The translations under genes were made by a program, and so were the position numbers. From Natronosalvus halobius (lineage in GTDB: Archaea; Halobacteriota; Halobacteria; Halobacteriales; Natrialbaceae): a DNA stretch of 64,000 nucleotides. Location: contig NZ_CP099997.1 in NCBI RefSeq assembly GCF_024138145.1, forward strand, positions 434,001 through 498,000. Reading direction: 5' to 3'. The notes below the pieces were generated by a model. That model did not search any database. It was given only the letters and a program-made list of their open reading frames with translations, and was not told the DNA's origin. Positions 1 through 64,000 of the stretch are shown here, piece by piece (within the stretch, counting starts at the first letter, position 1; the number at the start of each line of letters is the position of its first letter).

Positions 1-923
1 GGCATGTGGGAGGCGACCTCGCGCGCGAACTCGGCGACGTCTTCGTGGTCGGGCATCGAGGATCTGTCGAGTCGGCCGCGGGAGTGCCCGACGTGCATGT
101 ACGCCTTGAGCTCGACGAAGTCGGGGTCGGCCCGCTGGTAGAAGGCGGCGTACCAGTCCGGGTCGCGCATGTTCTCGCCGTCGATCAACGTCGTCCGTAA
201 GACCGTGCGCGTCTCGTCCTTTTCGGCGAGTACGTCCATCGTCTCGACGAGGTGCTCCCAGGCGTCGTCCTCCATCGCTTTGACGACCTGGTCGAACGTC
301 CAGCGCTCGGGGGCGTCGACGCTGACGTAGAGCTGGGTCGGGTCGCACTCGCGCAGGACCTCGGGGCGGGTGCCGTTCGAGACGAGGAACGTCGTGACGT
401 CACGGTCGTGGAACGCCTCGAGTAGCTCGGGGAGATAGGGATACAAGGAAGGCTCGCCGTCGAGGCTGATGGCGACGTGGCGGGGTTCCATCGCCTCCTC
501 GAACACGGATCGAGGGACCTGGTCGTTGCCGCCGAATCCCGAGAGGAGCTTCTTCTGGAGGCGGATGGAGGCGTCGACGACGGCCTCGGGGTCGTCCCAC
601 TCGACGCCCTCGAGTTCGTAGGCGTGGCCGTTGTGGTCGCGCCAGCAGAAGACGCAGCGCTCGTTACAGCGGACGACGGGCGTCATCTGGATACACCGAT
701 GCGATTCGATGCCATACCAGATGTTCTTGTAGCACTTGCCCTCACCGCGGAGGGCGTTGGCCGTCCACCCGCAGGTCTGGGCGGCGGTGTGGTTCTCGTG
801 GTGGTAGTTCGGCGAGTCGACCTGCATCGGTCCGCCACTGTCGTCCCCGTCTACGTTCACGTCTACGTCTACGTCGCCGTCCTCCGACGACGCATCGGCC
901 CCGGAATCCGCGGCGTTGCTCAT
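1..923 (-). CDS. taw1: 4-demethylwyosine synthase Taw1, C-terminus cut by the window edge
   Basis: This radical SAM enzyme makes the tricyclic base of wyosine by condensing N1-methylguanosine-37 of tRNA-Phe with two carbons of pyruvate. About 307 codons are visible before the frame runs off the left edge. Cys86, Cys90 and Cys93 form the radical SAM motif (CNERCVFC). Cys51, Cys64 and Cys77 are spaced 13 residues apart, matching the second 4Fe-4S site known in archaeal Taw1/TYW1. The segment LDGEPSLYPY and a following SNGT are also family-typical. Residues 10-30 are an Asp/Val-rich extension encoded by GACGTA-like hexamers. I take ATG 923 as the start; Met33 is a possible shorter start. The gene faces away from its right neighbour and shares a 177-nt intergenic stretch with it. 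Confidence 0.93.
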   Translation of the reverse strand, partial: MSNAADSGADASSEDGDVDVDVNVDGDDSGGPMQVDSPNYHHENHTAAQTCGWTANALRGEGKCYKNIWYGIESHRCIQMTPVVRCNERCVFCWRDHNGHAYELEGVEWDDPEAVVDASIRLQKKLLSGFGGNDQVPRSVFEEAMEPRHVAISLDGEPSLYPYLPELLEAFHDRDVTTFLVSNGTRPEVLRECDPTQLYVSVDAPERWTFDQVVKAMEDDAWEHLVETMDVLAEKDETRTVLRTTLIDGENMRDPDWYAAFYQRADPDFVELKAYMHVGHSRGRLDRSSMPDHEDVAEFAREVASHM

Positions 924-1100
924 GGATAGTGCATGTGTCCGATACGGTAAAAGGAGAGTGGTCGACCGCTCTATCCCTCCACGAGTTGTAGAAGCGGTCC
1001 AGGCGTCCAGGAACGTCGATGCCGTTCCACAATTCGTCAGGCGTGACAGTCTCCTAAATTGTGACAGCAGATTATGTATTTTGGTCGTGGTAGCTGTCCT

Positions 1101-1609
1101 ATGCGTCGTAGACAGTACCTGATCATCGGTGGTGGCGTACTTGCCGCGTTCACGGGTGGAATTGCCAATTTCGAGCGCGTAGCGGCCCAGGAGGAAGATG
1201 CCGACCTGTTCGAGCAGTTCGTCACGGTCGTCCAGAACCTCTACGAGGATCGCGGCGCCGACCTCGTCGACGCCGATCACGGTCGATTGCTCGTCGACGT
1301 GACCGTAACGACCGGGAGTGACGAATTAACCGAGTCCACGTTCCACGAGGAAGTGGGCAGTCTCGTCGGAGCGTTCGCGGATTCGTCGGCGAAGCCGAGG
1401 ATCCGCCGTCGCTGGGACTACGCGTCTGGGTGTATTCGAGCGTCCAGGACGCAGAGGCCGCAGTCGATGCTGGCAACGAAGACAGCGCCCCGGAAGGACT
1501 TGCAAGCTATGCTGCTAACAGCGAATGGGCACGCGAGGACTACGAAACCGGGGAGATGGACCAATACGCATTCGACGTCCTGTTCACGATCGACCCGCCA
1601 CCGTTCTGA
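1101..1609 (+). pseudogene. Small Tat-exported protein, broken by a one-base frameshift
   Basis: The N-terminus RRRQYLIIGGG followed by a hydrophobic stretch and VAAQ looks like a Tat signal peptide. The first frame reads sensibly to about residue 94 (EEVGSLVGAFAD) and then turns into Arg-rich nonsense that runs into the next gene. One frame over, an acidic typical haloarchaeal sequence continues from about 1382 (FVGEAEDPPSLGLRVWVYSS) and ends at TGA 1607-1609. Adding one T near 1382 would restore one protein of about 170 residues. The layout resembles small haloarchaeal exported proteins of unknown function; I do not assign a family. It is either a recent pseudogene or a sequencing error. 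Confidence 0.7.
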
Positions 1610-1737
1610 CTGTCGATCGCCTCGACGACGAGAAATGACGGAGGCTCACTGTCGGTACGGGTGTTGTAACAGTCGTCATGCCCTCGAAAGAGTCGGTTTC
1701 TCAGAAAGAAGCACAAAGGATGCCCGCTTAGATGCGT

Positions 1738-2418
1738 TCATTCACCGCGAACGCGCTCGAGCACCGCCAGTGTCCCGTCTGCGTGAGCCGTCTCGAGCAC
1801 CTCACCGGCCGCCGCCTTCGCGGCGTCGTCCGCATTGGCGACGGCGAAACTCCGACCCACGGTCTCGAACGTCGAGATGTCGTTCTCGGAGTCGCCGACG
1901 GCCACCGCGTCCTGGAGGGCGAAGCCGACGTGCTCGGCCAGGCGAGCGACGCCGCGGCCCTTGCTCGTCTCCGGACTGACGACGTGGTAGGCGTAGCCGG
2001 TGTCCAGGACATCGAGGCCGTACTCGGCGGCCAGTTTCCGCAGCGGTCCTTCGGGTTGCTCGTGGTTGACGGCGACCTCGGTCTGACGCCAGCGGTTGAC
2101 CGTGTCCTCGGGCCCCCAGCCGAGGTCGTAGCCGGCCTCCTGGTAGGCCTCCGCGACGGCCTGGGCGGCAGCGGGGTCGGCGGTGTAGTGGACGGACTCG
2201 CCGGTGTAGACGACGCCGCCGTTTTCGGCGACGACGAGTTCGGGGATCGCCGCGAAGTGACAGAGGGCGACGGGATACGGGAACGCTTTTCCGGTGGCGA
2301 CGACGACCGGGGCGTCCCACTCGAGCAGCGGATCGAAGATGCGAGGGTCGATTCCCCACCCCTCCGGGCGGGTGAGCGTGCCGTCGATGTCGAGGACGAG
2401 CGGCGGGTCGGCGGTCAT
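1738..2418 (-). CDS. pgp: Phosphoglycolate phosphatase (HAD superfamily, archaeal type)
   Basis: This 226-residue HAD hydrolase should dephosphorylate 2-phosphoglycolate. The nucleophile motif DIDGTL is at residues 10-15, the motif II region is VVVATGKAF, and motif IV is VGDSENDISTF in the C-terminal third, with a Lys in TSKGRGV before it. The short cap and the length match the archaeal phosphoglycolate phosphatase group (COG0561-type). The start is the ATG at 2418, next to an upstream gap of about 195 nt. It is a single-gene unit on the minus strand. A sugar-phosphate phosphatase of the same family would look similar, so substrate is by family only. Confidence 0.88.
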   Translation of the reverse strand: MTADPPLVLDIDGTLTRPEGWGIDPRIFDPLLEWDAPVVVATGKAFPYPVALCHFAAIPELVVAENGGVVYTGESVHYTADPAAAQAVAEAYQEAGYDLGWGPEDTVNRWRQTEVAVNHEQPEGPLRKLAAEYGLDVLDTGYAYHVVSPETSKGRGVARLAEHVGFALQDAVAVGDSENDISTFETVGRSFAVANADDAAKAAAGEVLETAHADGTLAVLERVRGE

Positions 2419-2613
2419 ATCGAAAGGTGCTCGAGGCGAGGCCTAAAGGGGTCGGTTTTCGGTAGCGTCGGGCACGGTTGCGTTCCAGCTATATGCGGGG
2501 TCGGCTGGGTGCACGCGGTGTCGAGACGAACGGTGCCTCTCGAGGCGGGCGTGAGTGGGCTGGACCCGAGGTCGCTGCTGTGCGTGTAACTCAGAAGGGG
2601 TGGTGATCAAAGG

Positions 2614-3684
2614 TTAGGGCGTCGGGACCCAGACCGTCGTGGGGAAGATGCCGAGGAAGAACGCCACGGCGATCAGGATCGTCCCGAAGACGATGGCCGC
2701 CGCGGGCGGGTCCCAGTGGGTGTCGCCGTGGGCGTAGAACACCCGCTGGAACACTTCCCCGAACAGGGCACAGACGATCCCGAAGATGGCGGCGACGATC
2801 AGGGCGACCTCGTTGCTGGTCCCCGCGAGAATCGCGTCGCCGCTCGCGACGACCGCGAGCGCGGCCGTCGAGGACGGGAGCGTGATGTGGTGGGTGACCG
2901 GAATCTTCTCGACGCCGCAGTTGAGGAAGACGAGGGAGGCGGCGCTGATACCGAACGCCAGGAACGGGCTCTCGGTGACGATTGCCGTGTACCCGCCCAG
3001 GAGGCCGCCAGCCAGCCCGATCATGGCGACGTGGTCCCACTCGTACTGGTGGGGGAGCCACGGTTCGACGGCGAGACGCGAACTCTGGGCAGCTGCTGCC
3101 TCCGTCTCTGCTCCCGATTCCACTTCGCCACCGTCGGTAATCGTCCGCGTCTCCTCGCGCTCGAACGGCGTCATGTCGAAGTAGCCCGTTCCGCGAACCT
3201 TCCCGATGATGCTGTAGCCCAGGATCAGCCGGTGGAACAGGGCCGAGAGGACGACCCCCATTGCGATGGGATCCCAGGGCAACCCGAGCGTCCCCGAGGT
3301 CACCTGAAGGACGTACCCGAGAACGCCGAAGGCGCCGCCCACGGCGAGCACGTCGGGTTTCGTCCCGAGGGCGTAGGCGATGTTCTTCGCCTCGTGGTAG
3401 TCGAATGCGGTGTCGATGTAGCCCCGACGAGCGGCGTAGGCCGTCGCTGCAGCACCGCCGGCGAAGCTAATCGCCGGCGAGAACGGCGGGCCGAACGCGA
3501 CCTGTGCGGTGATTGCTTCGGCATCCGGATTGACGAGCGTCGCCGCCTCACCCGCGATGACCATGAACCCCGTAAAGATGAACGCCGGGAGCGCCCCGAG
3601 GGCCGCCCCGAACGCACCGCCACCGAACGCGGCGAGGAGCATCTCGAGGTCGAGCAGTGCCTCGAGGAGTTCACCGAGAACCAT
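2614..3684 (-). CDS. Polytopic membrane protein of the glycerol locus, putative glycerol uptake protein
   Basis: This 356-residue protein is mostly hydrophobic, with about eight to ten likely membrane segments and a charged soluble loop near residues 175-215. It starts 2 nt after the glpK stop codon, so the two form one transcription unit. A membrane protein of this type lies beside glpK in other haloarchaea and has been suggested to be a glycerol facilitator or transporter; that assignment rests on context, not on a transport motif I can see. It is unrelated in sequence to the MIP/aquaporin-type GlpF, with no NPA motifs. A permease for another polyol or a structural partner of the kinase remain possible. 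Confidence 0.6.
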   Translation of the reverse strand: MVLGELLEALLDLEMLLAAFGGGAFGAALGALPAFIFTGFMVIAGEAATLVNPDAEAITAQVAFGPPFSPAISFAGGAAATAYAARRGYIDTAFDYHEAKNIAYALGTKPDVLAVGGAFGVLGYVLQVTSGTLGLPWDPIAMGVVLSALFHRLILGYSIIGKVRGTGYFDMTPFEREETRTITDGGEVESGAETEAAAAQSSRLAVEPWLPHQYEWDHVAMIGLAGGLLGGYTAIVTESPFLAFGISAASLVFLNCGVEKIPVTHHITLPSSTAALAVVASGDAILAGTSNEVALIVAAIFGIVCALFGEVFQRVFYAHGDTHWDPPAAAIVFGTILIAVAFFLGIFPTTVWVPTP

Positions 3685-3686
3685 GG

Positions 3687-5249
3687 TCAGTCGCCTCCGT
3701 CACCGTCGCCGTCGCCGTCATCGTCGGTGGCCCAGCCGAGCGAGCGCTCGACGGCGTCACTCCAGCGACCGTACATGCGGTCGGCTTGTGCCGAATCCAT
3801 CTCGGGGCTGAACTCGCGGTCGACCTGCCAGTTGTCGCGCAGCCCCTCGACGTCGCCCCAGTAGCCTACCGCCAGGCCGGCTGCGTAGGCCGACCCCAAG
3901 GCCGTCGTCTCGTCGACGACGGGGCGGGAAATCTCCGAGCCGATGATGTCCGACTGGAGCTGACAGAGGTAGTTGTTCTTCACCGCGCCGCCGTCGACCT
4001 TGAGATCCTGCATCTCGATGCCCGAGTCGGCTTCCATCGCCTCGGCTACGTCGCGGGTCTGGTAGGCGATGGACTCGAGGGTCGCCCGAACGACGTGTTC
4101 CTTGCGGGTACCGCGGGTCAGCCCGACGATGGTCCCGCGGGCGCGCTGGTCCCAGTGCGGGGCGCCCAGACCCGTGAAAGCTGGAACGACGTAGACGCCG
4201 TCGGTCGAGTCGACGCTCCGGGCCAGTTCCGCCGTCTCGGCCGGGTCGTCGATCAGCGTCATGTCCTCGAGCCACTCGATCGCCGCGCCGGTGATGAAGA
4301 TGGCGCCCTCGAGGGCGTACTGGACGGGTTCACCCGAGCGCTGGAAGCCGATGGTGGTGAGCAGGCCGTGCTCGGACTCGACGGCTTCCTCACCGGTGTT
4401 CATGAGGAAGAACGAGCCCGTGCCGTAGGTGTTCTTTGCCTCACCGGCGTCGAAACAGGTCTGGCCGAACAGCGCCGCCTGCTGGTCGCCGAGCGCGCCC
4501 GCGACCGGAATTTCGGCCTCGAGGAAACCGTCCGGGTCGGTCGTCCCGTAGGTGTCCTCGTCGCTCGAGGGGCGAACCTCGGGGAGCATCTCGCGGGATA
4601 CGCCGAACTCCTCGAGCAACTCGTCGTCCCACTCGAGGTCGTGGATGTTGTAGAGCATCGTCCGCGAGGCGTTCGTGACCTCGGTGATGTGGTTGCCTGT
4701 GAGGTTGTAGATCAGCCAGGTGTCGATGGTCCCGAAGAGGACGTCGCCCTCGGCCGCGCGGTCCTGGATGTCCGCGGGCCGGGTACGCTCCATCTTGATC
4801 GGGTCGGCATTTTCGAGGAGCCACTCGGCTTTCGTCGCCGAGAAGTAGGCGTCGGCTTCGAGGCCGGTCTTCTCGCGAATCGTTCCGACGAGACCGTCTT
4901 CCTCGAGTTGCTCGACGCGGCTGGTCGTCCGGCGATCCTGCCAGACGAGCGCGTTGTGAACCGGTTTTCCGGACTCCGCGTCCCAGAGCAGCGTCGTCTC
5001 GCGCTGGTTGGTGACGCCGATGGCCTCGAGCTGGTCCGGGCTGACCCCGGCCTGGCCGAGCGCGCTCGTGATCACCGACTTGGTGTTCTCCCAGATTTCC
5101 ATCGGGTCGTGTTCGACCCAGCCGGGTTCCGGGTAGATCTGTTCGTGTTTCTCGTACGCGTTGGCGACGACCTGACCGCTGTGGTCGAACACCATGAATC
5201 GCGTGCCGGTCGTTCCCTGGTCAACTGCGCCGACGTATGTGTCTGTCAC
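3687..5249 (-). CDS. glpK: Glycerol kinase
   Basis: Glycerol kinase phosphorylates glycerol with ATP to sn-glycerol 3-phosphate, the first committed step in using glycerol. The 520-residue length fits the FGGY kinase family. The N-terminal phosphate motif GAVDQGTTGTRFMVFDHSG, the substrate loop TNQRETTLLWD with Arg-Glu, and the C-terminal KVDGGAVKNNYLCQLQSDI segment are all present. The last 15 residues are an Asp/Gly repeat tail (DDDGDGDGDGGD). The gene heads a leftward unit with the downstream membrane protein and diverges from the gpd dehydrogenase genes, which use its product. Confidence 0.97.
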   Translation of the reverse strand: MTDTYVGAVDQGTTGTRFMVFDHSGQVVANAYEKHEQIYPEPGWVEHDPMEIWENTKSVITSALGQAGVSPDQLEAIGVTNQRETTLLWDAESGKPVHNALVWQDRRTTSRVEQLEEDGLVGTIREKTGLEADAYFSATKAEWLLENADPIKMERTRPADIQDRAAEGDVLFGTIDTWLIYNLTGNHITEVTNASRTMLYNIHDLEWDDELLEEFGVSREMLPEVRPSSDEDTYGTTDPDGFLEAEIPVAGALGDQQAALFGQTCFDAGEAKNTYGTGSFFLMNTGEEAVESEHGLLTTIGFQRSGEPVQYALEGAIFITGAAIEWLEDMTLIDDPAETAELARSVDSTDGVYVVPAFTGLGAPHWDQRARGTIVGLTRGTRKEHVVRATLESIAYQTRDVAEAMEADSGIEMQDLKVDGGAVKNNYLCQLQSDIIGSEISRPVVDETTALGSAYAAGLAVGYWGDVEGLRDNWQVDREFSPEMDSAQADRMYGRWSDAVERSLGWATDDDGDGDGDGGD

Positions 5250-5575
5250 TGGTGGTCACCCGTTGTATCGCTCGGTTGCGAACATCTTTACCGTCGATCC
5301 GGTATTACTGATAAACAACACCAACGATCGGTATAAACATTGCCCAATATGTAATTCTGAATTTATGTATTTCTCGAGGTAAACTCTGCGAATCAAACTC
5401 TTCGTGGCGAGATGCGCCGAGTAGACGAGTTTATGGGCCGTTTATCGCCCGTACTCGCCTGACCCGCGAGGATTCCTGACACGACAGCTAACTGTCGCGA
5501 AAAACGGTGATTGTTATGGCTGTTGGCTGACCACCGATAAAATAATGGGGCGTCGCCCCGTCGTTGAGTCAACGG
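5250..5575. promoter_or_regulatory. Divergent control region between glpK and gpdA
   Basis: No gene is visible in these 326 nt. The stretch is AT-rich compared with its surroundings. On the minus strand GTTTATAC (5331-5338) and TGTTTAT near 5311-5316 are TATA-like elements that could drive glpK with a leader of some 40-60 nt. On the plus strand ATAAAATAAT (5537-5546) lies 30-39 nt before the gpdA ATG. Glycerol genes are co-regulated in haloarchaea, so operators are expected here, but I see no convincing palindrome. Confidence 0.5.
5537..5546 (+). promoter_or_regulatory. TATA box of gpdA
   Basis: ATAAAATAAT ends 29 nt before the ATG at 5576. With the usual archaeal spacing this places transcription start within a few bases of the start codon, so gpdA is probably leaderless. 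The position also favours ATG 5576 over the upstream TTG at 5564. Confidence 0.55.
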
Positions 5576-7348
5576 ATGGCATACGATACGGAGGTACTCG
5601 TCGTCGGCGGCGGCTCCACCGGCTGTGGCATCGCCCGCGACCTGGCGATGCGCGGGCTCGAGGTGACGCTCGTCGAGCGGGGAAACCTCACACATGGGAC
5701 GACCGGGCGGATGCACGGCCTCTTACATAGCGGGGGCCGCTACGCCGTGTCGGACCAGGCCAGCGCGAAGGAGTGCATCGAGGAGAACGAGGTCCTCCGC
5801 GACATCGCCGGCCACTGCGTCGAGATGACCGGCGGACTGTTCGTCCAACGACCGGAGGATCCAGACGACTACTTCCAGGAAAAGCTGCGTGGGTGCAGAG
5901 CGTGTGACATCCCCGCGCGTGCCCTCTCGGGACGGGAAGCCCGTGAGATCGAACCGTACCTCGCCAAAGACATCGAGCGGGCGATTCATGTCCCCGACGG
6001 TGCGATCGATCCATTCAGACTCTGCGTCGCGAACGCCATCGACGCCGAATCCCACGGGGCGCGCGTCGAAACCCACGCCGAAGTGATCGACCTCCTTCGC
6101 GAGGGCGACGACGTCTACGGCGTCGAGGTCCGCCACGACTCCGGCCCCGGAAAGCGGACCCACCGGACGCCCGGATCGACCGAGGAGATCACCGCCGAGT
6201 ACGTCGTCAACGCGACAGGCGCGTGGGCCGGACAGATCGGCGAAATGGCCGACCTCGAGGTCGCCGTCCGCCCCTCGAAAGGCGTCATGACCATCATGAA
6301 CGTCCGCCAGGTCGACACGGTTATCAACCGCTGTCGACCGAAAGGCGACGCCGACATCGTCGTCCCCCACGAGACGACGGCCATCCTCGGCACCACGGAC
6401 GAGGAGGTCGAGGATCCCGACGACTACCCGGAGGCGGGCTGGGAGGTCGACCTGATGATCGATACCCTCTCGGAACTGGTACCGATCCTCTCGGAGGCCC
6501 GCACGATCCGCTCGTTCTGGGGGGTTCGACCGCTGTACGAACCGCCGGGAACCGGTACCGAAGATCCCACCGACATCACCCGTGATTTCTTCCTCCTCGA
6601 TCACGCTGAACGCGACGGCGTCTCGGGAATCACCAGCATCGTCGGCGGCAAGTTCACCACCTACCGGATGATGGCCGAGCAAATTTCCGATCACGTCTGT
6701 GAGAAACTCGGCCACCGCGCCACCTGTGACACCGCGAGCGAACCGCTTCCAGGAAGCGAGAATCTCGAGACCCTGGAGGACGCGATGGACGACTTCGGCC
6801 TGCGCTCGCCGATCGCCCGACGGAGCAAACAGCGCCTCGGAAGTCGTTCACAGGAAGTACTCGGAACCATCGATCCGAACCCGGTCGTCTGTGCCTGCGA
6901 GGGCGTCACGCGCGCCGAGATCCAGGACGCCATCGAGCAGTCCGGCTCGGACCTGAACGCCGTGCGAATCCGGACCCGGGCGTCGATGGGGAACTGCCAG
7001 GGCGGCTTCTGCTGTCACGTCATGGCCAACGAACTCCACCCCGAGTACGACGAGCCGACGGCGCGAGCCGCCTACGACGAACTCTTCCAGGAGCGCTGGA
7101 AGGGTGAACGCCACGCGCTCTGGGGCGAACAGCTCTCCCAGGCGATGCTCACCTACGCGCTGCACGCGACGACGTTCAACGCCGACGGCGATCCGGCTCG
7201 AGTCGATGGCGACCAATCTGTCGACTTCGGCGCGTTCGACGGCGGACGGCCGGACTCGGCTCGAGGGGGCGCCGGCAGCGTAGTGACTGACGGCGGTCCT
7301 CGAGACTCCCAGCGGCGTGGCGAGGACCTGGACGGAGGTGATCGCTGA
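5576..7348 (+). CDS. gpdA: Glycerol-3-phosphate dehydrogenase subunit A (anaerobic-type, FAD)
   Basis: This is the catalytic flavoprotein of the GlpABC/GpdABC complex, which oxidises glycerol 3-phosphate to dihydroxyacetone phosphate and passes electrons to membrane quinone. The FAD dinucleotide-binding motif [12 protein letters not shown] is at the N-terminus, followed by a [16 protein letters not shown] segment typical of GlpA. The C-terminal part holds a BFD-like Fe-S domain with [13 protein letters not shown] and a GNCQGGFCC cysteine cluster. The last 50 residues are Asp/Gly-rich. The start is ATG 5576, giving 590 residues. gpdB begins 1 nt after its stop codon. Confidence 0.95.
7334..7343 (+). 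promoter_or_regulatory. Ribosome binding site of gpdB
   Basis: GGAGGTGATC is a full match to the 16S rRNA 3' tail complement and lies 6 nt before ATG 7350, inside the end of gpdA. It fixes the gpdB start at 7350 rather than at the upstream in-frame alternatives. Internal genes of haloarchaeal operons often use such sites while first genes are leaderless. Confidence 0.85.
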
Positions 7349-7349
7349 G

Positions 7350-8660
7350 ATGGCCATCACCGACGACGTACTCGTCATCGGCGGCGGACTCGCTGGTACG
7401 ACGGCGGCGCTCGCCGCGGCCGAACGGGGCGTCCAGGTACGCCTGCTCACCTACAAGCAGAGCACGCTCCGCCACGCCAGCGGGTTGATCGACGTCCTCG
7501 GGTACGCGCCCGACGGCCAGGGGCCACTCGCCGACCCCTTCGACGCCCTCGAGTCGCTCCCGGAGGGCCACCCCTACGAACGCGTGGGAAGCGATGCGGT
7601 TCGAGAGGCGCTACTCTTCTTCGACGCGGTCGTCGACGACGCCTACGCGGGCGAGCACACGGACGCAAACGCGCTCGTCCCCACCTCGAGCGGCGCGATC
7701 AAGCCCACGGCCCGCTACCCCACCGGCGTCGCGCCTGGGCTCGCGAGCGATCCCAGCGACGCGCTGCTCGTCGGCTTCGAGACGCTGCCCGAGTTCGACG
7801 CCCCGCTCGTCGCGGCCCACCTGGGGGACACCGGCGTTCCGTTCGAGGCTCGAGGCGTCACCCTCTCGTTCCCAGGCATCCGTCGGGACGACGCCAAGGT
7901 AACCCGATACGCGCACCTGCTCGACCGCGACGAGGGCGTCGATATCGGCCGCGGTGAGACCTCCGCGCGGGCCGCGTTGGCCGCCATCGTCCGCGATCAA
8001 CTCGAGGGCGAGTCCCGCGTAGGGTTCCCGCCAATCCTCGGCGACGACAATCACGCGACCGTCCGCCGGGACCTCCAGGAGCGCCTCGGCGTCGACGTCT
8101 TCGAAGTGCCTTCGGGACCGCCGAGCCTGCCCGGAATGCGCCTCGAGGATCGCCTGTACGACGCGCTCGAGGACGCCGGCGTTCGCGTCACGACGGGTGT
8201 CCCGGTCGTCGGCTACGAGGTGAGAGAAAGCGGACGCGGCGGTGGCTCGAATCCCGGCCGAATCGAACACGTCCTGGTCGACCGCAAGGGCCAAGACGTC
8301 CCCTACCGCGCCGACGAGTACGTCCTCGCCACCGGCGGTCTCGTCGGCAAGGGCGTTCGATCCGACCGCGAGCGGGTCTTCGACCCCATCTTCGACTGCC
8401 ACGTCGAGGCGTCACCGGACCGCTACGACTGGTTCGACGGCGATGCCTTCGGCGACCACCCGTTCGCTCGCTTCGGCGTGAGCGTCGACCGCGAGTTGCG
8501 CCCGCTCGACGCCGAGGACGACCTCGAGTTCGCGAACCTGCGGGCGGCGGGTGCCGTCCTCTCGGGCTACGACTTCGCCGCCGAGAAGTCCGGCAGCGGC
8601 GTCTCGCTCGCGACGGGGTTCGTCGCGGGCAACCGGGCCGGGTCGGAGGTGCGCAGATGA
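7350..8660 (+). CDS. gpdB: Glycerol-3-phosphate dehydrogenase subunit B
   Basis: GpdB is the second flavoprotein of the anaerobic-type glycerol-3-phosphate dehydrogenase and is thought to link subunit A to the membrane-associated subunit C. The 436-residue protein opens with an FAD-binding motif (DVLVIGGGLAGTTAALAAAE) and has the GlpB-type phrase RHASGLIDVLGY. The C-terminus KSGSGVSLATGFVAGNRA matches the flavin-contact end of the family. The start follows a perfect Shine-Dalgarno sequence. Its TGA overlaps the ATG of an 89-codon ORF by ATGA, so the usual direct overlap with gpdC is interrupted here. Confidence 0.93.
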   Translation: MAITDDVLVIGGGLAGTTAALAAAERGVQVRLLTYKQSTLRHASGLIDVLGYAPDGQGPLADPFDALESLPEGHPYERVGSDAVREALLFFDAVVDDAYAGEHTDANALVPTSSGAIKPTARYPTGVAPGLASDPSDALLVGFETLPEFDAPLVAAHLGDTGVPFEARGVTLSFPGIRRDDAKVTRYAHLLDRDEGVDIGRGETSARAALAAIVRDQLEGESRVGFPPILGDDNHATVRRDLQERLGVDVFEVPSGPPSLPGMRLEDRLYDALEDAGVRVTTGVPVVGYEVRESGRGGGSNPGRIEHVLVDRKGQDVPYRADEYVLATGGLVGKGVRSDRERVFDPIFDCHVEASPDRYDWFDGDAFGDHPFARFGVSVDRELRPLDAEDDLEFANLRAAGAVLSGYDFAAEKSGSGVSLATGFVAGNRAGSEVRR

Positions 8661-8926
8661 GCCGAGTGGTTCGTTCGCGTGCTGGCCCGGAGGCGGCGTA
8701 CACGCTGGCGCTGGGCGCAGTGTACGGACCGTACGCGGCCTCGAGTGCGCCCTCGAGCGGTGTGTGCAAGCAGTGGCGGCCCGATCGACGGTCGACCAGG
8801 ATCGAGACCGAGACCGAGACCGAGACCGATACCTGCGGTGGGGCCAAGTTTCAGAACCAGGCTCAGGCACACGTGCAGATTCAGAGACGGACCCAGTTTC
8901 AAATCAACATGACGGTGATTCAATGA
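8657..8926 (+). CDS. 89-residue ORF wedged between gpdB and gpdC, unrecognised
   Basis: This ORF starts inside the gpdB stop (ATGA at 8657-8660) and ends inside the gpdC start (ATGA at 8923-8926), so translation could be coupled through all three genes. The product has no recognisable domain, signal peptide or membrane span. Its middle is an ETETETETDT run encoded by CGAGAC hexamers, followed by a Gln-rich tail. It is near neutral or basic, unlike the acidic neighbours, which argues against long-standing selection as a protein. It may be a real small protein or only an expanded spacer that keeps ribosomes coupled. Confidence 0.4.
   Translation: MSRVVRSRAGPEAAYTLALGAVYGPYAASSAPSSGVCKQWRPDRRSTRIETETETETDTCGGAKFQNQAQAHVQIQRRTQFQINMTVIQ
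8803..8832 (+). repeat. CGAGAC hexamer array
   Basis: Four exact copies of CGAGAC (8803-8826) are followed by one variant CGATAC. They encode the Glu-Thr dipeptide run in the 89-codon ORF. Length change by one unit would keep the frame. Confidence 0.85.
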
Positions 8927-10392
8927 GCGACGCGGCACGACCGACCGACGACCACGTCCCGGGCGACGACGAGTTCGACCCCATCGAGGTCTTTCCGGAG
9001 GCCGACGACATGGACCTCCGGCCGGGGGCGGACAACTGCTACAAGTGCTCGACGTGCGACACCAACTGCCCAGTCGCGGAGGTCGACGACGAGTTCCCCG
9101 GGCCGAAGTTCCAGGGACCGGAGCAGTGGCGCCTGAAGCGCCAGTCCGACCAGGACGTCGACGACTCGATCATGAAGTGTTCGAACTGCATGCGCTGTGA
9201 CCACGCCTGCCCCTCGGAAGTGCCACTCTCCCAGATGCACAACAGCGCTCGCGGAGAGTACGTCGACGAGCGGATGAGCAAGCGATCGCTCGAGTACTGG
9301 CGAAACCGTCTGCTCTCGAACTACCGGCTGATGGCTCACATCGGGAGCAAAGTCCCTCGGTTGACGAACTTCGTGATGGGGCTTACACTCACCAGGGTGT
9401 TCAACGAGAAGGTCCTCGGCATCACGGGCGAACGCGAGTTCCCAGAGTTCGCCACCGAGACCTTTCGAGAGTGGTGGCAAGCGCGGGGCGGCCACGAGGC
9501 CTCGAGAGAACGAGCACAGACGGCCCGCGAGCGCCGCGGCGAGTCCGGCACTGCAAAAAAAGTCGCGTACTTCCACGGTTGCTACTCCAACTACAACACG
9601 CCCGAGGTCGGCAAGGCCCTCGTGCGGGTGTACGAACACTTCGGCTACGAAGTAGTGGTTCCCGAGCAGCGCTGTTCGGGGACGCCGATGTACGCCAACG
9701 GGATGCTCGACGACGCCCGGCGAGCCGCCGACACCAACGTCCCCGAACTCGCGGCCGCCATCCAGGACGGCGCCGACGTGGTCGCCTCCTGCACCTCGTG
9801 TTCGATGTCGCTTCGCCAGGAGTACCCCGAACTGTTCGACATCGACGGCGTCCAGGACGTCTCGAGCAACACCTGGGAGGGCCTGGAGTACCTTCGCGTC
9901 CACGAGGACCTCGAGGGCGAACTCGAGGGGACTCGCGCCGACGTGCCGAACCTGGCTTACCACGTGCCGTGTCACGCCCGCAACCAGGGGCTGGACGGAC
10001 AGGCCGTCGAGGTGCTGACGACCATCGACGGCGTCAAGGCCCAGGACGTGGGCGACTCCTGTTCGGGTATCTCGGGCACCTACGGCTGGAAGGAAGAACA
10101 CTACGAGACCTCGATGCAGATCGGCGAGGAGATGTTCGAGCACATGGAACGCGCCGACGCCGAAACAGGCCTCACCGAGTGTCCGACCTGCTCGATGCAG
10201 ATGGAACACGGGACGGGCTACGAGATCAAACATCCACTCGAGGTGCTCGATGTGGCGCTCGTCCAGGACTCTCCGGGGCCCGTGCGTGCGAGAACTGACG
10301 GCGGCGTCGACGAGGTGGACGAGGCGGACCGCGAAGACGAGACAGGCGGACCGAACCACGAAGGCCAACACGAGCCATTCGGAGCAAACTGA
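8923..10392 (+). CDS. gpdC: Glycerol-3-phosphate dehydrogenase subunit C (Fe-S)
   Basis: GpdC is the iron-sulfur subunit that carries electrons from the flavin subunits to the quinone pool at the membrane. The 489-residue protein has two 4Fe-4S motifs: Cys39, Cys42, Cys45 and Cys49 (CYKCSTCDTNCP), and CSNCMRCDHACP. Two CCG-type domains follow: HGCYSNYNTPEVG with EQRCSGTP and CTSCSMSLRQEYP, then HVPCHARNQG with GDSCSGISGTYG and ECPTCSMQMEHGTG. The last 40 residues are charged and variable. The start ATG 8923 lies right before the first conserved region. The stop TGA overlaps the next gene's ATG as TGATG. Confidence 0.94.
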   Translation: MSDAARPTDDHVPGDDEFDPIEVFPEADDMDLRPGADNCYKCSTCDTNCPVAEVDDEFPGPKFQGPEQWRLKRQSDQDVDDSIMKCSNCMRCDHACPSEVPLSQMHNSARGEYVDERMSKRSLEYWRNRLLSNYRLMAHIGSKVPRLTNFVMGLTLTRVFNEKVLGITGEREFPEFATETFREWWQARGGHEASRERAQTARERRGESGTAKKVAYFHGCYSNYNTPEVGKALVRVYEHFGYEVVVPEQRCSGTPMYANGMLDDARRAADTNVPELAAAIQDGADVVASCTSCSMSLRQEYPELFDIDGVQDVSSNTWEGLEYLRVHEDLEGELEGTRADVPNLAYHVPCHARNQGLDGQAVEVLTTIDGVKAQDVGDSCSGISGTYGWKEEHYETSMQIGEEMFEHMERADAETGLTECPTCSMQMEHGTGYEIKHPLEVLDVALVQDSPGPVRARTDGGVDEVDEADREDETGGPNHEGQHEPFGAN

Positions 10393-11570
10393 TGGATCTC
10401 GCGGAACGAATCGGCCGTCGGCGAACCGCCCAGCCGCGTTCGGGGTTCGTCCTCGACCGGGAAGTGCTGAGCCCGACCGTCCACCGCAGTGAGCCCGTCG
10501 GCCGGGAATCGACCCTCGAGGCGCTCCTGGACGCCGTCGAACCCGCCTTCAGCGACCGCTTGCCGGAACCGTTCGCGGTCGTCGGGCCCGCCGGGTCCGG
10601 AACCTCGGCCGTGATCACTGCGCTCTTCGCCGCGTTGGCGGCAGAACTGGGCGACTCGACTCGAGCAATAGGGACGACGACGCGCGCCGGCAGCGACCGG
10701 CGGGCGATCCGGTTCGTCTACGTCGACGCCCGGCGGACGACCAGCGCGTTCGCCTTCTATCGGGCCGTCCTCTCGTCGCTCTCGACGGATTCCGTTCCGA
10801 CCAGCGGCGTCGGCACGGACGACCTCCGCGACCGACTCGCCGCGCGACTCGCCCGGCCCGACCGCCGGGCGGTGATCGCCGTCGACCACCACGACGAACC
10901 GGAAACGATCGACGTGGCGAGGGTTCGGGAGTTACTCGAGGCGGTCGACGAGAGCACCACGGTCGTCCCGGTCGGGCGGCGAGCGCCCACCGGGTGGGAG
11001 GAGTCCGTCGTCGAGGTCCCGGCCTACCGCCAGCACGAACTCGTCGACGTAGTGACCGAGCGAACCGCCGCGGGACTGGCCGCTGGTACGCTCGACCACC
11101 AGACGGTGCGGTTACTGGCCGAGTGGGCCGACGGCAACGCCCACGACGCGCTGGCGGCAGTGTTCGGCGCCGCGTTCCTGGCGACGGAAGCGGGCGCCGA
11201 AGCGATCGCCGACCGCCACCTCGAGGCCGCGAAGGCGGACGTGCCTGGCGTCGGCGTCCACGTCGACCGGGCGCTAGCCCTGCCGAAATCGCGCCAGCGC
11301 GTGCTCGTCGCGCTGATCCAGGTATGTGACGACGAGGGCGACCGCCGATCGATTCGGGCCCTCGCGGACGACGTCGCTCGCTCGTCGTCGCTGACGAACG
11401 GGACCGTCAAGCGGTTTCTGTACGAACTGGCCGACAGAGGACTGCTCGAGCGGGTGTCGATCGACGAGGCGGTTGGGACCGAGGGAGGGAGTGGCGGTCG
11501 CCGTCCGAGCACGCTCGAGGCGCGATTCCCGACGATCGCGTTCCAGGCGTTGACGACGGCCCAGGAGTGA
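10392..11570 (+). CDS. Cdc6/Orc1-like AAA protein with degenerate ATPase motifs
   Basis: This 392-residue protein has the layout of a Cdc6/Orc1-related protein: an AAA core (about residues 35-250) and a C-terminal winged helix (about 285-350, with SRQRVLVALIQV and TNGTVKRFLYELADRGLLERV). The P-loop reads GPAGSGTSA at 65-73, so the catalytic Lys of GxxGxGK[ST] is Thr71. The Walker B region is AVIAVDHHDE, with His after the Asp. It may bind nucleotide weakly or not at all. Its ATG overlaps the gpdC stop, so it is the last cistron of the glycerol dehydrogenase operon. It is not a normal replication initiator, and no origin-like repeats flank it. A regulatory role tied to glycerol use is possible but unproven. 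Confidence 0.7.
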   Translation: MDLAERIGRRRTAQPRSGFVLDREVLSPTVHRSEPVGRESTLEALLDAVEPAFSDRLPEPFAVVGPAGSGTSAVITALFAALAAELGDSTRAIGTTTRAGSDRRAIRFVYVDARRTTSAFAFYRAVLSSLSTDSVPTSGVGTDDLRDRLAARLARPDRRAVIAVDHHDEPETIDVARVRELLEAVDESTTVVPVGRRAPTGWEESVVEVPAYRQHELVDVVTERTAAGLAAGTLDHQTVRLLAEWADGNAHDALAAVFGAAFLATEAGAEAIADRHLEAAKADVPGVGVHVDRALALPKSRQRVLVALIQVCDDEGDRRSIRALADDVARSSSLTNGTVKRFLYELADRGLLERVSIDEAVGTEGGSGGRRPSTLEARFPTIAFQALTTAQE

Positions 11571-11712
11571 CCGGAGTGCTCGAGCTGTAAACGGTTTCGC
11601 AGTCTAATACCGGGACGGCGAGCGGTTCGACCAAAATTTGAAACAGTTTTGCGACATAAAATCGAGGTCTATGAACCCGATAGTAGTATGACTGGTTCGA
11701 TTTTCGACCGGT

Positions 11713-13344
11713 ATGCCACGGTGGAACCGCCGTACGGTACTCGCGGGTTGTACAGCACTCACTACTTCGAGCGTTCTCGCGGCGATCGGATCGACGGTCG
11801 CCCAGGAGTCGGATTCGGACTCGACGAACGAATCGGAGTCGGACGACGACCCCGACTCTGGCGACGACACTGACGACCAGCCCTCGAGCACGGCCGCGAT
11901 TGGCGACCCGAACGGCTGGTCTTCGACCCGCGGGAACGCCGCGAACTCGCGCTACCTGCCCCTCGAGGGATCGTTCCCGAAACCGGGAACCGTCGTCTGG
12001 CGACATGAAGTTTCGCACGCGTCCGCGTACCACGGCGATTCCGTTGCCGTCGTCGACGGTCGCCTCTACGTACTGACTGGGCGCGAAACGAGCTCGATTC
12101 CCTACTTCAAAACCGAACTCCGCGCGCTCGACGCCGAGACCGGCGACATCGAGTGGCAGGTCGACGTCGAGGCGCAGTACCGACCGACGGTACTCGAGGA
12201 CACCCTCTACCTCGGCGGCGAGGGGAAGGTCACGGCGTTCGACACCGCTGATGGGTCGGTTCGGTGGCAGCGAACGTTCGACACCGACGAGTGGCTCGCC
12301 AGCCCGTCAGCCGTCGACGGGTCAGTGTACGTGGTCGCCGGGGGAACGTGCTACGCGCTCGATGCCGCCGACGGATCAGTTCGATGGGATCGCGAGGCGG
12401 TCGACGTGGAACCGCAGTACGACGAAGCGGCCGACCCCATCCGGTCGTCGTTCGCCCACGAAACGACCGCTGTCGCTGGCAATTCCCTCTACGCGATCAC
12501 GGACCGTTTCTCGTCCGACGCCGAGGGTTACGACGGCGGTATCGCCGCACTCGACCCGGAGACCGGCGAGACCCAGTGGGCCGTCGCGCCGGAGGACGGG
12601 GCCTCCTACAGCCTGCTGGCTACGGACGACATCGTCTTTGCTCAAGAATCTGCCGGCGACACGGCGTACGGTTACGTCCTCGATGCCGACACCGGCGCGT
12701 TCGTGGACGAATCCGAACTCACGAGGGCTGCGACGGCCGACGTTCGGGTCGTACACGATACGAGCTTCCCCGGCGGCGGGAAGCTGACCGTCACCTCCCC
12801 TGACTCCGGACCACGCTGGAGCGCCGACAGCGTCGGTTTCCAGGCCCCGCTCATCGCGGGGGAGACGCTGATGGCCGTTCGCGGAGATGGAATCGTCGGC
12901 TTCGACCTCGAAAATGGCGACGTCGAGTGGGAGTACCAGGTCGATCCAGCGTTTCAGGGATTCGCTGCCGTCGACGAGGGCATGATGTACGCGCGGTTCG
13001 ACGACGAAATCGTGGCGTTGCGCCCGGGCGAGGACGATCCGGACGACGGCGACGAAATGGACCTCGACCTCGAGGTGTGCGCTCCCCCCTGCAGCCACGT
13101 GAACGGAACCGTTCCCTTCGAGGTCACCGTGGAAAACCGGGGCGACACCGGCGTCGAAACGACGATCGAGCTCGCCGTCAGCGACGTCGACCGTTCGACG
13201 CCGATCGAACTCGCCGCCGACGATGGTCACGAGACGACTCTCTCAGTCGCGGGCGACGAGATCGGCGAAGGCGACCACGAGTGGACCGTCACCGTCGGCG
13301 AGATGACCGAAACGGGGACCATCGAGATCAAATCTGATCGGTAA
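11713..13344 (+). CDS. Tat-exported PQQ-type beta-propeller protein, paralogue 1
   Basis: The N-terminus PRWNRRTVLAGCTAL is a Tat signal peptide; the Cys in AGC could be a lipobox. An acidic Ser/Asp/Glu linker follows (about residues 32-60). The body carries repeated propeller blades with the pattern ALDAETGDIEWQV, AFDTADGSVRWQR, ALDAADGSVRWDR, ALDPETGETQWAV and GFDLENGDVEWEY. The last 95 residues form a separate CARDB-like beta domain (FEVTVENRGDTGVETTIEL). Such proteins are extracellular; the PQQ-like fold does not prove PQQ binding. Two paralogues lie elsewhere in the window: the broken gene at 33883-35409 and the intact gene at 43272-44828. Confidence 0.85.
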   Translation: MPRWNRRTVLAGCTALTTSSVLAAIGSTVAQESDSDSTNESESDDDPDSGDDTDDQPSSTAAIGDPNGWSSTRGNAANSRYLPLEGSFPKPGTVVWRHEVSHASAYHGDSVAVVDGRLYVLTGRETSSIPYFKTELRALDAETGDIEWQVDVEAQYRPTVLEDTLYLGGEGKVTAFDTADGSVRWQRTFDTDEWLASPSAVDGSVYVVAGGTCYALDAADGSVRWDREAVDVEPQYDEAADPIRSSFAHETTAVAGNSLYAITDRFSSDAEGYDGGIAALDPETGETQWAVAPEDGASYSLLATDDIVFAQESAGDTAYGYVLDADTGAFVDESELTRAATADVRVVHDTSFPGGGKLTVTSPDSGPRWSADSVGFQAPLIAGETLMAVRGDGIVGFDLENGDVEWEYQVDPAFQGFAAVDEGMMYARFDDEIVALRPGEDDPDDGDEMDLDLEVCAPPCSHVNGTVPFEVTVENRGDTGVETTIELAVSDVDRSTPIELAADDGHETTLSVAGDEIGEGDHEWTVTVGEMTETGTIEIKSDR

Positions 13345-13501
13345 GTCGGTTACGCCTCCCGCTGTGTTCGCGCGTACACCGCTCGGCGTCGATGTCGCCA
13401 ACAATCGATTCGGCGAGTCGGCGCCCGTTCGCGTACCGAGGGCGGCGTAACGGCGACCGGTCACCCGATTCCCGGCCCCTCATCGAGCCGTTCCGCCGGG
13501 A

Positions 13502-14386
13502 CTACTCGAGCACTCGGCTTCGAAGCCCCTTCGGAACGGCGTTTGCCACCATCGTGCGATCGTAGCGACCGGTCCGCAGGAGGGCGAGACAGAAGCCGCC
13601 AGCGACGGCCGCGGCGATCCAGTTGCCGTAGAGGACGTTGATCGATCCCCACAGGAGCACGAAACTCACCAGGTCGTCCAGGATGAACGGACACTCGCGG
13701 ATCCGCTCGAGCAGCGCCTCGCGGTCGAAGGCGAGGTCGAGGAGAATCACGGCGACGGTGCCCGAGAGGAGCCATCCGGCGTAGTTCGAGAGCGGAACGC
13801 CGTAGTAGATCCCCTCTTCGAACGCCCAGAAGCCGATCGAGACCGCCGCGGGGTCGAGCACGAGGTCGACGGCGACGACGGCGACGACGGCCGCCGGGAG
13901 TCGGACCAGCGGGTTCGCGGCCCGCTGGCCGAAGACGAGCACCGTGAGGAGGTAGGCGTTGAGTACGAGCGGGACGAAGAACAGCGGCAGCGCGAGTGGA
14001 ATCTCTCCAAAGAGCATCGGCCCGAGCGAGATTGCGTACTCGAAGTCGCCGTAGGGCCAGCCGGTACGCACGCCCAGCAGTTCGACGCCGTAGGTGTAGG
14101 CCGTGAGCAGGCCGAGCCAGCCAAGCGTCCGCCAGCCGATCCGGGGTAAGAGACCCACCACGAGGGGCGAGCGCATCACGAGCGTCCCGAAGAGGATCAA
14201 CAGCGGGTTGTACGCGAAGGGGTCCGGAATTACGCCTTCGGCGCTTCCGACCAGGCTGATCGCACCCACCAGCGGGAAGATCACGGCGATGGTGAATCGA
14301 TTCTCGAGGATGAGCGCCTCAAGACGACGCTGGATTCGTTCTCTGTCTGCTCGATTCGGAGTTGCTGCGGTCCCGTCGTCAGCCAT
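13502..14386 (-). CDS. cruF: Bisanhydrobacterioruberin hydratase CruF
   Basis: CruF adds water across the terminal double bonds of bisanhydrobacterioruberin to give bacterioruberin, the last step of C50 carotenoid synthesis. The 294-residue product is a multi-span membrane protein of the COG2324 carotenoid family, with ELLGVRTGWPYGDFEY and LDPAAVSIGFWAFEEGIYYG as recognisable phrases. The ATG at 14386 overlaps the end of lyeJ by 8 nt, so I prefer it to the upstream GTG at 14407. The order crtD-lyeJ-cruF on one strand matches the characterised haloarchaeal cluster. Confidence 0.9.
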   Translation of the reverse strand: MADDGTAATPNRADRERIQRRLEALILENRFTIAVIFPLVGAISLVGSAEGVIPDPFAYNPLLILFGTLVMRSPLVVGLLPRIGWRTLGWLGLLTAYTYGVELLGVRTGWPYGDFEYAISLGPMLFGEIPLALPLFFVPLVLNAYLLTVLVFGQRAANPLVRLPAAVVAVVAVDLVLDPAAVSIGFWAFEEGIYYGVPLSNYAGWLLSGTVAVILLDLAFDREALLERIRECPFILDDLVSFVLLWGSINVLYGNWIAAAVAGGFCLALLRTGRYDRTMVANAVPKGLRSRVLE

Positions 14387-15251
14387 AGAACACCCTCCAG
14401 AGCCCACCCATCGTCAGCGCAGCGCCGACGACCGTGTTGATTGCCGGGAACCACCAGTAGGCTCGCGAGACGGCCACGCTCGAAGTCGCAACGCCGAGGA
14501 CGAACAGCGGGTAGATGCCGAGCAACAGGCCCAGGCGGTAGTCGAGTGCCCCGAAGGCGAGGGCGGCGGTGAGCCAGCAGGCGGCGCAGTAGGCGTAGGT
14601 GCGCCGTTTCCCCAGCGCGGTCGCGGTCGTCCGAATCCCCGCCCGACGATCGGGTTCGATGTCGGGAACGGCCGAAAAGGTGTGCATGCCCATCGCCCAG
14701 AACCAGGCGCCGGCGAGGGCCAGAATCGGCGGCTGGGAGCCAGAGATGGCGGCGTAGGCGGCCGCACCGGGGGCGATGTAGAGTCCGTTCGAGATCGAAT
14801 CGAGCACCGGCGTCGTCTTGAATCGAAGCGGCGGGGCGCTGTAGCCCGCCCCCAGCAGGAGGAAGACGGCGATCCAGGGCCACGACTGCGCTGGCAGCCA
14901 CGGGAGCAGGACCAGCGGGACGAGCGCACACGCGACGACGGCAACGGGAACGAATCGCTGCCCCTCGTAGCGCGCTTCGCGACCGTCCTTCTTCGGATTC
15001 TCGGCGTCGATTTCCCGGTCGTACACGTCGTTGATCCCGTACAGGAAGACGTTCGCCGGGACCAGGAAGTACGCGACCAGGACGAGCGCTGCGGGTGAAA
15101 GCAGGTCCCCGACGCTCTCGGCGGCGTAGGCGACCCCCACCAGGACCGGTCCGGCCAGGTACAGCCAGAATCGAGGTCGAGACAGCGTCACCAGGTACGC
15201 GAGCGGGTCGAGGATCGGGCGGTCGCTCGTGGGGCGTCGGTTGGCGGTCAC
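14379..15251 (-). CDS. lyeJ: Lycopene elongase/1,2-hydratase LyeJ (UbiA family)
   Basis: LyeJ attaches C5 prenyl units to both ends of lycopene and hydrates the ends, turning the C40 chain into the C50 bacterioruberin skeleton. This 290-residue UbiA-type membrane prenyltransferase has the first Asp-rich motif NDVYDREID (about residues 74-82) followed by ENPKKDGRE, and the second one in SAVPDIEPDRRAGIRTTATALG. Seven to nine membrane segments are visible. It is 104 nt downstream of crtD and overlaps cruF. A ubiquinone-type or digeranylgeranyl-type UbiA would share the motifs, but the gene order favours LyeJ. Confidence 0.92.
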   Translation of the reverse strand: MTANRRPTSDRPILDPLAYLVTLSRPRFWLYLAGPVLVGVAYAAESVGDLLSPAALVLVAYFLVPANVFLYGINDVYDREIDAENPKKDGREARYEGQRFVPVAVVACALVPLVLLPWLPAQSWPWIAVFLLLGAGYSAPPLRFKTTPVLDSISNGLYIAPGAAAYAAISGSQPPILALAGAWFWAMGMHTFSAVPDIEPDRRAGIRTTATALGKRRTYAYCAACWLTAALAFGALDYRLGLLLGIYPLFVLGVATSSVAVSRAYWWFPAINTVVGAALTMGGLWRVFYG

Positions 15252-15355
15252 GGTCGTTCACCCGGCGGCGCCGTCGCTGCCGAGTGCCAGTGTCGGGTCG
15301 GCGGGGTCTGGGTTCGGATCTGCGTGTCGGTCGATGCCATCGTGATCACTTCGAA

Positions 15356-16855
15356 TCAGGTATCAGCGTGGTTTGCACCGAAATCCTCGAACACCTTCTC
15401 GGCCGTGAGTTCGCCACTGATGAGACACATCGGGACGCCGATGCCCGGCGTGGTATACGATCCGGTGAAGTAGAGGCCGTCGACTTCCTTCGAGCGATGC
15501 GGCGGTCGAAAGAGGGCCGTCTGTCGCAGGGTGTGGGCCATCCCCAGCGCAGTACCCGCGAAGCTGTTGTACCGGTCGGCGAAGTCCTCGACGCTGAACG
15601 TCTCCTGGAAGACGATTCGGTCGCGGAGGTCGGTTCCCGTGTGCTCGGCGACGTCCGCGAGGACGAAGTCGCGGTACTCCTCGCGGATTTCGGGGGTGTC
15701 CTCGAGGCCGGGCGCGACCGGGACGAGCACGAACAGGTTGCTGTGGCCCTCGGGGGCGACGGTGTCGTCGGTCTCGGAGGGGACACAGAGGTAGTAGGCC
15801 GGGTCGTCCGGCCAGACGGGGTCGTCGAAGATCTGCCCGAAGTGGTGCTCCCAGTCCGTCGGGAGTACGAGGGTGTGGTGAGCGAGTTCCGGCACGTCAC
15901 CCTCCACACCGAGGTAGCACAAAAACGCGGAGGGGGCGTAGGTGCGCGACGCCCAGTAGCCGGCGTCGTAGCCGCGCTTCTCGGGCGGGAGCAGGTCCTG
16001 CTCGGTGTGGGCGTAATCGGCGTTGCTGACCACCAGATCGGCCTCGAGGGGCCCATTGGGGGTTTCGACACAGAACGCCCCCTCGCGGCCCTTGATCTCG
16101 GTCGCCGGCCGGTTCGTCTCGTAGGTAACTCCGAGTTCGTGCCCGAGGTCGGCGATGCCGTCGATGACCCCGCCAATGCCGTCGTCGGGGTACCAGACGC
16201 CGAGATTGAAGTCGACGTGGCTCATCAAATTGTACAGCGCGGGGGTGTTCCGGGGCGACCCGCCCAGGAAGACGAGGGTGTACTGCATTATCTGCTGGAG
16301 CTTGGGGTGGTCGAAGTAGTTCTCGACGTGACCCTGCATCGACCCCAGCAACGAGAGACCGCGGGCCTGGCGGGCCACGTCGAGGTCGAGATAGTCGCGC
16401 AGGCGCTCGCGGTCCTCGTAGACGAAGTGTTCCATCCCGACCTCGTAGTTCTCCCTCGATTTCTCGAGGTAGCGTTCCAGGGCGTCGCCGGCACCGTCTT
16501 CGTACGACTCGAACACCGATTTGGTCCGTTCGAGGTCGCGCGTGACGTCCACCCGGTCTCCGTCCTTGAAGAAGATCCGGTAGTGAGGATCGAGGTGGGT
16601 GAGGTCGTAATAGTCGCCCGGCGAGCGGTCGAACGTCGCGAAAAACCGCTCGAATACGTCGGGCATGAGGTACCAGGACGGCCCCATGTCGAAGCGAAAG
16701 CCGTCTTTCTCGAGGCGGCTGGCTCGACCGCCGAGTTGCTCGTTCTTCTCGATGACTCGCACATCGGCCCCGGCGTCCGCGAGGTAGCACGCTGTCGACA
16801 ACCCGCCGATCCCGGCCCCGATCACGACGACCGACTCTCCCACGAGCGAGTGCAT
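15356..16855 (-). CDS. crtD: Carotenoid 3,4-desaturase CrtD (CrtI family)
   Basis: This FAD-dependent amine-oxidase-fold enzyme desaturates the C3-C4 positions of the hydroxylated intermediate in bacterioruberin synthesis. The 499-residue protein starts with VVIGAGIGGLSTACYLADAG and has RASRLEKDGFRFDMGPSWY, typical of phytoene desaturase-like proteins. The C-terminus has the FAD contact YFTGSYTTPGIGVPMCLISG. A phytoene desaturase (CrtI) would look similar; the neighbours lyeJ and cruF point to CrtD. ATG 16855 has a TATA box 26-32 nt upstream, indicating a leaderless transcript. Confidence 0.88.
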   Translation of the reverse strand: MHSLVGESVVVIGAGIGGLSTACYLADAGADVRVIEKNEQLGGRASRLEKDGFRFDMGPSWYLMPDVFERFFATFDRSPGDYYDLTHLDPHYRIFFKDGDRVDVTRDLERTKSVFESYEDGAGDALERYLEKSRENYEVGMEHFVYEDRERLRDYLDLDVARQARGLSLLGSMQGHVENYFDHPKLQQIMQYTLVFLGGSPRNTPALYNLMSHVDFNLGVWYPDDGIGGVIDGIADLGHELGVTYETNRPATEIKGREGAFCVETPNGPLEADLVVSNADYAHTEQDLLPPEKRGYDAGYWASRTYAPSAFLCYLGVEGDVPELAHHTLVLPTDWEHHFGQIFDDPVWPDDPAYYLCVPSETDDTVAPEGHSNLFVLVPVAPGLEDTPEIREEYRDFVLADVAEHTGTDLRDRIVFQETFSVEDFADRYNSFAGTALGMAHTLRQTALFRPPHRSKEVDGLYFTGSYTTPGIGVPMCLISGELTAEKVFEDFGANHADT

Positions 16856-16880
16856 GGTCCCAAAGTAGTGTTGGATTGGT

Positions 16881-16887
16881 GATAAAC
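16881..16887 (-). promoter_or_regulatory. TATA box of crtD
   Basis: GTTTATC on the minus strand lies 26-32 nt upstream of ATG 16855. This is the expected spacing for a leaderless haloarchaeal gene and marks the promoter of the carotenoid cluster. Confidence 0.5.
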
Positions 16888-16892
16888 GTGTG

Positions 16893-16906
16893 CCTACCCA
16901 CGTAGG
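16893..16906. promoter_or_regulatory. Inverted repeat upstream of the crtD TATA box
   Basis: CCTAC and GTAGG flank a 4-nt CCAC spacer directly upstream of the crtD TATA box, where an activator or BRE-adjacent regulator would bind. Carotenoid genes respond to light and oxygen in haloarchaea; a link to any named regulator is guesswork. Confidence 0.35.
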
Positions 16907-17034
16907 TGTCGCTCACGAAGGGGTCTCTCGCCGCCGGTCATGCACTCGAATGACCGACTCCGACGGTCGAGACACTCGAGCAACTGGCCGCGGCGAGTCG
17001 ATACGCTCGAGTAACTGGCCGCCGTGGGTCGCGC

Positions 17035-17763
17035 ATGGACGAACGGACGGTCGTCGTCACCGGCGGGACGCGCGGAATCGGTCGAGCGGTCGCTTCGGCC
17101 TTCGCGGCCGAGGCGTGGACGGTCGTCGTCGGGGCTCGAGATGTCGCCCAACTCGAGGAGACGGTCGCGGACATCACCTCGGAGACCGACGGCACCGTCA
17201 CGGGCCTCCGGACCGACGTCCGCGACGAGTTCGACTGCGAGCGATTGATGGAGACTGCCTCGAGAACCGGACCCGGGAGCGGAATCGACGTCGTCGTCGC
17301 CTGTGCCGGCGTCTACCACGGCGGCCCAGGGACGACGCCTCTCGACGACGAATCCTACAGCCGGTTCGACGATCACTGGCGGACGAACGCGCGCGGCGTG
17401 TTCGCCACGGTTACGGAAGCCCTGCCGCATTTGAGCGACGGCGCCCGGGTACTCGTGCCGACGGGTTCAGTTACCCGCGACGGGAATCCAGGCTACGGCT
17501 CCTACGCCGTCTCGAAAGCGGGCGCCGAGGCGGTCATTCGCGGGTTCGCCGCCGACACCGATTCCGTCGTCGGCTGTCTCGATCCAGGACAGGTCGCGAC
17601 GGACCTCACTGGTGGCGAGGGTCGAGACCCCGAGTCGGTAGCCGAGCTCTTCGTCTGGGCGGCGACGGAGTGCGATCCGGACGTACTCGACGGCGAGATC
17701 GTCGGTCTCGCCGACTGGAAGCGGGCGACGAGGGACGAGACGACTGGCGGGATCGACAGGTAG
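17035..17763 (+). CDS. Short-chain dehydrogenase/reductase
   Basis: This 242-residue classical SDR oxidises or reduces an alcohol/carbonyl pair with NAD(P). The cofactor motif is TGGTRGIG (residues 9-16), the NAG-like motif appears as ACAGVYHGG, and the catalytic residues are Ser in GSVTRDGN and the YGSYAVSK Tyr/Lys pair. The substrate cannot be told from the sequence. It starts 180 nt from the divergent crtD and lies 77 nt before a methyltransferase gene, with no overlap. Confidence 0.85.
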   Translation: MDERTVVVTGGTRGIGRAVASAFAAEAWTVVVGARDVAQLEETVADITSETDGTVTGLRTDVRDEFDCERLMETASRTGPGSGIDVVVACAGVYHGGPGTTPLDDESYSRFDDHWRTNARGVFATVTEALPHLSDGARVLVPTGSVTRDGNPGYGSYAVSKAGAEAVIRGFAADTDSVVGCLDPGQVATDLTGGEGRDPESVAELFVWAATECDPDVLDGEIVGLADWKRATRDETTGGIDR

Positions 17764-17840
17764 AACGCAACCGGCGAGATCGACGGACAGGGACGACCTC
17801 GAGACCACAGGTGTTTACGGTCCCACGCCGTACGCCCGGT

Positions 17841-18656
17841 ATGACGAGACTGTCGGCGGCCACCCGGTGGATACGAGCGACCATCGACCGCCAGCGCGAA
17901 ACGCTCGCGGACGAGGGCACGCTCACCTACCTTCGTACCCGCCCGCAGGCCGCCCTCGGCGCCTTCGGTACCCTGTTACTCTCGATGGACTCGAGGCGAA
18001 TGGACCCCGACGAGGTCCAGGAACGCTGGGCGAAGCGCTCGGGCGTCTACTCGCCGGAGTTCTACGCTGACATGGGGACGACCGGCGGCACGGAATCGAT
18101 CCGATCGGTGCTCGACGCGCGCGTCGACCGCGACGCGACGATCCTGGAGGTTGGCTGCAGCGCCGGTCGTCACCTCGACCACCTCCGTGAACACGGCTAC
18201 GAAAACCTCCACGGGATCGACCTGAACGAGGACGCTAGCGAAGTCATGGCCGAGCGGTATCCCGAGTTGGCCGAGGACGGCACGTTCTACTGGGAACCGC
18301 TCGAGGACGTCCTCCCGCGACTCCAGGACGGCCAGTTCGATGTCGTTTTTTCGGTGGAGGCCCTCCAGCACATCCATCCCAACAATGAGTGGGTCTTCGG
18401 CGAAATCGCCCGCGTGACCGACAACCTGCTTGTGACGAAGGAGAACGAACCCGACGGCGATCAGCTGTTGCGGACTACGCAGGTCGAGGACTTTCCGCTC
18501 TATTTCAGGCAGTGGAAGCCGATTTTCACTGATCTGGGATTTACCCAGCTGGCACGAACCGAAGACAGCGTCGACACGCTGCGGGTGTTTTACCGGGAGA
18601 GCGAGCCAGTAGCTGAGACGGGTGTCGATGTTGGCGAACTCGAGCAGGCACACTGA
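17841..18656 (+). CDS. SAM-dependent class I methyltransferase
   Basis: The 271-residue protein contains the SAM motif ILEVGCSAGRHLDHL and the downstream acidic contact GIDLNEDASEVM, then FDVVFSVEALQHIHPN as motif II/post-II. A roughly 95-residue N-terminal region of charged helices precedes the methyltransferase domain. The acceptor is unknown. ATG 17841 starts the first sensible sequence; the frame is open much further upstream, but that part is antisense to other coding and does not look like protein. Confidence 0.8.
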   Translation: MTRLSAATRWIRATIDRQRETLADEGTLTYLRTRPQAALGAFGTLLLSMDSRRMDPDEVQERWAKRSGVYSPEFYADMGTTGGTESIRSVLDARVDRDATILEVGCSAGRHLDHLREHGYENLHGIDLNEDASEVMAERYPELAEDGTFYWEPLEDVLPRLQDGQFDVVFSVEALQHIHPNNEWVFGEIARVTDNLLVTKENEPDGDQLLRTTQVEDFPLYFRQWKPIFTDLGFTQLARTEDSVDTLRVFYRESEPVAETGVDVGELEQAH

Positions 18657-18693
18657 GACGCTCGACTCCTCCTGCCGACACCTCCTCGCGTCC

Positions 18694-18760
18694 ACTGCAC
18701 CGATTTCTACACGCCTCCTGAGGGCGACTGCACCGCGTTTCTGCACGTCTCCCCTCCGAC
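18694..18760 (+). repeat. Imperfect 33-nt direct repeat
   Basis: Two imperfect copies start at 18694 and 18727, both beginning ACTGCACCG and sharing a TTTCTxCACG core. They lie between the methyltransferase stop and the promoter of the next gene. No coding or RNA fold is obvious. Confidence 0.5.
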
Positions 18761-18791
18761 GGGTTCCTCGTGTACGACGTGGCCACGTCCG

Positions 18792-18801
18792 AAAAATTAT
18801 A
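18792..18801 (+). promoter_or_regulatory. TATA box of the 18828 membrane protein gene
   Basis: AAAAATTATA ends 26 nt before ATG 18828, which fits a leaderless promoter and supports that start codon. Confidence 0.55.
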
Positions 18802-18827
18802 GCTCACTATCACGAACCCGAGTACGT

Positions 18828-19289
18828 ATGGACTCGACCGATCGTCCGATGCTGATGGCGACGCTAGTCTACATCGGGTCAGTTCTCCTCGTCGGACTCC
18901 CCTCGATGTTCGTGCTGCACCTGCTGTTGTCTGATTTGCTCGTAGCCCTCGACTACGACCACCTGGTGACCGGCGGGGGCAGCGGCCTCCTGTTGGTGGG
19001 CGTCTCGCTGCTCCTGGGCCTCCAGCTCGCCGTCGAGGCTGCTGCGATCCAGTTAGGTGGCCTCGAGACACTCGGACGAGGGTCGCGGCGGGTCGCGATG
19101 GCTCGGTTCCTGGTCCTCACACTCGGCGTCTTCGCGGTCCTCGCCGGGGCTACCTGGATCGGATTCTCGACGGCGGTCGCCGGGTTCGGCTGGTCAGCGG
19201 TGATTCTCGGACTCCTCGTTGGGTTCGCCGGTGTCGCCGTCCTCTATCGTGGCGCGAGCGCGTTCCTCGACGGATTTCGCCGCAGTTGA
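18828..19289 (+). CDS. Small four-span membrane protein, unknown function
   Basis: I do not recognise this 153-residue protein. It has about four hydrophobic segments (roughly 9-30, 50-75, 88-110 and 115-142), a short charged loop with RGSRRVAMAR between the second and third, and a basic C-terminus (GFRRS). There is no signal peptide, metal motif or ATP site. It is a single gene with its own TATA box and is convergent with ppsA, whose stop is 42 nt away. Confidence 0.6.
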   Translation: MDSTDRPMLMATLVYIGSVLLVGLPSMFVLHLLLSDLLVALDYDHLVTGGGSGLLLVGVSLLLGLQLAVEAAAIQLGGLETLGRGSRRVAMARFLVLTLGVFAVLAGATWIGFSTAVAGFGWSAVILGLLVGFAGVAVLYRGASAFLDGFRRS

Positions 19290-19330
19290 TAGCTGAAAAA
19301 TTGAGTACGAATCGGAAGCCGAATCGGGTT

Positions 19331-21682
19331 TTAGCGTACGGACTCGAGCAACAGCTTCTGTTCCACGCGCTTGACCTCGTGTTGCACATCGCGGACGGCG
19401 TCGATGTTCGCCGAAATCGAGCTGACGCCCTCGTTGACGAGGAACCGGACCATCTCGGGTTTCGAGCCCGCCTGGCCGCAGATGCTCGTATCGATGTCGT
19501 GTTCGCGGCAGGTCTCGATCACGTCGCCGATCAGGCGCAAGACGGCCGGGTGGAGTTCGTTGAACCGGTCGGCGACGTTCTCGTTGTTCCGGTCGACCGC
19601 GAGGGTGTACTGGGTGAGGTCGTTCGTCCCGAAGGAGGCGAAGTCGATGCCCGTCTCGGCCATATCGCCGACCGAGAGCGCCGAGGCTGGCGTCTCGATC
19701 ATCACGCCCCATTTGCGCTTCTCGGGGTCGATGCCTGCCTCTTGCATGAGCCGCTTGGCCTGGAAGACGTCCCCGGCGTCGTTGACCAGCGGGAACATGA
19801 TCTCGACGTTGTCGTAGCCCATCTCGAACAGGCGGCGGAACGCCTCGAGTTCGTAGGCGAAGACGTCCGGGCGGTCGAGGCTGCGACGGATGCCGCGGTA
19901 GCCGAGCATCGGGTTGTGCTCGGCGGGTTCGCCCTCGCCACCTTCGAGTTCACGGAACTCGTCAGTTGGGGCGTCGAGGGTGCGAACGCGGACGGGGCGC
20001 GGGTAGAACTCGTCGGCGACCGTCCGGATGCCTTCGATGAGTTCGCCGACGTAGGCGTTCTCGCCGTTGTCCTCGATGTACTTCGCGGGTGTCTTGCCGA
20101 GCGAGAGAATCATGTGCTCGATGCGCAGCAGGCCGACGCCGTCGGCACCGGTGGCGGCCGCCCGGTTGGCAGCCTCCGGAATCGAGACGTTGACCTTGAC
20201 CTCCGTGGCCGTCATCGGCTTGACCGGCGACTGTGGCCGGACCTCCTCGACGGGTTCGCGATCGTCCTCGCGCTCGCTCGCCCCCTCGAGGACCGTTCCC
20301 TTGTCGCCGTCGAGGGTGACGATTTGTCCGTCCTCCAGGACAGTACTCGCGTTCTGGGTGCCGACGATGGCGGGGACGCCGAGTTCTCGCGAGACGATGG
20401 CGGCGTGGCTGGTCATGCCGCCCTCGTCGGTGACGATGCCGGAGGCGCGTTTCATCGCCGGCACCATGTCGGGCGTGGTCATCTCGGTGACAATGATGTC
20501 GCCCGATTCGACCTTGTCGAGTTCGTCGAGTTTGCGGACGATCCGGACGGCGCCGCTGGCGGTGCCGGGGCTCGACCCGAGGCCGTCGACGATGACCTCG
20601 CCGCTTTTCGGTCCCGAGTCGCCGGATTTGCCGCCGGCGATTGCCTGGGAGCCACTGCCGTCGGTGATGCCGGTCGCCGCGTCCGCCTCGATTCCGGCCT
20701 GGTCGAGCCCCGAGGTTTCGACGTCGGGGTCGAACCCGCCGTCGATGGTCGTGATCGGCCGTGACTGGAGCATGTAGATGACGCCATCGACCATCGCCCA
20801 CTCGACGTCCTGGGGCGTGTCGTAGTGCGATTCGACGCGTTCGCCGAGTTCGACCAGTTGCTCGAGGTCGCGATCGGAGAGCACCCGTGCGTTCCGACGG
20901 TCCTCGTCTACCTCGCGCTCGACGGTTTCGCCCGTCTCCTCGTCCTTGACGTGCATCACTTTCTTCTCGGCGACGGTGACGTCGATCGAGCCGTCCTCGC
21001 GGGAGACGACGTAGTTGTCCGGGGAGACGGCCCCGGAGACGACGGCCTCGCCCAGTCCCCAGGCAGCCTCGATGATCATGGTGGGGTCGCCGGTCGAGGG
21101 GTGACTCGTGAACATGACGCCCGAGGTCTCGGCGTCGACCATCTGCTGGACGACGACGGCGATGTTGACGACGGAGTGGTCGAAGCCCTGCTCCTGTCGG
21201 TAGTAGATTGCCCGCTGAGTGAACAGCGAGGCCCAGCACCGGCGGACGCGGTCGAGCAGGTCGTCCTCGGTGATGTTCAGGAACGTCTCCTGTTGTCCGG
21301 CGAAGGAGGCGTCCGGGAGGTCCTCGGCCGTCGCCGACGAGCGAACGGCGACGAAGGCTTCTTCGTCACCCTCAATCTCGCGGTAGGATTCGAGGATTTC
21401 CTCGCGAAGTTCGTCGGGAAACGGCGTCTCGAGGATGAGGTCCTGGGCGCCGTCGGCCGCGCTCGCGAGCGCGGCCGAGTCCTCGACGTCGACGTCGACG
21501 ACCTCGAACAGTTCCTCGTCGATGCCGGCGTCCTCGATGAAGCGTCGATAGGTCCCGGCGGTGACGACGAACCCGGGTGGGACGGGCAACCCAGCATCCG
21601 TGAGTTCCCCGAGGGAGGCTCCTTTGCCGCCGACGGTCTCGATGTCGTCGGCGCTGATCTCGTCCAGCCAGAGTACTGCCAT
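19331..21682 (-). CDS. ppsA: Phosphoenolpyruvate synthase
   Basis: PEP synthase converts pyruvate plus ATP to PEP, AMP and phosphate, opening gluconeogenesis. The 783-residue protein has the N-terminal ATP-binding domain (GGKGASLGELT, then RSSATAEDLPDASFAGQQETFL), the swivelling phosphohistidine domain with GGMTSHAAIVSRELGVPA, and the C-terminal PEP-binding barrel ending in SICGQAGSKPEMVRFLV. I choose ATG 21682 (MAVLWLDEISADD); 60 more codons are open upstream but encode low-quality, basic sequence. It links glycerol and malate-derived pyruvate to sugar, trehalose and glycoconjugate synthesis. Confidence 0.95.
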   Translation of the reverse strand: MAVLWLDEISADDIETVGGKGASLGELTDAGLPVPPGFVVTAGTYRRFIEDAGIDEELFEVVDVDVEDSAALASAADGAQDLILETPFPDELREEILESYREIEGDEEAFVAVRSSATAEDLPDASFAGQQETFLNITEDDLLDRVRRCWASLFTQRAIYYRQEQGFDHSVVNIAVVVQQMVDAETSGVMFTSHPSTGDPTMIIEAAWGLGEAVVSGAVSPDNYVVSREDGSIDVTVAEKKVMHVKDEETGETVEREVDEDRRNARVLSDRDLEQLVELGERVESHYDTPQDVEWAMVDGVIYMLQSRPITTIDGGFDPDVETSGLDQAGIEADAATGITDGSGSQAIAGGKSGDSGPKSGEVIVDGLGSSPGTASGAVRIVRKLDELDKVESGDIIVTEMTTPDMVPAMKRASGIVTDEGGMTSHAAIVSRELGVPAIVGTQNASTVLEDGQIVTLDGDKGTVLEGASEREDDREPVEEVRPQSPVKPMTATEVKVNVSIPEAANRAAATGADGVGLLRIEHMILSLGKTPAKYIEDNGENAYVGELIEGIRTVADEFYPRPVRVRTLDAPTDEFRELEGGEGEPAEHNPMLGYRGIRRSLDRPDVFAYELEAFRRLFEMGYDNVEIMFPLVNDAGDVFQAKRLMQEAGIDPEKRKWGVMIETPASALSVGDMAETGIDFASFGTNDLTQYTLAVDRNNENVADRFNELHPAVLRLIGDVIETCREHDIDTSICGQAGSKPEMVRFLVNEGVSSISANIDAVRDVQHEVKRVEQKLLLESVR

Positions 21683-21934
21683 CTGTGTCTTCGTGGACAC
21701 CGCATCGAATAAAGAAGGTTGCGAACAATGCTTACAATTTCCAACTCGAAACCGAATGAACTTCTCGAACGGTGGTGAGTTCGGTCGAACGGGCGGAACC
21801 GGCCGATTCTCCCGCGAATGCGCGTATAGAGCGGTATTCGTGGGTTCATAAGCGATCTTCATTACTGGGTAAACACGTCCCGCTCCGATGAAGTCCCGAA
21901 GTGACTATACCGCTCGAGTGAGAGTCTCTCGCGT

Positions 21935-22627
21935 ATGGACCTTGCGAAGGTACTCACGCGGACGCTCCAGTATCGGGCTATCGTGACTGGCTCGCTGGTC
22001 GGCGGGCTCGTTCTCGTCGCTCTCGGCCTCACCGTCGGCCTGTCGGGATCGATCGGCGCGTTGTTCTCGGATCCGACCAGTCCGGGGGAGGCGCTCGAGG
22101 TGACGAGTCCGGTGATCACCGTGATCCTCGTACTTCTCGGGATCGCCATCTGGCAGTTCGGTCGAACGTTCGCGCTCCTGTACACCGTACCAGTGGCCGC
22201 GGGCGAGGAGGCCGCCCGCCAGTTCGATCGACAGACCCTCAAGAGCGACATTCTGCAGGGCCTCGACGGCCGGCTGACGGACCTCGAGGAGGACATCGCG
22301 GAGACGCGCCGGAGCGTCCAGGAACTCAAGCGCGAGGAACACGCCGCGAGTTTCGACGAGGGGACGGCACTCGAGACCGGCGTGAGCGACGAACCGTCGG
22401 CGCTCGAGTCCGGTTCTTCGACCGACGGTGCCGCGGGGCGTCGTCCGCTCGACCGCGAGGGCTCTCGAACGAACGAGGGAACGACCTCGCGTTCTCGGTC
22501 GGAATCGGATTCGTCGACCGCCACGGGACGGCCCGATTCGACCGGATCGGGGTCGACCCACTCGAACGACCGTGAGCGCGGCGACGCGGACTCGAACTCG
22601 AACCAGGGATCCGATCCGCTGCCCTGA
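21935..22627 (+). CDS. Two-span membrane protein with disordered acidic tail, unknown function
   Basis: I do not recognise this 230-residue protein. Two long hydrophobic segments (about 15-45 and 57-85) are followed by a short coiled-coil-like helix (DLEEDIAETRRSVQELKREE) and then about 100 residues of Ser/Asp/Arg-rich, probably disordered cytoplasmic tail. No catalytic motif is visible. It diverges from ppsA with a 252-nt gap and faces phzF end to end. Confidence 0.6.
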   Translation: MDLAKVLTRTLQYRAIVTGSLVGGLVLVALGLTVGLSGSIGALFSDPTSPGEALEVTSPVITVILVLLGIAIWQFGRTFALLYTVPVAAGEEAARQFDRQTLKSDILQGLDGRLTDLEEDIAETRRSVQELKREEHAASFDEGTALETGVSDEPSALESGSSTDGAAGRRPLDREGSRTNEGTTSRSRSESDSSTATGRPDSTGSGSTHSNDRERGDADSNSNQGSDPLP

Positions 22628-22712
22628 CGGCCCTCTCTTCACGGGCGTTCGCCTCGCCACGTCCTGGACCGACAGTCTGGCCTCGAGGGTCCCCTCCGTC
22701 TCGGATCGACGA

Positions 22713-23612
22713 TCAGGCCTCGAGGATGTCGTCCGCCTCGGCCTCGGGAACCTGCAACGAGCCGTCCAGGACGGTCACCGCTCGGCCGCCGACCTGCACC
22801 TGGTCGCCGACGCGGACGCGAACGAGTCCGGGCCGGTCGACGTAGTGACCCTGCTCGAGACGTAGTTCCTCAGGGAAGTCGTCGAACGCGCCGAAGTGCT
22901 CGAGGTAAGCGCCGCAGGCGCCGCTCGCGGTGCCGGTCACGGGATCCTCCGGGACGCCGGCCCCCGGGGCGAACGCTCGGCCGTGGAGGGTCGACTCGGC
23001 CTCGAGCGCGTCGAACGTGAACAGGTAGACGCCCGCGGCGCCGACGCGGTCGGCGAGCGTCGCCACGGCGTTCGCGTCCGGCTCGGCCCCGCCCACGTCC
23101 GAGAGGTAGGTGATCGGGACCTGCAGGAACGGGAGGCCGGTCGAAGAGACCGCCAGCGGGAGGTCCGCGGAGACGCCCTCGAGCCCAGCCTGGTTGACGC
23201 CCAGCGCGTCGGCGACGTCCCCGTACTCGAGGTCGACCTCGCGAATCGTTGGGGCGTCCTGGGTCATCCAGACGGTGCCGTCGGCTTCGACGTCGATCTC
23301 GAGGACCCCCACGTTCGCCTCGAGGGTCGAAGTTCCGGGCTCGATGTCGCCGTGTTCGGCGAGCCAGGCGAAGCTGGCGATGGTCGCGTGCCCGCAGAGG
23401 TCGACCTCCTGGGTGGGGGTAAAGTAGCGGATTCGACGGTCGGCGTCGTCGCTCTCGAGGAGGAACGCCGTCTCGCTGACGGCCATCTCGTTGGCGATGG
23501 CCTGCATCTGCGTCTCCGAGAGGTCGTTCGCGTTCGGGACGACGCCGGCGGGGTTGCCGGCTAGCGGTTCGTCGGTGAACGCGTCGACCTGCAGTATGCG
23601 TCTCGTCTCCAT
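22713..23612 (-). CDS. PhzF family isomerase
   Basis: This 299-residue protein belongs to the PhzF/diaminopimelate-epimerase fold, a group of cofactor-free isomerases. The N-terminal phrase VDAFTDEPLAGNPAGVV, the catalytic-Glu region ANEMAVSETAFLL, the DLCGHATIASFAWL loop and the PVTGTASGACGAYL segment are all family signatures. The natural substrate in archaea is unknown; phenazine genes are absent. It lies 203 nt downstream of thiC on the same strand, with repeats between them, so co-transcription is possible but not implied. Confidence 0.9.
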   Translation of the reverse strand: METRRILQVDAFTDEPLAGNPAGVVPNANDLSETQMQAIANEMAVSETAFLLESDDADRRIRYFTPTQEVDLCGHATIASFAWLAEHGDIEPGTSTLEANVGVLEIDVEADGTVWMTQDAPTIREVDLEYGDVADALGVNQAGLEGVSADLPLAVSSTGLPFLQVPITYLSDVGGAEPDANAVATLADRVGAAGVYLFTFDALEAESTLHGRAFAPGAGVPEDPVTGTASGACGAYLEHFGAFDDFPEELRLEQGHYVDRPGLVRVRVGDQVQVGGRAVTVLDGSLQVPEAEADDILEA

Positions 23613-23729
23613 GCTGGCGGCGACGGCTGACAGCCAAATGAATCCACCGACGGCCGGATCTCACGAAAAGATAGACGTCATTGGTTGACCCTCGCGAAGA
23701 GGTGGACGCATCGGTCGATGGCTCGAGGG

Positions 23730-23811
23730 CACTCGTGTCCGAAGGCGGTCGTATTCAGGGCGCTCGTGTCCGAAGGCGGTCGTATTCAGGGTGTCCGTGT
23801 CCGAAAGCACG
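23730..23811. repeat. 31-nt tandem repeat, two copies plus a decayed third
   Basis: Copies at 23730-23760 and 23761-23791 share CTCGTGTCCGAAGGCGGTCG and TATTCAGGG; a third partial and mutated copy (GTCCGTGTCCGAAAGCACG) ends a few nt before the thiC stop codon. The array fills the 3' flank of thiC. It has no spacers and is not a CRISPR. Confidence 0.8.
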
Positions 23812-23815
23812 CGCG

Positions 23816-25267
23816 TCAGCGCGAATCGGTGGTCGCGTCGACATTCGGATCGCGGTCTCTCTCGACGCCCGTCTCGTCGGTTACAACCTCACCCTCGTTG
23901 TGGACGCCAACTGGCGGCAGGTTGACTGAAGCGGCCGGCGAGGTCTCGAGATCCGTCCGTGCCGTCAGCCGACCTAGCTCCCCCTCCTCGCGGGTATCCT
24001 GGTCGATGCGCATCGAACAGAACTCGACACCGCACATCGAACAGAAACGAGCCTCCTTGTAGTTGTCACCAGGGAGCGTCTGGTCGTGGAACGACCGGGC
24101 GCGCTCGGGATCGAGGGCGAGGTCGAACTGGACCGACCAGTCGAACGCGTACCGGGCTTCCGAGAGGGCATCGTCCCAGTCTCGAGCCCCGGGGCGGCCG
24201 TTCGCGACGTCGGCGGCGTGGGCAGCGATTCGGTAGGCTGCAAGTCCGTCTCGGACGTCGTCTTTCTCCGGGAGCCCGAGGTGTTCTTTTGGCGTGACGT
24301 AACAGAGCATCGCGGCCCCGGCTCTGGCCGCCATTGCCGCCCCGATGGCGCTCGTGATGTGGTCGTATCCCGGCGCGATGTCGGTGACCAGCGGCCCGAG
24401 GACGTAAAACGGCGCGCCATCGCAGACGTCCTGCTGGCGCTCGACGTTTTCGGCGATTCGGTCCATTGGGACGTGGCCTGGCCCCTCGACCATGACCTGG
24501 ACGCCCTGATCCCAGGCCCGCCGCGTCAGGTGTCCCAGCGTGTCGAGCTCGGCGTACTGCGCCTCGTCGCAGGCGTCGGCCAGGGATCCCGGGCGGAGGC
24601 TGTCTCCGAGGCTGAACGTCACGTCGTACTCCTCGAAGATGGCACAGATGTCGTCGTAGACCTGATAGAGCGGATTCTGTTCCCCGTGGGTTTCCATCCA
24701 CTTCGCGAGGATCGAGCCTCCTCGCGAGACGATCCCGGTCGTTCGTCCCTCCGTCAACGGCAGGTGCTCGAGGAGGATTCCCGCGTGAATCGTCATGTAA
24801 TCGACGCCCTGTCGAGCCTGCTTTTCGATCACCTCGAGCAGCAACTCGGTCGTCAGGTCTTCGGGCGAACCGGCGCGTTTGACCGACTCGTATAGGGGAA
24901 CCGTCCCGATCGGCACGGGCGAGTGCTCGATATTTGCCGTCCGAATGCGATCGAGGTCGCCGCCCGTGCTGAGATCCATCACGGTATCGGCGCCGTAGTG
25001 CACGGCCGTGTGAAGCTTCTCGAGTTCGGTCTCGACGTCGCTCGTCGTCTCGCTGTTGCCGATGTTGGCGTTGACCTTGGTCGCGAACGAGCGGCCGATG
25101 ATCATCGGATCGAGCGCGTCGTGACCGACGTTCGCTGGAATAACGGCGCGACCGTCGGCGACCGCCTTCCGAACGACTTCCGGGTCGCGCTGTTCTCGCG
25201 CTGCGACTCTTGCCATCGCGTCGGTGACCGTCCCCCTCCGGGCGGCCTGTAGTTGCGTCTCCACCAT
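23816..25267 (-). CDS. thiC: Phosphomethylpyrimidine synthase ThiC
   Basis: ThiC rearranges aminoimidazole ribotide to hydroxymethylpyrimidine phosphate, the pyrimidine half of thiamine, by radical SAM chemistry. The 483-residue protein has NANIGNS, the [10 protein letters not shown]-type N-terminal region, and the C-terminal cluster CSMCGVEFC (CxxCxxxxC) that binds the 4Fe-4S cluster. The start ATG 25267 lies directly behind a TATA box and a perfect 16-nt palindrome, so the gene is likely leaderless and repressed when thiamine is plentiful. No TPP riboswitch is seen; the leader is too short for one. Confidence 0.96.
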
Positions 25268-25274
25268 CGATAAC

Positions 25275-25290
25275 CTAGTGGTACCACTAG
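25275..25290. promoter_or_regulatory. Perfect palindromic operator of thiC
   Basis: CTAGTGGTACCACTAG is a perfect 16-nt inverted repeat between the thiC TATA box and its start codon, 7 nt before the ATG. A dimeric regulator bound here would block RNA polymerase. Euryarchaeal thiamine genes are controlled by ThiR, an HTH-CBS protein, which is the natural candidate. A half-copy, GTACCAC, also occurs at 25346-25352 before uspA. Confidence 0.7.
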
Positions 25291-25300
25291 ATTATAATTC
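25291..25300 (-). promoter_or_regulatory. TATA box of thiC
   Basis: GAATTATAAT on the minus strand lies 24-33 nt upstream of ATG 25267 and directly abuts the palindrome. Spacing indicates a leaderless or near-leaderless thiC transcript. Confidence 0.6.
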
Positions 25301-25361
25301 TTCACATCCCAATCCACAGCAACGTACTTATCCGTCGGGCGAGTATGTACCACGATAACAC

Positions 25362-25844
25362 ATGTACGAGTGTATCCTCGTCCCGACCGACGGCTCGGTC
25401 GAGGGCGAGCGTGCAGTCGAGTACGCCATCGACCTCGCCCGACTCCACGACGCGACGGTGCGCGCGATCTACGTGGTCAACGCGGCGAACTATGGCGGGC
25501 TGCCGATGGAGACCGCGTGGGACGGGATCACCGACGCACTCCGGGAGGAGGGGGAAGCAGCCGTCGAACGAGTCGTCGAACTCGCGCCCGACGACGTGAT
25601 CGTCGAGACGCAGGTACTCGAGGGATCGCCCAGCCGGGTGATCGTCGCCGAAGCCCAACCGGAGAAGTGCGACCTCGTCGTCATGGGGACCCACGGCCGC
25701 GGCGGCATCGACCGCCTCCTCCTGGGAAGCGTCACCGAACGCGTCGTCAGGCGGGCTGGCGTCCCGGTCCTGACCGTTCGCGTCGACGGCGACCACGACG
25801 ACGAACCCGAGGGGGTGCAGAACGCCCAGGCGACCGTCGAGTAA
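25362..25844 (+). CDS. Universal stress protein, UspA family
   Basis: The 160-residue protein is a single UspA domain. It opens with YECILVPTDGSVEGERAVEYAIDLA and carries the ATP-binding loop GTHGRGGIDRLLLGSVTERVVRRAGVPVLTVR, matching the G-x2-G-x9-G-S pattern of nucleotide-binding members. The C-terminal 20 residues are acidic and variable. It diverges from thiC over 94 nt; GTACTTATCC near 25324-25333 could be its TATA box. Its stop faces birA with a 15-nt gap. Confidence 0.9.
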   Translation: MYECILVPTDGSVEGERAVEYAIDLARLHDATVRAIYVVNAANYGGLPMETAWDGITDALREEGEAAVERVVELAPDDVIVETQVLEGSPSRVIVAEAQPEKCDLVVMGTHGRGGIDRLLLGSVTERVVRRAGVPVLTVRVDGDHDDEPEGVQNAQATVE

Positions 25845-25859
25845 CCCGTTCGACGCCAA

Positions 25860-26804
25860 TTACTCGACCGGGCGAAGGTGCTCGCAGTCGCCCGTCGTCA
25901 CCGTCCGTTCGCCCTCGTCGGTCGCAATCTTGAGCGCGCCGTGCTCGTCGACGTCGACGGCTCGACCGACGAGTTCGGTTCCGGCGACCGCGACCCGAAC
26001 GCGCTGGCCGGGCGTCGCCGCGAGTTCACGCCAGGCGGGGATCACCGCGTCCAGGTTCGACCGGTACTCGTCGAAGGCCTCGAGCACCCGCTGGACGAAC
26101 CGACGTCGGTCGACGGCCTCCGCTTCGTCGCTGATGCTCGTCGCTACCTCGGGCAGGTCGACGGCCTCGAGGTTGGCATTGATGCCGATGCCGACGACGA
26201 GCCACGCGACGCGGTCGGTCTCACCCTCCATCTCCGTCAGAATGCCCGCAAGCTTGCGGTAGTCGTCCCCGTCGCCCGGCACGATCACGTCGTTGGGCCA
26301 CTTGATCGCTGCGTCGACGCCCGCCTCTCGAGCAGCCCTGGCCGTGGCGACCGCGGCCGCGAGGGTGTAGAGGGGCGCGCGAGCGGGCGGGATCTCGGGT
26401 CGACAGAGGATACTGAGCCAGACGCCGCCCCGGGGACCGACCCAGGGTCGGTCGAGTCGCCCGCGGCCGCCGGTCTGCTCGTCGGCGATTACGGCGACGT
26501 CGGCCTCGCCGTTCCCGGCCAATTCGCGTGCGCGGTCGTTCGTGCTGGCGAGCGTCTCGTGGTACTCGACCTCGAAGGGCGCCTCGAGGCCGTACTCGAT
26601 CGCCGGCCCGGAGTACGCGTCGATCGAATCCCCACCCAGGACGTAGCCCGATCCGGTGCTCTCGACGTCGAAGCCGGCGTCCCGGAGCGCCTCGACGTGT
26701 TTCCAGACGGCCGCACGGGAGCACTCGAGTTCTGCGGCGAGGCCCGGCCCCGACACGGGGCCGTCGGCCAGCGCCTCGAGGACGGCGCGTCGCGTGTCGT
26801 TCAT
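25860..26804 (-). CDS. birA: Biotin-[acetyl-CoA-carboxylase] ligase BirA
   Basis: BirA activates biotin to biotinyl-AMP and attaches it to carboxylase lysines. The 314-residue protein is the two-function type: an N-terminal winged helix (VSGPGLAAELECSRAAVWKHVEAL) joined to the ligase domain with STNDRA, the biotin loop GGRGRLDRPWVGPRGGVWLS, KWPNDV and VVGIGINAN. The HTH suggests that it can also act as a biotin-responsive repressor. ATG 26804 is chosen because the 29 upstream in-frame codons are not conserved-looking. Confidence 0.94.
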   Translation of the reverse strand: MNDTRRAVLEALADGPVSGPGLAAELECSRAAVWKHVEALRDAGFDVESTGSGYVLGGDSIDAYSGPAIEYGLEAPFEVEYHETLASTNDRARELAGNGEADVAVIADEQTGGRGRLDRPWVGPRGGVWLSILCRPEIPPARAPLYTLAAAVATARAAREAGVDAAIKWPNDVIVPGDGDDYRKLAGILTEMEGETDRVAWLVVGIGINANLEAVDLPEVATSISDEAEAVDRRRFVQRVLEAFDEYRSNLDAVIPAWRELAATPGQRVRVAVAGTELVGRAVDVDEHGALKIATDEGERTVTTGDCEHLRPVE

Positions 26805-27122
26805 GGGCGAAAAGGCGTTCGCGGGATACTTAACCGGGGGTGATCGTAGTTGGCGGTCGGTGGGGCGATGGCAGTTCGTCCAGGATCGCAATTTTGTACG
26901 ACCCGAACGAGAGCCTCACGGCTTAGACTCCGCTCGGAAGTGGCCTTCGTCCTCCGCTCGGCAGCGTCGCCTGGCAGCAACGTCCCTTGTACAGACGGTT
27001 CGGTTCGACACGGCCTGGAACCGGACACCGTCGAGACCAGTCGTCTATCGAGACTGATAAACGAACCGTATATTCACCCGTAACTGAATACGACTGGTAG
27101 CCAACTCTCGAGTCGGACAACG
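26805..27122. other. Intergenic region without a recognisable gene
   Basis: These 318 nt separate birA from a short hypothetical gene. Short ORFs on both strands are Arg-rich and look like chance. CGTATATTC near 27067-27075 is TATA-like and could serve the plus-strand gene with a leader of roughly 50 nt. I see no RNA gene or repeat. Confidence 0.5.
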
Positions 27123-27413
27123 ATGGGAAGCGAGCGCGACGGGAACGATGGTGTCGGCGGCGGTCGGTTCGGAACCGTGTACTTGGGGTCTGACGGGCGA
27201 TTTTACACCAGCTGGGACGTCCTCGAGAAGCACCGCTCGGGCACGTGGGAGCCCTGTCTCCGCCACCGATCCGGTCGACGGCTGGTCGCCGACGGTGACG
27301 CACTCCTGTCGTTGACGCCGGTCGCCACCAGCGACTTGCCCGACTGGCTCGAGATCAGGGTAACGACGGGTCGACGACGGGTGAAGACGCGAGCGATCGA
27401 TACGCGACAGTAA
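27123..27413 (+). CDS. Small hypothetical protein
   Basis: I do not recognise this 96-residue protein. It is a short, probably all-beta soluble protein with RFGTVYLGSDGRFYTSWDVLEKH and WLEIRVTTGRRRVKTRAI, no Cys cluster and no signal peptide. Composition is less acidic than that of its neighbours. The frame is compact with a plausible promoter upstream, so I keep it, but it could be a spurious ORF. The protease gene downstream starts 74 nt later. Confidence 0.4.
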   Translation: MGSERDGNDGVGGGRFGTVYLGSDGRFYTSWDVLEKHRSGTWEPCLRHRSGRRLVADGDALLSLTPVATSDLPDWLEIRVTTGRRRVKTRAIDTRQ

Positions 27414-27487
27414 CGTCGTCGCGGGCGAGTGGGTCTGGTTCGGTGTCACACACTTAATGGATGGCGATGTGAATACCAGGTTTCTAG

Positions 27488-28249
27488 ATGGTTTCGTTCG
27501 ACCCTCCGATCGTGAAGCGCCGGTCGTTTCTCGCTGGGGTCGGATCGCTGGGTACGCTGGGAACGCTCAGGTACGCGACGCGCGAGCCGGCGACCGAGAT
27601 CGAGGTACGATTCTGGCTGACCGAGCAGGCCTCGACGTACGATATCGCCGACCTGCTCGTGGCCCACCTCGAGGCCGCGCTCGAGTACGAGTTCTGGAAA
27701 GTCGACGTCTCCTTCGGCGGCGTCGTTCCCGTCGATTCCGAGGACGGTGCCCATCCAGTCCGGTCGGGGCAGTGGCCCCTTGCTGTCGGATCAGGAGCGA
27801 CGGGGATCGGTTCGATCGACGCCGCGAAGGACGTCAACCTGCTGGTCACCGACGGACCGATGCACACGTCGCCGACGGGCTACGCGATTCCACACGTCGC
27901 CTCGGTCGGTGGGGCGCGTCATATCGCCGAACTCGAACCGCCGAGCCAGGAAGGGGTCGAACTCCCGTACTCGCGACCCAACCTCACCGTCCAGGTCGTG
28001 ATCCACGAAGTCGGCCACACGCTTGGACTCCGCCACGAACACGGGCGGACGTACGTCGCCAACGAAGCGACCGTGTCGACGCCGATGATGAGCGCCTACG
28101 CGTGGGACTCGTCGTTCGACTCCGAGAGATCCCGTTGTGGCTACGAGTACGCGCCACCGCCGTACCCGGATCGAAAGCTCACCCACCGGTTTTCCCTCTG
28201 CGCGGAGTCGACGTTGCGCGAATACAAGGGTGGCGTCAATCTGCGGTAG
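27488..28249 (+). CDS. Tat-exported metzincin-like zinc protease
   Basis: The 253-residue protein begins with a Tat-type signal (KRRSFLAGVGSLGTLG). The motif HEVGHTLGLRHEHG supplies His173, Glu174, His177 and His183, the HExxHxxGxxH zinc site of metzincins, and STPMMSAY at about 197-203 provides the Met-turn. It should be an extracellular metalloprotease. Which metzincin family it belongs to is not clear; the Gly/His spacing recalls archaemetzincin and matrixin-like groups. Two Cys near the C-terminus (SRCGYEY and SLCAES) could form a disulfide. It lacks pro-domain features I can name. Confidence 0.75.
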   Translation: MVSFDPPIVKRRSFLAGVGSLGTLGTLRYATREPATEIEVRFWLTEQASTYDIADLLVAHLEAALEYEFWKVDVSFGGVVPVDSEDGAHPVRSGQWPLAVGSGATGIGSIDAAKDVNLLVTDGPMHTSPTGYAIPHVASVGGARHIAELEPPSQEGVELPYSRPNLTVQVVIHEVGHTLGLRHEHGRTYVANEATVSTPMMSAYAWDSSFDSERSRCGYEYAPPPYPDRKLTHRFSLCAESTLREYKGGVNLR

Positions 28250-28260
28250 TCACTGCAAGG

Positions 28261-28333
28261 TCGATTGCTGAGTGTCCCGGGACGTCGATTGCTGAGTGTC
28301 CCGGGACGTCGATGTCTGAGTGTTCCCAGGACG
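28261..28333. repeat. 24-nt tandem repeat, three copies
   Basis: Exact copies at 28261-28284 and 28285-28308 and a diverged 25-nt copy at 28309-28333 share TCGAT...CTGAGTGTcCCgGGACG. Each exact copy contains the palindrome TCCCGGGA. The array lies between the convergent stops of the protease and otsB, where it could act in termination; no spacers are present, so it is not a CRISPR. Confidence 0.85.
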
Positions 28334-28372
28334 TCGATCTCCAATTGCCTCTGCGACGGCGACCCTCAGTCG

Positions 28373-29173
28373 TCACTCGAACCGCCCAGCCGTAGCGTCG
28401 ACGAGCCAGTCCAGGAGGTGTGCCACGGCTCGAGGCGATCGAACCTGACACGAGGCGGCCGTCTCCGTCGCTCGTCCGACGGCGACGCCCAGTCCGTCCG
28501 AACTGAGGCGACGAAAGACCGTCTCGTCGGTCACGTCGTCGCCGACGTACAGGACAAACGGATCCCGCGCCCGCCTCGACCGGAGCAAGGAGACGGCGTC
28601 GCCTTTCGTCCAGGGAACCTGCGGGCCGAACTCGAGGATGGCCTTGCCGTGGCTGCACTCCAGGTCGCCGTTCCCGACCCGATCGACGACCGCTCGCGTC
28701 TCCTGTTCGACGACCGGGACCAGCTCCCGCGACACGTGGCGAACGTGGACCGTCCCGGTGAGGCGTTTGTTCTCGACGCGACAACCGGAGACGTCCTGGA
28801 GGCGGTCCTCGAGGACGTCACAGCACTGTTCGACCAGGCGTGACCGCTTCCGTGCGACGGGGTGGACGGCGACCGAATCGTCCCGTGCGAGTTCGAGGCC
28901 GTGATTCCCGCCGTAGACCGACGGTCCGTCGACGCGCCGGGAGACGTCGGCGAGCGCGCGCCCGCTGACGATTGCCGTCGTCACGTCCTCGTGGGAATCG
29001 AGGCGCTCGAGGGCGCGTTCGGCCGCCGGAAGCGGTCGCGCCCGCGTGGGGTCATCGACGATGGGGGCGAGCGTGCCGTCGAAGTCGAAACACGCCAGCA
29101 GTTCGTCGTGGCGGTCGAGTCCGGTTGCGAGGCGTTCCTGCAGGTCTCGGGTCGTTCGTTGCTGGAGGGACAT
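28373..29173 (-). CDS. otsB: Trehalose-6-phosphate phosphatase OtsB
   Basis: OtsB removes phosphate from trehalose 6-phosphate to release the compatible solute trehalose. This HAD-fold protein (266 residues) has the nucleophile motif DFDGTLAPI at about 29-37, the TPP-specific YGGNHGLEL, and the Mg site in YVGDDVTDETVF. It follows otsA by 7 nt on the same strand, so the two are co-transcribed. The operon gives this organism its own route to trehalose alongside salt-in osmoadaptation. Confidence 0.94.
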   Translation of the reverse strand: MSLQQRTTRDLQERLATGLDRHDELLACFDFDGTLAPIVDDPTRARPLPAAERALERLDSHEDVTTAIVSGRALADVSRRVDGPSVYGGNHGLELARDDSVAVHPVARKRSRLVEQCCDVLEDRLQDVSGCRVENKRLTGTVHVRHVSRELVPVVEQETRAVVDRVGNGDLECSHGKAILEFGPQVPWTKGDAVSLLRSRRARDPFVLYVGDDVTDETVFRRLSSDGLGVAVGRATETAASCQVRSPRAVAHLLDWLVDATAGRFE

Positions 29174-29180
29174 CGGGAAC

Positions 29181-30839
29181 TCAGAGGGATCGTGACACGT
29201 CGTTCACTCGTCGGTCGACTGCTGGAAATCGGGCTGCCTCGATGTGGGCGAACTGCTTGCTCATCCACCACTCGAGGTCGTGATCGGAGACGTGGGTTCG
29301 CAGGGCGGCCATCCGGGTCGTCCGCTCGCTCTTCGGGGTCCCGAGCGCGTCGGCGATCGTTCGCGCGAACCGATCGGTGTCCGCTGGGTCGATCGTGAAC
29401 GCCGGATAGCCGAGCGCGTCGGCCGCTCCTGCGTGCTCACTGAGAACGAGGGCGCCGTCGCCGTCGACCGAGGACGCGACGTACTCCTGGGCGACGAGAT
29501 TCATCCCGTCGCGGACCGAGCTGACGACGAGGAGGTCAGCCTCGCGGTAGAGCGTGGTCAGGTCGGCCCGGTCCAGGAAGTCCTCCGTGTAGACGACCGG
29601 CTGCCAGTCGTCGGTACCGAAGCGTTCGTTGATGCGGTCGACGGTCGATCGAACCTGCCGTCCGAGTCGATCGTAGCTCGGAATCTCCGTCCGACTCGGC
29701 GTCGCCTTCTGGAGGAACGTGAACGACTCGCGCCACTCGGGGTACCCCTCGAAGAGGCGCTCGAGGGCGGCCAGTCGCTCCGGAATCCCTTTGGTGTAAT
29801 CGAGGCGGTCGACACCCAGGCCGACGGCACAGCCGTCGGGGATGTCGTACCGCTCGCGTAGGGAATCCCACCTGTCGGCCCCGATCTCTCGGGCCCGTTC
29901 CTCGTAGCTGCTCGCGTCGACGCCCATCGGCGTCGCGACGATTCGCGTCTCGTGGCCGTCGTACTCGACGGTGCGCTCGCCGAAATCGACCGTCGCCGAC
30001 GGAAGCGTCTCCTGGACGCACTCGAGGAAAGCCGTCCCGTAGCGCTCGATGTGGAAGCCGAACACGTCGGTCCCGAGCAGCCCCACGAGGAGTTCGCGGG
30101 CGTTGGGGCAGGCGGCGAACGACGACGGGTCAGGCCACGGAATGTGCCAGAACTGAGCGACCGTCGCACCCGCTGGTGCCTCCGCCCGGATCATCGACGG
30201 CGCGAGCCCGAGGTGGTAGTCCTGGAGCCAGATTACGGACTCGTCGGTGGCCTCTTCGAGGACGGCGTCGGCAAACTGTCGGTTCACGTGACGATACCAC
30301 TCGAGGTCGTTCGGTCGAGACTCGACCAGTTCGGTCATGCCGTGACAGAGCGGCCAGAGGACGCGGTTGCTGTAGCCCGTGTAGTAGCCGTCGACGGCCT
30401 CGTCCGAGAGCCAGACCCGCCGCAGGGTGTACTGATCGTCGCTTCCGGGTGGGACGTCGACGCGGTCGTTTTCGTCGGTAACCGCGCGGTCGGCGCTGCC
30501 GTCGCCCCAGGCGATCCAGGTGCCGCCGATCGCTCGCATCACGGGATCGAGTCCGGCGGTCAGTCCGCCGGTCGGTTCGTCGACGGTGACGTCGCGGTCG
30601 CCTGGGTCGTTGCCGTCCTCGTTCTCGTCGCCGTTTCCGTCGTCATCGCCGTTGCCGTTCTCGTCACTGACGCCCCCGTCAGTCCACTCGTGACGGTACG
30701 GCTGCCGATTCGAGACGACGAGCAGCGATTCCGGGGCGTCGAAATCGACGCCGCCGTCGGTCACGACCCGCCGGCCGGCGTTCCGTAAATCGTTCGCCTG
30801 ATTCGACTCCGCCACCGCTACTCGCTCCGTAAATCGCAT
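29181..30839 (-). CDS. otsA: Trehalose-6-phosphate synthase OtsA
   Basis: OtsA (GT20) joins a nucleotide-activated glucose with glucose 6-phosphate to form trehalose 6-phosphate. The 552-residue protein shows VVSNRQPY with GGLTAGLDPVM, the donor-site WLQDYHLGLAP, HIPWPDPSSF, the catalytic VDRLDYTKGIPERL and SVRDGMNLVAQEYVA. An Asp/Gly/Asn insert (about residues 58-85) expands the N-terminal loop and is not seen in bacterial OtsA. ATG 30839 is used; a later start would remove nothing conserved. The gene diverges from a peptidase gene over about 200 nt. Confidence 0.94.
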   Translation of the reverse strand: MRFTERVAVAESNQANDLRNAGRRVVTDGGVDFDAPESLLVVSNRQPYRHEWTDGGVSDENGNGDDDGNGDENEDGNDPGDRDVTVDEPTGGLTAGLDPVMRAIGGTWIAWGDGSADRAVTDENDRVDVPPGSDDQYTLRRVWLSDEAVDGYYTGYSNRVLWPLCHGMTELVESRPNDLEWYRHVNRQFADAVLEEATDESVIWLQDYHLGLAPSMIRAEAPAGATVAQFWHIPWPDPSSFAACPNARELLVGLLGTDVFGFHIERYGTAFLECVQETLPSATVDFGERTVEYDGHETRIVATPMGVDASSYEERAREIGADRWDSLRERYDIPDGCAVGLGVDRLDYTKGIPERLAALERLFEGYPEWRESFTFLQKATPSRTEIPSYDRLGRQVRSTVDRINERFGTDDWQPVVYTEDFLDRADLTTLYREADLLVVSSVRDGMNLVAQEYVASSVDGDGALVLSEHAGAADALGYPAFTIDPADTDRFARTIADALGTPKSERTTRMAALRTHVSDHDLEWWMSKQFAHIEAARFPAVDRRVNDVSRSL

Positions 30840-31036
30840 CTATGAAAATCCCTCGTTTGCCCTGCTGTTTCGTTCGCGGCCTGCAGTCACAGGCCATTGA
30901 TATACACCACCCTAACCGGCTCGCTGCGGGGACATTCACGGACGCTCAGGGCTCGCGCCGACTGGTGACCAGCGACCAGCGAATGGCGATCGACGCTTCG
31001 AGCAACGTTCAAGGGGCTTCCCCCGCATCGTCAGCC

Positions 31037-32197
31037 ATGAACGAGCCGTTCGCCGATCGAGTACGGCGGTGCCAGCGAGGCCTCGCCGACCGCGGTGCCG
31101 GTGCGCTGATCGCCTCGCCTGGACCGGCGCTCACGTACCTGACGGGCGTCGAGGAGTCGCCGTCCGAACGTCACTTCCTGGCCATCGTTCCCCGCGACGG
31201 GCTGCCGGTCGTGGTCGCGCCCGCGATGTACAGAGCGGAACTCGAGGCTGCGCCCGTCGATCGGATCGTCCTCTGGGACGACGGCGACGACCCCGTCGAG
31301 GCGCTCACGAGCGCGTTCGAAATCGTCGGTCTCGAGCCGGGAACCGGGACCGACGAGACGATCCTGCTCGACGACCGCCTCTGGACGACCTTCGCCCAGG
31401 ACGTTCGCGGCCTGTTTCCCGACGCGACGTACGACCTCGCGAGCCAGGTGCTCGAGCCCCTCCGCCTCCGAAAGGACCGAACCGAACGGGCAGCCCTTCG
31501 TCGAGCGGGCGACCTCGCCGACCGTGTCTCCACGACGCTCCGCGAACGCGGCGAGGAGGTCGTCGGGCTAACCGAACGGGACCTTGCCGACGAAATCGAC
31601 CGATTGCTCGAGGCCGAGGGTGGCCGCGGTCCCGCGTTCGACACCATCGTGGCTGCGGGCGAGAATGGCGCGCGTCCGCACCACCAGCCTGGGGACCGTT
31701 CCATCGAGGCGGGTGATCCGGTCGTCCTCGACTTCGGCGCGTTCGTCGACGCGGACCTGGAGTCTGGCCAGGCCCGCTATCCCGGCGACCAGACCCGGAC
31801 GCTGGTCTTCACCAGCGATCCGCCCGAAGGGTACCGGGAGGTGCACGAGACCGTCGCCCGCGCCCAGCGGGCGGCGATCGAGCACGTCGAACCCGGCGTC
31901 ACGGCCGAGTCGGTCGACGCCGTCGCCCGCGAGATCATCACCGACGCAGGCTACGGCGACGCCTTCGTTCATCGCACCGGCCACGGCGTCGGCCTCGAGG
32001 TCCACGAACCGCCCTACGTCGTCGAGGGGAACGACCAGGCCCTCGAGCCGGGCATGGTCTTCAGCGTCGAGCCCGGAATCTACCTCGACAGCGAGTTCGG
32101 CGTTCGACTCGAAGACCTCGTGGTGGTCACGGAGGACGGCTGCGAGCGGCTGAACGCTACGCCGCTGGGTTGGGCGTGCGAGAGCGATCGCCGATAA
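31037..32197 (+). CDS. M24 family metallopeptidase (Xaa-Pro aminopeptidase/prolidase type)
   Basis: This 386-residue cytoplasmic peptidase has an N-terminal creatinase-like domain (about 1-145) and a C-terminal pita-bread catalytic domain. Metal ligands are visible in DFGAFVDADLE, HRTGHGVGLEVHEPP, FSVEPGIYLDSEFGVRLED and the final Glu of the EDLVVV region. It should release N-terminal residues ahead of proline or split Xaa-Pro dipeptides. ATG 31037 begins the first family-like sequence; the 65 upstream codons do not. A decayed copy of its last 50 codons sits at 33716-33870. Confidence 0.9.
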   Translation: MNEPFADRVRRCQRGLADRGAGALIASPGPALTYLTGVEESPSERHFLAIVPRDGLPVVVAPAMYRAELEAAPVDRIVLWDDGDDPVEALTSAFEIVGLEPGTGTDETILLDDRLWTTFAQDVRGLFPDATYDLASQVLEPLRLRKDRTERAALRRAGDLADRVSTTLRERGEEVVGLTERDLADEIDRLLEAEGGRGPAFDTIVAAGENGARPHHQPGDRSIEAGDPVVLDFGAFVDADLESGQARYPGDQTRTLVFTSDPPEGYREVHETVARAQRAAIEHVEPGVTAESVDAVAREIITDAGYGDAFVHRTGHGVGLEVHEPPYVVEGNDQALEPGMVFSVEPGIYLDSEFGVRLEDLVVVTEDGCERLNATPLGWACESDRR

Positions 32198-32236
32198 CAG
32201 AGTCGTCCGCGTCGAATTGGATGCTGATGTGCACCC

Positions 32237-32242
32237 AAAAAA
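32237..32242 (-). terminator. T-run terminator between convergent genes
   Basis: Six T residues on the minus strand lie about 60 nt beyond the stop of the glutamate-cysteine ligase family gene, in the 105-nt gap it shares with the converging M24 peptidase gene. Archaeal transcription commonly ends at such U-runs. Confidence 0.4.
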
Positions 32243-32302
32243 TGCCAGAGTATTGGGAACTGAGGTGTGCTTGAGGACTGCCGGCGGAGTGAAAACGCTG
32301 GC

Positions 32303-33415
32303 TCAGACCGGCTGGAGAACCGGAGGCCTCGCTGGTGATTGCTCGGAGGCGAGTGCGTCGACTTCCCGTTCGAGTCGGTGGGCATAACGAAGGCGAAGTC
32401 GCTGTGCTTGCGTCCTGGACAGTCGTGGTCTATCCTCGAGATCCGTCGAGACCGGACGATAGGCGGAGGGGTCGAATCCCATCGTCTCGAGGTATCGCTC
32501 GACAGCAGGCGCCTCGAGCCCGTAATCGATGGCGTTACTCACGTGCTGTTTCACGCGATCGAACTCGGGTATCGACACGGTTGACCCCGTAATGTCGCCA
32601 CGTCCTCCGATCTCCACGCGCCTATTCTCGACGAGGCTCAAGATATCTCGGACGTCTTCGGCGAGTCGCAGTACCTGTCCAGGGAGTGCGACGTCCGGAG
32701 CACGCCATTCGATCGTGTCGAATTCCTGGCGCAATCGAACCGGTGCCCAGATCGTATCCTCTGGCGTAAAGTGCTCGTCGAACGTCTCCTGGTCGATGCC
32801 TTCGGCAATCGCCTGTTGACGAAAGCCGTCGAACGTGGCGTCGATCCGGTCGTTCCACTCGTCTACGTCCTTGGCGTAGGGCCACAACCGGCCGAGCCGG
32901 GGATGGTCGCCGTAACACGTCCGCCGGTAGACGTGGGGGCGCGCACAGGCAGCCACGTTCTCTCCCTGGTGGTACGTGGAACTCCCGGCGAGCGCAAACG
33001 CCGGATCCAGTGCGGTCAGGAGGTTCAACTGGTCGACTTCGGCCCCCTCGATCTGATCGACGTGCAGGTGGGTACCGGCGCAATAGGTGGCCTTCTCGAA
33101 CGCGTTGCCGAGAACCTGACGCTGAATCCGCGTCCGAGGCGTATCGCTCGTGCCGAGAGAACCGGCGTTGAGCGGGGTGGCGAGCGGGACGAGATGGCGT
33201 CCTTCTTCTCGACCGATTTCTATCGCTTCCTGGAGTCTGAACGCGACCTCCTCCTGGAGTTCGGGGATGCTATCGCACGGATCGGTGACGACCTCGAGCA
33301 TTGGGTCTGCGCTCTCGGCGTGAAGATCGTCGATGCGGTCGAGCACCGGTGTTGCAGGTGCGAGTGCACCCGTATCGTCGACGGTCCAGTATTCGAGTTC
33401 GAGACTGAGTTGCAT
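32303..33415 (-). CDS. Glutamate-cysteine ligase family (GCS2) protein
   Basis: The 370-residue protein has the GCS2 layout: an N-terminal LSLELEYWTVDD with acidic metal ligands, EVVTDPCDSIPELQEEV, and AGTHLHVDQ in the middle. Haloarchaea use gamma-glutamylcysteine as their main thiol, made by GshA of this family. This protein differs from the haloarchaeal GshA I remember (which opens with IEEEFYVVD-like sequence), so it may be a paralogue with another amine acceptor. ATG 33415 is preferred to the upstream GTG at 33436. It is a single-gene unit. Confidence 0.75.
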   Translation of the reverse strand: MQLSLELEYWTVDDTGALAPATPVLDRIDDLHAESADPMLEVVTDPCDSIPELQEEVAFRLQEAIEIGREEGRHLVPLATPLNAGSLGTSDTPRTRIQRQVLGNAFEKATYCAGTHLHVDQIEGAEVDQLNLLTALDPAFALAGSSTYHQGENVAACARPHVYRRTCYGDHPRLGRLWPYAKDVDEWNDRIDATFDGFRQQAIAEGIDQETFDEHFTPEDTIWAPVRLRQEFDTIEWRAPDVALPGQVLRLAEDVRDILSLVENRRVEIGGRGDITGSTVSIPEFDRVKQHVSNAIDYGLEAPAVERYLETMGFDPSAYRPVSTDLEDRPRLSRTQAQRLRLRYAHRLEREVDALASEQSPARPPVLQPV

Positions 33416-33715
33416 AGTGCTGGTGAGATGCTGCACGTTGAGTGGTTCCGCTTCACAGCGACGACGGCACGGGATTGACCCCGGAACTGGGGATCAGTCG
33501 TCGTTCGACCGTACAGAAGTCAACCGAGTGAGCGGGAAGACCCCTCTCCCAAAGTGATTAGGTCAGATGTAGTACCGTCGTAAGGACAGATACTCGGCGA
33601 CGCGAGCGTCAGGCCGGCTATCGATCGGACGCGGTGTCACCGACTCTGAAGGGAAGTTCGAACGGGTTTGTGAGTAAATTATTCTCTCCAACCGCCCGGT
33701 GTTCGCTGACGGTGT
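33416..33715. other. Intergenic stretch without a gene
   Basis: The 300 nt between the ligase gene and the M24 remnant include the ligase promoter region and an AT-rich segment (GAGTAAATTATTCTC near 33672-33686). ORFs here are short and Arg/Ser-rich. Nothing else is recognisable. Confidence 0.4.
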
Positions 33716-33870
33716 CTCTAGCCAGGTATAGTCTTCAGCGGCAAACAGAAAATCCACCTCGAGGGCGAGCTCGGGGTTCGATTCGAGGGCCTCGTGGTGG
33801 TCACCGGGGACGGCTACAAGCGGTCGAATCGACACCACTGGACTGGGCGTGCGAGGGAGGTTGATAGCGA
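33716..33870 (+). pseudogene. Decayed copy of the 3' end of the M24 peptidase gene
   Basis: This stretch aligns with 32042-32190 of the intact M24 gene. The translation GIVFSGKQKIHLEGELGVRF EGLVVVTGDGYKRS parallels GMVFSVEPGIYLDSEFGVRL EDLVVVTEDGCERL; the two Glu-containing metal-ligand positions are lost or altered, one Glu codon has become TAG (33719-33721), and the end is out of frame. No earlier part of the gene is found upstream. It is a truncated relic of a duplication, oriented like the parent gene and separated from it by the ligase gene. Confidence 0.8.
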
Positions 33871-33882
33871 AAACCGGTCTCG

Positions 33883-35409
33883 TCAGCAGCCCTCGACGGT
33901 CAGCGTCCCTTCGACGCGTTGTTCGCCCGCGATAATTGCCCACTCGACGTCACCAGTCGGGAGGTCGCTCCCGGCGACGGTGAAGGTACTCGAGATGCAA
34001 TCCTCACCCGCGACCTCGACCGTTCCGGACCGGGTACGATCCTCGACCTCGAGCGTCACGTCGAGTTCGACCGGCTCCGTACCGTCGTTTCGCAGGGTGA
34101 CGGTGAAGTCGGCAGACTCTCCCGAAGCGATCGAATCCGGCCCGGTTACCGAGAGATCGATCGTCGTCGGGTTCCTCTTCTGGATCTTCGTCGCCCGGAT
34201 CGTCCTCGCCGGGTTCTTCGTCGGGTTCCTCCCCGTCTCCATCTTCTTCGTCCTCCATCCGGAGGGCTAGTAACTCCCCATCGCGACTGACGTAGACGGT
34301 AGCCTCGTCGGCGACGATCGATTCCTGGCTTCCGATCCACTCGCGTTCGTCGAACGCGTACCGCCAGCGTTCCTCGCCGGTCTCGAGATCGTAGGCGATC
34401 ACCCGATCCTCGTCGTCTTCGTCGTCGGGCATGTCGGCTGAATCCGGCCCGTACGCGGTGAGGACAGTCTCGTCCTCGAGTGCGGGGAGGCTGTGGTATT
34501 GATCGAGGGTCCACGCGTGGTCGCCGTTCTCGGAGAGGTCGAACGCCGAGAGTGTTCCGTCCCTGCCGAGCGCGAAGTACGTCTCGTCGACGATGGTGTG
34601 ATCGAGCGTCCTGGACGTACTAGCGACGACCTCCCGGGTGGCCATATCGTAGAGAGAGGTGGCGTCGTAACCGGGGAAGAGGGCGACGTAGCCCGAGCCG
34701 GCGATGAGTTGGGTGACCGACTCGTCGTGGTCGACCGTGACCACCGTCTCGCCCGTCTCGGGATCGAGCCCGGCGAACATCCCCGCACGCCCGGGTGCGT
34801 AGGACGAATCGAACACGTAGACGGCATCGTCGGAGACGTCGCCGAACTGCAATTCTTCGGCCGTTTCCGTCCCGTCGTCCGTCTCTACTTCGACGCGCTC
34901 GCGTTCCCATCGGATCGAGCCGTCTTCGATGTCGAGCGCGTAGACGGTGTGATCGCTCGCGGTGTATACCATACCGTGCCCGACCGCCAGCTCGAGGCTG
35001 TCTATCTCGCTCTCCCAGCGGACGTCGCCCGTCTCGGCGTCGATAGCCCGGATCGGATCACCGCCCACGTAGAGCGCGTCGCCGTCGGTCGAGAGCGTTC
35101 GCTCGGCGCCGATGTCAGCCGTCTCCCACTCGCTCGAGCCATCCTCGGCGTCGAGTGCGGTTAGCCTCCCTGGGCCAGGGTGTAGATGCGGTCGTCGGCG
35201 ATCACGGTCGAACCGAGGTCGTGCGCCCCGTCGTACCGCCAGGCGATTTCGGTCGGGCGTTCGCGATGAGAACCGTCTCCGTCCTCGCTACCATCTTCGT
35301 CGCCTTCGCCGTGACCGTCGGCCAGGACCGACCCGACCGATGCGAGAATTCCGGTTGTCGAAAGCGCTGCACCTGCTGACAGTACCGTACGGCGGTTCAA
35401 ACCTGCCAT
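33883..35409 (-). pseudogene. PQQ-type beta-propeller protein, paralogue 2, with two frameshifts
   Basis: The gene starts at ATG 35409 with a Tat signal (GLNRRTVLSAGAAL) and an acidic linker, and reads to a TAA at 35161-35163 after YTLAQGG. A one-base loss there is implied, because the next frame continues immediately with LTALDAEDGSSEWE and propeller blades (AIDAETGDVRWES, ALDIEDGSIRWER, AYDLETGEERWRY). A second shift near 34160, inside a GAC-rich acidic linker, moves to the frame that encodes the C-terminal CARDB-like domain (DFTVTLRNDGTEPVELDVTL) and ends at 33883. With both shifts repaired the layout equals the paralogues at 11713 and 43272. It is a young pseudogene or carries sequence errors. 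Confidence 0.8.
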
Positions 35410-35711
35410 GCCACGGTAATGACCGATATGTGGTTTTATTATCAGGCGGATATGACCGGATTGCACGCTCGAGAACTATTTCGCTGTGCTGAACTATCAC
35501 ACTGGGGGGGGGGGGACACTATCGTCGAGAAATGAACGAAAGTGGTCGTCACGGCGCTGACACCGTTTCGGTCGTCGGATGGTCAGTCACCGACCGTGAG
35601 AGCTTCGGTCTGGGTTCCTGCGAAGAGCATCCTGATATGCTATAGATTATATAGTATAGATGCCGTCGGCGTTCAGTTTCGGCGACGAACGGCGTCCGAA
35701 CCTCGAGTTCG
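35410..35711. other. Intergenic region with a G12 tract and an AT-rich block
   Basis: These 302 nt hold no convincing gene. They contain a run of 12 G at 35504-35515 and an AT block around 35636-35660 with CTATA and TATAG in inverted orientation 5 nt apart. The first part should carry the promoter of the broken propeller gene; TGGTTTTATTATC near 35431-35443 is TATA-like on either strand. Confidence 0.5.
35504..35515 (+). repeat. Homopolymer of 12 G
   Basis: Twelve consecutive G residues sit about 95 nt upstream of the broken propeller gene. Such tracts are rare in haloarchaeal genomes and are prone both to replication slippage and to sequencing error. Confidence 0.9.
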
Positions 35712-36890
35712 CTACAACTCGATCCGCTCGGCGTTCGCCGCCGCTGCTTCGGCGCGCTCGAACAGATCGTCGGGTTCGACCTCGAGCAGTCGCTCGAGGA
35801 GGGCGTTCGTCTCGGCGCGGTCGGGAGCGATCCGGTTGCAGCCGGCATTGATCGTCGAGTCGCGGTAGGTGCCGATCTCGCGGGCCTGTGCGACGATCTC
35901 CTGTTTGTCTCGAGTCAGTAGCGGCCGGTGAATCGGCAGTCGCGTCGCACGACTCGTGACGCCGACGTTCTGGGCCGTCTGGCTCGACTTCTGGCCGATT
36001 GCCTCGCCCGTGACAATTCCGCTCGCGTCGTGTTCTTCGGCAATCTGCTCGGCGATCCGGTAGAAGAACCGACGCAGGGAGAGCATCCGACCCTCTTCCA
36101 TCGTTTCCGCGAGCAGGGAGACGGTCTCGCCGCCCGGCACGCGGTAGACGCTCAGGTCGACGTTCGGCGCATACCGCGAGAGCGAGCGGATGGTCTCGAT
36201 CGCTCGCGCCTCGTGGTCCGGGCCGCCGTAGTCGCCCAGCGAGACGTAGACCGGAATAACGGGCGAGCCTCGGCGCATCATCTCGTAAGCCGCGACGGGG
36301 GAGTCGATGCCGCCGCTGACGAGCGCTACCATCGGCGCCTGCGATCGAAGGGGCAGGCCGCCTGGCCCCTCGAGACGGTCGAGGTAAACGTAAGCCGCCT
36401 CGTCGCGGACTTCGACGCCGAAGGTCAGGTCGGGATTTTCGAGGTCGACTTCCGGAGCAAAGTCGTCCTGGATGGCCTCCCAGATCGCGGTGCCACCCTG
36501 GCGAGCGACGTCCTCGCTCGTGAACGGGAGGCGCTTGTCCGCGCGGGTGGCGTCGACGGCGAAACTGCCGCCGTCGTAGCGGGCGTTGGCGGTCTCGGCG
36601 AGTGCGTCGCAGATCGTCTCGAGGTCGGCCTCGACCACGATTGCGGGGCTGGTTGAGACCACGCCGAAAACGTCGGCGGCCGCGGCGGCCGCGGCCTCCA
36701 CGGCGTCCTCGGTGGTGTGGATCAGCGGCCGGTTCCAGTTGCCCTCCACGTCGCCGGCCACCGAACGGTCCGCGAGGACGGCCTCGAGGTTCTCGAGGAG
36801 GAAGTCGAGCATGTACCGCTTGACGGTGTTGCTCTTCGTGTTGAGGTCCCCGTGTCGGACGAGGACGGTGTCGGCGCCGGGCGGGTGCAT
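35712..36890 (-). CDS. thiI: tRNA 4-thiouridine synthase ThiI
   Basis: ThiI activates U8 of tRNA by adenylation and inserts sulfur to give 4-thiouridine. The 392-residue protein has an N-terminal ferredoxin-like/THUMP region (VRHGDLNTKSNTVKRYM onward) and the PP-loop ALVSGGIDSPVAAYEM near residues 190-205. It ends without a rhodanese domain, as is usual in archaea, where sulfur comes from another route. The single Cys in NAGCNRIAP is near the C-terminus. ATG 36890 is the first start. It diverges from lhr over 139 nt. Confidence 0.93.
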   Translation of the reverse strand: MHPPGADTVLVRHGDLNTKSNTVKRYMLDFLLENLEAVLADRSVAGDVEGNWNRPLIHTTEDAVEAAAAAAADVFGVVSTSPAIVVEADLETICDALAETANARYDGGSFAVDATRADKRLPFTSEDVARQGGTAIWEAIQDDFAPEVDLENPDLTFGVEVRDEAAYVYLDRLEGPGGLPLRSQAPMVALVSGGIDSPVAAYEMMRRGSPVIPVYVSLGDYGGPDHEARAIETIRSLSRYAPNVDLSVYRVPGGETVSLLAETMEEGRMLSLRRFFYRIAEQIAEEHDASGIVTGEAIGQKSSQTAQNVGVTSRATRLPIHRPLLTRDKQEIVAQAREIGTYRDSTINAGCNRIAPDRAETNALLERLLEVEPDDLFERAEAAAANAERIEL

Positions 36891-37029
36891 GGAGGGGAGT
36901 AGTGGGCCCGGCGTATAAGGGGATTACGAGCGACGAAGCCGCGGTACTGGCGGCCGAGACGCTCGAGAACACGGCGCACGTCGAGCCGGTAACACGGCTT
37001 TTATCCTCGCTCGGCCCCTGCTAGAATCG

Positions 37030-39855
37030 ATGACAGACGGGGACGTCGCCGCCTTCACTCACCTCGGCTCGAGCGTCCGGGAGGCCCTCTCCGAACGCGG
37101 GTTCGCGACGCCGACGGCGCCACAGCGACTCGCCATCCCACCGCTAGCCGCCGGCGAGCACACGCTCGTGATCGCGCCCACGGGGAGTGGCAAGACCGAG
37201 ACGGCGATGCTCCCCGTCTTCGACGACCTCGTCGCCGACCCGCCCGACGGGTTCGGCGCGCTCTACGTCACCCCGCTGCGGGCGCTCAACCGCGACATGC
37301 GCGAGCGCCTCGAGTGGTGGGGCGAGTACCTTGGACTCGAGGTGGATGTCCGTCACGGCGACACCACGCAGTACCAGCGCGGAAAACAGGCCGAGAATCC
37401 GCCCGACGTGCTCGTGACGACCCCCGAGACGCTCCAGGCGATGCTCACCGGCGAGCGCCTCCGGGAGGGACTCAAGGACGTCTCCCACGTCGTGATCGAC
37501 GAGGTTCACGAACTCGCCGCCTCCAAGCGGGGCGCCCAGTTGTCGGTGGGACTCGAGCGACTCCGCGAACTCTCGGGTTCGTTCCAGCGCATCGGGCTCT
37601 CCGCGACGGTCGGTGACCCCGAGTCGGTGGGCCAGTTCCTCACTGGTGACCGACCGTGTACGATTCGCGAAATCGACGTCGGGAGCCGGATCGACGTGCG
37701 GGTGCGCCAGCCGGAGATCACGGACGAAGACCAGCGACTCGCGGGCGAACTCGCCACCGATGCCACGACGGCCAGCCACGTCCGATTTATCAGGGATCTC
37801 GTCGCCGAAAACGAGTCCACGCTCATCTTCGTCAACACCCGTCAGACGGCCGAGGCGCTCGGCTCGCGATTCACCCGCCTCGACCTTCCCATCGGCGTCC
37901 ACCACGGGTCGCTCTCGAAAGAAGCCCGCATCGACGTCGAGGACCGGTTCAAAGCCGGCGACCTGGACGCCCTGCTATGTACCTCTTCGATGGAACTCGG
38001 GATCGACGTGGGCCGAATCGATCACGTAATCCAGTACCAGAGCCCGCGCCAGGTCTCGCGACTGCTCCAGCGGATCGGCCGCGCGGGCCACCGCCGCGAT
38101 CAGGTCTCGCGGGGGACCATCGTCACGACCCGCCCGGACGACACGCTCGAGGCGCTGGCCATCGCTCGCCGGGCGAGCGCCGGGGAGGTCGAACCGGCCG
38201 AGATCCACGACGGGAGTCTCGACGTGGTCGCCAACCAGATACCGGGGATCGTCCAATCGACCGGCTCGCGTCACCTGACGGAGTTCCGCGACCTGTTCGC
38301 TCGCGCCTATCCGTTCCGGGACCTCGAGGAGTCTGCCCTGCGGAGCGTCCTCTCGGAACTCCACCGGAATCGCATCGTCTGGTTCGATGAGAGCAGCGAG
38401 CGAGTTGAGACTACCGGCGGCACCTGGCAGTACGTCTACGCCAACCTCTCGATGATCCCCGACGAGGCGACCTACGAGGTCCACGACATCGCCTCGAGCG
38501 GCCAGATCGGCACCCTCGACGAGCGATTCGTCACGACCTTCGGTCAGCCGGGAGCCGTCTTCATCCAGCGCGGAGAGATGTGGCGAATCGTCGAGATCGA
38601 CGACGACGAAGAGCGGGTACGGGTCACGCCCATCGAAGATCCAGCAGGTGAGGTCCCGTCCTGGATCGGCCAGGAGATACCCGTTCCCGAACCGGTCGCC
38701 CAGGAGGTGGGCGAGATTCGCGGTACCGTCGGCTCGCAACTCGAGACCGGCGCCGACGACGGCGCCGTCGCTCGCGACCTCGGCGGACGCTATCCGGGCG
38801 ACGATACGACGCTCCTGGGGGCCGTCTCTGGGCTCCGAAAACAGCTCGAGGGCGAGGCGCCGATGCCGACCCACGACCGCATCCTGCTCGAGCGCCAGGG
38901 ACGGACGGTCGTTCTCAACGCCTGTTTCGGCCACCGGACGAACGAGACTCTCGGTCGGGTGCTCTCGGCCCTGCTCGGCCAGCAGTCCGGGTCGTCGATC
39001 GGGCTCGACACTGACCCCTACCGGATCGAACTCGAGGTACCGACCGACGTGGCGACGAGCGACATCGTGGCCGTCCTGACCGAAACGGACCCCGACCACG
39101 TCGGCACCATCGTCGAGCTGGGATTGAAGGGGTCGGACGCCCTCGCCTATCGCCTCTCGCAGGTCTCGGCGAAGTTCGGCGCGCTCAAGCGCTGGCAGGG
39201 CTCCGGCCGCATGTCGAACGAGCGATTACTCAAAGCGCTCGAGGACACGCCGATGTACGCCGAGTCGATCCGTGAGGTGTTCCACGAGGATCTCGACGTG
39301 ACTGGTGCGAGCCACGTCCTCTCGCGACTCCAGTCGGGCGAACTCTCGCTCGAGACGGTTCGCGGCCGAACGGCTATCGGGAGCGCGGGCCGCTCCGGTG
39401 GCAAGGAACTGCTAGTGCCCGAGAACGCCGACGCGAGCGTCATCCAGACCGTCAAGGAGCGCCTCCAGGACGACCGGGTGACCCTGCTGTGTACCCACTG
39501 TCGGGAGTGGTACTCGCGAACGAAAGTGAAGCGGGTCGCGGAGCAACCTGAGTGTCCGAATTGCGGTTCGACGCGCGTGGCGGCGCTGAGTCCGTGGGCC
39601 GACGACGTCCTCCAGGCCGTCCAGGCCGACTCGAAGGACAACGAGCAAGAGGAGCTGACCCGTCGTGCAGTTAAAAATGCGAACCTCGTCCAGAGTCACG
39701 GCAAGCGGGCCGTCGTCGCCATGTCCGCCCGCGGCGTCGGCCCGCACAACGCCGCCCAGATCATCAGTCGCCTGCGCGAGAACGAGGCCGACTTCTACCG
39801 GGACATCCTCGAGAAGGAGCGCCAGTACGCCCGGACGAAGGCCTTCTGGGACTGA
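37030..39855 (+). CDS. lhr: Lhr-type superfamily 2 helicase
   Basis: Lhr helicases are 3'-5' DNA/RNA-DNA translocases linked to repair. The 941-residue protein has motif I APTGSGKTET (residues 49-58), motif II DEVH (157-160), motif III LSATVGD, motif IV/V IFVNTRQTAEAL and HHGSLSK, and motif VI QRIGRAGHR, followed by the winged helix and Lhr-specific domain (the long region with VTPIEDPAGEVPSWIG). A zinc ribbon (CTHC...CPNC) lies near residues 820-845, and an RNA/DNA-binding C-terminus follows. It is about the usual length of archaeal Lhr. Confidence 0.94.
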   Translation: MTDGDVAAFTHLGSSVREALSERGFATPTAPQRLAIPPLAAGEHTLVIAPTGSGKTETAMLPVFDDLVADPPDGFGALYVTPLRALNRDMRERLEWWGEYLGLEVDVRHGDTTQYQRGKQAENPPDVLVTTPETLQAMLTGERLREGLKDVSHVVIDEVHELAASKRGAQLSVGLERLRELSGSFQRIGLSATVGDPESVGQFLTGDRPCTIREIDVGSRIDVRVRQPEITDEDQRLAGELATDATTASHVRFIRDLVAENESTLIFVNTRQTAEALGSRFTRLDLPIGVHHGSLSKEARIDVEDRFKAGDLDALLCTSSMELGIDVGRIDHVIQYQSPRQVSRLLQRIGRAGHRRDQVSRGTIVTTRPDDTLEALAIARRASAGEVEPAEIHDGSLDVVANQIPGIVQSTGSRHLTEFRDLFARAYPFRDLEESALRSVLSELHRNRIVWFDESSERVETTGGTWQYVYANLSMIPDEATYEVHDIASSGQIGTLDERFVTTFGQPGAVFIQRGEMWRIVEIDDDEERVRVTPIEDPAGEVPSWIGQEIPVPEPVAQEVGEIRGTVGSQLETGADDGAVARDLGGRYPGDDTTLLGAVSGLRKQLEGEAPMPTHDRILLERQGRTVVLNACFGHRTNETLGRVLSALLGQQSGSSIGLDTDPYRIELEVPTDVATSDIVAVLTETDPDHVGTIVELGLKGSDALAYRLSQVSAKFGALKRWQGSGRMSNERLLKALEDTPMYAESIREVFHEDLDVTGASHVLSRLQSGELSLETVRGRTAIGSAGRSGGKELLVPENADASVIQTVKERLQDDRVTLLCTHCREWYSRTKVKRVAEQPECPNCGSTRVAALSPWADDVLQAVQADSKDNEQEELTRRAVKNANLVQSHGKRAVVAMSARGVGPHNAAQIISRLRENEADFYRDILEKERQYARTKAFWD

Positions 39856-39949
39856 CTGAGATTGAGTACGGCGCCGGCTTCGAACGGGACCGATTCCCGA
39901 TCGAGTCGCGGTCGTAACGCCCAAGCGTTCACACCGCGTTCGTCCGACT

Positions 39950-40729
39950 ATGAAGTTCGCGCCGGGCGCGTGGCGCTACGCCATCGTTCCGCTGGTCGTG
40001 GCCCCGTTCGCCTACCTCATCAGCGTCGGCGTCGGCATCGCTACCCTCCTGCTCGGCGTCGGGACGCTCGCGTTCTTCCGTGACCCCGAGCGAACGCCGC
40101 CTCTGTCCGGCGTCGTCGCGCCCGCCGACGGCAAGGTGTCCGTCGTGCGGACCGAGGGCGACCGGTTCCGGCTGGGGACGTTCATGAACGTCCACAACGT
40201 CCACGTCGTCCGTGCGCCGTTCGACGCCACGGTACGGGACGTGGAGCACTCGCCGGGCGGATTCAAACCCGCGTTTTCGAAGGACTCCGATCGGAACGAG
40301 AAAGTTCACCTGCACCTCGAGCCCGCAGAGGGGGCGTTCTCCGAGGGGGGGCTCTCCGAGGGGGCGCTCTCCGAGGGGGCGCTCTCCGAGGAAGCGTTTT
40401 CCGAGGGTGACGATCAGAGCCCCGAACCAGGCCTCGATGAAACCGGGGGCCAGGCTATGGAAGCCGAGGTCACGTTCATCGCCGGCGCGTTCGCCCGCCG
40501 CATCCACCCCTACGTCGAACCTGGTGACTCGCTCGATCGCGGCCAGCGAATCGGCCACATCGCGTTCGGGAGCCGCGTCGACGTGGTTTTTCCACCCTCA
40601 GTCGACCCCGAGGAGTTGGCGGTCGAGCCGGGCCAGAAGATGACCGCCGGAGAGACAGTGATCCTCGAGACCGACGGGAATCTGCTGTCGGGCAACGACG
40701 GACTCGACGTGGACGGCTCGGAACCCTGA
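39950..40729 (+). CDS. asd: Archaetidylserine decarboxylase proenzyme
   Basis: This pyruvoyl enzyme decarboxylates archaetidylserine to archaetidylethanolamine in the membrane. The 259-residue proenzyme has an N-terminal hydrophobic anchor (about 12-40), AFFRDPERTPP, VVAPADGKVSVV, FMNVHNVHVVRAP, and HIAFGSRVDVVFP, in which Ser208 of FGS is the expected self-cleavage and pyruvoyl site. An unusual in-frame repeat insert (about 130-154) separates the two halves of the catalytic domain. The gene lies 94 nt after lhr on the same strand. Confidence 0.9.
   Translation: MKFAPGAWRYAIVPLVVAPFAYLISVGVGIATLLLGVGTLAFFRDPERTPPLSGVVAPADGKVSVVRTEGDRFRLGTFMNVHNVHVVRAPFDATVRDVEHSPGGFKPAFSKDSDRNEKVHLHLEPAEGAFSEGGLSEGALSEGALSEEAFSEGDDQSPEPGLDETGGQAMEAEVTFIAGAFARRIHPYVEPGDSLDRGQRIGHIAFGSRVDVVFPPSVDPEELAVEPGQKMTAGETVILETDGNLLSGNDGLDVDGSEP
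40337..40411 (+). repeat. In-frame 15-nt minisatellite within asd
   Basis: Five 15-nt units encode FSEGG, LSEGA, LSEGA, LSEEA and FSEGD. The third unit copies the second exactly, which indicates recent slippage. Any change of copy number keeps the reading frame. Confidence 0.9.
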
Positions 40730-40750
40730 TCGGTCCCTGGCCGATGCGCG

Positions 40751-40790
40751 ACCGGCCAGCCAACACAGGCGGCAACCGGCCAGCCAACAC
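40751..40790. repeat. 16-nt direct repeat in a convergent gap
   Basis: ACCGGCCAGCCAACAC occurs at 40751-40766 and 40775-40790, between the stops of asd and the CDC48 gene. Each copy contains GGCCAGCC; the repeat may mark a termination zone. Confidence 0.75.
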
Positions 40791-40799
40791 CACCCGGAA

Positions 40800-42992
40800 T
40801 TAGCGTTTGGCGTCCACCGCATCTCGAGCCGCCTCGAAGTGGCGCTGCTCGACCACCACGTCGTCGGCGTGGTCGTTCGCCTCTTCGGGACCGTACTTCG
40901 TGGCAACTTCGCGAATCGCCCGCATCGAGGCGTCCCGGACGAGCGCCTCGAGGTCGGCGCCGGTGTAGCCCTCCAGGTCGTCGGCGAGGGCGTCCAGGTC
41001 GACGTCCTCTCCGAACGGCTTGCCACGGCCGTGGACCTCGAGGATCTTGCGGCGGGCCTCGAGATCGGGTTCGGGGACCAGGACGTGCGTATCGAGCCGG
41101 CCCGGCCGAAGTAAGGCCGGGTCGAGGTGGTCCTTGCGGTTGGTCGCCGCCAGCACCACGAGGTTTGGGTTTTCTCGCATGCCGTCGAGTTCGGTCAGCA
41201 GCTGGGAGACGACGCGATCGGTCACCTCGTGGCCGTCGTCGCGATTGGCCGCGATGGCGTCGATTTCGTCGAAGAAGACGATCGAGGGGGCCGACTGCCG
41301 GGCGCGCTCGAACACCTTACGGATGGCCTTCTCGGACTCCCCGACGTAGCGGTCGACGATCTCCGGCCCGTCGACGCGGACGAAGTTGACGTCCGTCTCG
41401 CCGGCGAGCGCTCGAGCCAGAAGCGTCTTTCCGGTTCCCGGCGGCCCGTAGAGCAGGACGCCCGACGGCGGGTCGGTGTTCGTCCGATCGAAGAGTCGCT
41501 CGTAGGTCAGCGGCCACTCGACGGACTCTCGGAGGACCTGTTTAGCGTCCTCGAGCCCGCCGACGTCCGCGAAGTCGGTGTTGGGCGACTCCGCGACGTA
41601 CTCGCGCATCGCGGAGGGTTCGACGGCCGCGAGCGCGGTGTCGAAATCCGCCCGAGTGACCGTGGGGTTCGCGCTCCAGGCTGCGCGTTCGTCGGCGTCG
41701 GCGGGACGGCGGCGGATAGCGGCCATCGCGGCTTCGGTGGCGACGGCGTCGAGGTCCGCGCCGACGAAGCCGTGGGTTCGACTGGCGATCTTGTCGACGT
41801 TGACGTCCTCAGCCAGGGGCATCCCACGGGTGTGTACCTCGAGGATCTCGCGTCTGCCGATCATGTCCGGGACGCCGATCTGGATCTCACGGTCGAAGCG
41901 GCCACCGCGCCGGAGCGCGGGATCGATGGTGTCCACCCGATTCGTCGCCCCGATCACGATCACCTCGCCGCGGGCGTCGAGGCCGTCCATCAGGGTCAGC
42001 AACTGCCCGACGATCCGGTTCTCGGCGTCGCCGTCGTCGTCGCGCGTCCCCGCGATGGAGTCGATCTCGTCGAAGAAGACGATCGTCGGGGCGTTCTCGC
42101 GGGCCTCCTGGAAGGTCCGTCGGAGTTGTTCCTCGGACTCGCCCTTGTACTTCGACATGATCTCCGGCCCGGAGATGGTCACGAAGTTGGCCTCGACCTC
42201 GTTCGCGACCGCGCGGGCGATCAGCGTCTTCCCCGTGCCGGGCGGTCCGTACAGGAGGACGCCCGACGGCGGCTCGACCCCGAGGCGCTTGAACAACTCG
42301 GGCTCGGAGATCGGTAACTCGATCATCTCTCGGACCTGCTCGAGTTCCTCGTCCAGGCCGCCGATGTCCTCGTAGGTGACGCCGGAGGGACGGTCCCGCG
42401 TAGCTGCCGACCCCGACGACGCTCGTCCGTCGGCGTCTCGAGTCGCCGTCGAACTTGGGGCGTCGGCGGCGTCGGTATCCGTGTCGTCGAAGACCAGGAC
42501 AGTCGAGGAGCCGGTGATCTGGACGTCGCCGGCGGGTTCGGTTTCGACGACGGTGAAGGGGTCGGCCGCAACGCCCTCGATCCGGATCTGTTCGCCGGCG
42601 CGGATCGGCCGGTTGCGCAGTTTCTGGTTGGCGACGCGCTCGGCCAGTCGCGACTCGGCGTCGCTCAGCGACGGCGGCGGCGAGAGCGTGACGGTTTCGG
42701 CCGCTCGGATGGACGAGCCGTCCATCGCTCGAACCACCACGGTGTCGCCCACGTTCACGCCAGCATTCGCGCGGGTGTCGGCGTCGATCTGGACGACCTG
42801 CTTCGGGATCGCCGGGTCCGCCGGCCACATCTTCGCGACGGTTCGCCCCTCGCCCTCGATGACGACGGTGTCGCCGCTCAACACGCCGAGCTTTCGCCGT
42901 GCCGTCTCGGGAATTCGTGCGACGCCACGGCCAGCGTCACGCTTCTCCGCCGCGCGCACGGTCAGCGTGACGCCGTCGTCAGTCTCGGTCAT
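40800..42992 (-). CDS. CDC48/VCP-type AAA ATPase
   Basis: This 730-residue hexameric unfoldase feeds substrates to the proteasome and remodels protein complexes. The N-domain (about 1-190, with RRKLGVLSGDTVVIEGEG) is followed by D1 and D2, each with GPPGTGKT (PPSGVLLYGPPGTGKT in both) and Walker B FFDEIDSIA and FFDEIDAIA. An acidic, Ala/Ser-rich insert between N-domain and D1 is lineage-specific. ATG 42992 begins the conserved MTETDDGVTLTV; the 36 upstream codons are not protein-like. The end is KR, without the HbYX proteasome-docking tail of some archaeal homologues. Confidence 0.95.
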   Translation of the reverse strand: MTETDDGVTLTVRAAEKRDAGRGVARIPETARRKLGVLSGDTVVIEGEGRTVAKMWPADPAIPKQVVQIDADTRANAGVNVGDTVVVRAMDGSSIRAAETVTLSPPPSLSDAESRLAERVANQKLRNRPIRAGEQIRIEGVAADPFTVVETEPAGDVQITGSSTVLVFDDTDTDAADAPSSTATRDADGRASSGSAATRDRPSGVTYEDIGGLDEELEQVREMIELPISEPELFKRLGVEPPSGVLLYGPPGTGKTLIARAVANEVEANFVTISGPEIMSKYKGESEEQLRRTFQEARENAPTIVFFDEIDSIAGTRDDDGDAENRIVGQLLTLMDGLDARGEVIVIGATNRVDTIDPALRRGGRFDREIQIGVPDMIGRREILEVHTRGMPLAEDVNVDKIASRTHGFVGADLDAVATEAAMAAIRRRPADADERAAWSANPTVTRADFDTALAAVEPSAMREYVAESPNTDFADVGGLEDAKQVLRESVEWPLTYERLFDRTNTDPPSGVLLYGPPGTGKTLLARALAGETDVNFVRVDGPEIVDRYVGESEKAIRKVFERARQSAPSIVFFDEIDAIAANRDDGHEVTDRVVSQLLTELDGMRENPNLVVLAATNRKDHLDPALLRPGRLDTHVLVPEPDLEARRKILEVHGRGKPFGEDVDLDALADDLEGYTGADLEALVRDASMRAIREVATKYGPEEANDHADDVVVEQRHFEAARDAVDAKR

Positions 42993-43271
42993 GACAGATC
43001 GTTGTGGGGGAGTCGTCTTGAGAATTTCCCACCAGCGGCGACGCATCCGATGATCGGCGTCGGGAGTAGAATCTCTCGAGTGACGGGCCGAGTCATCCAA
43101 TTGCTCGAGGGGAAGCCCGAATCACGGAGGTGGTCGGTCACAGTCGTGTTCCCTGGCGTTCGATCGATCCCGTGCCGGCGCCATAGCTACAGCGTCGACA
43201 ACAGTTTCTCTGCGTGAAACGTTCGGGTAAACAACTGCATAGGAATAGGAGGAAGTCCGATTTTCGCACCT

Positions 43272-44828
43272 ATGTCGTCCTGGAAACGACGGTCCGTCTT
43301 GGCCTCAGGTGCAGCGCTCGCGACTGGGAGCATCCTCGTCTCCGCCGGAGCGACTCAGGAGACCGAGGATGCGGAACGCTCGTTCGAAGAGCAAAGCGGC
43401 TGGTCCTCCCACCACGGAGGTGTCAAAAACTCGGCGGCTATCTCGCTCGATGGCTGGCTTCCCGTGCCAACGTCGGTCGCCTGGGAGTACGACCACAAAG
43501 GAGACCTCGCCGTCGTCGATCAGGTCGCCTACCTGCGAACCGACGGGAAAGTGCACTCGCTCGAGGCCGAGAACGGCACGGTACGGTGGGAGAGCGACGA
43601 CGTCGGTGCCGCAGGGACGCCGGCAGTGGCCGACGACGCCGTCTACGTCGGCGGCGACGCAGTGACGGCGCTCGAGGCCTCGACGGGCGAGGTTCGCTGG
43701 CGAGTGGGCTTCGAGTCCGATAGTGAGGCTCCGGTTCCGGATCCTACCGTCGCATACGAGACGGTGTTCGTCGTCGTCAACGGGACGCTGTACGCGCTCG
43801 ACCGGGTCGACGGCTCGATCCGATGGGAGCGAGAGTCGGTCACGCTCGAGACCCGCGACGGCGAAAAATCGGCTCGATTCGTGTCGATGCCGCTCGCCGC
43901 CGACGAGGAATCGATCTACGCGGGGGTCGGCGAGGCGGGATTCGTGGCGCTCAACCCGGTAACGGGTGACGATCAATGGACCTACCGGGAACGGTATCCC
44001 AACTCGATCGGAGGCTACCACGACGACCTCACCATCGGGGCAGGACGCCTCTTTACGGGTAGGATCAGCGACGGCGAGGAGTTCCCCGTTCTCGACGTGC
44101 GAACAGGCGAACGAGTCGGTGAGGCTTCGTATAGGTTTCCGCTTGCGGTCACCGACTCGACGAGAGTCGGGGCGGGCAGGCACGGCTTCGGAGCGTACCA
44201 CTACGATACGGACTCCCAGTGGTCGATCGGCGGCTCGACGGATGCCTGGGGCCGTCCAATCGTTGCCGGGAAAATCATTGTCATTCCGCACCACTCGTAT
44301 TCGAGAGAACAGCCAGAGCTGTACGGATTCGACCTCGAAAACGGGGACGAACTCTGGTCGTTTTCGCTCGCGAAACTCGGCGTCGAGGATTACAGGGACG
44401 CGATGTGGCCGGCCATGTCGTACGCCGCCGACGGGGACACCCTCTACGTCTCGACACCGGACAGGATCGCGGCCCTTCGGTCGTCCGAAGACGGGGGAGA
44501 GGACCCGAACGGCAATCCTCCACGCCTCTCGGTCCAGGCCCCGGAATCGATCGAGTACCGGGAAGACGCCGATCCCGACGAAGACGGCGCGGACTTCGAC
44601 GTCACCGTGACGAACCGACGCGACGAGACGGCCGCGATCGAGGTTCGCCTCGAGGTCGGTCCGTACGACGAGTCGGTTTCCCTCGAGCTAGCCAGTGGCG
44701 AGACCGACGCCGTTCACTACACCGTAACGAGCAGGGATCTCGGGGTCGGCGAACACGACTGGACCGTCTCCGCGAACGACGTGACCGAGACGGGGACGTT
44801 CGTCGTTACCGATCCTGAGGAGTGCTAG
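43272..44828 (+). CDS. Tat-exported PQQ-type beta-propeller protein, paralogue 3
   Basis: This intact 518-residue paralogue starts with the Tat signal SWKRRSVLASGAAL. Propeller blades repeat as SLEAENGTVRWES, ALEASTGEVRWRV, ALDRVDGSIRWER, ALNPVTGDDQWTY and GFDLENGDELWSF. The C-terminal domain (DFDVTVTNRRDETAAIEVRL) is the same CARDB-like module as in the other two. It is shorter in its acidic linkers than paralogue 1. AGGAGGAAG at 43248-43256 is a possible ribosome site. The last codons overlap nothing; the CitG gene follows 80 nt later. Confidence 0.85.
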   Translation: MSSWKRRSVLASGAALATGSILVSAGATQETEDAERSFEEQSGWSSHHGGVKNSAAISLDGWLPVPTSVAWEYDHKGDLAVVDQVAYLRTDGKVHSLEAENGTVRWESDDVGAAGTPAVADDAVYVGGDAVTALEASTGEVRWRVGFESDSEAPVPDPTVAYETVFVVVNGTLYALDRVDGSIRWERESVTLETRDGEKSARFVSMPLAADEESIYAGVGEAGFVALNPVTGDDQWTYRERYPNSIGGYHDDLTIGAGRLFTGRISDGEEFPVLDVRTGERVGEASYRFPLAVTDSTRVGAGRHGFGAYHYDTDSQWSIGGSTDAWGRPIVAGKIIVIPHHSYSREQPELYGFDLENGDELWSFSLAKLGVEDYRDAMWPAMSYAADGDTLYVSTPDRIAALRSSEDGGEDPNGNPPRLSVQAPESIEYREDADPDEDGADFDVTVTNRRDETAAIEVRLEVGPYDESVSLELASGETDAVHYTVTSRDLGVGEHDWTVSANDVTETGTFVVTDPEEC

Positions 44829-44908
44829 AGCCGGGTCTGATTGCACTCGAGGCGATTGGGAGCCACGAGACACCTACGCCTAAGCCCCGCCGGCGTGCAG
44901 GTGTAGGC

Positions 44909-45763
44909 ATGCGACCGGATCGAACCGCCGAACTCGCGCTCTTGCTCGAGGTCGCCGGCACGCCGAAACCCGGGAACGTCGACCGACATCGCGACCTCGC
45001 GGACTTGCGATTCGAGCACTTTCTCGCGGGGGCTGTGGGTGCCCGTGACGGCCTCGAGATGGCAGCCGACGGCGCGCCTGTCGGCCCGGCGTTCGAGCAC
45101 GCGATCGAAGGCATGGCCGAACAGGACGGCGGCAACACGCAGTTCGGCGCGTTGCTGGTGCTCGTTCCGCTCGTTCGGGCCGCTCGAGACGGTGACGTCC
45201 CCACTCGATCCGCCGCCACGGCCGTCGTCGAGGGAACGACCGTCGCCGATGCCGCGGCGTTCTACTGCGCGTTCGATCACGTCGACGTCTTCGTCGGCGA
45301 CCCGCCGGCTGACATGGAACCCCTCGACGTGCGCCGCGGGAGCGACGCGATCCCGGTACTCGAGGAGCGCGGGCTGACGCTGTACGACGTGATGGACCGG
45401 AGCGTCCCCGGCGACGACGTCGCTCGCGAGTGGGTCCGCGGGTTCGAGCGGTCGTTCGCTGCAGCCAAGAGGCTCGCTGACGCCGAGGGGTCGATCCTCG
45501 ACCGCGCCGCCGCGGTCTTCCTCTCGTTGCTGGCCGAACGCCCCGACACCCTCGTCGCCGCCCGCCACGGCAAAGACGTCGCGGCCGAGGTGACCGACCG
45601 CGCTTCGATGCTTCACGAGCGGGACGCCCTCGAAGTCGGTCGACCGGCCATCGAGGAGTTCGCCGACGAGCTGGTCGACCGCGGGATCAATCCGGGGACG
45701 ACGGCCGATCTCACCGCGGCCGGGCTATTCATCGCCCTCGAGCGTGAAACGGTCGAGATATGA
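44909..45763 (+). CDS. CitG/MdcB family protein (triphosphoribosyl-dephospho-CoA synthase-like)
   Basis: The 284-residue protein has the CitG signature: VAGTPKPGNVDRHRDL near the N-terminus, then FEHFLAGA and QDGGNTQFGALLVLVPL. Bacterial CitG makes the prosthetic group of citrate or malonate decarboxylase, but no such lyase is visible here. Archaeal and methylotroph relatives of this family occur beside DUF447 genes in clusters for C1 cofactors (tetrahydromethanopterin, methanofuran), as recalled from the literature. Here too a DUF447 gene follows with an ATGA overlap. Product and substrate in haloarchaea are unknown. ATG 44909 is chosen because it opens the conserved sequence. Confidence 0.8.
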   Translation: MRPDRTAELALLLEVAGTPKPGNVDRHRDLADLRFEHFLAGAVGARDGLEMAADGAPVGPAFEHAIEGMAEQDGGNTQFGALLVLVPLVRAARDGDVPTRSAATAVVEGTTVADAAAFYCAFDHVDVFVGDPPADMEPLDVRRGSDAIPVLEERGLTLYDVMDRSVPGDDVAREWVRGFERSFAAAKRLADAEGSILDRAAAVFLSLLAERPDTLVAARHGKDVAAEVTDRASMLHERDALEVGRPAIEEFADELVDRGINPGTTADLTAAGLFIALERETVEI

Positions 45764-46434
45764 GCGGCGACGATTCCGACCTCGGAGCGGACGACGACGA
45801 TTCCGACCAAGACGCCAGTGATGGCGCGAGCACCGTGGGATGGCCACTCGAGCCCAGTGGGGTCAGCGAAACCGTCGTCACCACGCTCGGGCCCAACGGA
45901 TTGTGGAACGTCGCCGCCCTCGGCGTCTTCGCCGGCGACCCCGCAACTGCCAGAACCTGGGGGAAGACGCGAACGCGACGGAACTTCGAGCGACGAGGCG
46001 AGGGGTACGTCCAGTTCACCCGCGACCCGGTCGACTTCGTCGACGCCGCGCTCTCGATCACCGAACGCGAGGACCCGATCCTCGAGTCCGCCGACGCCTG
46101 GGCCCGCGTAGCGGTCGAGCGAGTCGAAACCGGCACGGACGACGGCACCGACTGGGCGGCCTGGACGCTCGAACCTCGCGAGTCGACGGTCGTACGCGAG
46201 TCGGTGACGCCGATCAATCGCGGCTTCGGCGCCGTAATCGAGGCGACCGTCGCGGCGTCTCGGCTCGGCGTCGAGGGCTACGACCGCTCGCGACTCGAGG
46301 GGCTGCTGGAGCACTGTCTCGAGGTGGTCGGCCGGGCTGGCGGAGCCAGAGAGCGGGTGGCGTTCGCGAATCTCGTGGCGTACAGCGAGTGGGAACCGTC
46401 GCCGCGGGCGCGAGACGAGAACGAATGGCTTTAG
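45760..46434 (+). CDS. DUF447 family protein (flavin-binding split-barrel type)
   Basis: This 224-residue protein matches the DUF447 group: GVSETVVTTLGPNGLWNVAALGV at the start of the domain, then NFERRGEGYVQFTRDPVDFVDAAL. Known structures of the family are FMN-binding split barrels, but no reaction has been shown. An acidic 25-residue leader precedes the domain. It overlaps the CitG gene by 4 nt and eS17 follows 24 nt later, so all three are likely one transcript. The pairing suggests joint work on a cofactor, which is inference. Confidence 0.82.
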   Translation: MSGDDSDLGADDDDSDQDASDGASTVGWPLEPSGVSETVVTTLGPNGLWNVAALGVFAGDPATARTWGKTRTRRNFERRGEGYVQFTRDPVDFVDAALSITEREDPILESADAWARVAVERVETGTDDGTDWAAWTLEPRESTVVRESVTPINRGFGAVIEATVAASRLGVEGYDRSRLEGLLEHCLEVVGRAGGARERVAFANLVAYSEWEPSPRARDENEWL

Positions 46435-46458
46435 AAGGCGCTCGAGGAACTAGCGGGT

Positions 46459-46650
46459 ATGGCAATCAAGCCGGCCTACGTCAAGAAGACCGGGAACGTC
46501 CTCCTGGAGCGGTACCCTGAGGCGTTCACGACTGACTTCGAGCAGAACAAAGATAGCGTCACGAAGCTCACCAACATCGAATCGAAGGGCGTTCGAAACC
46601 GAATCGCGGGCTACGTCACGCGAAAGAAGGGCGCCGCCGTTTCGGCCTGA
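46459..46650 (+). CDS. rps17e: Ribosomal protein eS17
   Basis: This 63-residue protein is the archaeal/eukaryotic small-subunit protein eS17, recognised by IKPAYVKKTGNVLLERYPEAF and the VRNRIAGYVTRKK segment near the end. It is the third gene of the CitG-DUF447 unit. Its linkage to them suggests expression at high, growth-related levels for the whole unit. It converges on the cysteine-cluster gene with 53 nt between stops. Confidence 0.96.
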   Translation: MAIKPAYVKKTGNVLLERYPEAFTTDFEQNKDSVTKLTNIESKGVRNRIAGYVTRKKGAAVSA

Positions 46651-46703
46651 AACGAGGATTTTCTCGACTGTCACTGACTCGGTGAGTGACTATGATCCAC
46701 CGA

Positions 46704-47261
46704 TTACCGATCCCGCTCGAGCGCCTCGTCCTCGAGCACGACGGGACAGTCGACGACGCGATAGGTGTCCATCGAGGGCATCTCGAGGATCTGCGTGCCC
46801 TCGTGAGTGCAGGCGACCGCGGGTGGGTCGGAAAAGTACTCACACTGGTGGCAGTAGCTTCGCTTCGGTACGGTCCGATACTCCCGTTCGGCGGACGCCT
46901 CGAGCGGCGTCTCCGTGGATTCGTCCTCGAGTTCCGCCCAGAGGCGCTCGCGATCGATTTCGGCGACGTCCTCCCGATCGAACAGGTCGTCGACGGCCGG
47001 GTCCCGCTTCGGCGGGGACGTCTCCTGGTCGGAGACTCGCGCCGCGAGGCCGCTGAGGGGGTCTGTGCGATCGTCAGGTTCCTGGGGGGCCGACTCGAGT
47101 GCTGGCGGTGCCTCGTCAGTTGTGGCGGGTTCGAGCGCCTGTTCGTCGAATGCCACGGCTCTCGCGTCCTCGTTCGGTTCTGACTCTGGGTCCAGTCTCG
47201 CGTCTAAGTCTTCGGAGTCCGGACTCGCCTCATCGCCGCCATCGCTTCCGTCGTCGGTCAT
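46704..47261 (-). CDS. Acidic protein with C-terminal cysteine cluster, unknown function
   Basis: I do not recognise this 185-residue protein. The first 115 residues are Asp/Glu/Pro-rich and probably disordered. The last 60 form a compact domain with Cys residues in SYCHQCEYFSDPPAVACTHEG and a final VVDCPVV, which together could bind one zinc or an Fe-S cluster (CxxC...C-x-H...C). Its ATG overlaps the stop of the upstream gene by 4 nt, so the two products are made together and may interact. Confidence 0.7.
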   Translation of the reverse strand: MTDDGSDGGDEASPDSEDLDARLDPESEPNEDARAVAFDEQALEPATTDEAPPALESAPQEPDDRTDPLSGLAARVSDQETSPPKRDPAVDDLFDREDVAEIDRERLWAELEDESTETPLEASAEREYRTVPKRSYCHQCEYFSDPPAVACTHEGTQILEMPSMDTYRVVDCPVVLEDEALERDR

Positions 47262-48202
47262 TCGCTCTCACCTCGTCCCACAGATCGTCGGTCGTCGACC
47301 GACGGTTCCGCGTCGGCCTCGACCGTCTCGAAGACCGACGTCGTCTCGTCGGTGTCGACCGCCGCGTGCGCCGCCGGTTCGAGGGCCGGCGGCTCGCCCG
47401 TCTCGAGCGTATGCGACCCCAGGAACGAACGCTTCTTCGAAACGTCCGCAAACTGGGTGCCACAGTGCGGGCAGGCCGGTTCGGTCAGGAGCCCCATCGA
47501 AACGGCCGTCGAACACGCCGCGCAGGTGGCCGTCTGAATCCCGAGCCGACTCGCCGCTCGCTGCAGTCGTTCGGCCTCCGAACGGCGACGCTCGCGAGCC
47601 GCGAGGGCGTCTCGCCGTTCGCGAAAGTCGAGCACCGCCGTCGCCAGCGTCGTCGACTGTCGCTCGAGTTCGTCGGTGGTCTCCAGGACGTGCTCGAGGA
47701 CGTCTTCGAAATTCTCGAAGCCCGAGTCGACCGTCTCCGAGAGGCCCTCGAGATCGGATTCGAGGCTCGACAGCGCGTCGACCCGGTCCTCGAATGCCGA
47801 CAATCGCTCCGCTACGGTCTCGAGATCCTCGTCGAGCGCTTCGACCGCCGAACGGGGGGCGTACTCGTCGTGGTCGTGGACCTCGGGTGCCTTTCGATCG
47901 GCCTCTCGCTTGACCTGAACGACGCGCTCGCGAACGTCCTCGACGTGGTCGACGAACTCGGTTCGCTGCTCCTGGAGTGCGGATCGGAGGGTTTGGGTGT
48001 CGACGGAATCAGCGGGTTCGACCGGATTATCGTCGTCGGGGCCCTCAGCGTCGGTGGTAACTGCGTGCGTCGCCGACAGAAGCTGTCGACAGAACGCCGC
48101 TCGCGTCTCGCCGCGCCGGTCGGACTCCTCGTCGATCCAATCGTTCACATCGGCCGGTAACGCGAACGAGACCGCCCCGTCCTCGTGGTTCTCGCTCGCC
48201 AT
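47258..48202 (-). CDS. RHH-like, coiled-coil and zinc-ribbon protein, unknown function
   Basis: This 314-residue protein has three parts. The N-terminus (VSFALPADVNDWIDEESDRRGETRAAFCRQLL) looks like a ribbon-helix-helix DNA-binding head. About residues 65-220 are predicted long coiled coil with heptad Leu/Val and many Glu/Arg. Then a four-Cys zinc ribbon (CAAC, 16 residues, CPHC) near 233-260 is followed by an acidic tail. It could be a regulator or a DNA-organising protein. ATG 48202 opens the RHH segment. It is the first gene of a two-gene unit with the cysteine-cluster protein. Confidence 0.7.
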   Translation of the reverse strand: MASENHEDGAVSFALPADVNDWIDEESDRRGETRAAFCRQLLSATHAVTTDAEGPDDDNPVEPADSVDTQTLRSALQEQRTEFVDHVEDVRERVVQVKREADRKAPEVHDHDEYAPRSAVEALDEDLETVAERLSAFEDRVDALSSLESDLEGLSETVDSGFENFEDVLEHVLETTDELERQSTTLATAVLDFRERRDALAARERRRSEAERLQRAASRLGIQTATCAACSTAVSMGLLTEPACPHCGTQFADVSKKRSFLGSHTLETGEPPALEPAAHAAVDTDETTSVFETVEADAEPSVDDRRSVGRGESE

Positions 48203-48335
48203 GCGTACCCGATTCGAGGGGCGCACTCTTAGGGGTTGTGTCGGTTTCAGCGCTCGATACGTACAGGAGTTCGGCTCTCGACGTGGTATTCGGTTGACGG
48301 GTGTGGATGGCCGGAGGGCGAGGGATGGAGGAAGG

Positions 48336-48386
48336 GGCGGTGAAGGGAGGGGACGGAGATATGGAGGCGGTGAAGGGAGGGGACGG
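48336..48386 (+). repeat. Purine-rich 21-nt direct repeat
   Basis: Two exact 21-nt copies at 48336-48356 and 48366-48386 (GGCGGTGAAGG then GAGGGGACGG) lie in a strongly G/A-rich strand from about 48310 to 48420. The zone separates the RecA-like gene stop from the RHH-like gene start, both on the minus strand, so the transcript would be C/U-rich. Confidence 0.85.
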
Positions 48387-48423
48387 GGTAATGAGTGTGG
48401 TGGAGGAGAGGGATGGGAGGAAC

Positions 48424-49266
48424 CTACCGAATCTTTCGTACGTTACTGATGTCGAATCCGCCGTCGCGAATCTCCGTTTCGAACTGGACGATGTTCTCGT
48501 CTTCGAGCCGCGAGAGTACCCCTCGAAACTCCTCGACGACCAACGTCCGATCTCGTTCGGATCCCCCGCTCTCCCACTCGAAGTGCAGCGTCCCATCGAC
48601 GGCTTCCTTGAGCCGACCGAACGCCTGCCCAGTGAGCGTTTCGACGTCGACGAGCAACAGAACGATGCCGCCCCAGCGGTACGCCGCTCGTTTGAGTCCC
48701 TTGAGCAGTATCGTCAAATCGCTCTGGGAGAACTGGTCGCTGGTGGCTGCGGCCGCGAGCAGATCCGTCGCGGAGTCGATGACGACCAGGTTCCCGGGAG
48801 CGTGTTCGGAGAGGTACTCGCCGAGCGCCTCGAGTACGTTCCGTCGGTTCGTCCCGGCACCCAGGTTCGTGATGTCGGTCCGGGCGGTGCTGTACCAGTC
48901 GGTCGGCACCGGGGTCAACTGGAAGAACTCCTGAGAGAGGTCGACGAACGAGACGGCCGACGTTCCAGCCTCGACGAGGTCGTCGTCCAGGACGAACGTC
49001 ATCTCGTCGACGATCGCGTCGCGCTCGCTCGTAAAGGAGACGTAGTGGACGTTGTCCGGGAGAGCGACGCCAGGCTCGAGGTCGCCGTAGTAGAACTCGA
49101 ACTGGTCGCCGTCTGCCCTGGCGAGGCCGTTCATGGCCGTCGCCGTGTAACAGAACTCCCGGCCGCCCGCACCCGCTTCGGTCGCCAGCAAGACGATGCT
49201 TCCGCTCGGCGCCCCGCCGCCGATCATCGCGTCGAATCGCGAGATTCCGAGTGGCATCCGCTGCAT
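48424..49266 (-). CDS. RecA-superfamily KaiC/HTR-like protein with degenerate P-loop
   Basis: The 280-residue protein follows the KaiC/RadA-like pattern: PLGISRFDAMIGGGAPSGSIVLL at the start, LVVIDSATDLLAA as Walker B, and LVVEEFRGVL near the end. The Walker A position reads TEAGAGGREF, so the usual GK[ST] is missing. Haloarchaea have several such HTR-like proteins, often near signalling genes; none is seen here. It may be a non-hydrolysing member. ATG 49266 (MQRMPLGIS) is chosen; upstream codons are not conserved-looking. Confidence 0.75.
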   Translation of the reverse strand: MQRMPLGISRFDAMIGGGAPSGSIVLLATEAGAGGREFCYTATAMNGLARADGDQFEFYYGDLEPGVALPDNVHYVSFTSERDAIVDEMTFVLDDDLVEAGTSAVSFVDLSQEFFQLTPVPTDWYSTARTDITNLGAGTNRRNVLEALGEYLSEHAPGNLVVIDSATDLLAAAATSDQFSQSDLTILLKGLKRAAYRWGGIVLLLVDVETLTGQAFGRLKEAVDGTLHFEWESGGSERDRTLVVEEFRGVLSRLEDENIVQFETEIRDGGFDISNVRKIR

Positions 49267-49421
49267 ACGGTCAGCGTCACAGGGGACTCGCTTACGTGTT
49301 GTGGCAGGTTCGAGTCCGTTTGGCGGACAGCAGAGAGTCGCGCGGTGAACGAACACGCATTCCCGTCTCGAGTTGCCTCGAAGTCAAAGACGAAACAACG
49401 AAAAACCGACCGACTTCCCCT

Positions 49422-50291
49422 CTAGAGGAAGCTTTCGATCTGATCCGCGACTTCCTCGGGCGTGTCGCCAACGGGGACGCCCGCGTCGTTGAGCGCGTCG
49501 ATCTTGCTCTCTGCGGTGCCAGTTCCGGACCCGGAGACGATGGCGCCGGCGTGGCCCATCCGCTTTCCTGGCGGGGCCGTTCGGCCGGCAATGAAGCCCG
49601 CGACGGGCGTCTCGACGTGCTCGTCGATGTAAGCCGCGGCCTCCTCCTCGTCCTCGCCACCGATCTCGCCGCACATGACGATCGCCTTCGTGTCGGGATC
49701 GTTCTCGAACAGCTCGAGGGCGTCGACGAAGTCGGTGCCGATGATCGGGTCGCCGCCGATGCCGATGGCGGTCGTCTGGCCGATCCCGCGCTGGGTGAGA
49801 CTGTCGACGACCTGATAGGTCAACGTTCCGGAGCGGGAGACGAGACCGACGTCACCCTCGGCGAAGATGTTCCCCGGCAGGATGCCAAGCTTGGCCTCGC
49901 CGGGCGTGATCAGGCCGGGACAGTTCGGCCCGATGAGCCGCGTGTCGGTCTCGGTCAGGCGCTTGTTGACCTTCGCCATATCCTGGGTCGGGACACCCTC
50001 GGTGATCGCGACCGCGAGGTCGAGGTCCGTGTCCAGGGCCTCGAAGATGGCGTCCGCGGCGAACGCGGGCGGGACGAAGATGACCGACGCGTCCGCGTCC
50101 TCTTCCTCGACGGCCTCGTCGACCGTGTCGTAGACCGGGACGCCGTGGACTTCCTGACCTCCCTTTCCAGGGACGGCGCCGGCGACCACGTTGGTCCCGT
50201 ACTCGAGCATCTGTCCGGCGTGGAACTTCCCTTCGCCGCCGGTGATTCCCTGTACAACCACGCGAGTGTCGTCGTCGACTAGAACGCTCAT
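49422..50291 (-). CDS. sucD: Succinyl-CoA ligase, alpha subunit
   Basis: SucD carries the CoA-binding domain and the phosphorylated His of succinyl-CoA ligase, which makes ATP or GTP in the TCA cycle. The 289-residue protein has the CoA-site [22 protein letters not shown], the GNCPGLITP-like segment [15 protein letters not shown], and the active His in [19 protein letters not shown]. Its ATG overlaps the sucC stop by 4 nt, and GAGGAGGGAG directly upstream acts as ribosome site. Confidence 0.97.
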
Positions 50292-51442
50292 TGGTCTCCC
50301 TCCTCGTCCTCAGCGTAAGCAACGGCACGCTGAACCGCATCCTCGAGGGTCTGTTCGACCGTCACGAGGTCCTCGTTCAGAATCTCCATGCCTTCCTCCC
50401 AGTTCGTTCCGGCCAGTCGCACGACGACCGGCTTTGGAATCTCGTCGAACTGTCCGAGGGCCTCGTTTATTCCTTTGGCGACCTCGTCGCCGCGGGTGAT
50501 GCCCCCGAAGATGTTGAACACGACCGAATCGACGTTCTCGTCGGAGAACACCATGTCCAGGGCGTTGGCGATTCGCTCGGCCTTCGCGCCGCCGCCGACG
50601 TCCAGGAAGTTCGCGGGTTTCCCGCCGTAGTGGTCCACGAGGTCGAGCGTCGTCATCACGAGGCCGGCGCCGTTGCCGATGATCCCGACGTTGCCCTCGA
50701 GGCGGACGTAGTCGAAGTCGTACTCATCGGCCTTCTGTTCGAGTTCGTCGCCGCTCGCGGCTTCGTCCTCCATCTCCGCGATTTCGGGCTGACGGAACAG
50801 GGCGTCCTCGTCGATGTTCATCACGGCGTCGGCCGCGATGACCTCGCCGTCGCTGGTGACCATCAGCGGGTTGATTTCGGCATCCGACCCGTCGCGGTCG
50901 TCCCAGAGGTCGTAGAGCGTCGTCAGGACGCCCGCCACGTCGAGGGCGAGGTCCGGATCGACGTCTGCGTCGTAGACGGCCTTGCGAGCCTGGTAGGGGT
51001 GCATGCCGAACGCGGGGTCGACGTGTTCGCGAGCGATCGCTTCGGGCGTCTCCTCGGCGACCTGCTCGATGTCGACGCCGCCTTTCGTCGAGACCATGGC
51101 GACGGGCTTGCCCTCCCCGCGGTCCATCGTCACGCCGACGTACAGTTCGTTGACGAAGTCGACCGCTTCCTCGACCAGCACGCGGTCGACGTGGTAGCCC
51201 TTGAGGTCCATCCCGAGGATCGATTCGGCCGCGTCGCGAGCCTCGTCGGCGTCCTCGGCGAGTTTGATCCCGCCGGCCTTGCCGCGACCCCCGACCTGAA
51301 CCTGTGCCTTGATCGCGACCGGATAGCCAATCTCGTCGGCGGCCGCCAGGACGCCGTCGACGTCCGACGCGAGCGTCGACGCTGGCGTCGGAACCCCGGC
51401 GTCAGCGAACACCTGCTTCGCCTGGTACTCGTGGAGTTTCAT
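50288..51442 (-). CDS. sucC: Succinyl-CoA ligase, beta subunit
   Basis: SucC is the ATP-grasp subunit that binds nucleotide and succinate. The 384-residue protein starts [18 protein letters not shown], has the ATP-grasp loop [33 protein letters not shown] and the C-terminal [16 protein letters not shown] contact with the alpha subunit. It is first in the sucC-sucD unit. Its length is standard. Confidence 0.97.
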
Positions 51443-51587
51443 TGCGCACTCGTTACGCAGTTGCGCCGTTGCTTAAATCATGGGAGTTTGCGTCGAGTTT
51501 CGTGGCTCGAAGTCACGTGGCTCGAGTTCGACACTCGACATTCGGCCCCTGCTATCGAAAGGTTGCACTGGTCGGACTCGAGTCGGT

Positions 51588-51607
51588 GCGCGGGACAGGA
51601 TTCGAAC
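51588..51607. repeat. 20-nt copy of the tRNA-Leu 3' end
   Basis: Positions 51588-51607 repeat exactly 51701-51720, the last 20 nt of tRNA-Leu before its discriminator base (acceptor 3' strand and half of the T arm). Flanks on both sides differ. Such copies are the usual mark left by tRNA-targeting integrases, or of a decayed tRNA. Confidence 0.8.
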
Positions 51608-51667
51608 AACGCGAAGACGTGCTCGCTTCGCTCCGCTCGACTTCTCTCGTTCGAATCCATCGTCGCG

Positions 51668-51700
51668 ATGCCTCTCCTCGCGGAATGCTCGGAGAGGCAT
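51668..51700. terminator. 10-bp perfect hairpin at the tRNA-Leu 3' end
   Basis: ATGCCTCTCC (51668-51677) and GGAGAGGCAT (51691-51700) form a perfect stem with a 13-nt loop. The stem begins at the tRNA discriminator base on the minus strand. It could end transcription or guide 3' processing of the tRNA precursor. Confidence 0.5.
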
Positions 51701-51781
51701 GCGCGGGACAGGATTCGAACCTGCGGACTCCTACGAGACAGCGTCCTAAGCGCTGCGCCGTTACCACTTGGCTACCCGCGC
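51700..51781 (-). tRNA. tRNA-Leu (anticodon UAG)
   Basis: On the minus strand the acceptor GCGCGGG pairs with CCCGCGC, followed by discriminator A at 51700. The D arm has TAGCCAAGTGG, the anticodon stem CAGCG/CGCTG encloses loop CTTAGGA with anticodon TAG, a type II variable arm (TCTCGTAGGAG) is present, and the T arm contains GGTTCGAATCC. The 82-nt length and long variable arm fit Leu. No CCA is encoded. Confidence 0.95.
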
Positions 51782-51829
51782 TCGATGTTCGAGTACACGT
51801 CGAATCAGCTAAGAAAGTATCGGTCCGTC

Positions 51830-52000
51830 CTAATGGGTCACTGGCTCCTCGGGCGACCAGTCCGGCGGCACGATGAACGTGATGTGCTCGGCGTCTCGCA
51901 ACTGGTGGAGTTCGGCTGCCTGCTCGGCAAGCGATCGGTCTCGATACGGCATCTCGAGCCCGCAGCCAGTACAGACGAGTTTGCAAGTTGGTTCGTTCAT
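51830..52000 (-). CDS. 56-residue zinc-finger-type small protein
   Basis: This short gene runs from ATG 52000 to TAG 51830-51832. The product begins MNEPTCKLVCTGCGLEMPYR and has Cys6, Cys10, Cys13 plus several acidic residues and HITFIVPPDWSPEE near the end. The CxxxCxxC group and length match the small zinc-finger proteins common in haloarchaea. Only three Cys are seen, so a fourth ligand (possibly His) would be needed. It lies 49 nt upstream of tRNA-Leu on the same strand. Confidence 0.65.
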   Translation of the reverse strand: MNEPTCKLVCTGCGLEMPYRDRSLAEQAAELHQLRDAEHITFIVPPDWSPEEPVTH

Positions 52001-52226
52001 GTGGTGACGCGTACCCCCCGCCGGGTGCGTGGTCGTCGCTTCGAATCCGAACCGCTTTAGTAAGAGTGACCTAGTGAAATCCCGGGCGAAGGGCCAGTTA
52101 GCCTAGGGTTTCGTAGCTGGACGTTGTCTGGCGTAGCACGTTATTGCGATGAGAGTCACAGCCACCGCCATAGTCCTCGACAGATGAACGACGGTGGGAC
52201 GCGACGGGAGCGATCGCCAACCGTGT

Positions 52227-52234
52227 GTTTATGG
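52227..52234 (+). promoter_or_regulatory. TATA box of the TFB-like gene
   Basis: GTTTATGG lies 24-31 nt before ATG 52258, which fits a leaderless promoter and supports this start over the in-frame upstream codon at 52225. Confidence 0.5.
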
Positions 52235-52257
52235 TGCAACCATCCGTTGTAACGAGC

Positions 52258-52566
52258 ATGTATAGCGCCAATACGCGCGTCGAACACGAACCGTGGCTCG
52301 AGGAACTCGAGCAGGCCGCGGATCGCCTCGAGCTGACGGGCGAGGCTCGCTCGACGGCTGCCGATCTCTTTCTCGCGAACGTGCCCGAGGCCGACCGATC
52401 GAAGCCGGCAGTGCTGGCTGCGAGCATCTACGCCGGATCGCTCGTCGCGGGCGATGGCCGCACCCAGTGTGCTGTCGCCGACGCCGCAGACGTCTCCCGC
52501 CTCTCGATCCAACAGCGCTGGAAGGACCTGCTGGCCGGCGCCGGGCTCGAGCCGCCGAAGTGGTAG
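52258..52566 (+). CDS. Stand-alone cyclin-fold protein related to TFB
   Basis: The 102-residue protein looks like one core repeat of transcription factor B without the zinc ribbon or second repeat. WLEELEQAADRLELTGEARSTAADLF is followed by RSKPAVLAASIYAGSLVAG and VADAADVSRLSIQQRWKDLL, the last being the TFB-like HTH. Proteins like this are widespread in haloarchaea as I recall, but their role is unknown; it may modulate promoter use or bind another partner. It is a single gene. Confidence 0.75.
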   Translation: MYSANTRVEHEPWLEELEQAADRLELTGEARSTAADLFLANVPEADRSKPAVLAASIYAGSLVAGDGRTQCAVADAADVSRLSIQQRWKDLLAGAGLEPPKW

Positions 52567-52991
52567 GCTGATCGGTCATCGAAAGCGACGTGAGTGACTC
52601 TCCTGGACAGCGGATAACGCTCGGACGCTTCGAACCATCTCATCAGTACAGATCGCCACCGCTTCGACCGAGTCAGCCGAGCGTCTCGTTCCCTCTCGAA
52701 CGTTCTCTCCTCTCCTCGCGATTCACCGTCGCCAGATAGCGAGGCCCTCGCTCGACGCACCGAGTAATGGTCAGTAATCCCGATCTGCGGAATCGTTCCA
52801 GCAGGAAAACACCGATGTCGTACCGGTAGGCTGCCGCTACACTGGCGAAAGTGTTCCATTGCCTGAGGGATCTTCGGTCGTCGAGATGCGTTTTCGCCCG
52901 ATTCTCTTACCGATTGTCGCCAGCCGATTTGCGCTCGAGACGACCACTCTCACGGCCTCGAATGCCGACGACAAACGCGAGTAGCGGAGCG
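52567..52991. other. Intergenic region without a recognisable gene
   Basis: These 425 nt lie between the TFB-like gene and the amylase stop. ORFs present are antisense or Arg/Ser-rich. I see no tRNA, repeat or stable hairpin, and no T-run long enough to call a terminator. Confidence 0.5.
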
Positions 52992-55900
52992 TTATTCGTC
53001 GTCCTCCCGGGCGAGACGCTTCGCTGCCAGTGCGGTTCCGCCAGCGACGCCTGCGGTGCCGACGACGGCGCCGAAACCGGGGAGTCCATCGTCTTCCGAT
53101 CCGTCGCTGCCGGTGCCACCATTGCCACCGCTGCCGTCGCTATCGTCGCCAGCAGAGTCGTCATCCTCGTCTCCGTTTCCGCCGTCATCGTCACCGTCGC
53201 CATCGTCGTTCCCTGGCGTATCGCTGCTATCGTTTCCGTTCCCCTCTGTACCATCGCTCCCGTCGCTCGAGGACCCGTCTCCGGCCTCGGACAACTCGAC
53301 GTCGCCGAGCGCGACGAACGGCAGTTGTGGCACCGAACCATCGGATTCCGAGAGCACCTCGACGCGGTCCACGCCCTCGGGGGTGACCATGTCCATCACG
53401 GCCGGATTGTTGTCGCCGGTGCCGCCGCCGATGACGTACTCGCCGGCCTCGGGGGCGATACCGCGAATCGCGCCGTCCCCGTAGCCGTCGAACGGGGCGA
53501 CGAGGGCCGCGATACCGATTCCGCCGCCGGCCTCGACGTCCCAGCCGATCGCGTCGGCGGGAACGCGGACCGAGACCGTGCGCCCTTCCACGTTCGTCTC
53601 GACGTTCGACGTCACTGAATCGCCGGCCGCGGACTCGACGCTCTTGACCGACTCGCCGTTGACGACGACGCGGTAGTGGTAGGGCGTCGCCATGTCGGCG
53701 TTCAGCCCGGTTCGACCCTCCGTGGTTCCCTCTACGTCGGCGCCGGGGTCGTGGACGTACACCTGGAAGAACTGATGGGAGAAGCCGCGGGGGAGGCCCC
53801 AGGGGTTCTGGATCTCGCTGGCCATCGTGAACGCGAACTCGACGCGATCGCGCGAGGCCGACACGGTCAGTTCGTCGATATCCCAGGCCCCCTCGTAGAA
53901 GTCGTCGCTCGTCGGGTACTCGTAGGTCCCCGGGCCGTAGGGCTCGCCGGTGGGTTCGTCGAACGTGGCGACCGCCTCGAGCGTGGTTACGAGCGGGACG
54001 TACTGCACCGTCGCTCGCGTTCCGTCGCTGTAAGCCAGTCCCCGGTACCAGTCGACGTCTGCCGGCGTCACCACGTCGATCGCGTTGGGCGCGGCGTCGT
54101 TCTGTGCGCCGCCGAAGGTCGTCTCGGTGGCCTCCGCTTCGGCCTGCATGACGTTCCCCGGCGCGTCCGGATCGTAGCCCAGCATCACCACCGCGACGTC
54201 CAGGTCCTCGAGGGGCGTCTCCAGCGCGGCTTTCGGCACGTCGACGAGAATCTCGTCGGCGGCCGGGTTCGCGGCGACGCCGCCCTCGGCGAGTCGCGTC
54301 CCGTCGGCGGTTTCGAGTCGCGTCCCATTCTCACCGTCGACGACGACCCGGTACTGGTGGGGGCGTTCGAGGGTCGCGTTGACACCCTCGCGCATCTCCG
54401 TCGTCCCGTCGTCGGAACCGTCGGCCAGATACAACTGGAGGTGCTGGGCGGAGAACCCGCCGTCGTACCCGTCGTAGTTCTCGAGGTCGCCGCCGACCGC
54501 CGCACGGAACTGGTAGGTGTCGCCGCCGTCGTGAACCGAGAACGCCGTCAGGTCGAAGATGCCGTCGGTGAACCGGTCGTCGGTCGGGTACTGGTAGCGG
54601 CCGTTGCCGCCCTTGTCGGTTCCCGGGGTGACGGAGAGGTTCGCGATGCGGTCGCCCGCGGCGAAGAACGTCGGCGTCTCGAGGATCGCGACCTGGTCGA
54701 CCTCGACGGTGCGTCGTTCGTCGTCGGCCTCGCCTTGGACCTCGAGATCCGCGCCGGAGACGACGTCGGTCGCGTGCACGTCCGAACGTAAATCGACGGT
54801 CACCGCCCCCTCGGGGTCGAAGTTGACGATCACGACGACGCGGTCGGGACCGGCGACATCCTCCAGGAGGCTAGCGTCGCGCCCGAAGACGAGCACGCGG
54901 TCGTCGGACTCGTGCCACTCGCCGACGAGGTCGGCGTCGGTTTTCAGCACGTCGAGGTCGTGGTACGTACTGATAAGCGTCCGGTAGAACTCGAGGTGGT
55001 CCTCGTCGTACGTCTCCCAGTTCACGAACGCTCGCTGGCGGCCGCCGGGGCGGACGTCGGCCCCGCTGTTGACCGAGCCGTCGTCGTTGTAGCCTCGAGG
55101 GTCGTTCTCGCCCATGTGTCGACCCTCGCCGAACCGGCTGATCTGGCGCTCCTGGCCGTAGTAGACGAAGGGGACGCCGGGGAGGGTGACGCCGGCGGCC
55201 CAGCAGGCGCGCTGGAGGGCGGCCCCGCGCTCCCACTCCTCGTCGGAGGCCTCGTCGTGGTTCGGATTCGCCTGATCGACGACGGTCTGGTTGAGCAGGC
55301 GCAACTCGTCGTGGTTCTCGATCGCGTTGAGGACGAGCGAGTGGTCCGGGATGCCCTCCGCAGCTCGCGCCCGCACGTCGTCGTAGAGGTCTGTGGGCGA
55401 GGCCAACCCGCCGGCAACGTCGTGTGTCGTCGTCGTGAACCCCTCGGTGTCGAAGTGCATGTCGAACTCGTTCTCCGAGAAGGCGGGGTCCTTCGGGATC
55501 GTCTCGTCGAGCATGAGGAACTCGCTATCGTTCGACCGGACGACCTCGCGGACCGCCTTCCAGAAGCTGTGGGGGACCCCCCAGGCGATGTCACAGCGGA
55601 AGCCGTCGACGCCGACCTCGCCGGACCAGAACTCGGCGACGGCGAGCATGTGCTCGCGGACCGCCACGTTGTCGTAGTTCCAGTTGGGCATGACCCGGAG
55701 GCCCCAGAAGCCGGTCGGACTGGGGGCCGGTTCCACCGTCTCGCCGTCGTGGGTAATCGGCGCCTCGAGGCGGTCCCACCAGTCGAAGTGTTTCGAGTCC
55801 TCGTTCCAGGCGTCCACAGGTGGATACTCCCAGTTCGGTGCTGGCGGTTCGGATCCCTGTTCGGCGATGGTGTCCTGGAAGTACGCGTGGCCACGCCCGG

Positions 55901-57110
55901 CGTGGTTGCTCACGAGGTCGAAGACGACCTTGATACCGGCCTCGTGACAGGCGTCGACGAACGCCGCGTAGGCCTCGATGGGATCCATCCCTTCCGGGAC
56001 GAGGTCCCCGGCGATCCCGAAGTAGTCGTTCGTGTCGTAGCCGTGTGGCCCACCGCCGGGCGCCCCCTCCTGGAAGCCCGATTCGTTGTTATTCCCGAAG
56101 AGTTTGTCGACGCTCTCGGCAGGGACGACGGGCGTCAGCCAGACCGCGTCGACGCCCAGGTCGGCGAGGTAGTCGACGCCGTCGATCAGGTCGTCGAAGG
56201 TCGTCGCGCCGCGTTCGCCTGCCCACGAACGCGGGAAGATCTGGTACATGACGCCCTCGGCCATCCACTCCGGCGGGCGGTTGGGCAGGGAGGTCGTACC
56301 GTCGGGTCCGAGTTCGATCGTATCGAGGGTGCTCAGGCTGTCACCGTCGGAGGCGACCGCGTGGACGCGGGCGGACTCGCCCTCGATGGCCGATTCGGGT
56401 ACGCGACCGGTCAGTCCGTCGACCTGAATCGCGTCGGTGGCGAGCGCGTCCCGGTCGTCCGCGAGGAAGGCGACCTCGAGGTCGGCCCGCGTCGCCCGGC
56501 TGTTCGGCGCAAGTCGTGCGTTCGTCTCGAGGACGTACTCGCCGTCCTCGTACCGTCCCTCGAGTTCGATTCGGGGCTGGCCGCCCGCTCCGCCTTCGGA
56601 TTCGGGGAACGCGTGGATCGTCAACTCGTGGGTGCCGTCGGGCGCCTCGAGTTCGAGGACGTAGGTGCCGGGAACGTCGGCCTCGAACTCGGCAACGTTG
56701 TCTCGGCCTTCGTCGTACCGGGGCCGGTCCGGATCGAGCGACGACTGGTAGGTCAACTCGACCTCGCTCCCCTCGGGGCGCTGGGCGACCGACCAGGTGA
56801 AGTCCTCGGCGGCGTAGCCCCCTGGATTTGGGCTGGCATTGGGAACCCGCGGGGCGAGGTTGTCTCGCCCACCGATCATCTCGGGGCCGACGAACGCCGA
56901 GTTCCACAGTTTCTCGCCGACCTGGACGAAGCGGGGGTGACCAGGGTGAAAGGAGTCGATTCCGCTCGCCGTCACGCCCTCCGGGGCGCTCGCCGCGACC
57001 GAATCGCTAAACCCGGCCGTCAGTCCGTAGGCACCGAGTCCCGCAACGCCCCCGAGGACGGTTCGTCTGTACAGCGATCTCGAGTCGTCGTCTCGTGAAT
57101 TGTCACTCAT
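52992..57110 (-). CDS. Secreted GH13 alpha-amylase family protein with PGF-CTERM anchor
   Basis: This 1372-residue glycosidase should cut alpha-glucans outside the cell. It has a Tat signal (RSLYRRTVLGGVAGLG), N-terminal beta domains to about 280, then a GH13 barrel from EGVMYQIFPRSW (about 285). Region I is DLVSNH (398-403); the catalytic residues are Asp507 (GFRCDIAW), Glu536 (LMLDETIPKD) and Asp601 (ENHDE). Two similar C-terminal modules (YQYPTDDRFTDGIFDLTAF and YEYPTSDDFYEGAWDIDEL) resemble glucodextranase-type binding domains. A Gly/Asp/Ser-rich stretch then leads to LPGFGAVVGTAGVAGG and a charged end, the PGF-CTERM signal for archaeosortase lipid anchoring. Amylase versus pullulanase or glucodextranase specificity is open. 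Confidence 0.9.
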   Translation of the reverse strand: MSDNSRDDDSRSLYRRTVLGGVAGLGAYGLTAGFSDSVAASAPEGVTASGIDSFHPGHPRFVQVGEKLWNSAFVGPEMIGGRDNLAPRVPNASPNPGGYAAEDFTWSVAQRPEGSEVELTYQSSLDPDRPRYDEGRDNVAEFEADVPGTYVLELEAPDGTHELTIHAFPESEGGAGGQPRIELEGRYEDGEYVLETNARLAPNSRATRADLEVAFLADDRDALATDAIQVDGLTGRVPESAIEGESARVHAVASDGDSLSTLDTIELGPDGTTSLPNRPPEWMAEGVMYQIFPRSWAGERGATTFDDLIDGVDYLADLGVDAVWLTPVVPAESVDKLFGNNNESGFQEGAPGGGPHGYDTNDYFGIAGDLVPEGMDPIEAYAAFVDACHEAGIKVVFDLVSNHAGRGHAYFQDTIAEQGSEPPAPNWEYPPVDAWNEDSKHFDWWDRLEAPITHDGETVEPAPSPTGFWGLRVMPNWNYDNVAVREHMLAVAEFWSGEVGVDGFRCDIAWGVPHSFWKAVREVVRSNDSEFLMLDETIPKDPAFSENEFDMHFDTEGFTTTTHDVAGGLASPTDLYDDVRARAAEGIPDHSLVLNAIENHDELRLLNQTVVDQANPNHDEASDEEWERGAALQRACWAAGVTLPGVPFVYYGQERQISRFGEGRHMGENDPRGYNDDGSVNSGADVRPGGRQRAFVNWETYDEDHLEFYRTLISTYHDLDVLKTDADLVGEWHESDDRVLVFGRDASLLEDVAGPDRVVVIVNFDPEGAVTVDLRSDVHATDVVSGADLEVQGEADDERRTVEVDQVAILETPTFFAAGDRIANLSVTPGTDKGGNGRYQYPTDDRFTDGIFDLTAFSVHDGGDTYQFRAAVGGDLENYDGYDGGFSAQHLQLYLADGSDDGTTEMREGVNATLERPHQYRVVVDGENGTRLETADGTRLAEGGVAANPAADEILVDVPKAALETPLEDLDVAVVMLGYDPDAPGNVMQAEAEATETTFGGAQNDAAPNAIDVVTPADVDWYRGLAYSDGTRATVQYVPLVTTLEAVATFDEPTGEPYGPGTYEYPTSDDFYEGAWDIDELTVSASRDRVEFAFTMASEIQNPWGLPRGFSHQFFQVYVHDPGADVEGTTEGRTGLNADMATPYHYRVVVNGESVKSVESAAGDSVTSNVETNVEGRTVSVRVPADAIGWDVEAGGGIGIAALVAPFDGYGDGAIRGIAPEAGEYVIGGGTGDNNPAVMDMVTPEGVDRVEVLSESDGSVPQLPFVALGDVELSEAGDGSSSDGSDGTEGNGNDSSDTPGNDDGDGDDDGGNGDEDDDSAGDDSDGSGGNGGTGSDGSEDDGLPGFGAVVGTAGVAGGTALAAKRLAREDDE

Positions 57111-57490
57111 GGCTGGTGGATCGTCCGGTGGTGTCCGCGGGCGCGAATCCGGGCCGTCGCTCGAGCGTGCGACTCGAACGCGTGTGCCGTGTCATCGCGC
57201 CTGATGGCTGTTGCAATTGAGGTGTAATTATTCATCACACTTAGAGATATCTATTGGCGCTCCGATAAGATGGGGGAATCCGTCAGTCGCGAGATAGCAG
57301 CGGTCGACTTGCTCGAAGGTTCGGTCGGGTTCCAATTCTCATCAGTCGTCCGATTCTCCGCGGCCGTCATTGAGTGGTAGCGAGACGTGTCTCGAAAATT
57401 TCGTTCGCTTTCCGCTGCAAATGTGGACAGCGCTCGAGGCCGCGTTTCAGCGCCGGACGAAAACTGACCGAATCCGATCGGTGCGCCGCA
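57111..57490. promoter_or_regulatory. Upstream region of the amylase gene
   Basis: The 380 nt between the amylase start and the PPAT stop (both minus strand) hold no gene. An AT-rich segment near 57215-57255 (minus: GATGAATAATTACACC, with AGATATCT just upstream) is the likely amylase promoter, leaving a leader of about 80 nt. The rest shows nothing. Confidence 0.45.
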
Positions 57491-57985
57491 TTACTCCGGC
57501 CTCGAGGACTCCCGCCCCTCGCGGTCGGGCGTCAAATTCCCGCGCTCGTCGATCTCGCCGTTGACGATGCGCGTACTCGAGATGATGTCGTCGTCCTCGG
57601 CCCGAACGTGGGGGACGACGACGAGTTCCAGCGGATCGTGGCCGCGCTCACGGCGCAGGTCGTTGATCTTCTTGCCACCCTCGACCGTCTCGGGCGAGAC
57701 GATCAGGTAGTCGAACTGGGCCTCTGTCGCGATTCCCGTCGGCTCGGTGAGCGTCCGGACCTCGAACTCGCGGTCGTGTTTCTCGGCGAGCGTCTCGAGT
57801 TCGGCCTCCAGGTCGCGCTTTCGCTCGTCGTAGGGGCGGACGTACCGGTCGACGTGTCGGGTCTTCGGCGCGAGTTCGTTGCTGGTCAGCCCGACGGTCA
57901 CGTCCCCAAGTTCGAACGCCCGTTCGAAGAGCCGTCGATGGCCATCGTGAACGGGGTCGAAGGTCCCACCAAGCGCGACGTCCAT
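57491..57985 (-). CDS. coaD: Phosphopantetheine adenylyltransferase (archaeal/eukaryotic type)
   Basis: PPAT transfers AMP to 4'-phosphopantetheine, the step before CoA itself. The 164-residue protein has the nucleotidyltransferase motif GGTFDPVHDGHRRL (with HxGH) and DDDIISSTRIVNGEI as the ISSTxxR motif. ATG 57985 starts immediately before the Rossmann strand; GTG 57997 would add four residues. It diverges from the malic enzyme gene with 127 nt between the starts. Confidence 0.93.
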   Translation of the reverse strand: MDVALGGTFDPVHDGHRRLFERAFELGDVTVGLTSNELAPKTRHVDRYVRPYDERKRDLEAELETLAEKHDREFEVRTLTEPTGIATEAQFDYLIVSPETVEGGKKINDLRRERGHDPLELVVVPHVRAEDDDIISSTRIVNGEIDERGNLTPDREGRESSRPE

Positions 57986-58112
57986 ACCCGTGGTCACAGG
58001 CGGGGCGCGTATAAAAGGGTCGAATCGCTAATTACCGTTCGCGACCGATATACGACGATCGTCGAACATCCGCTTCGCATCGTTTTTTGTACTGCACGTA
58101 CCTCACCCCGAT

Positions 58113-60368
<2,256 letters not shown>

Positions 60369-60706
60369 ACCGGCTACGAAACGAGCTCGGTCGACTGATC
60401 GCTCGAAGTCGATGAGGAGAGACTGGCCACCTCGGGAGGGGGAGGGTGGGGGAGATGTGGCCAGATTCGATCGTCAACGGGTGAATTCCAGGGTCTGTGC
60501 CCGCTCGCGCTCGAGGGTTCAGACCAGGTTGAAAGTCGCCGATAGACACAAAGAACGTTGACCTGTCATATTCAAGCAGCCGGTTACACGGCGTCACGGT
60601 TTCGATTTCAGTGGGTAGAATCGATAGTCCGAGTTCGGTACCCGGTTCGGTAGTCCCCCGTCTTCCGACCGAGGTTAGACGTCGAGTAGACCGATCCTTT
60701 ACGCAG
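60369..60706. other. Convergent intergenic region with a G-rich hairpin
   Basis: The 338 nt separate the stops of maeB and the glycosyltransferase. Apart from the hairpin at 60423-60464 I see nothing coding; the ORFs present are Arg/Ser-rich. Confidence 0.5.
60423..60464. terminator. 8-bp hairpin whose loop is a G-quadruplex motif
   Basis: CTGGCCAC (60423-60430) and GTGGCCAG (60457-60464) are a perfect inverted repeat. The loop contains GGGAGGGGGAGGGTGGGGG (60434-60452), four G-runs with single-nucleotide loops. It lies 55 nt after the maeB stop and may end or insulate transcription between the convergent genes. Confidence 0.6.
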
Positions 60707-61564
60707 TCACCCAAACACGCGACCGACGTCGAGTCTGACGTAGTGCCAGAGCGTGCCCGTCAGACCGCTCGCCGCGATTCGTCGACCCGATGTCTCGACC
60801 AGCACCCGCGGACAGTAGCCCGTCGGAAACGAGCGCGCAAGCGCCCGACTGAACGCCGTGTCCTCGTTGGCGACCGGCGGAAATCCGCCGACCGCCTCGA
60901 ACGCGTCGCGGTGGACGAAGGTATTGAACCCCGGCAGGACCGGCCGCTCGAGTCGCGGAAACGCATAGTTGATCGTCGCTTCGACGCACTTCGCCCGGAG
61001 GGGACCGGTCATCCGACAGCGCGAGGATGCCGCGGCCAGCCCTTCGGCCTGGACGAATCCGAGCATCCGGGTCAGGTACGAGGCGCGAACCTCAGTGTCG
61101 GCGTCGACGAAGGCCAGCCACTCGCCCTCAGCGCGGCGCGCACCACGGTTTCTCGCTGCCCCGATTCCGTCCGCCGGGCCGGAAACGACCGTCACGTCGT
61201 ACTCGCGGGCGATTTCGCGGGTGCCGTCGCTCGAGTCGCCGTCGACGACGACCACCTCGTAGTCGTAGGCAGTGTCCAGGCCTTCGATGCTCGAGAGGGC
61301 ACCCCGAATGTACTCGGCTTCGTTGCGCGCGGGAACAACGAAACTGACCAGGGGTCTGCTCGAGCGGTTGGCGCGTCTGGCGCGTTGGCCGACGGTGCGG
61401 TCGTCTGCCCCGCCGTCCCCGTCTTTGTCGCCGTCCGCCTCGTCGTCTTTGTTCACGCCGACGTCCGCTCCGTCACCCTCGTCCTGGACGCCGTCCGTAC
61501 GCGTCACGTGCCCTCGGCCGGATCCAGTGTCCGAACCCGTCAGCCGCCGCGTCGATGGTCGCAT
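60707..61564 (-). CDS. Family 2 glycosyltransferase
   Basis: The 285-residue protein has a GT-A/GT2 domain from LVSFVVPARNEAEYIRGAL (about residue 71), with VVVVDGDSSDGTREIA, a DADTE metal motif (FVDADTEVRAS) and GFNTFVHRDAFEAVGGF with NEDTAFSRAL as the acceptor-side Asp region. The first 70 residues are an Asp/Gly/Arg-rich leader that could be non-essential. No strong membrane span is seen. Substrates are unknown; glycolipid or surface glycan synthesis is likely. CTTATACT at 61591-61598 is a TATA box at leaderless spacing from ATG 61564. Confidence 0.8.
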   Translation of the reverse strand: MRPSTRRLTGSDTGSGRGHVTRTDGVQDEGDGADVGVNKDDEADGDKDGDGGADDRTVGQRARRANRSSRPLVSFVVPARNEAEYIRGALSSIEGLDTAYDYEVVVVDGDSSDGTREIAREYDVTVVSGPADGIGAARNRGARRAEGEWLAFVDADTEVRASYLTRMLGFVQAEGLAAASSRCRMTGPLRAKCVEATINYAFPRLERPVLPGFNTFVHRDAFEAVGGFPPVANEDTAFSRALARSFPTGYCPRVLVETSGRRIAASGLTGTLWHYVRLDVGRVFG

Positions 61565-61590
61565 CTACGACCCAGGTCTCGAGGCACGGA

Positions 61591-61598
61591 CTTATACT
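61591..61598 (-). promoter_or_regulatory. TATA box of the glycosyltransferase gene
   Basis: AGTATAAG on the minus strand is 27-34 nt upstream of ATG 61564. The spacing supports this start and a leaderless message. Confidence 0.5.
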
Positions 61599-61621
61599 GT
61601 CGGCTCTTCGTTCGACCGTCG

Positions 61622-61666
61622 GTCCAGGTCGACGTTCGGATCAGTTGTCGAGGTCGACGTCCGGAT
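61622..61666. repeat. 20-nt direct repeat upstream of the glycosyltransferase
   Basis: Two copies, 61622-61641 and 61647-61666, differ at two positions and share AGGTCGACGT and CGGAT; each contains the palindrome GTCGAC. They lie behind the TATA box of the glycosyltransferase, where an activator could bind. Confidence 0.6.
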
Positions 61667-61815
61667 AGAGAGACGGCGTCACGGTGTTTTTCGGGCTGAG
61701 GTCGGATGGTGGGCAGATAGTGATCGGATAGTGTACTGATACGTGAGGTGCAATATTTGCCGATGCCCGCTCTCGAGGGTCCCGAGAGCGCCGATTTGCG
61801 ACCCTCGTGCGAAAC

Positions 61816-61824
61816 GTTAAAACG
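61816..61824 (+). promoter_or_regulatory. TATA-like element of the ABC transporter operon
   Basis: GTTAAAACG lies 23-31 nt before ATG 61847 and supports that start for the substrate-binding protein gene. Confidence 0.4.
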
Positions 61825-61846
61825 TCAGTCTTGCGAGTTCACGGGT

Positions 61847-62632
61847 ATGACTCGCAGATTCGACATGGATCGCCGTGCGTACCTGAAGACCGTCGGCGCA
61901 GTCGGTGCGACCGCTGGCGTCGCTGGCTGTCTCGGCGACGTTCTCGGTGGTGGCGACGATACCATCATCCCTGGAACGGCGCCCGGCTTCGCCCCGTTCG
62001 AATTCACCAACGACGACGGTGAGCTGGTCGGGTTCGACATCGACCTCGCCGAGGAAACCATCGACCGGGCCGGCTACGAGGTCGGTGACTGGACCGAAAT
62101 CGAGTTCGAGTCCCTGATCCCGGAACTCACCGAGGAGAACATCGACCTCGCGGCCGCGGGAATGACGATCACCGAGGAGCGCCAGGAGACCATCGCGTTC
62201 TCCGAACCCTACTACGAATCCGACCAGGCCGTCCTCGTCGCCAGCGACGGCGACCTGGATCCGGGATCGGTCGAGGACCTCGAGGGAGCCGTCGTCGGCG
62301 CCCAGACCGGCACGACAGGCGAAGGAGAAGTCGAGACACTCGTCGAGGACGGAATCGTCGCCGAGGACGACACCCGCCAGTATCAGAACTACCCGATGGC
62401 CGTCCAGGACCTCGAAAACGGCAACGTCGACGCGATCATCATCGACATTCCCGTCGCCCAGAACTTCGAGTCCGGGCGAGACGTCGAGGTCGCCTTCGAG
62501 ATCGAAACCGGCGAGGTGTTCGGCTTCGGTATGCGCCAGGACGACGATCGCATCGGAGACATCAACGACGCCCTCGCCGAGATTCGTGACGACGGCACCT
62601 ACGAGGACCTCATCGAAACCTGGTTCGAGTAA
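61847..62632 (+). CDS. Amino-acid ABC transporter, substrate-binding lipoprotein
   Basis: The 261-residue protein is a type 3 (polar amino acid) solute-binding protein. The signal DMDRRAYLKTVGAVGATAGVAGCLGD has a Tat motif and a lipobox with Cys in AGC, so it is a Tat-exported, lipid-anchored protein. The binding domain has GFAPFEFTNDDGELVGFDIDLAE, IAFSEPYYES and VVGAQTGTTGE. ATG 61847 is chosen by its TATA spacing; ATG 61865 is possible. The permease gene follows 6 nt later. Confidence 0.92.
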   Translation: MTRRFDMDRRAYLKTVGAVGATAGVAGCLGDVLGGGDDTIIPGTAPGFAPFEFTNDDGELVGFDIDLAEETIDRAGYEVGDWTEIEFESLIPELTEENIDLAAAGMTITEERQETIAFSEPYYESDQAVLVASDGDLDPGSVEDLEGAVVGAQTGTTGEGEVETLVEDGIVAEDDTRQYQNYPMAVQDLENGNVDAIIIDIPVAQNFESGRDVEVAFEIETGEVFGFGMRQDDDRIGDINDALAEIRDDGTYEDLIETWFE

Positions 62633-62638
62633 CGAATC

Positions 62639-63355
62639 ATGGACGCCGCCGTCTTGCAGGCGAGCGACTGGCAGTTCGTCGCCTCGAACTGGGAGTTCTT
62701 ACTGAAGGGGACGATCGTCACCATCTTACTCACGATCGCGAGCCTCTCGCTCGGATTCCTGTCGGGATTCCCGGCGGGCGCCGTCGAGGTGTACGGTTCG
62801 GGCTGGCTCCGGGAGGCGGTGAGCACCGTCGGCGTCGTCCTCCGCGGGACGCCTATCGTCGTGTTGATCGTCCTGTTTTACTACGGGTTGCCACTCCCCC
62901 GACTCGGATCGGTTCCGGTACTCGACATCAGGCTCGATAGATTTATCGCCGCGACGGTCGCGCTGGGTCTTCGAAGCGGCGCTTACCAGGCGCAGGTGTT
63001 CAGAGGGGCGATTCAGTCGATCGATGAGGGTCAAATGGAAGCCGCGCGATCGGTCGGGATGACGAAATTGGGGGCGATTCGACACGTGATCTTCCCGCAG
63101 GCGATTCGCCGCTCGATCCCCGGCTTCCAGAACGAGTTCACGATCGTCCTCAAGGACACGAGCATCGCCTTCGCCATCGGGCTGGCGGAGTTGCTCTACC
63201 AGGCGGATCAACTCTACCTCCGGCCCGGACGCGACACGGCCGTCATGGAGGTCATCATCACCATCAGTGCGATTTACTTCGTGTTGACGTTCGTGACGAA
63301 CCGCTCGCTCGACCGCTTACACGACCACTACGCGATCCCCGGAGGAAACGACTGA
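62639..63355 (+). CDS. Amino-acid ABC transporter, permease
   Basis: The 238-residue inner-membrane permease has about five membrane segments and belongs to the HisM/GlnP type. The EAA loop that contacts the ATPase reads EAARSVGMTKLGAIRHVIFPQA, and VLRGTPIVVLIVLFYYG is the typical early segment. It sits between the binding-protein and ATPase genes with gaps of 6 nt on both sides, so the three form one operon. Confidence 0.94.
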   Translation: MDAAVLQASDWQFVASNWEFLLKGTIVTILLTIASLSLGFLSGFPAGAVEVYGSGWLREAVSTVGVVLRGTPIVVLIVLFYYGLPLPRLGSVPVLDIRLDRFIAATVALGLRSGAYQAQVFRGAIQSIDEGQMEAARSVGMTKLGAIRHVIFPQAIRRSIPGFQNEFTIVLKDTSIAFAIGLAELLYQADQLYLRPGRDTAVMEVIITISAIYFVLTFVTNRSLDRLHDHYAIPGGND

Positions 63356-63361
63356 GCCTAT

Positions 63362-64000
63362 ATGAGTCTGTTACGCGTCGACCACGTCGACAAATCCTAC
63401 GGCGACGAGGAGGTACTGCACGACGTCAGCTTCGAGATGGAATCCCAGGACGTCGAAGTGATCGTTGGCCCCAGCGGGTCGGGGAAGTCGACCATGCTCC
63501 GGTGTGTCAACCGACTCACTGAGATCGACGACGGCGCCATCTACCTCGATGACGTCGAGATCCACGATATCGACGAAAACGACCTTCGGCGGCGCGTCGG
63601 CATGGTCTTCCAGGACTTCAGCCTCTTCGCCCATCGGACGGCGCGAGGCAACATCACCCTCGGTCTCGAGGAGGTCCTCGGCCTCTCGAGGGAGGAAGCC
63701 GATGCCAGAGCCGTGGACTACCTCGAGCGCGTTGGACTCGAGACCCAGGCCGACTCCTATCCCGCCGAGCTTTCGGGTGGCCAGCAACAGCGCGTCGGCA
63801 TCGCTCGCGCGCTCGCGATGGACCCTGAACTCATCCTCTTCGACGAACCAACCAGCGCGCTCGACCCCGAACTCATCGGCGAGGTGCTCGCGGTCATGAA
63901 AGACCTCGCCGACGAGGGGATGACCATGCTCTGTGTCACCCACGAGATGGGCTTCGCCCGCTCGGCCGCCACGACGCTGACGTTCCTGGACGAGGGCCGG
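63362..64000 (+). CDS. Amino-acid ABC transporter, ATP-binding protein, cut by the window edge
   Basis: The frame starts at ATG 63362 and runs off the right edge after about 213 codons. Walker A is GPSGSGKST, the Q-loop [10 protein letters not shown], the signature LSGGQQQRV, Walker [13 protein letters not shown], and the switch His is in VTHEM. It is the polar amino-acid type ATPase that powers the permease encoded directly upstream. The C-terminal end is not visible. Confidence 0.95.

Follow-up and report, generated by a model that had tools for sequence, protein, structure and literature searches.

The window, the whole stretch of 64,000 nucleotides analysed here from the genome of the haloarchaeon Natronosalvus halobius, harbours a pair of small minus-strand genes, gene 1 and gene 2, encoding proteins of 314 amino acids (counted from the ATG) and 185 amino acids, respectively (Table 1). 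A sequence-only reading had described them as two ORFs overlapping by ATGA, and both were found as described. The 4-base overlap was also observed in 17 of the 35 relatives measured, a survey in which starts were picked automatically and two loci (L001 and L051) come from the same genome. No listed Pfam or NCBIfam family scored over its cut-off for gene 1 or gene 2. Single-sequence searches found homologues of gene 1 in 35 and of gene 2 in 34 of 61 genomes, the genome of the window included. Just upstream of the pair lies a conserved KaiC-like gene, which the sequence-only reading had overlooked.

Table 1 Features of the gene pair and its upstream neighbours in the window
Feature	Position	Strand	Description
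Gene 2	46704..47261	-	Acidic N-terminal part and C-terminal Cys module
ATGA, gene 1 stop/gene 2 start	47258..47261	-	4-base overlap
Gene 1	47258..48202	-	RHH-like head (~10-49), coiled coil (~69-219), zinc ribbon, low-confidence acidic tail
KaiC-superfamily pseudo-ATPase (first gene of the cassette)	48424..49266	-	PF06745 match, degenerate Walker A
sucD (upstream neighbour outside the cassette)	49422..50291	-	sucCD flank

Proteins encoded by the cassette

The gene 1 protein was modelled with AlphaFold2 as a monomer, from an alignment of 3 sequences. Its coiled coil consists of three helices (residues 69-104, 116-159 and 165-219) and contains a strongly conserved patch, EDVRxRVIQVKRExDxKAPxDHxH. 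The cysteines of the zinc ribbon (C227, C230, C244 and C247) are invariant in 29 sequences. The coiled coil and zinc ribbon proposed from the sequence alone are thus well founded. Weak ASRP/Rad50/SMC-like matches of the coiled coil are the usual background of such regions, and a Foldseek search of the model against the PDB gave no match at E ≤ 0.001.

The head of gene 1 had been read as a DNA-binding domain of the RHH type. In the AlphaFold2 model it comprises two helices (17-30 and 34-49), with pLDDT values of 82-87 for the blocks covering residues 21-40; pLDDT falls to 33-58 in the strand region and to 47 where the second helix ends. The PDB profile search yielded weak matches of the RHH type (VapB26, E 0.024; AvtR, E 0.04). 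The head of the window's protein matches PF01402 (RHH_1) only at E 0.15, while 10 of the 26 heads compared match this family, with a best E of 2.8e-6. These 26 heads (alignment A6) were chosen for an alignable head; several near-copies were omitted, as were L002, L049, L066, L069, L070 and L073, which have no alignable head. A criterion for RHH/CopG proteins is that the strand touching DNA carries basic residues. Lys or Arg was found on this strand in 4 of the 26 heads; the other 22 have neither, and the head encoded in the window has none. Furthermore, six of the 51 ORFs scored with the head profile (L049, L066, L069, L073, L083 and L087) stay below 10 bits; these gene 1 ORFs have no recognisable head and retain matches to the coil and ribbon profiles. 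The signature is RHH-like in most members, DNA binding is no more than partly supported, and dimerisation would be an equally good use of this head. Gene 1 itself appears not always to be needed: five genomes of family f12 (G154, G165, G194, G198 and G203) have matches to the KaiC-like gene and to gene 2 but none to gene 1, and the version in L097 is just 81 amino acids long.

Gene 2 encodes an acidic N-terminal part of low model confidence with two short conserved motifs, PLxxLA and LFxxEDVxEIDxDxLWExL, followed by a C-terminal module C-x2-C-x10-C-x20-C-P. Its four cysteines (C137, C140, C151 and C172) are invariant in 31 sequences, in line with the cysteine-cluster protein originally suggested. 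The structure model, with a mean pLDDT of 52, is too poor for use.

The KaiC-like protein is 280 amino acids long from the ATG at 49266, and 278 amino acids in many relatives. It matches PF06745 with 27.9 bits, or 27.4 bits when a 310-amino-acid reading is used (cut-off 26.6). Its Walker A motif is degenerate (ATEAGAGGREF), and a PDB profile search aligned this stretch to the P-loops of KaiC proteins. SFTSER stands at the position of SLEE in active partners, while a Walker B-like LVVIDS is kept. Among 32 haloarchaeal sequences, one of them truncated and two sharing a genome, none has GK[ST], with GAGxREF or similar in its place; the motif was equally missing from all 20 relatives at loci outside the typical haloarchaeal arrangement. 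By eye, 21 aligned sequences show SFTxE or similar in the Glu-pair region versus SLEE in the active partners. The Walker B-like DS is retained, and FETEIxDxGFDISNVRKIR at the C-terminus hardly varies. Neither G....GK[ST] nor the catalytic Glu pair of active KaiC/Cir-type ATPases is thus present, and the protein, here called pseudo-KaiC, is apparently catalytically dead, as far as motifs can tell; it would bind ATP or signal rather than hydrolyse it. Its best NCBIfam match is ArlH (NF052589, E 7.6e-11, 42.1 bits), below the equivalog cut-off of 215 bits.

Conservation, surroundings and absence of the cassette

Pseudo-KaiC, gene 1 and gene 2 form a three-gene unit, here called the cassette. The gene finder placed them directly next to each other, in this order and on the same strand, in 43 of the 55 loci; in one further locus (L068) all three were found in order by tblastn, having been missed by the gene finder. 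An ORF separates the KaiC gene from gene 1 in L055 and L062. Genes 1 and 2 occur without an adjacent KaiC gene in L002, L070, L091 and L093; in the genomes of the latter three it lies elsewhere, for L091 at the place designated L092. The KaiC gene lies several genes away in L089, and L046 combines a truncated KaiC gene with a fusion of genes 1 and 2. A single ORF belonging to the cluster of gene 2 is found between the KaiC gene and the TFS gene in L090, and L064 harbours only a remnant of gene 1. Genes 1 and 2 are neighbours wherever both were found in the loci read, and therefore the two genes cannot be called mostly unlinked in relatives, the outcome that would have counted against the suggestion that gene 2 is a partner of gene 1. 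With both genes in 169 of 243 genomes and neighbours on one strand, that suggestion is strongly supported.

The cassette borders sucCD only in the window and in L044, L045, L046 and L048, all from the same genus, and this flank marks a relocation of the cassette within that genus. Other flanking genes of the window, rps17e, citG and DUF447, recur in L044, L048 and L059, the last from another genus. Elsewhere the cassette is usually accompanied by an RFAP synthase-type gene (TIGR00144), whose cluster is represented in 34 of the 55 loci, and by TFS (TIGR01384), whose cluster occurs in 44 of 55 and directly follows gene 2 in 35 of 55. In the genome of the window TFS is located at C1:671627, about 190 kb from the cassette. 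TFS-like genes were found in all 61 genomes, with or without the cassette. None of the named recurrent neighbours (RFAP synthase, TFS and IlvD) is a chromosome or division gene; most neighbour clusters are unnamed.

The cassette is present or absent as a block. In the 61-genome set 26 genomes gave no gene 1 match, and 18 of them, all but G006, G037, G038, G044, G046, G048, G053 and G059, were read at their TFS locus to represent cassette-less loci. In 15 of these 18 loci the RFAP synthase and TFS genes lie on one strand with no cassette match (tblastn, E ≤ 1e-3), separated by 51-301 bp in 10 loci and by 711-1937 bp in 5; RFAP synthase was not found in the stretch read of the other 3. In L064 all that remains between RFAP synthase and TFS is a match to gene 1 up to residue ~96, which looks like a half-finished loss of the cassette. 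On the RFAP-synthase gene tree (47 rows) the cassette state changes at least 12 times, with 8 changes forced by supported branches, counts in which gain and loss are indistinguishable. The cassette label was no more clustered on the tree than in shuffles, of which 104 and 131 of 500 scored as low.

Association with an active KaiC and a type IV pilus ATPase

A search across the phylum, covering 196 genomes, revealed relatives of pseudo-KaiC, many of them full-length at E ~1e-40 to 1e-70. From this search 20 loci were taken, two or three of which are haloarchaeal (among them L139, a divergent paralogue, and L141). A KaiC with GK[ST] directly follows pseudo-KaiC in 15 of the 20 loci (aligned, A7); in L133 and L134 such a KaiC was seen by eye, the second KaiC of L137 reads GTGRT, and no following active KaiC was found in L142 and L139. 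All four following KaiCs that were scored passed the cut-off of TIGR03880 (KaiC_arch_3), and nine of the pseudo/active pairs overlap by 4 bases. A divergent T2SSE ATPase (aligned, A8) with a T2SSF gene beyond it was present in 11 of the 20 loci; no T2SSE was aligned for the other 9. The ATPases of L124 and L126 are ArlI-like, with archaellum FlaI as best match (E 1.7e-120 and 2.6e-115; scores under the equivalog cut-off), and L126 has ArlJ as a best match as well. The haloarchaeon G046 (L141) has a pseudo/active pair and no match to gene 1 or gene 2.

In haloarchaea the same parts are present together at separate places. Among 243 haloarchaeal genomes, pseudo-KaiC is present in 175, gene 1 in 171, gene 2 in 174, KaiC_arch_3 in 177 and a PilB-like ATPase in 183. 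Presence of pseudo-KaiC was defined as a strong match (E < 1e-100), so that 9 intermediate and 17 weak matches among the 201 genomes matched were counted as absent; for KaiC_arch_3, 209 genomes were matched and 177 were over the cut-off. A PilB-like ATPase was scored as present at a best E ≤ 1e-188, which includes the intermediate G014, G081, G111 and G183, the next weaker match being at ~1e-178. Given as both/only first/only second/neither, the counts were 169/2/5/67 for gene 1 and gene 2 (phi 0.93), 172/3/2/66 for pseudo-KaiC and gene 2 (phi 0.95), 170/5/7/61 for pseudo-KaiC and KaiC_arch_3 (phi 0.88), 171/4/12/56 for pseudo-KaiC and PilB-like (phi 0.83) and 174/3/9/57 for KaiC_arch_3 and PilB-like (phi 0.87). 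The control, pseudo-KaiC and CheF, gave 115/60/17/51 (phi 0.37). A module of a type IV pilus is expected to be linked to or to co-occur with a pilus-type ATPase; linkage was found in the 11 of 20 loci and co-occurrence at the phi of 0.83. The genes concerned are unlinked in the genome of the window, where the cassette (C1:480.7-483.3 kb), KaiC_arch_3 (C1:1891564-1892238) and the PilB-like gene (C1:1360429-1361955) lie hundreds of kb apart.

Discordant genomes are few. G232 (99% complete) kept the cassette and lacks both partners, G014, G111 and G183 (99% complete) have neither cassette nor KaiC_arch_3 and an intermediate PilB-like score, and several one-sided genomes are incomplete. In strict independent pairs, for which 38 of 49 listed genomes were used, KaiC_arch_3 went with the cassette in 4 of 4 pairs and the PilB-like ATPase in 3 of 4, or 4 of 4 when intermediates were taken as absent, an underpowered test (p 0.125-0.25). 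Seven disjoint pairs were formed by hand, within genera (G229/G215 in g8, G169/G019 in g13, G011/G221 in g5 and G240/G035 in g29) and within families (G055/G224 in f4, G079/G041 in f6 and G142/G094 in f5), and in 7 of 7 both partners went with the cassette; choosing G014, G111, G183 and G232 in g8 would give partly discordant pairs. The number of PF07790 pilins had a median of 5 in 32 genomes with the cassette versus 3 in 16 without (P 2.5e-5, ignoring kinship), counted in genomes at least 90% complete, with G044 and G046 omitted because of their KaiC matches and G035 counted as absent; pilins are thus still present in cassette-less genomes. Of 18 loci with the PilB-like gene 16 were covered, and in each of these 16 a T2SSF gene comes after it; no pilin was recognised by eye among the neighbour clusters looked at. 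This pilin-less neighbourhood agrees with the description of the PilB3 locus in the accessible part of PMC4858521, and our guess is that the PilB-like operon is PilB3-PilC3.

Possible role of the cassette

The sequence-only reading had placed gene 1 in a chromosome- or division-linked scaffold. The coiled coil with its weak ASRP/Rad50/SMC-like matches could be cited for this, and RHH heads are generally known from segregation proteins. However, the cassette is patchy, its state changing at least 8-12 times on the tree, its named recurrent neighbours belong to other processes, a separate CdrL-like protein that the gene 1 profile does not match is encoded beside an FtsZ-family gene, and presence follows the type IV pilus ATPase and the active KaiC instead, so that such a scaffold is now very unlikely. 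A functional tie to TFS, the transcript cleavage factor that so often adjoins gene 2, is suggested by its cluster in 44 of 55 loci; it is improbable given that TFS-like genes occur regardless of the cassette and that the two lie far apart in the genome of the window. Least credible of all is a mobile or defence-related pair, of the toxin-antitoxin or anti-phage kind. RHH heads are common in antitoxins, the genes are small and overlapping and their distribution is patchy, but the cassette occupies a common chromosomal site in many relatives, gene 2 matches no toxin family, whether in Pfam/NCBIfam at E up to 5 or in PADLOC at E up to 0.01, PADLOC gave only long coiled-coil models for gene 1 and none for gene 2 or the KaiC-like protein, and viral contigs scanned with alignment patterns of the latter two yielded no relative confirmed by tblastn.

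A more serious, though still doubtful, alternative is that gene 1 encodes a transcription regulator of the CdrL kind, with RHH head and zinc ribbon. The KaiC-like protein would set its activity, gene 2 would assist as co-regulator, and pili would be one of several targets. CdrL, likewise a haloarchaeal protein with an RHH head and a C-terminal zinc ribbon, binds one genomic site (PMC7439475, accessible part), and RHH_1 is matched by 10 of 26 heads. In Haloferax, the effects of deleting csmR and cirA overlap to a large extent, so that a DNA-binding regulator sharing its regulon with a KaiC-like protein has a precedent (PMC13286277, in part). Against this, most heads have no basic residue on the strand, some gene 1 ORFs retain coil and ribbon without a recognisable head, and the genome's own CdrL-like ORF is unmatched by the gene 1 profile. 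Identity of gene 1 with CdrL itself was rejected: a CdrL-like ORF (L100:2471-3118) lies beside an FtsZ-family gene and has no gene 1 profile match (E ≤ 10). Furthermore, CdrL is described as having a double zinc ribbon and being located beside cdrS-ftsZ2 (PMC7439475, in part), whereas gene 1 has a single Cys4 ribbon and lies elsewhere.

The nearest experimental precedent for the cassette is CirA/CirD with CsmR in Haloferax, where cirA and cirD deletions alter motility and loss of a KaiC-like protein alters archaellation, motility or shape (PMC13286277, in part). The Cir proteins belong to the haloarchaeal KaiC family, and the available text of PMC3941300 describes Walker A, Walker B and the Glu pair for all four of CirA-D, while the cassette KaiC has lost the P-loop lysine and carries SFTxE or similar in place of SLEE. 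Identity of the cassette KaiC with a Cir protein was therefore rejected. Besides the intact Cir motifs, the published cir qPCR primers found no match in the cassette KaiC; the forward primers were compared exactly with all loci, and all eight, with up to 2 mismatches, with 22 loci including the cassette loci L072 and L079. KaiC_arch_3 is not claimed to be CirB. The cirB forward primer fits L162 with 1 mismatch and L146 with 2; in the loci of genus g47, which we take to be Haloferax because of the carotenoid genes nearby, the KaiC_arch_3 gene offers no site for the forward primer and differs from the reverse primer at 5 positions.

An association of KaiC with pili was already noted in 2016 (PMC4858521, in part). 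In Methanomicrobia, KaiC-like ATPase genes lie beside those for a VirB11-type secretion ATPase and TadC and are possibly co-transcribed with them (arCOG01172/01173; Makarova et al. 2016, PMC4858521, in part). Unlike those operons, the cassette has a degenerate KaiC and its haloarchaeal neighbours are other proteins; neither this cassette nor genes 1 and 2 were found mentioned in the accessible part of that paper. In the open-access literature, mostly judged by abstract openings, neither a description of genes 1 and 2 nor one of the co-loss was recognised. ArlH/FlaH, the KaiC-like adaptor of an ArlI-type ATPase, is the closest family by NCBIfam match, but pseudo-KaiC scores 42 bits against a cut-off of 215, has lost the P-loop lysine and tracks CheF weakly. 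A link to archaellum and chemotaxis was rejected, as CheF follows the cassette loosely and the genome of the window has no CheF match.

The cassette probably helps to control surface pili rather than chromosomes, because it mostly comes and goes with an unlinked active KaiC and a type IV pilus motor. More specifically, it may be an ArlH-like accessory or signalling module of a haloarchaeal type IV pilus of the PilB/PilC type, perhaps PilB3-like, an assignment for which we consider the chances about even. The degenerate KaiC would work with the active KaiC_arch_3, encoded elsewhere in haloarchaea and next door in most other archaea read, as a sensor or adaptor for the pilus ATPase, as ArlH does toward ArlI. 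Gene 1 would be a dimeric coiled-coil scaffold whose zinc ribbon, together with the Cys4 protein of gene 2, may dock on pseudo-KaiC and relay its state to the assembly of pili or, where the RHH strand of a lineage is basic, to promoters. Genes 1 and 2 would thus form the haloarchaeal output branch of pseudo-KaiC. Each of these physical contacts is an inference that we hold less probable than the pilus link itself; the direction in which signals run, the metal and how pili are affected are inferred as well. A bolder and tentative version holds that haloarchaea rebuilt an old two-KaiC pilus switch by swapping the genomic neighbour of pseudo-KaiC, the live KaiC, for a two-protein output branch. 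The result would be a relay of four parts (live KaiC, dead KaiC, scaffold and metal/redox protein) that could couple ATP or redox state to PilB-driven assembly.

A regulatory role has been proposed for the KaiC families found beside VirB11 and TadC, with the second component mostly unknown (Makarova et al. 2016, PMC4858521, in part). Many archaeal KaiC-like ATPases have unknown outputs, and this compact unit, conserved yet repeatedly absent, names candidate partners for one of them: an active KaiC, the coiled-coil protein with its zinc ribbon and the Cys4 protein. It ties these to the motor of a type IV pilus; haloarchaea attach to surfaces with machines of this kind, and control of pili by KaiC would become directly testable by genetics. 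If true, the four-part relay would fill the vacant place of the second component in one of the KaiC signalling systems of archaea.

Variants of the cassette in relatives

In L046, a locus of the window's own genus, the head and part of the coil of gene 1 are fused in frame to the Cys4 module of gene 2; the zinc ribbon of gene 1 is absent from the fusion, and a truncated KaiC gene adjoins it. This arrangement could represent either a minimal version of the cassette or a cassette in decay. A second gene 1-like protein (~28-30 % identity) is encoded at L077, and tblastn found no KaiC-like or gene 2 match beside it. On the upstream side of the cassette, beyond sucD, lie a tRNA-Leu gene and a short TFB-like ORF, which resembles the C-terminal region of that protein and is retained in three loci of the genus (L044, L045 and L048).

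Coordinates of features in the window and in relatives
Feature	Location	Strand	Remark
Gene 1	window 47258-48202	minus	DHxH at residues ~104-111
tRNA-Leu	window 51700-51781	minus	
TFB-like short ORF	window 52225-52566		NF001658, E 2.8e-8, far under cut-off
Gene 1-gene 2 fusion	L046 (G004:C12), ~7814-8614		
Gene 1-like protein	L077 (G045:C1:1788686-1789477)		
~157-aa gene (example)	L164:5450-5923		

Haloarchaeal KaiC_arch_3 and PilB-like loci

The open frame of haloarchaeal KaiC_arch_3, the active KaiC, includes a long acidic N-terminal stretch (L144-L163). A NAD-kinase-like gene, recognized by eye in 15 of 19 KaiC_arch_3 loci, mostly adjoins it in divergent orientation. Around the haloarchaeal operon of the PilB-like type IV pilus ATPase, a conserved gene of ~157 aa was found in 15/18 loci read, divergent from the operon in the printed locus maps. 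In two haloarchaea (L170, G046:C87; L171, G044:C1), inspection by eye placed this operon near genes for a MinD-like ATPase and for another protein that looks KaiC-like.

HxH motif in the coiled coil of gene 1

A DHxH motif is conserved in the middle of the gene 1 coiled coil, the window version reading VHDH. Some trimeric fibres bind metal through HxH motifs and, by analogy, the coiled coil of gene 1 may hold metal as well.
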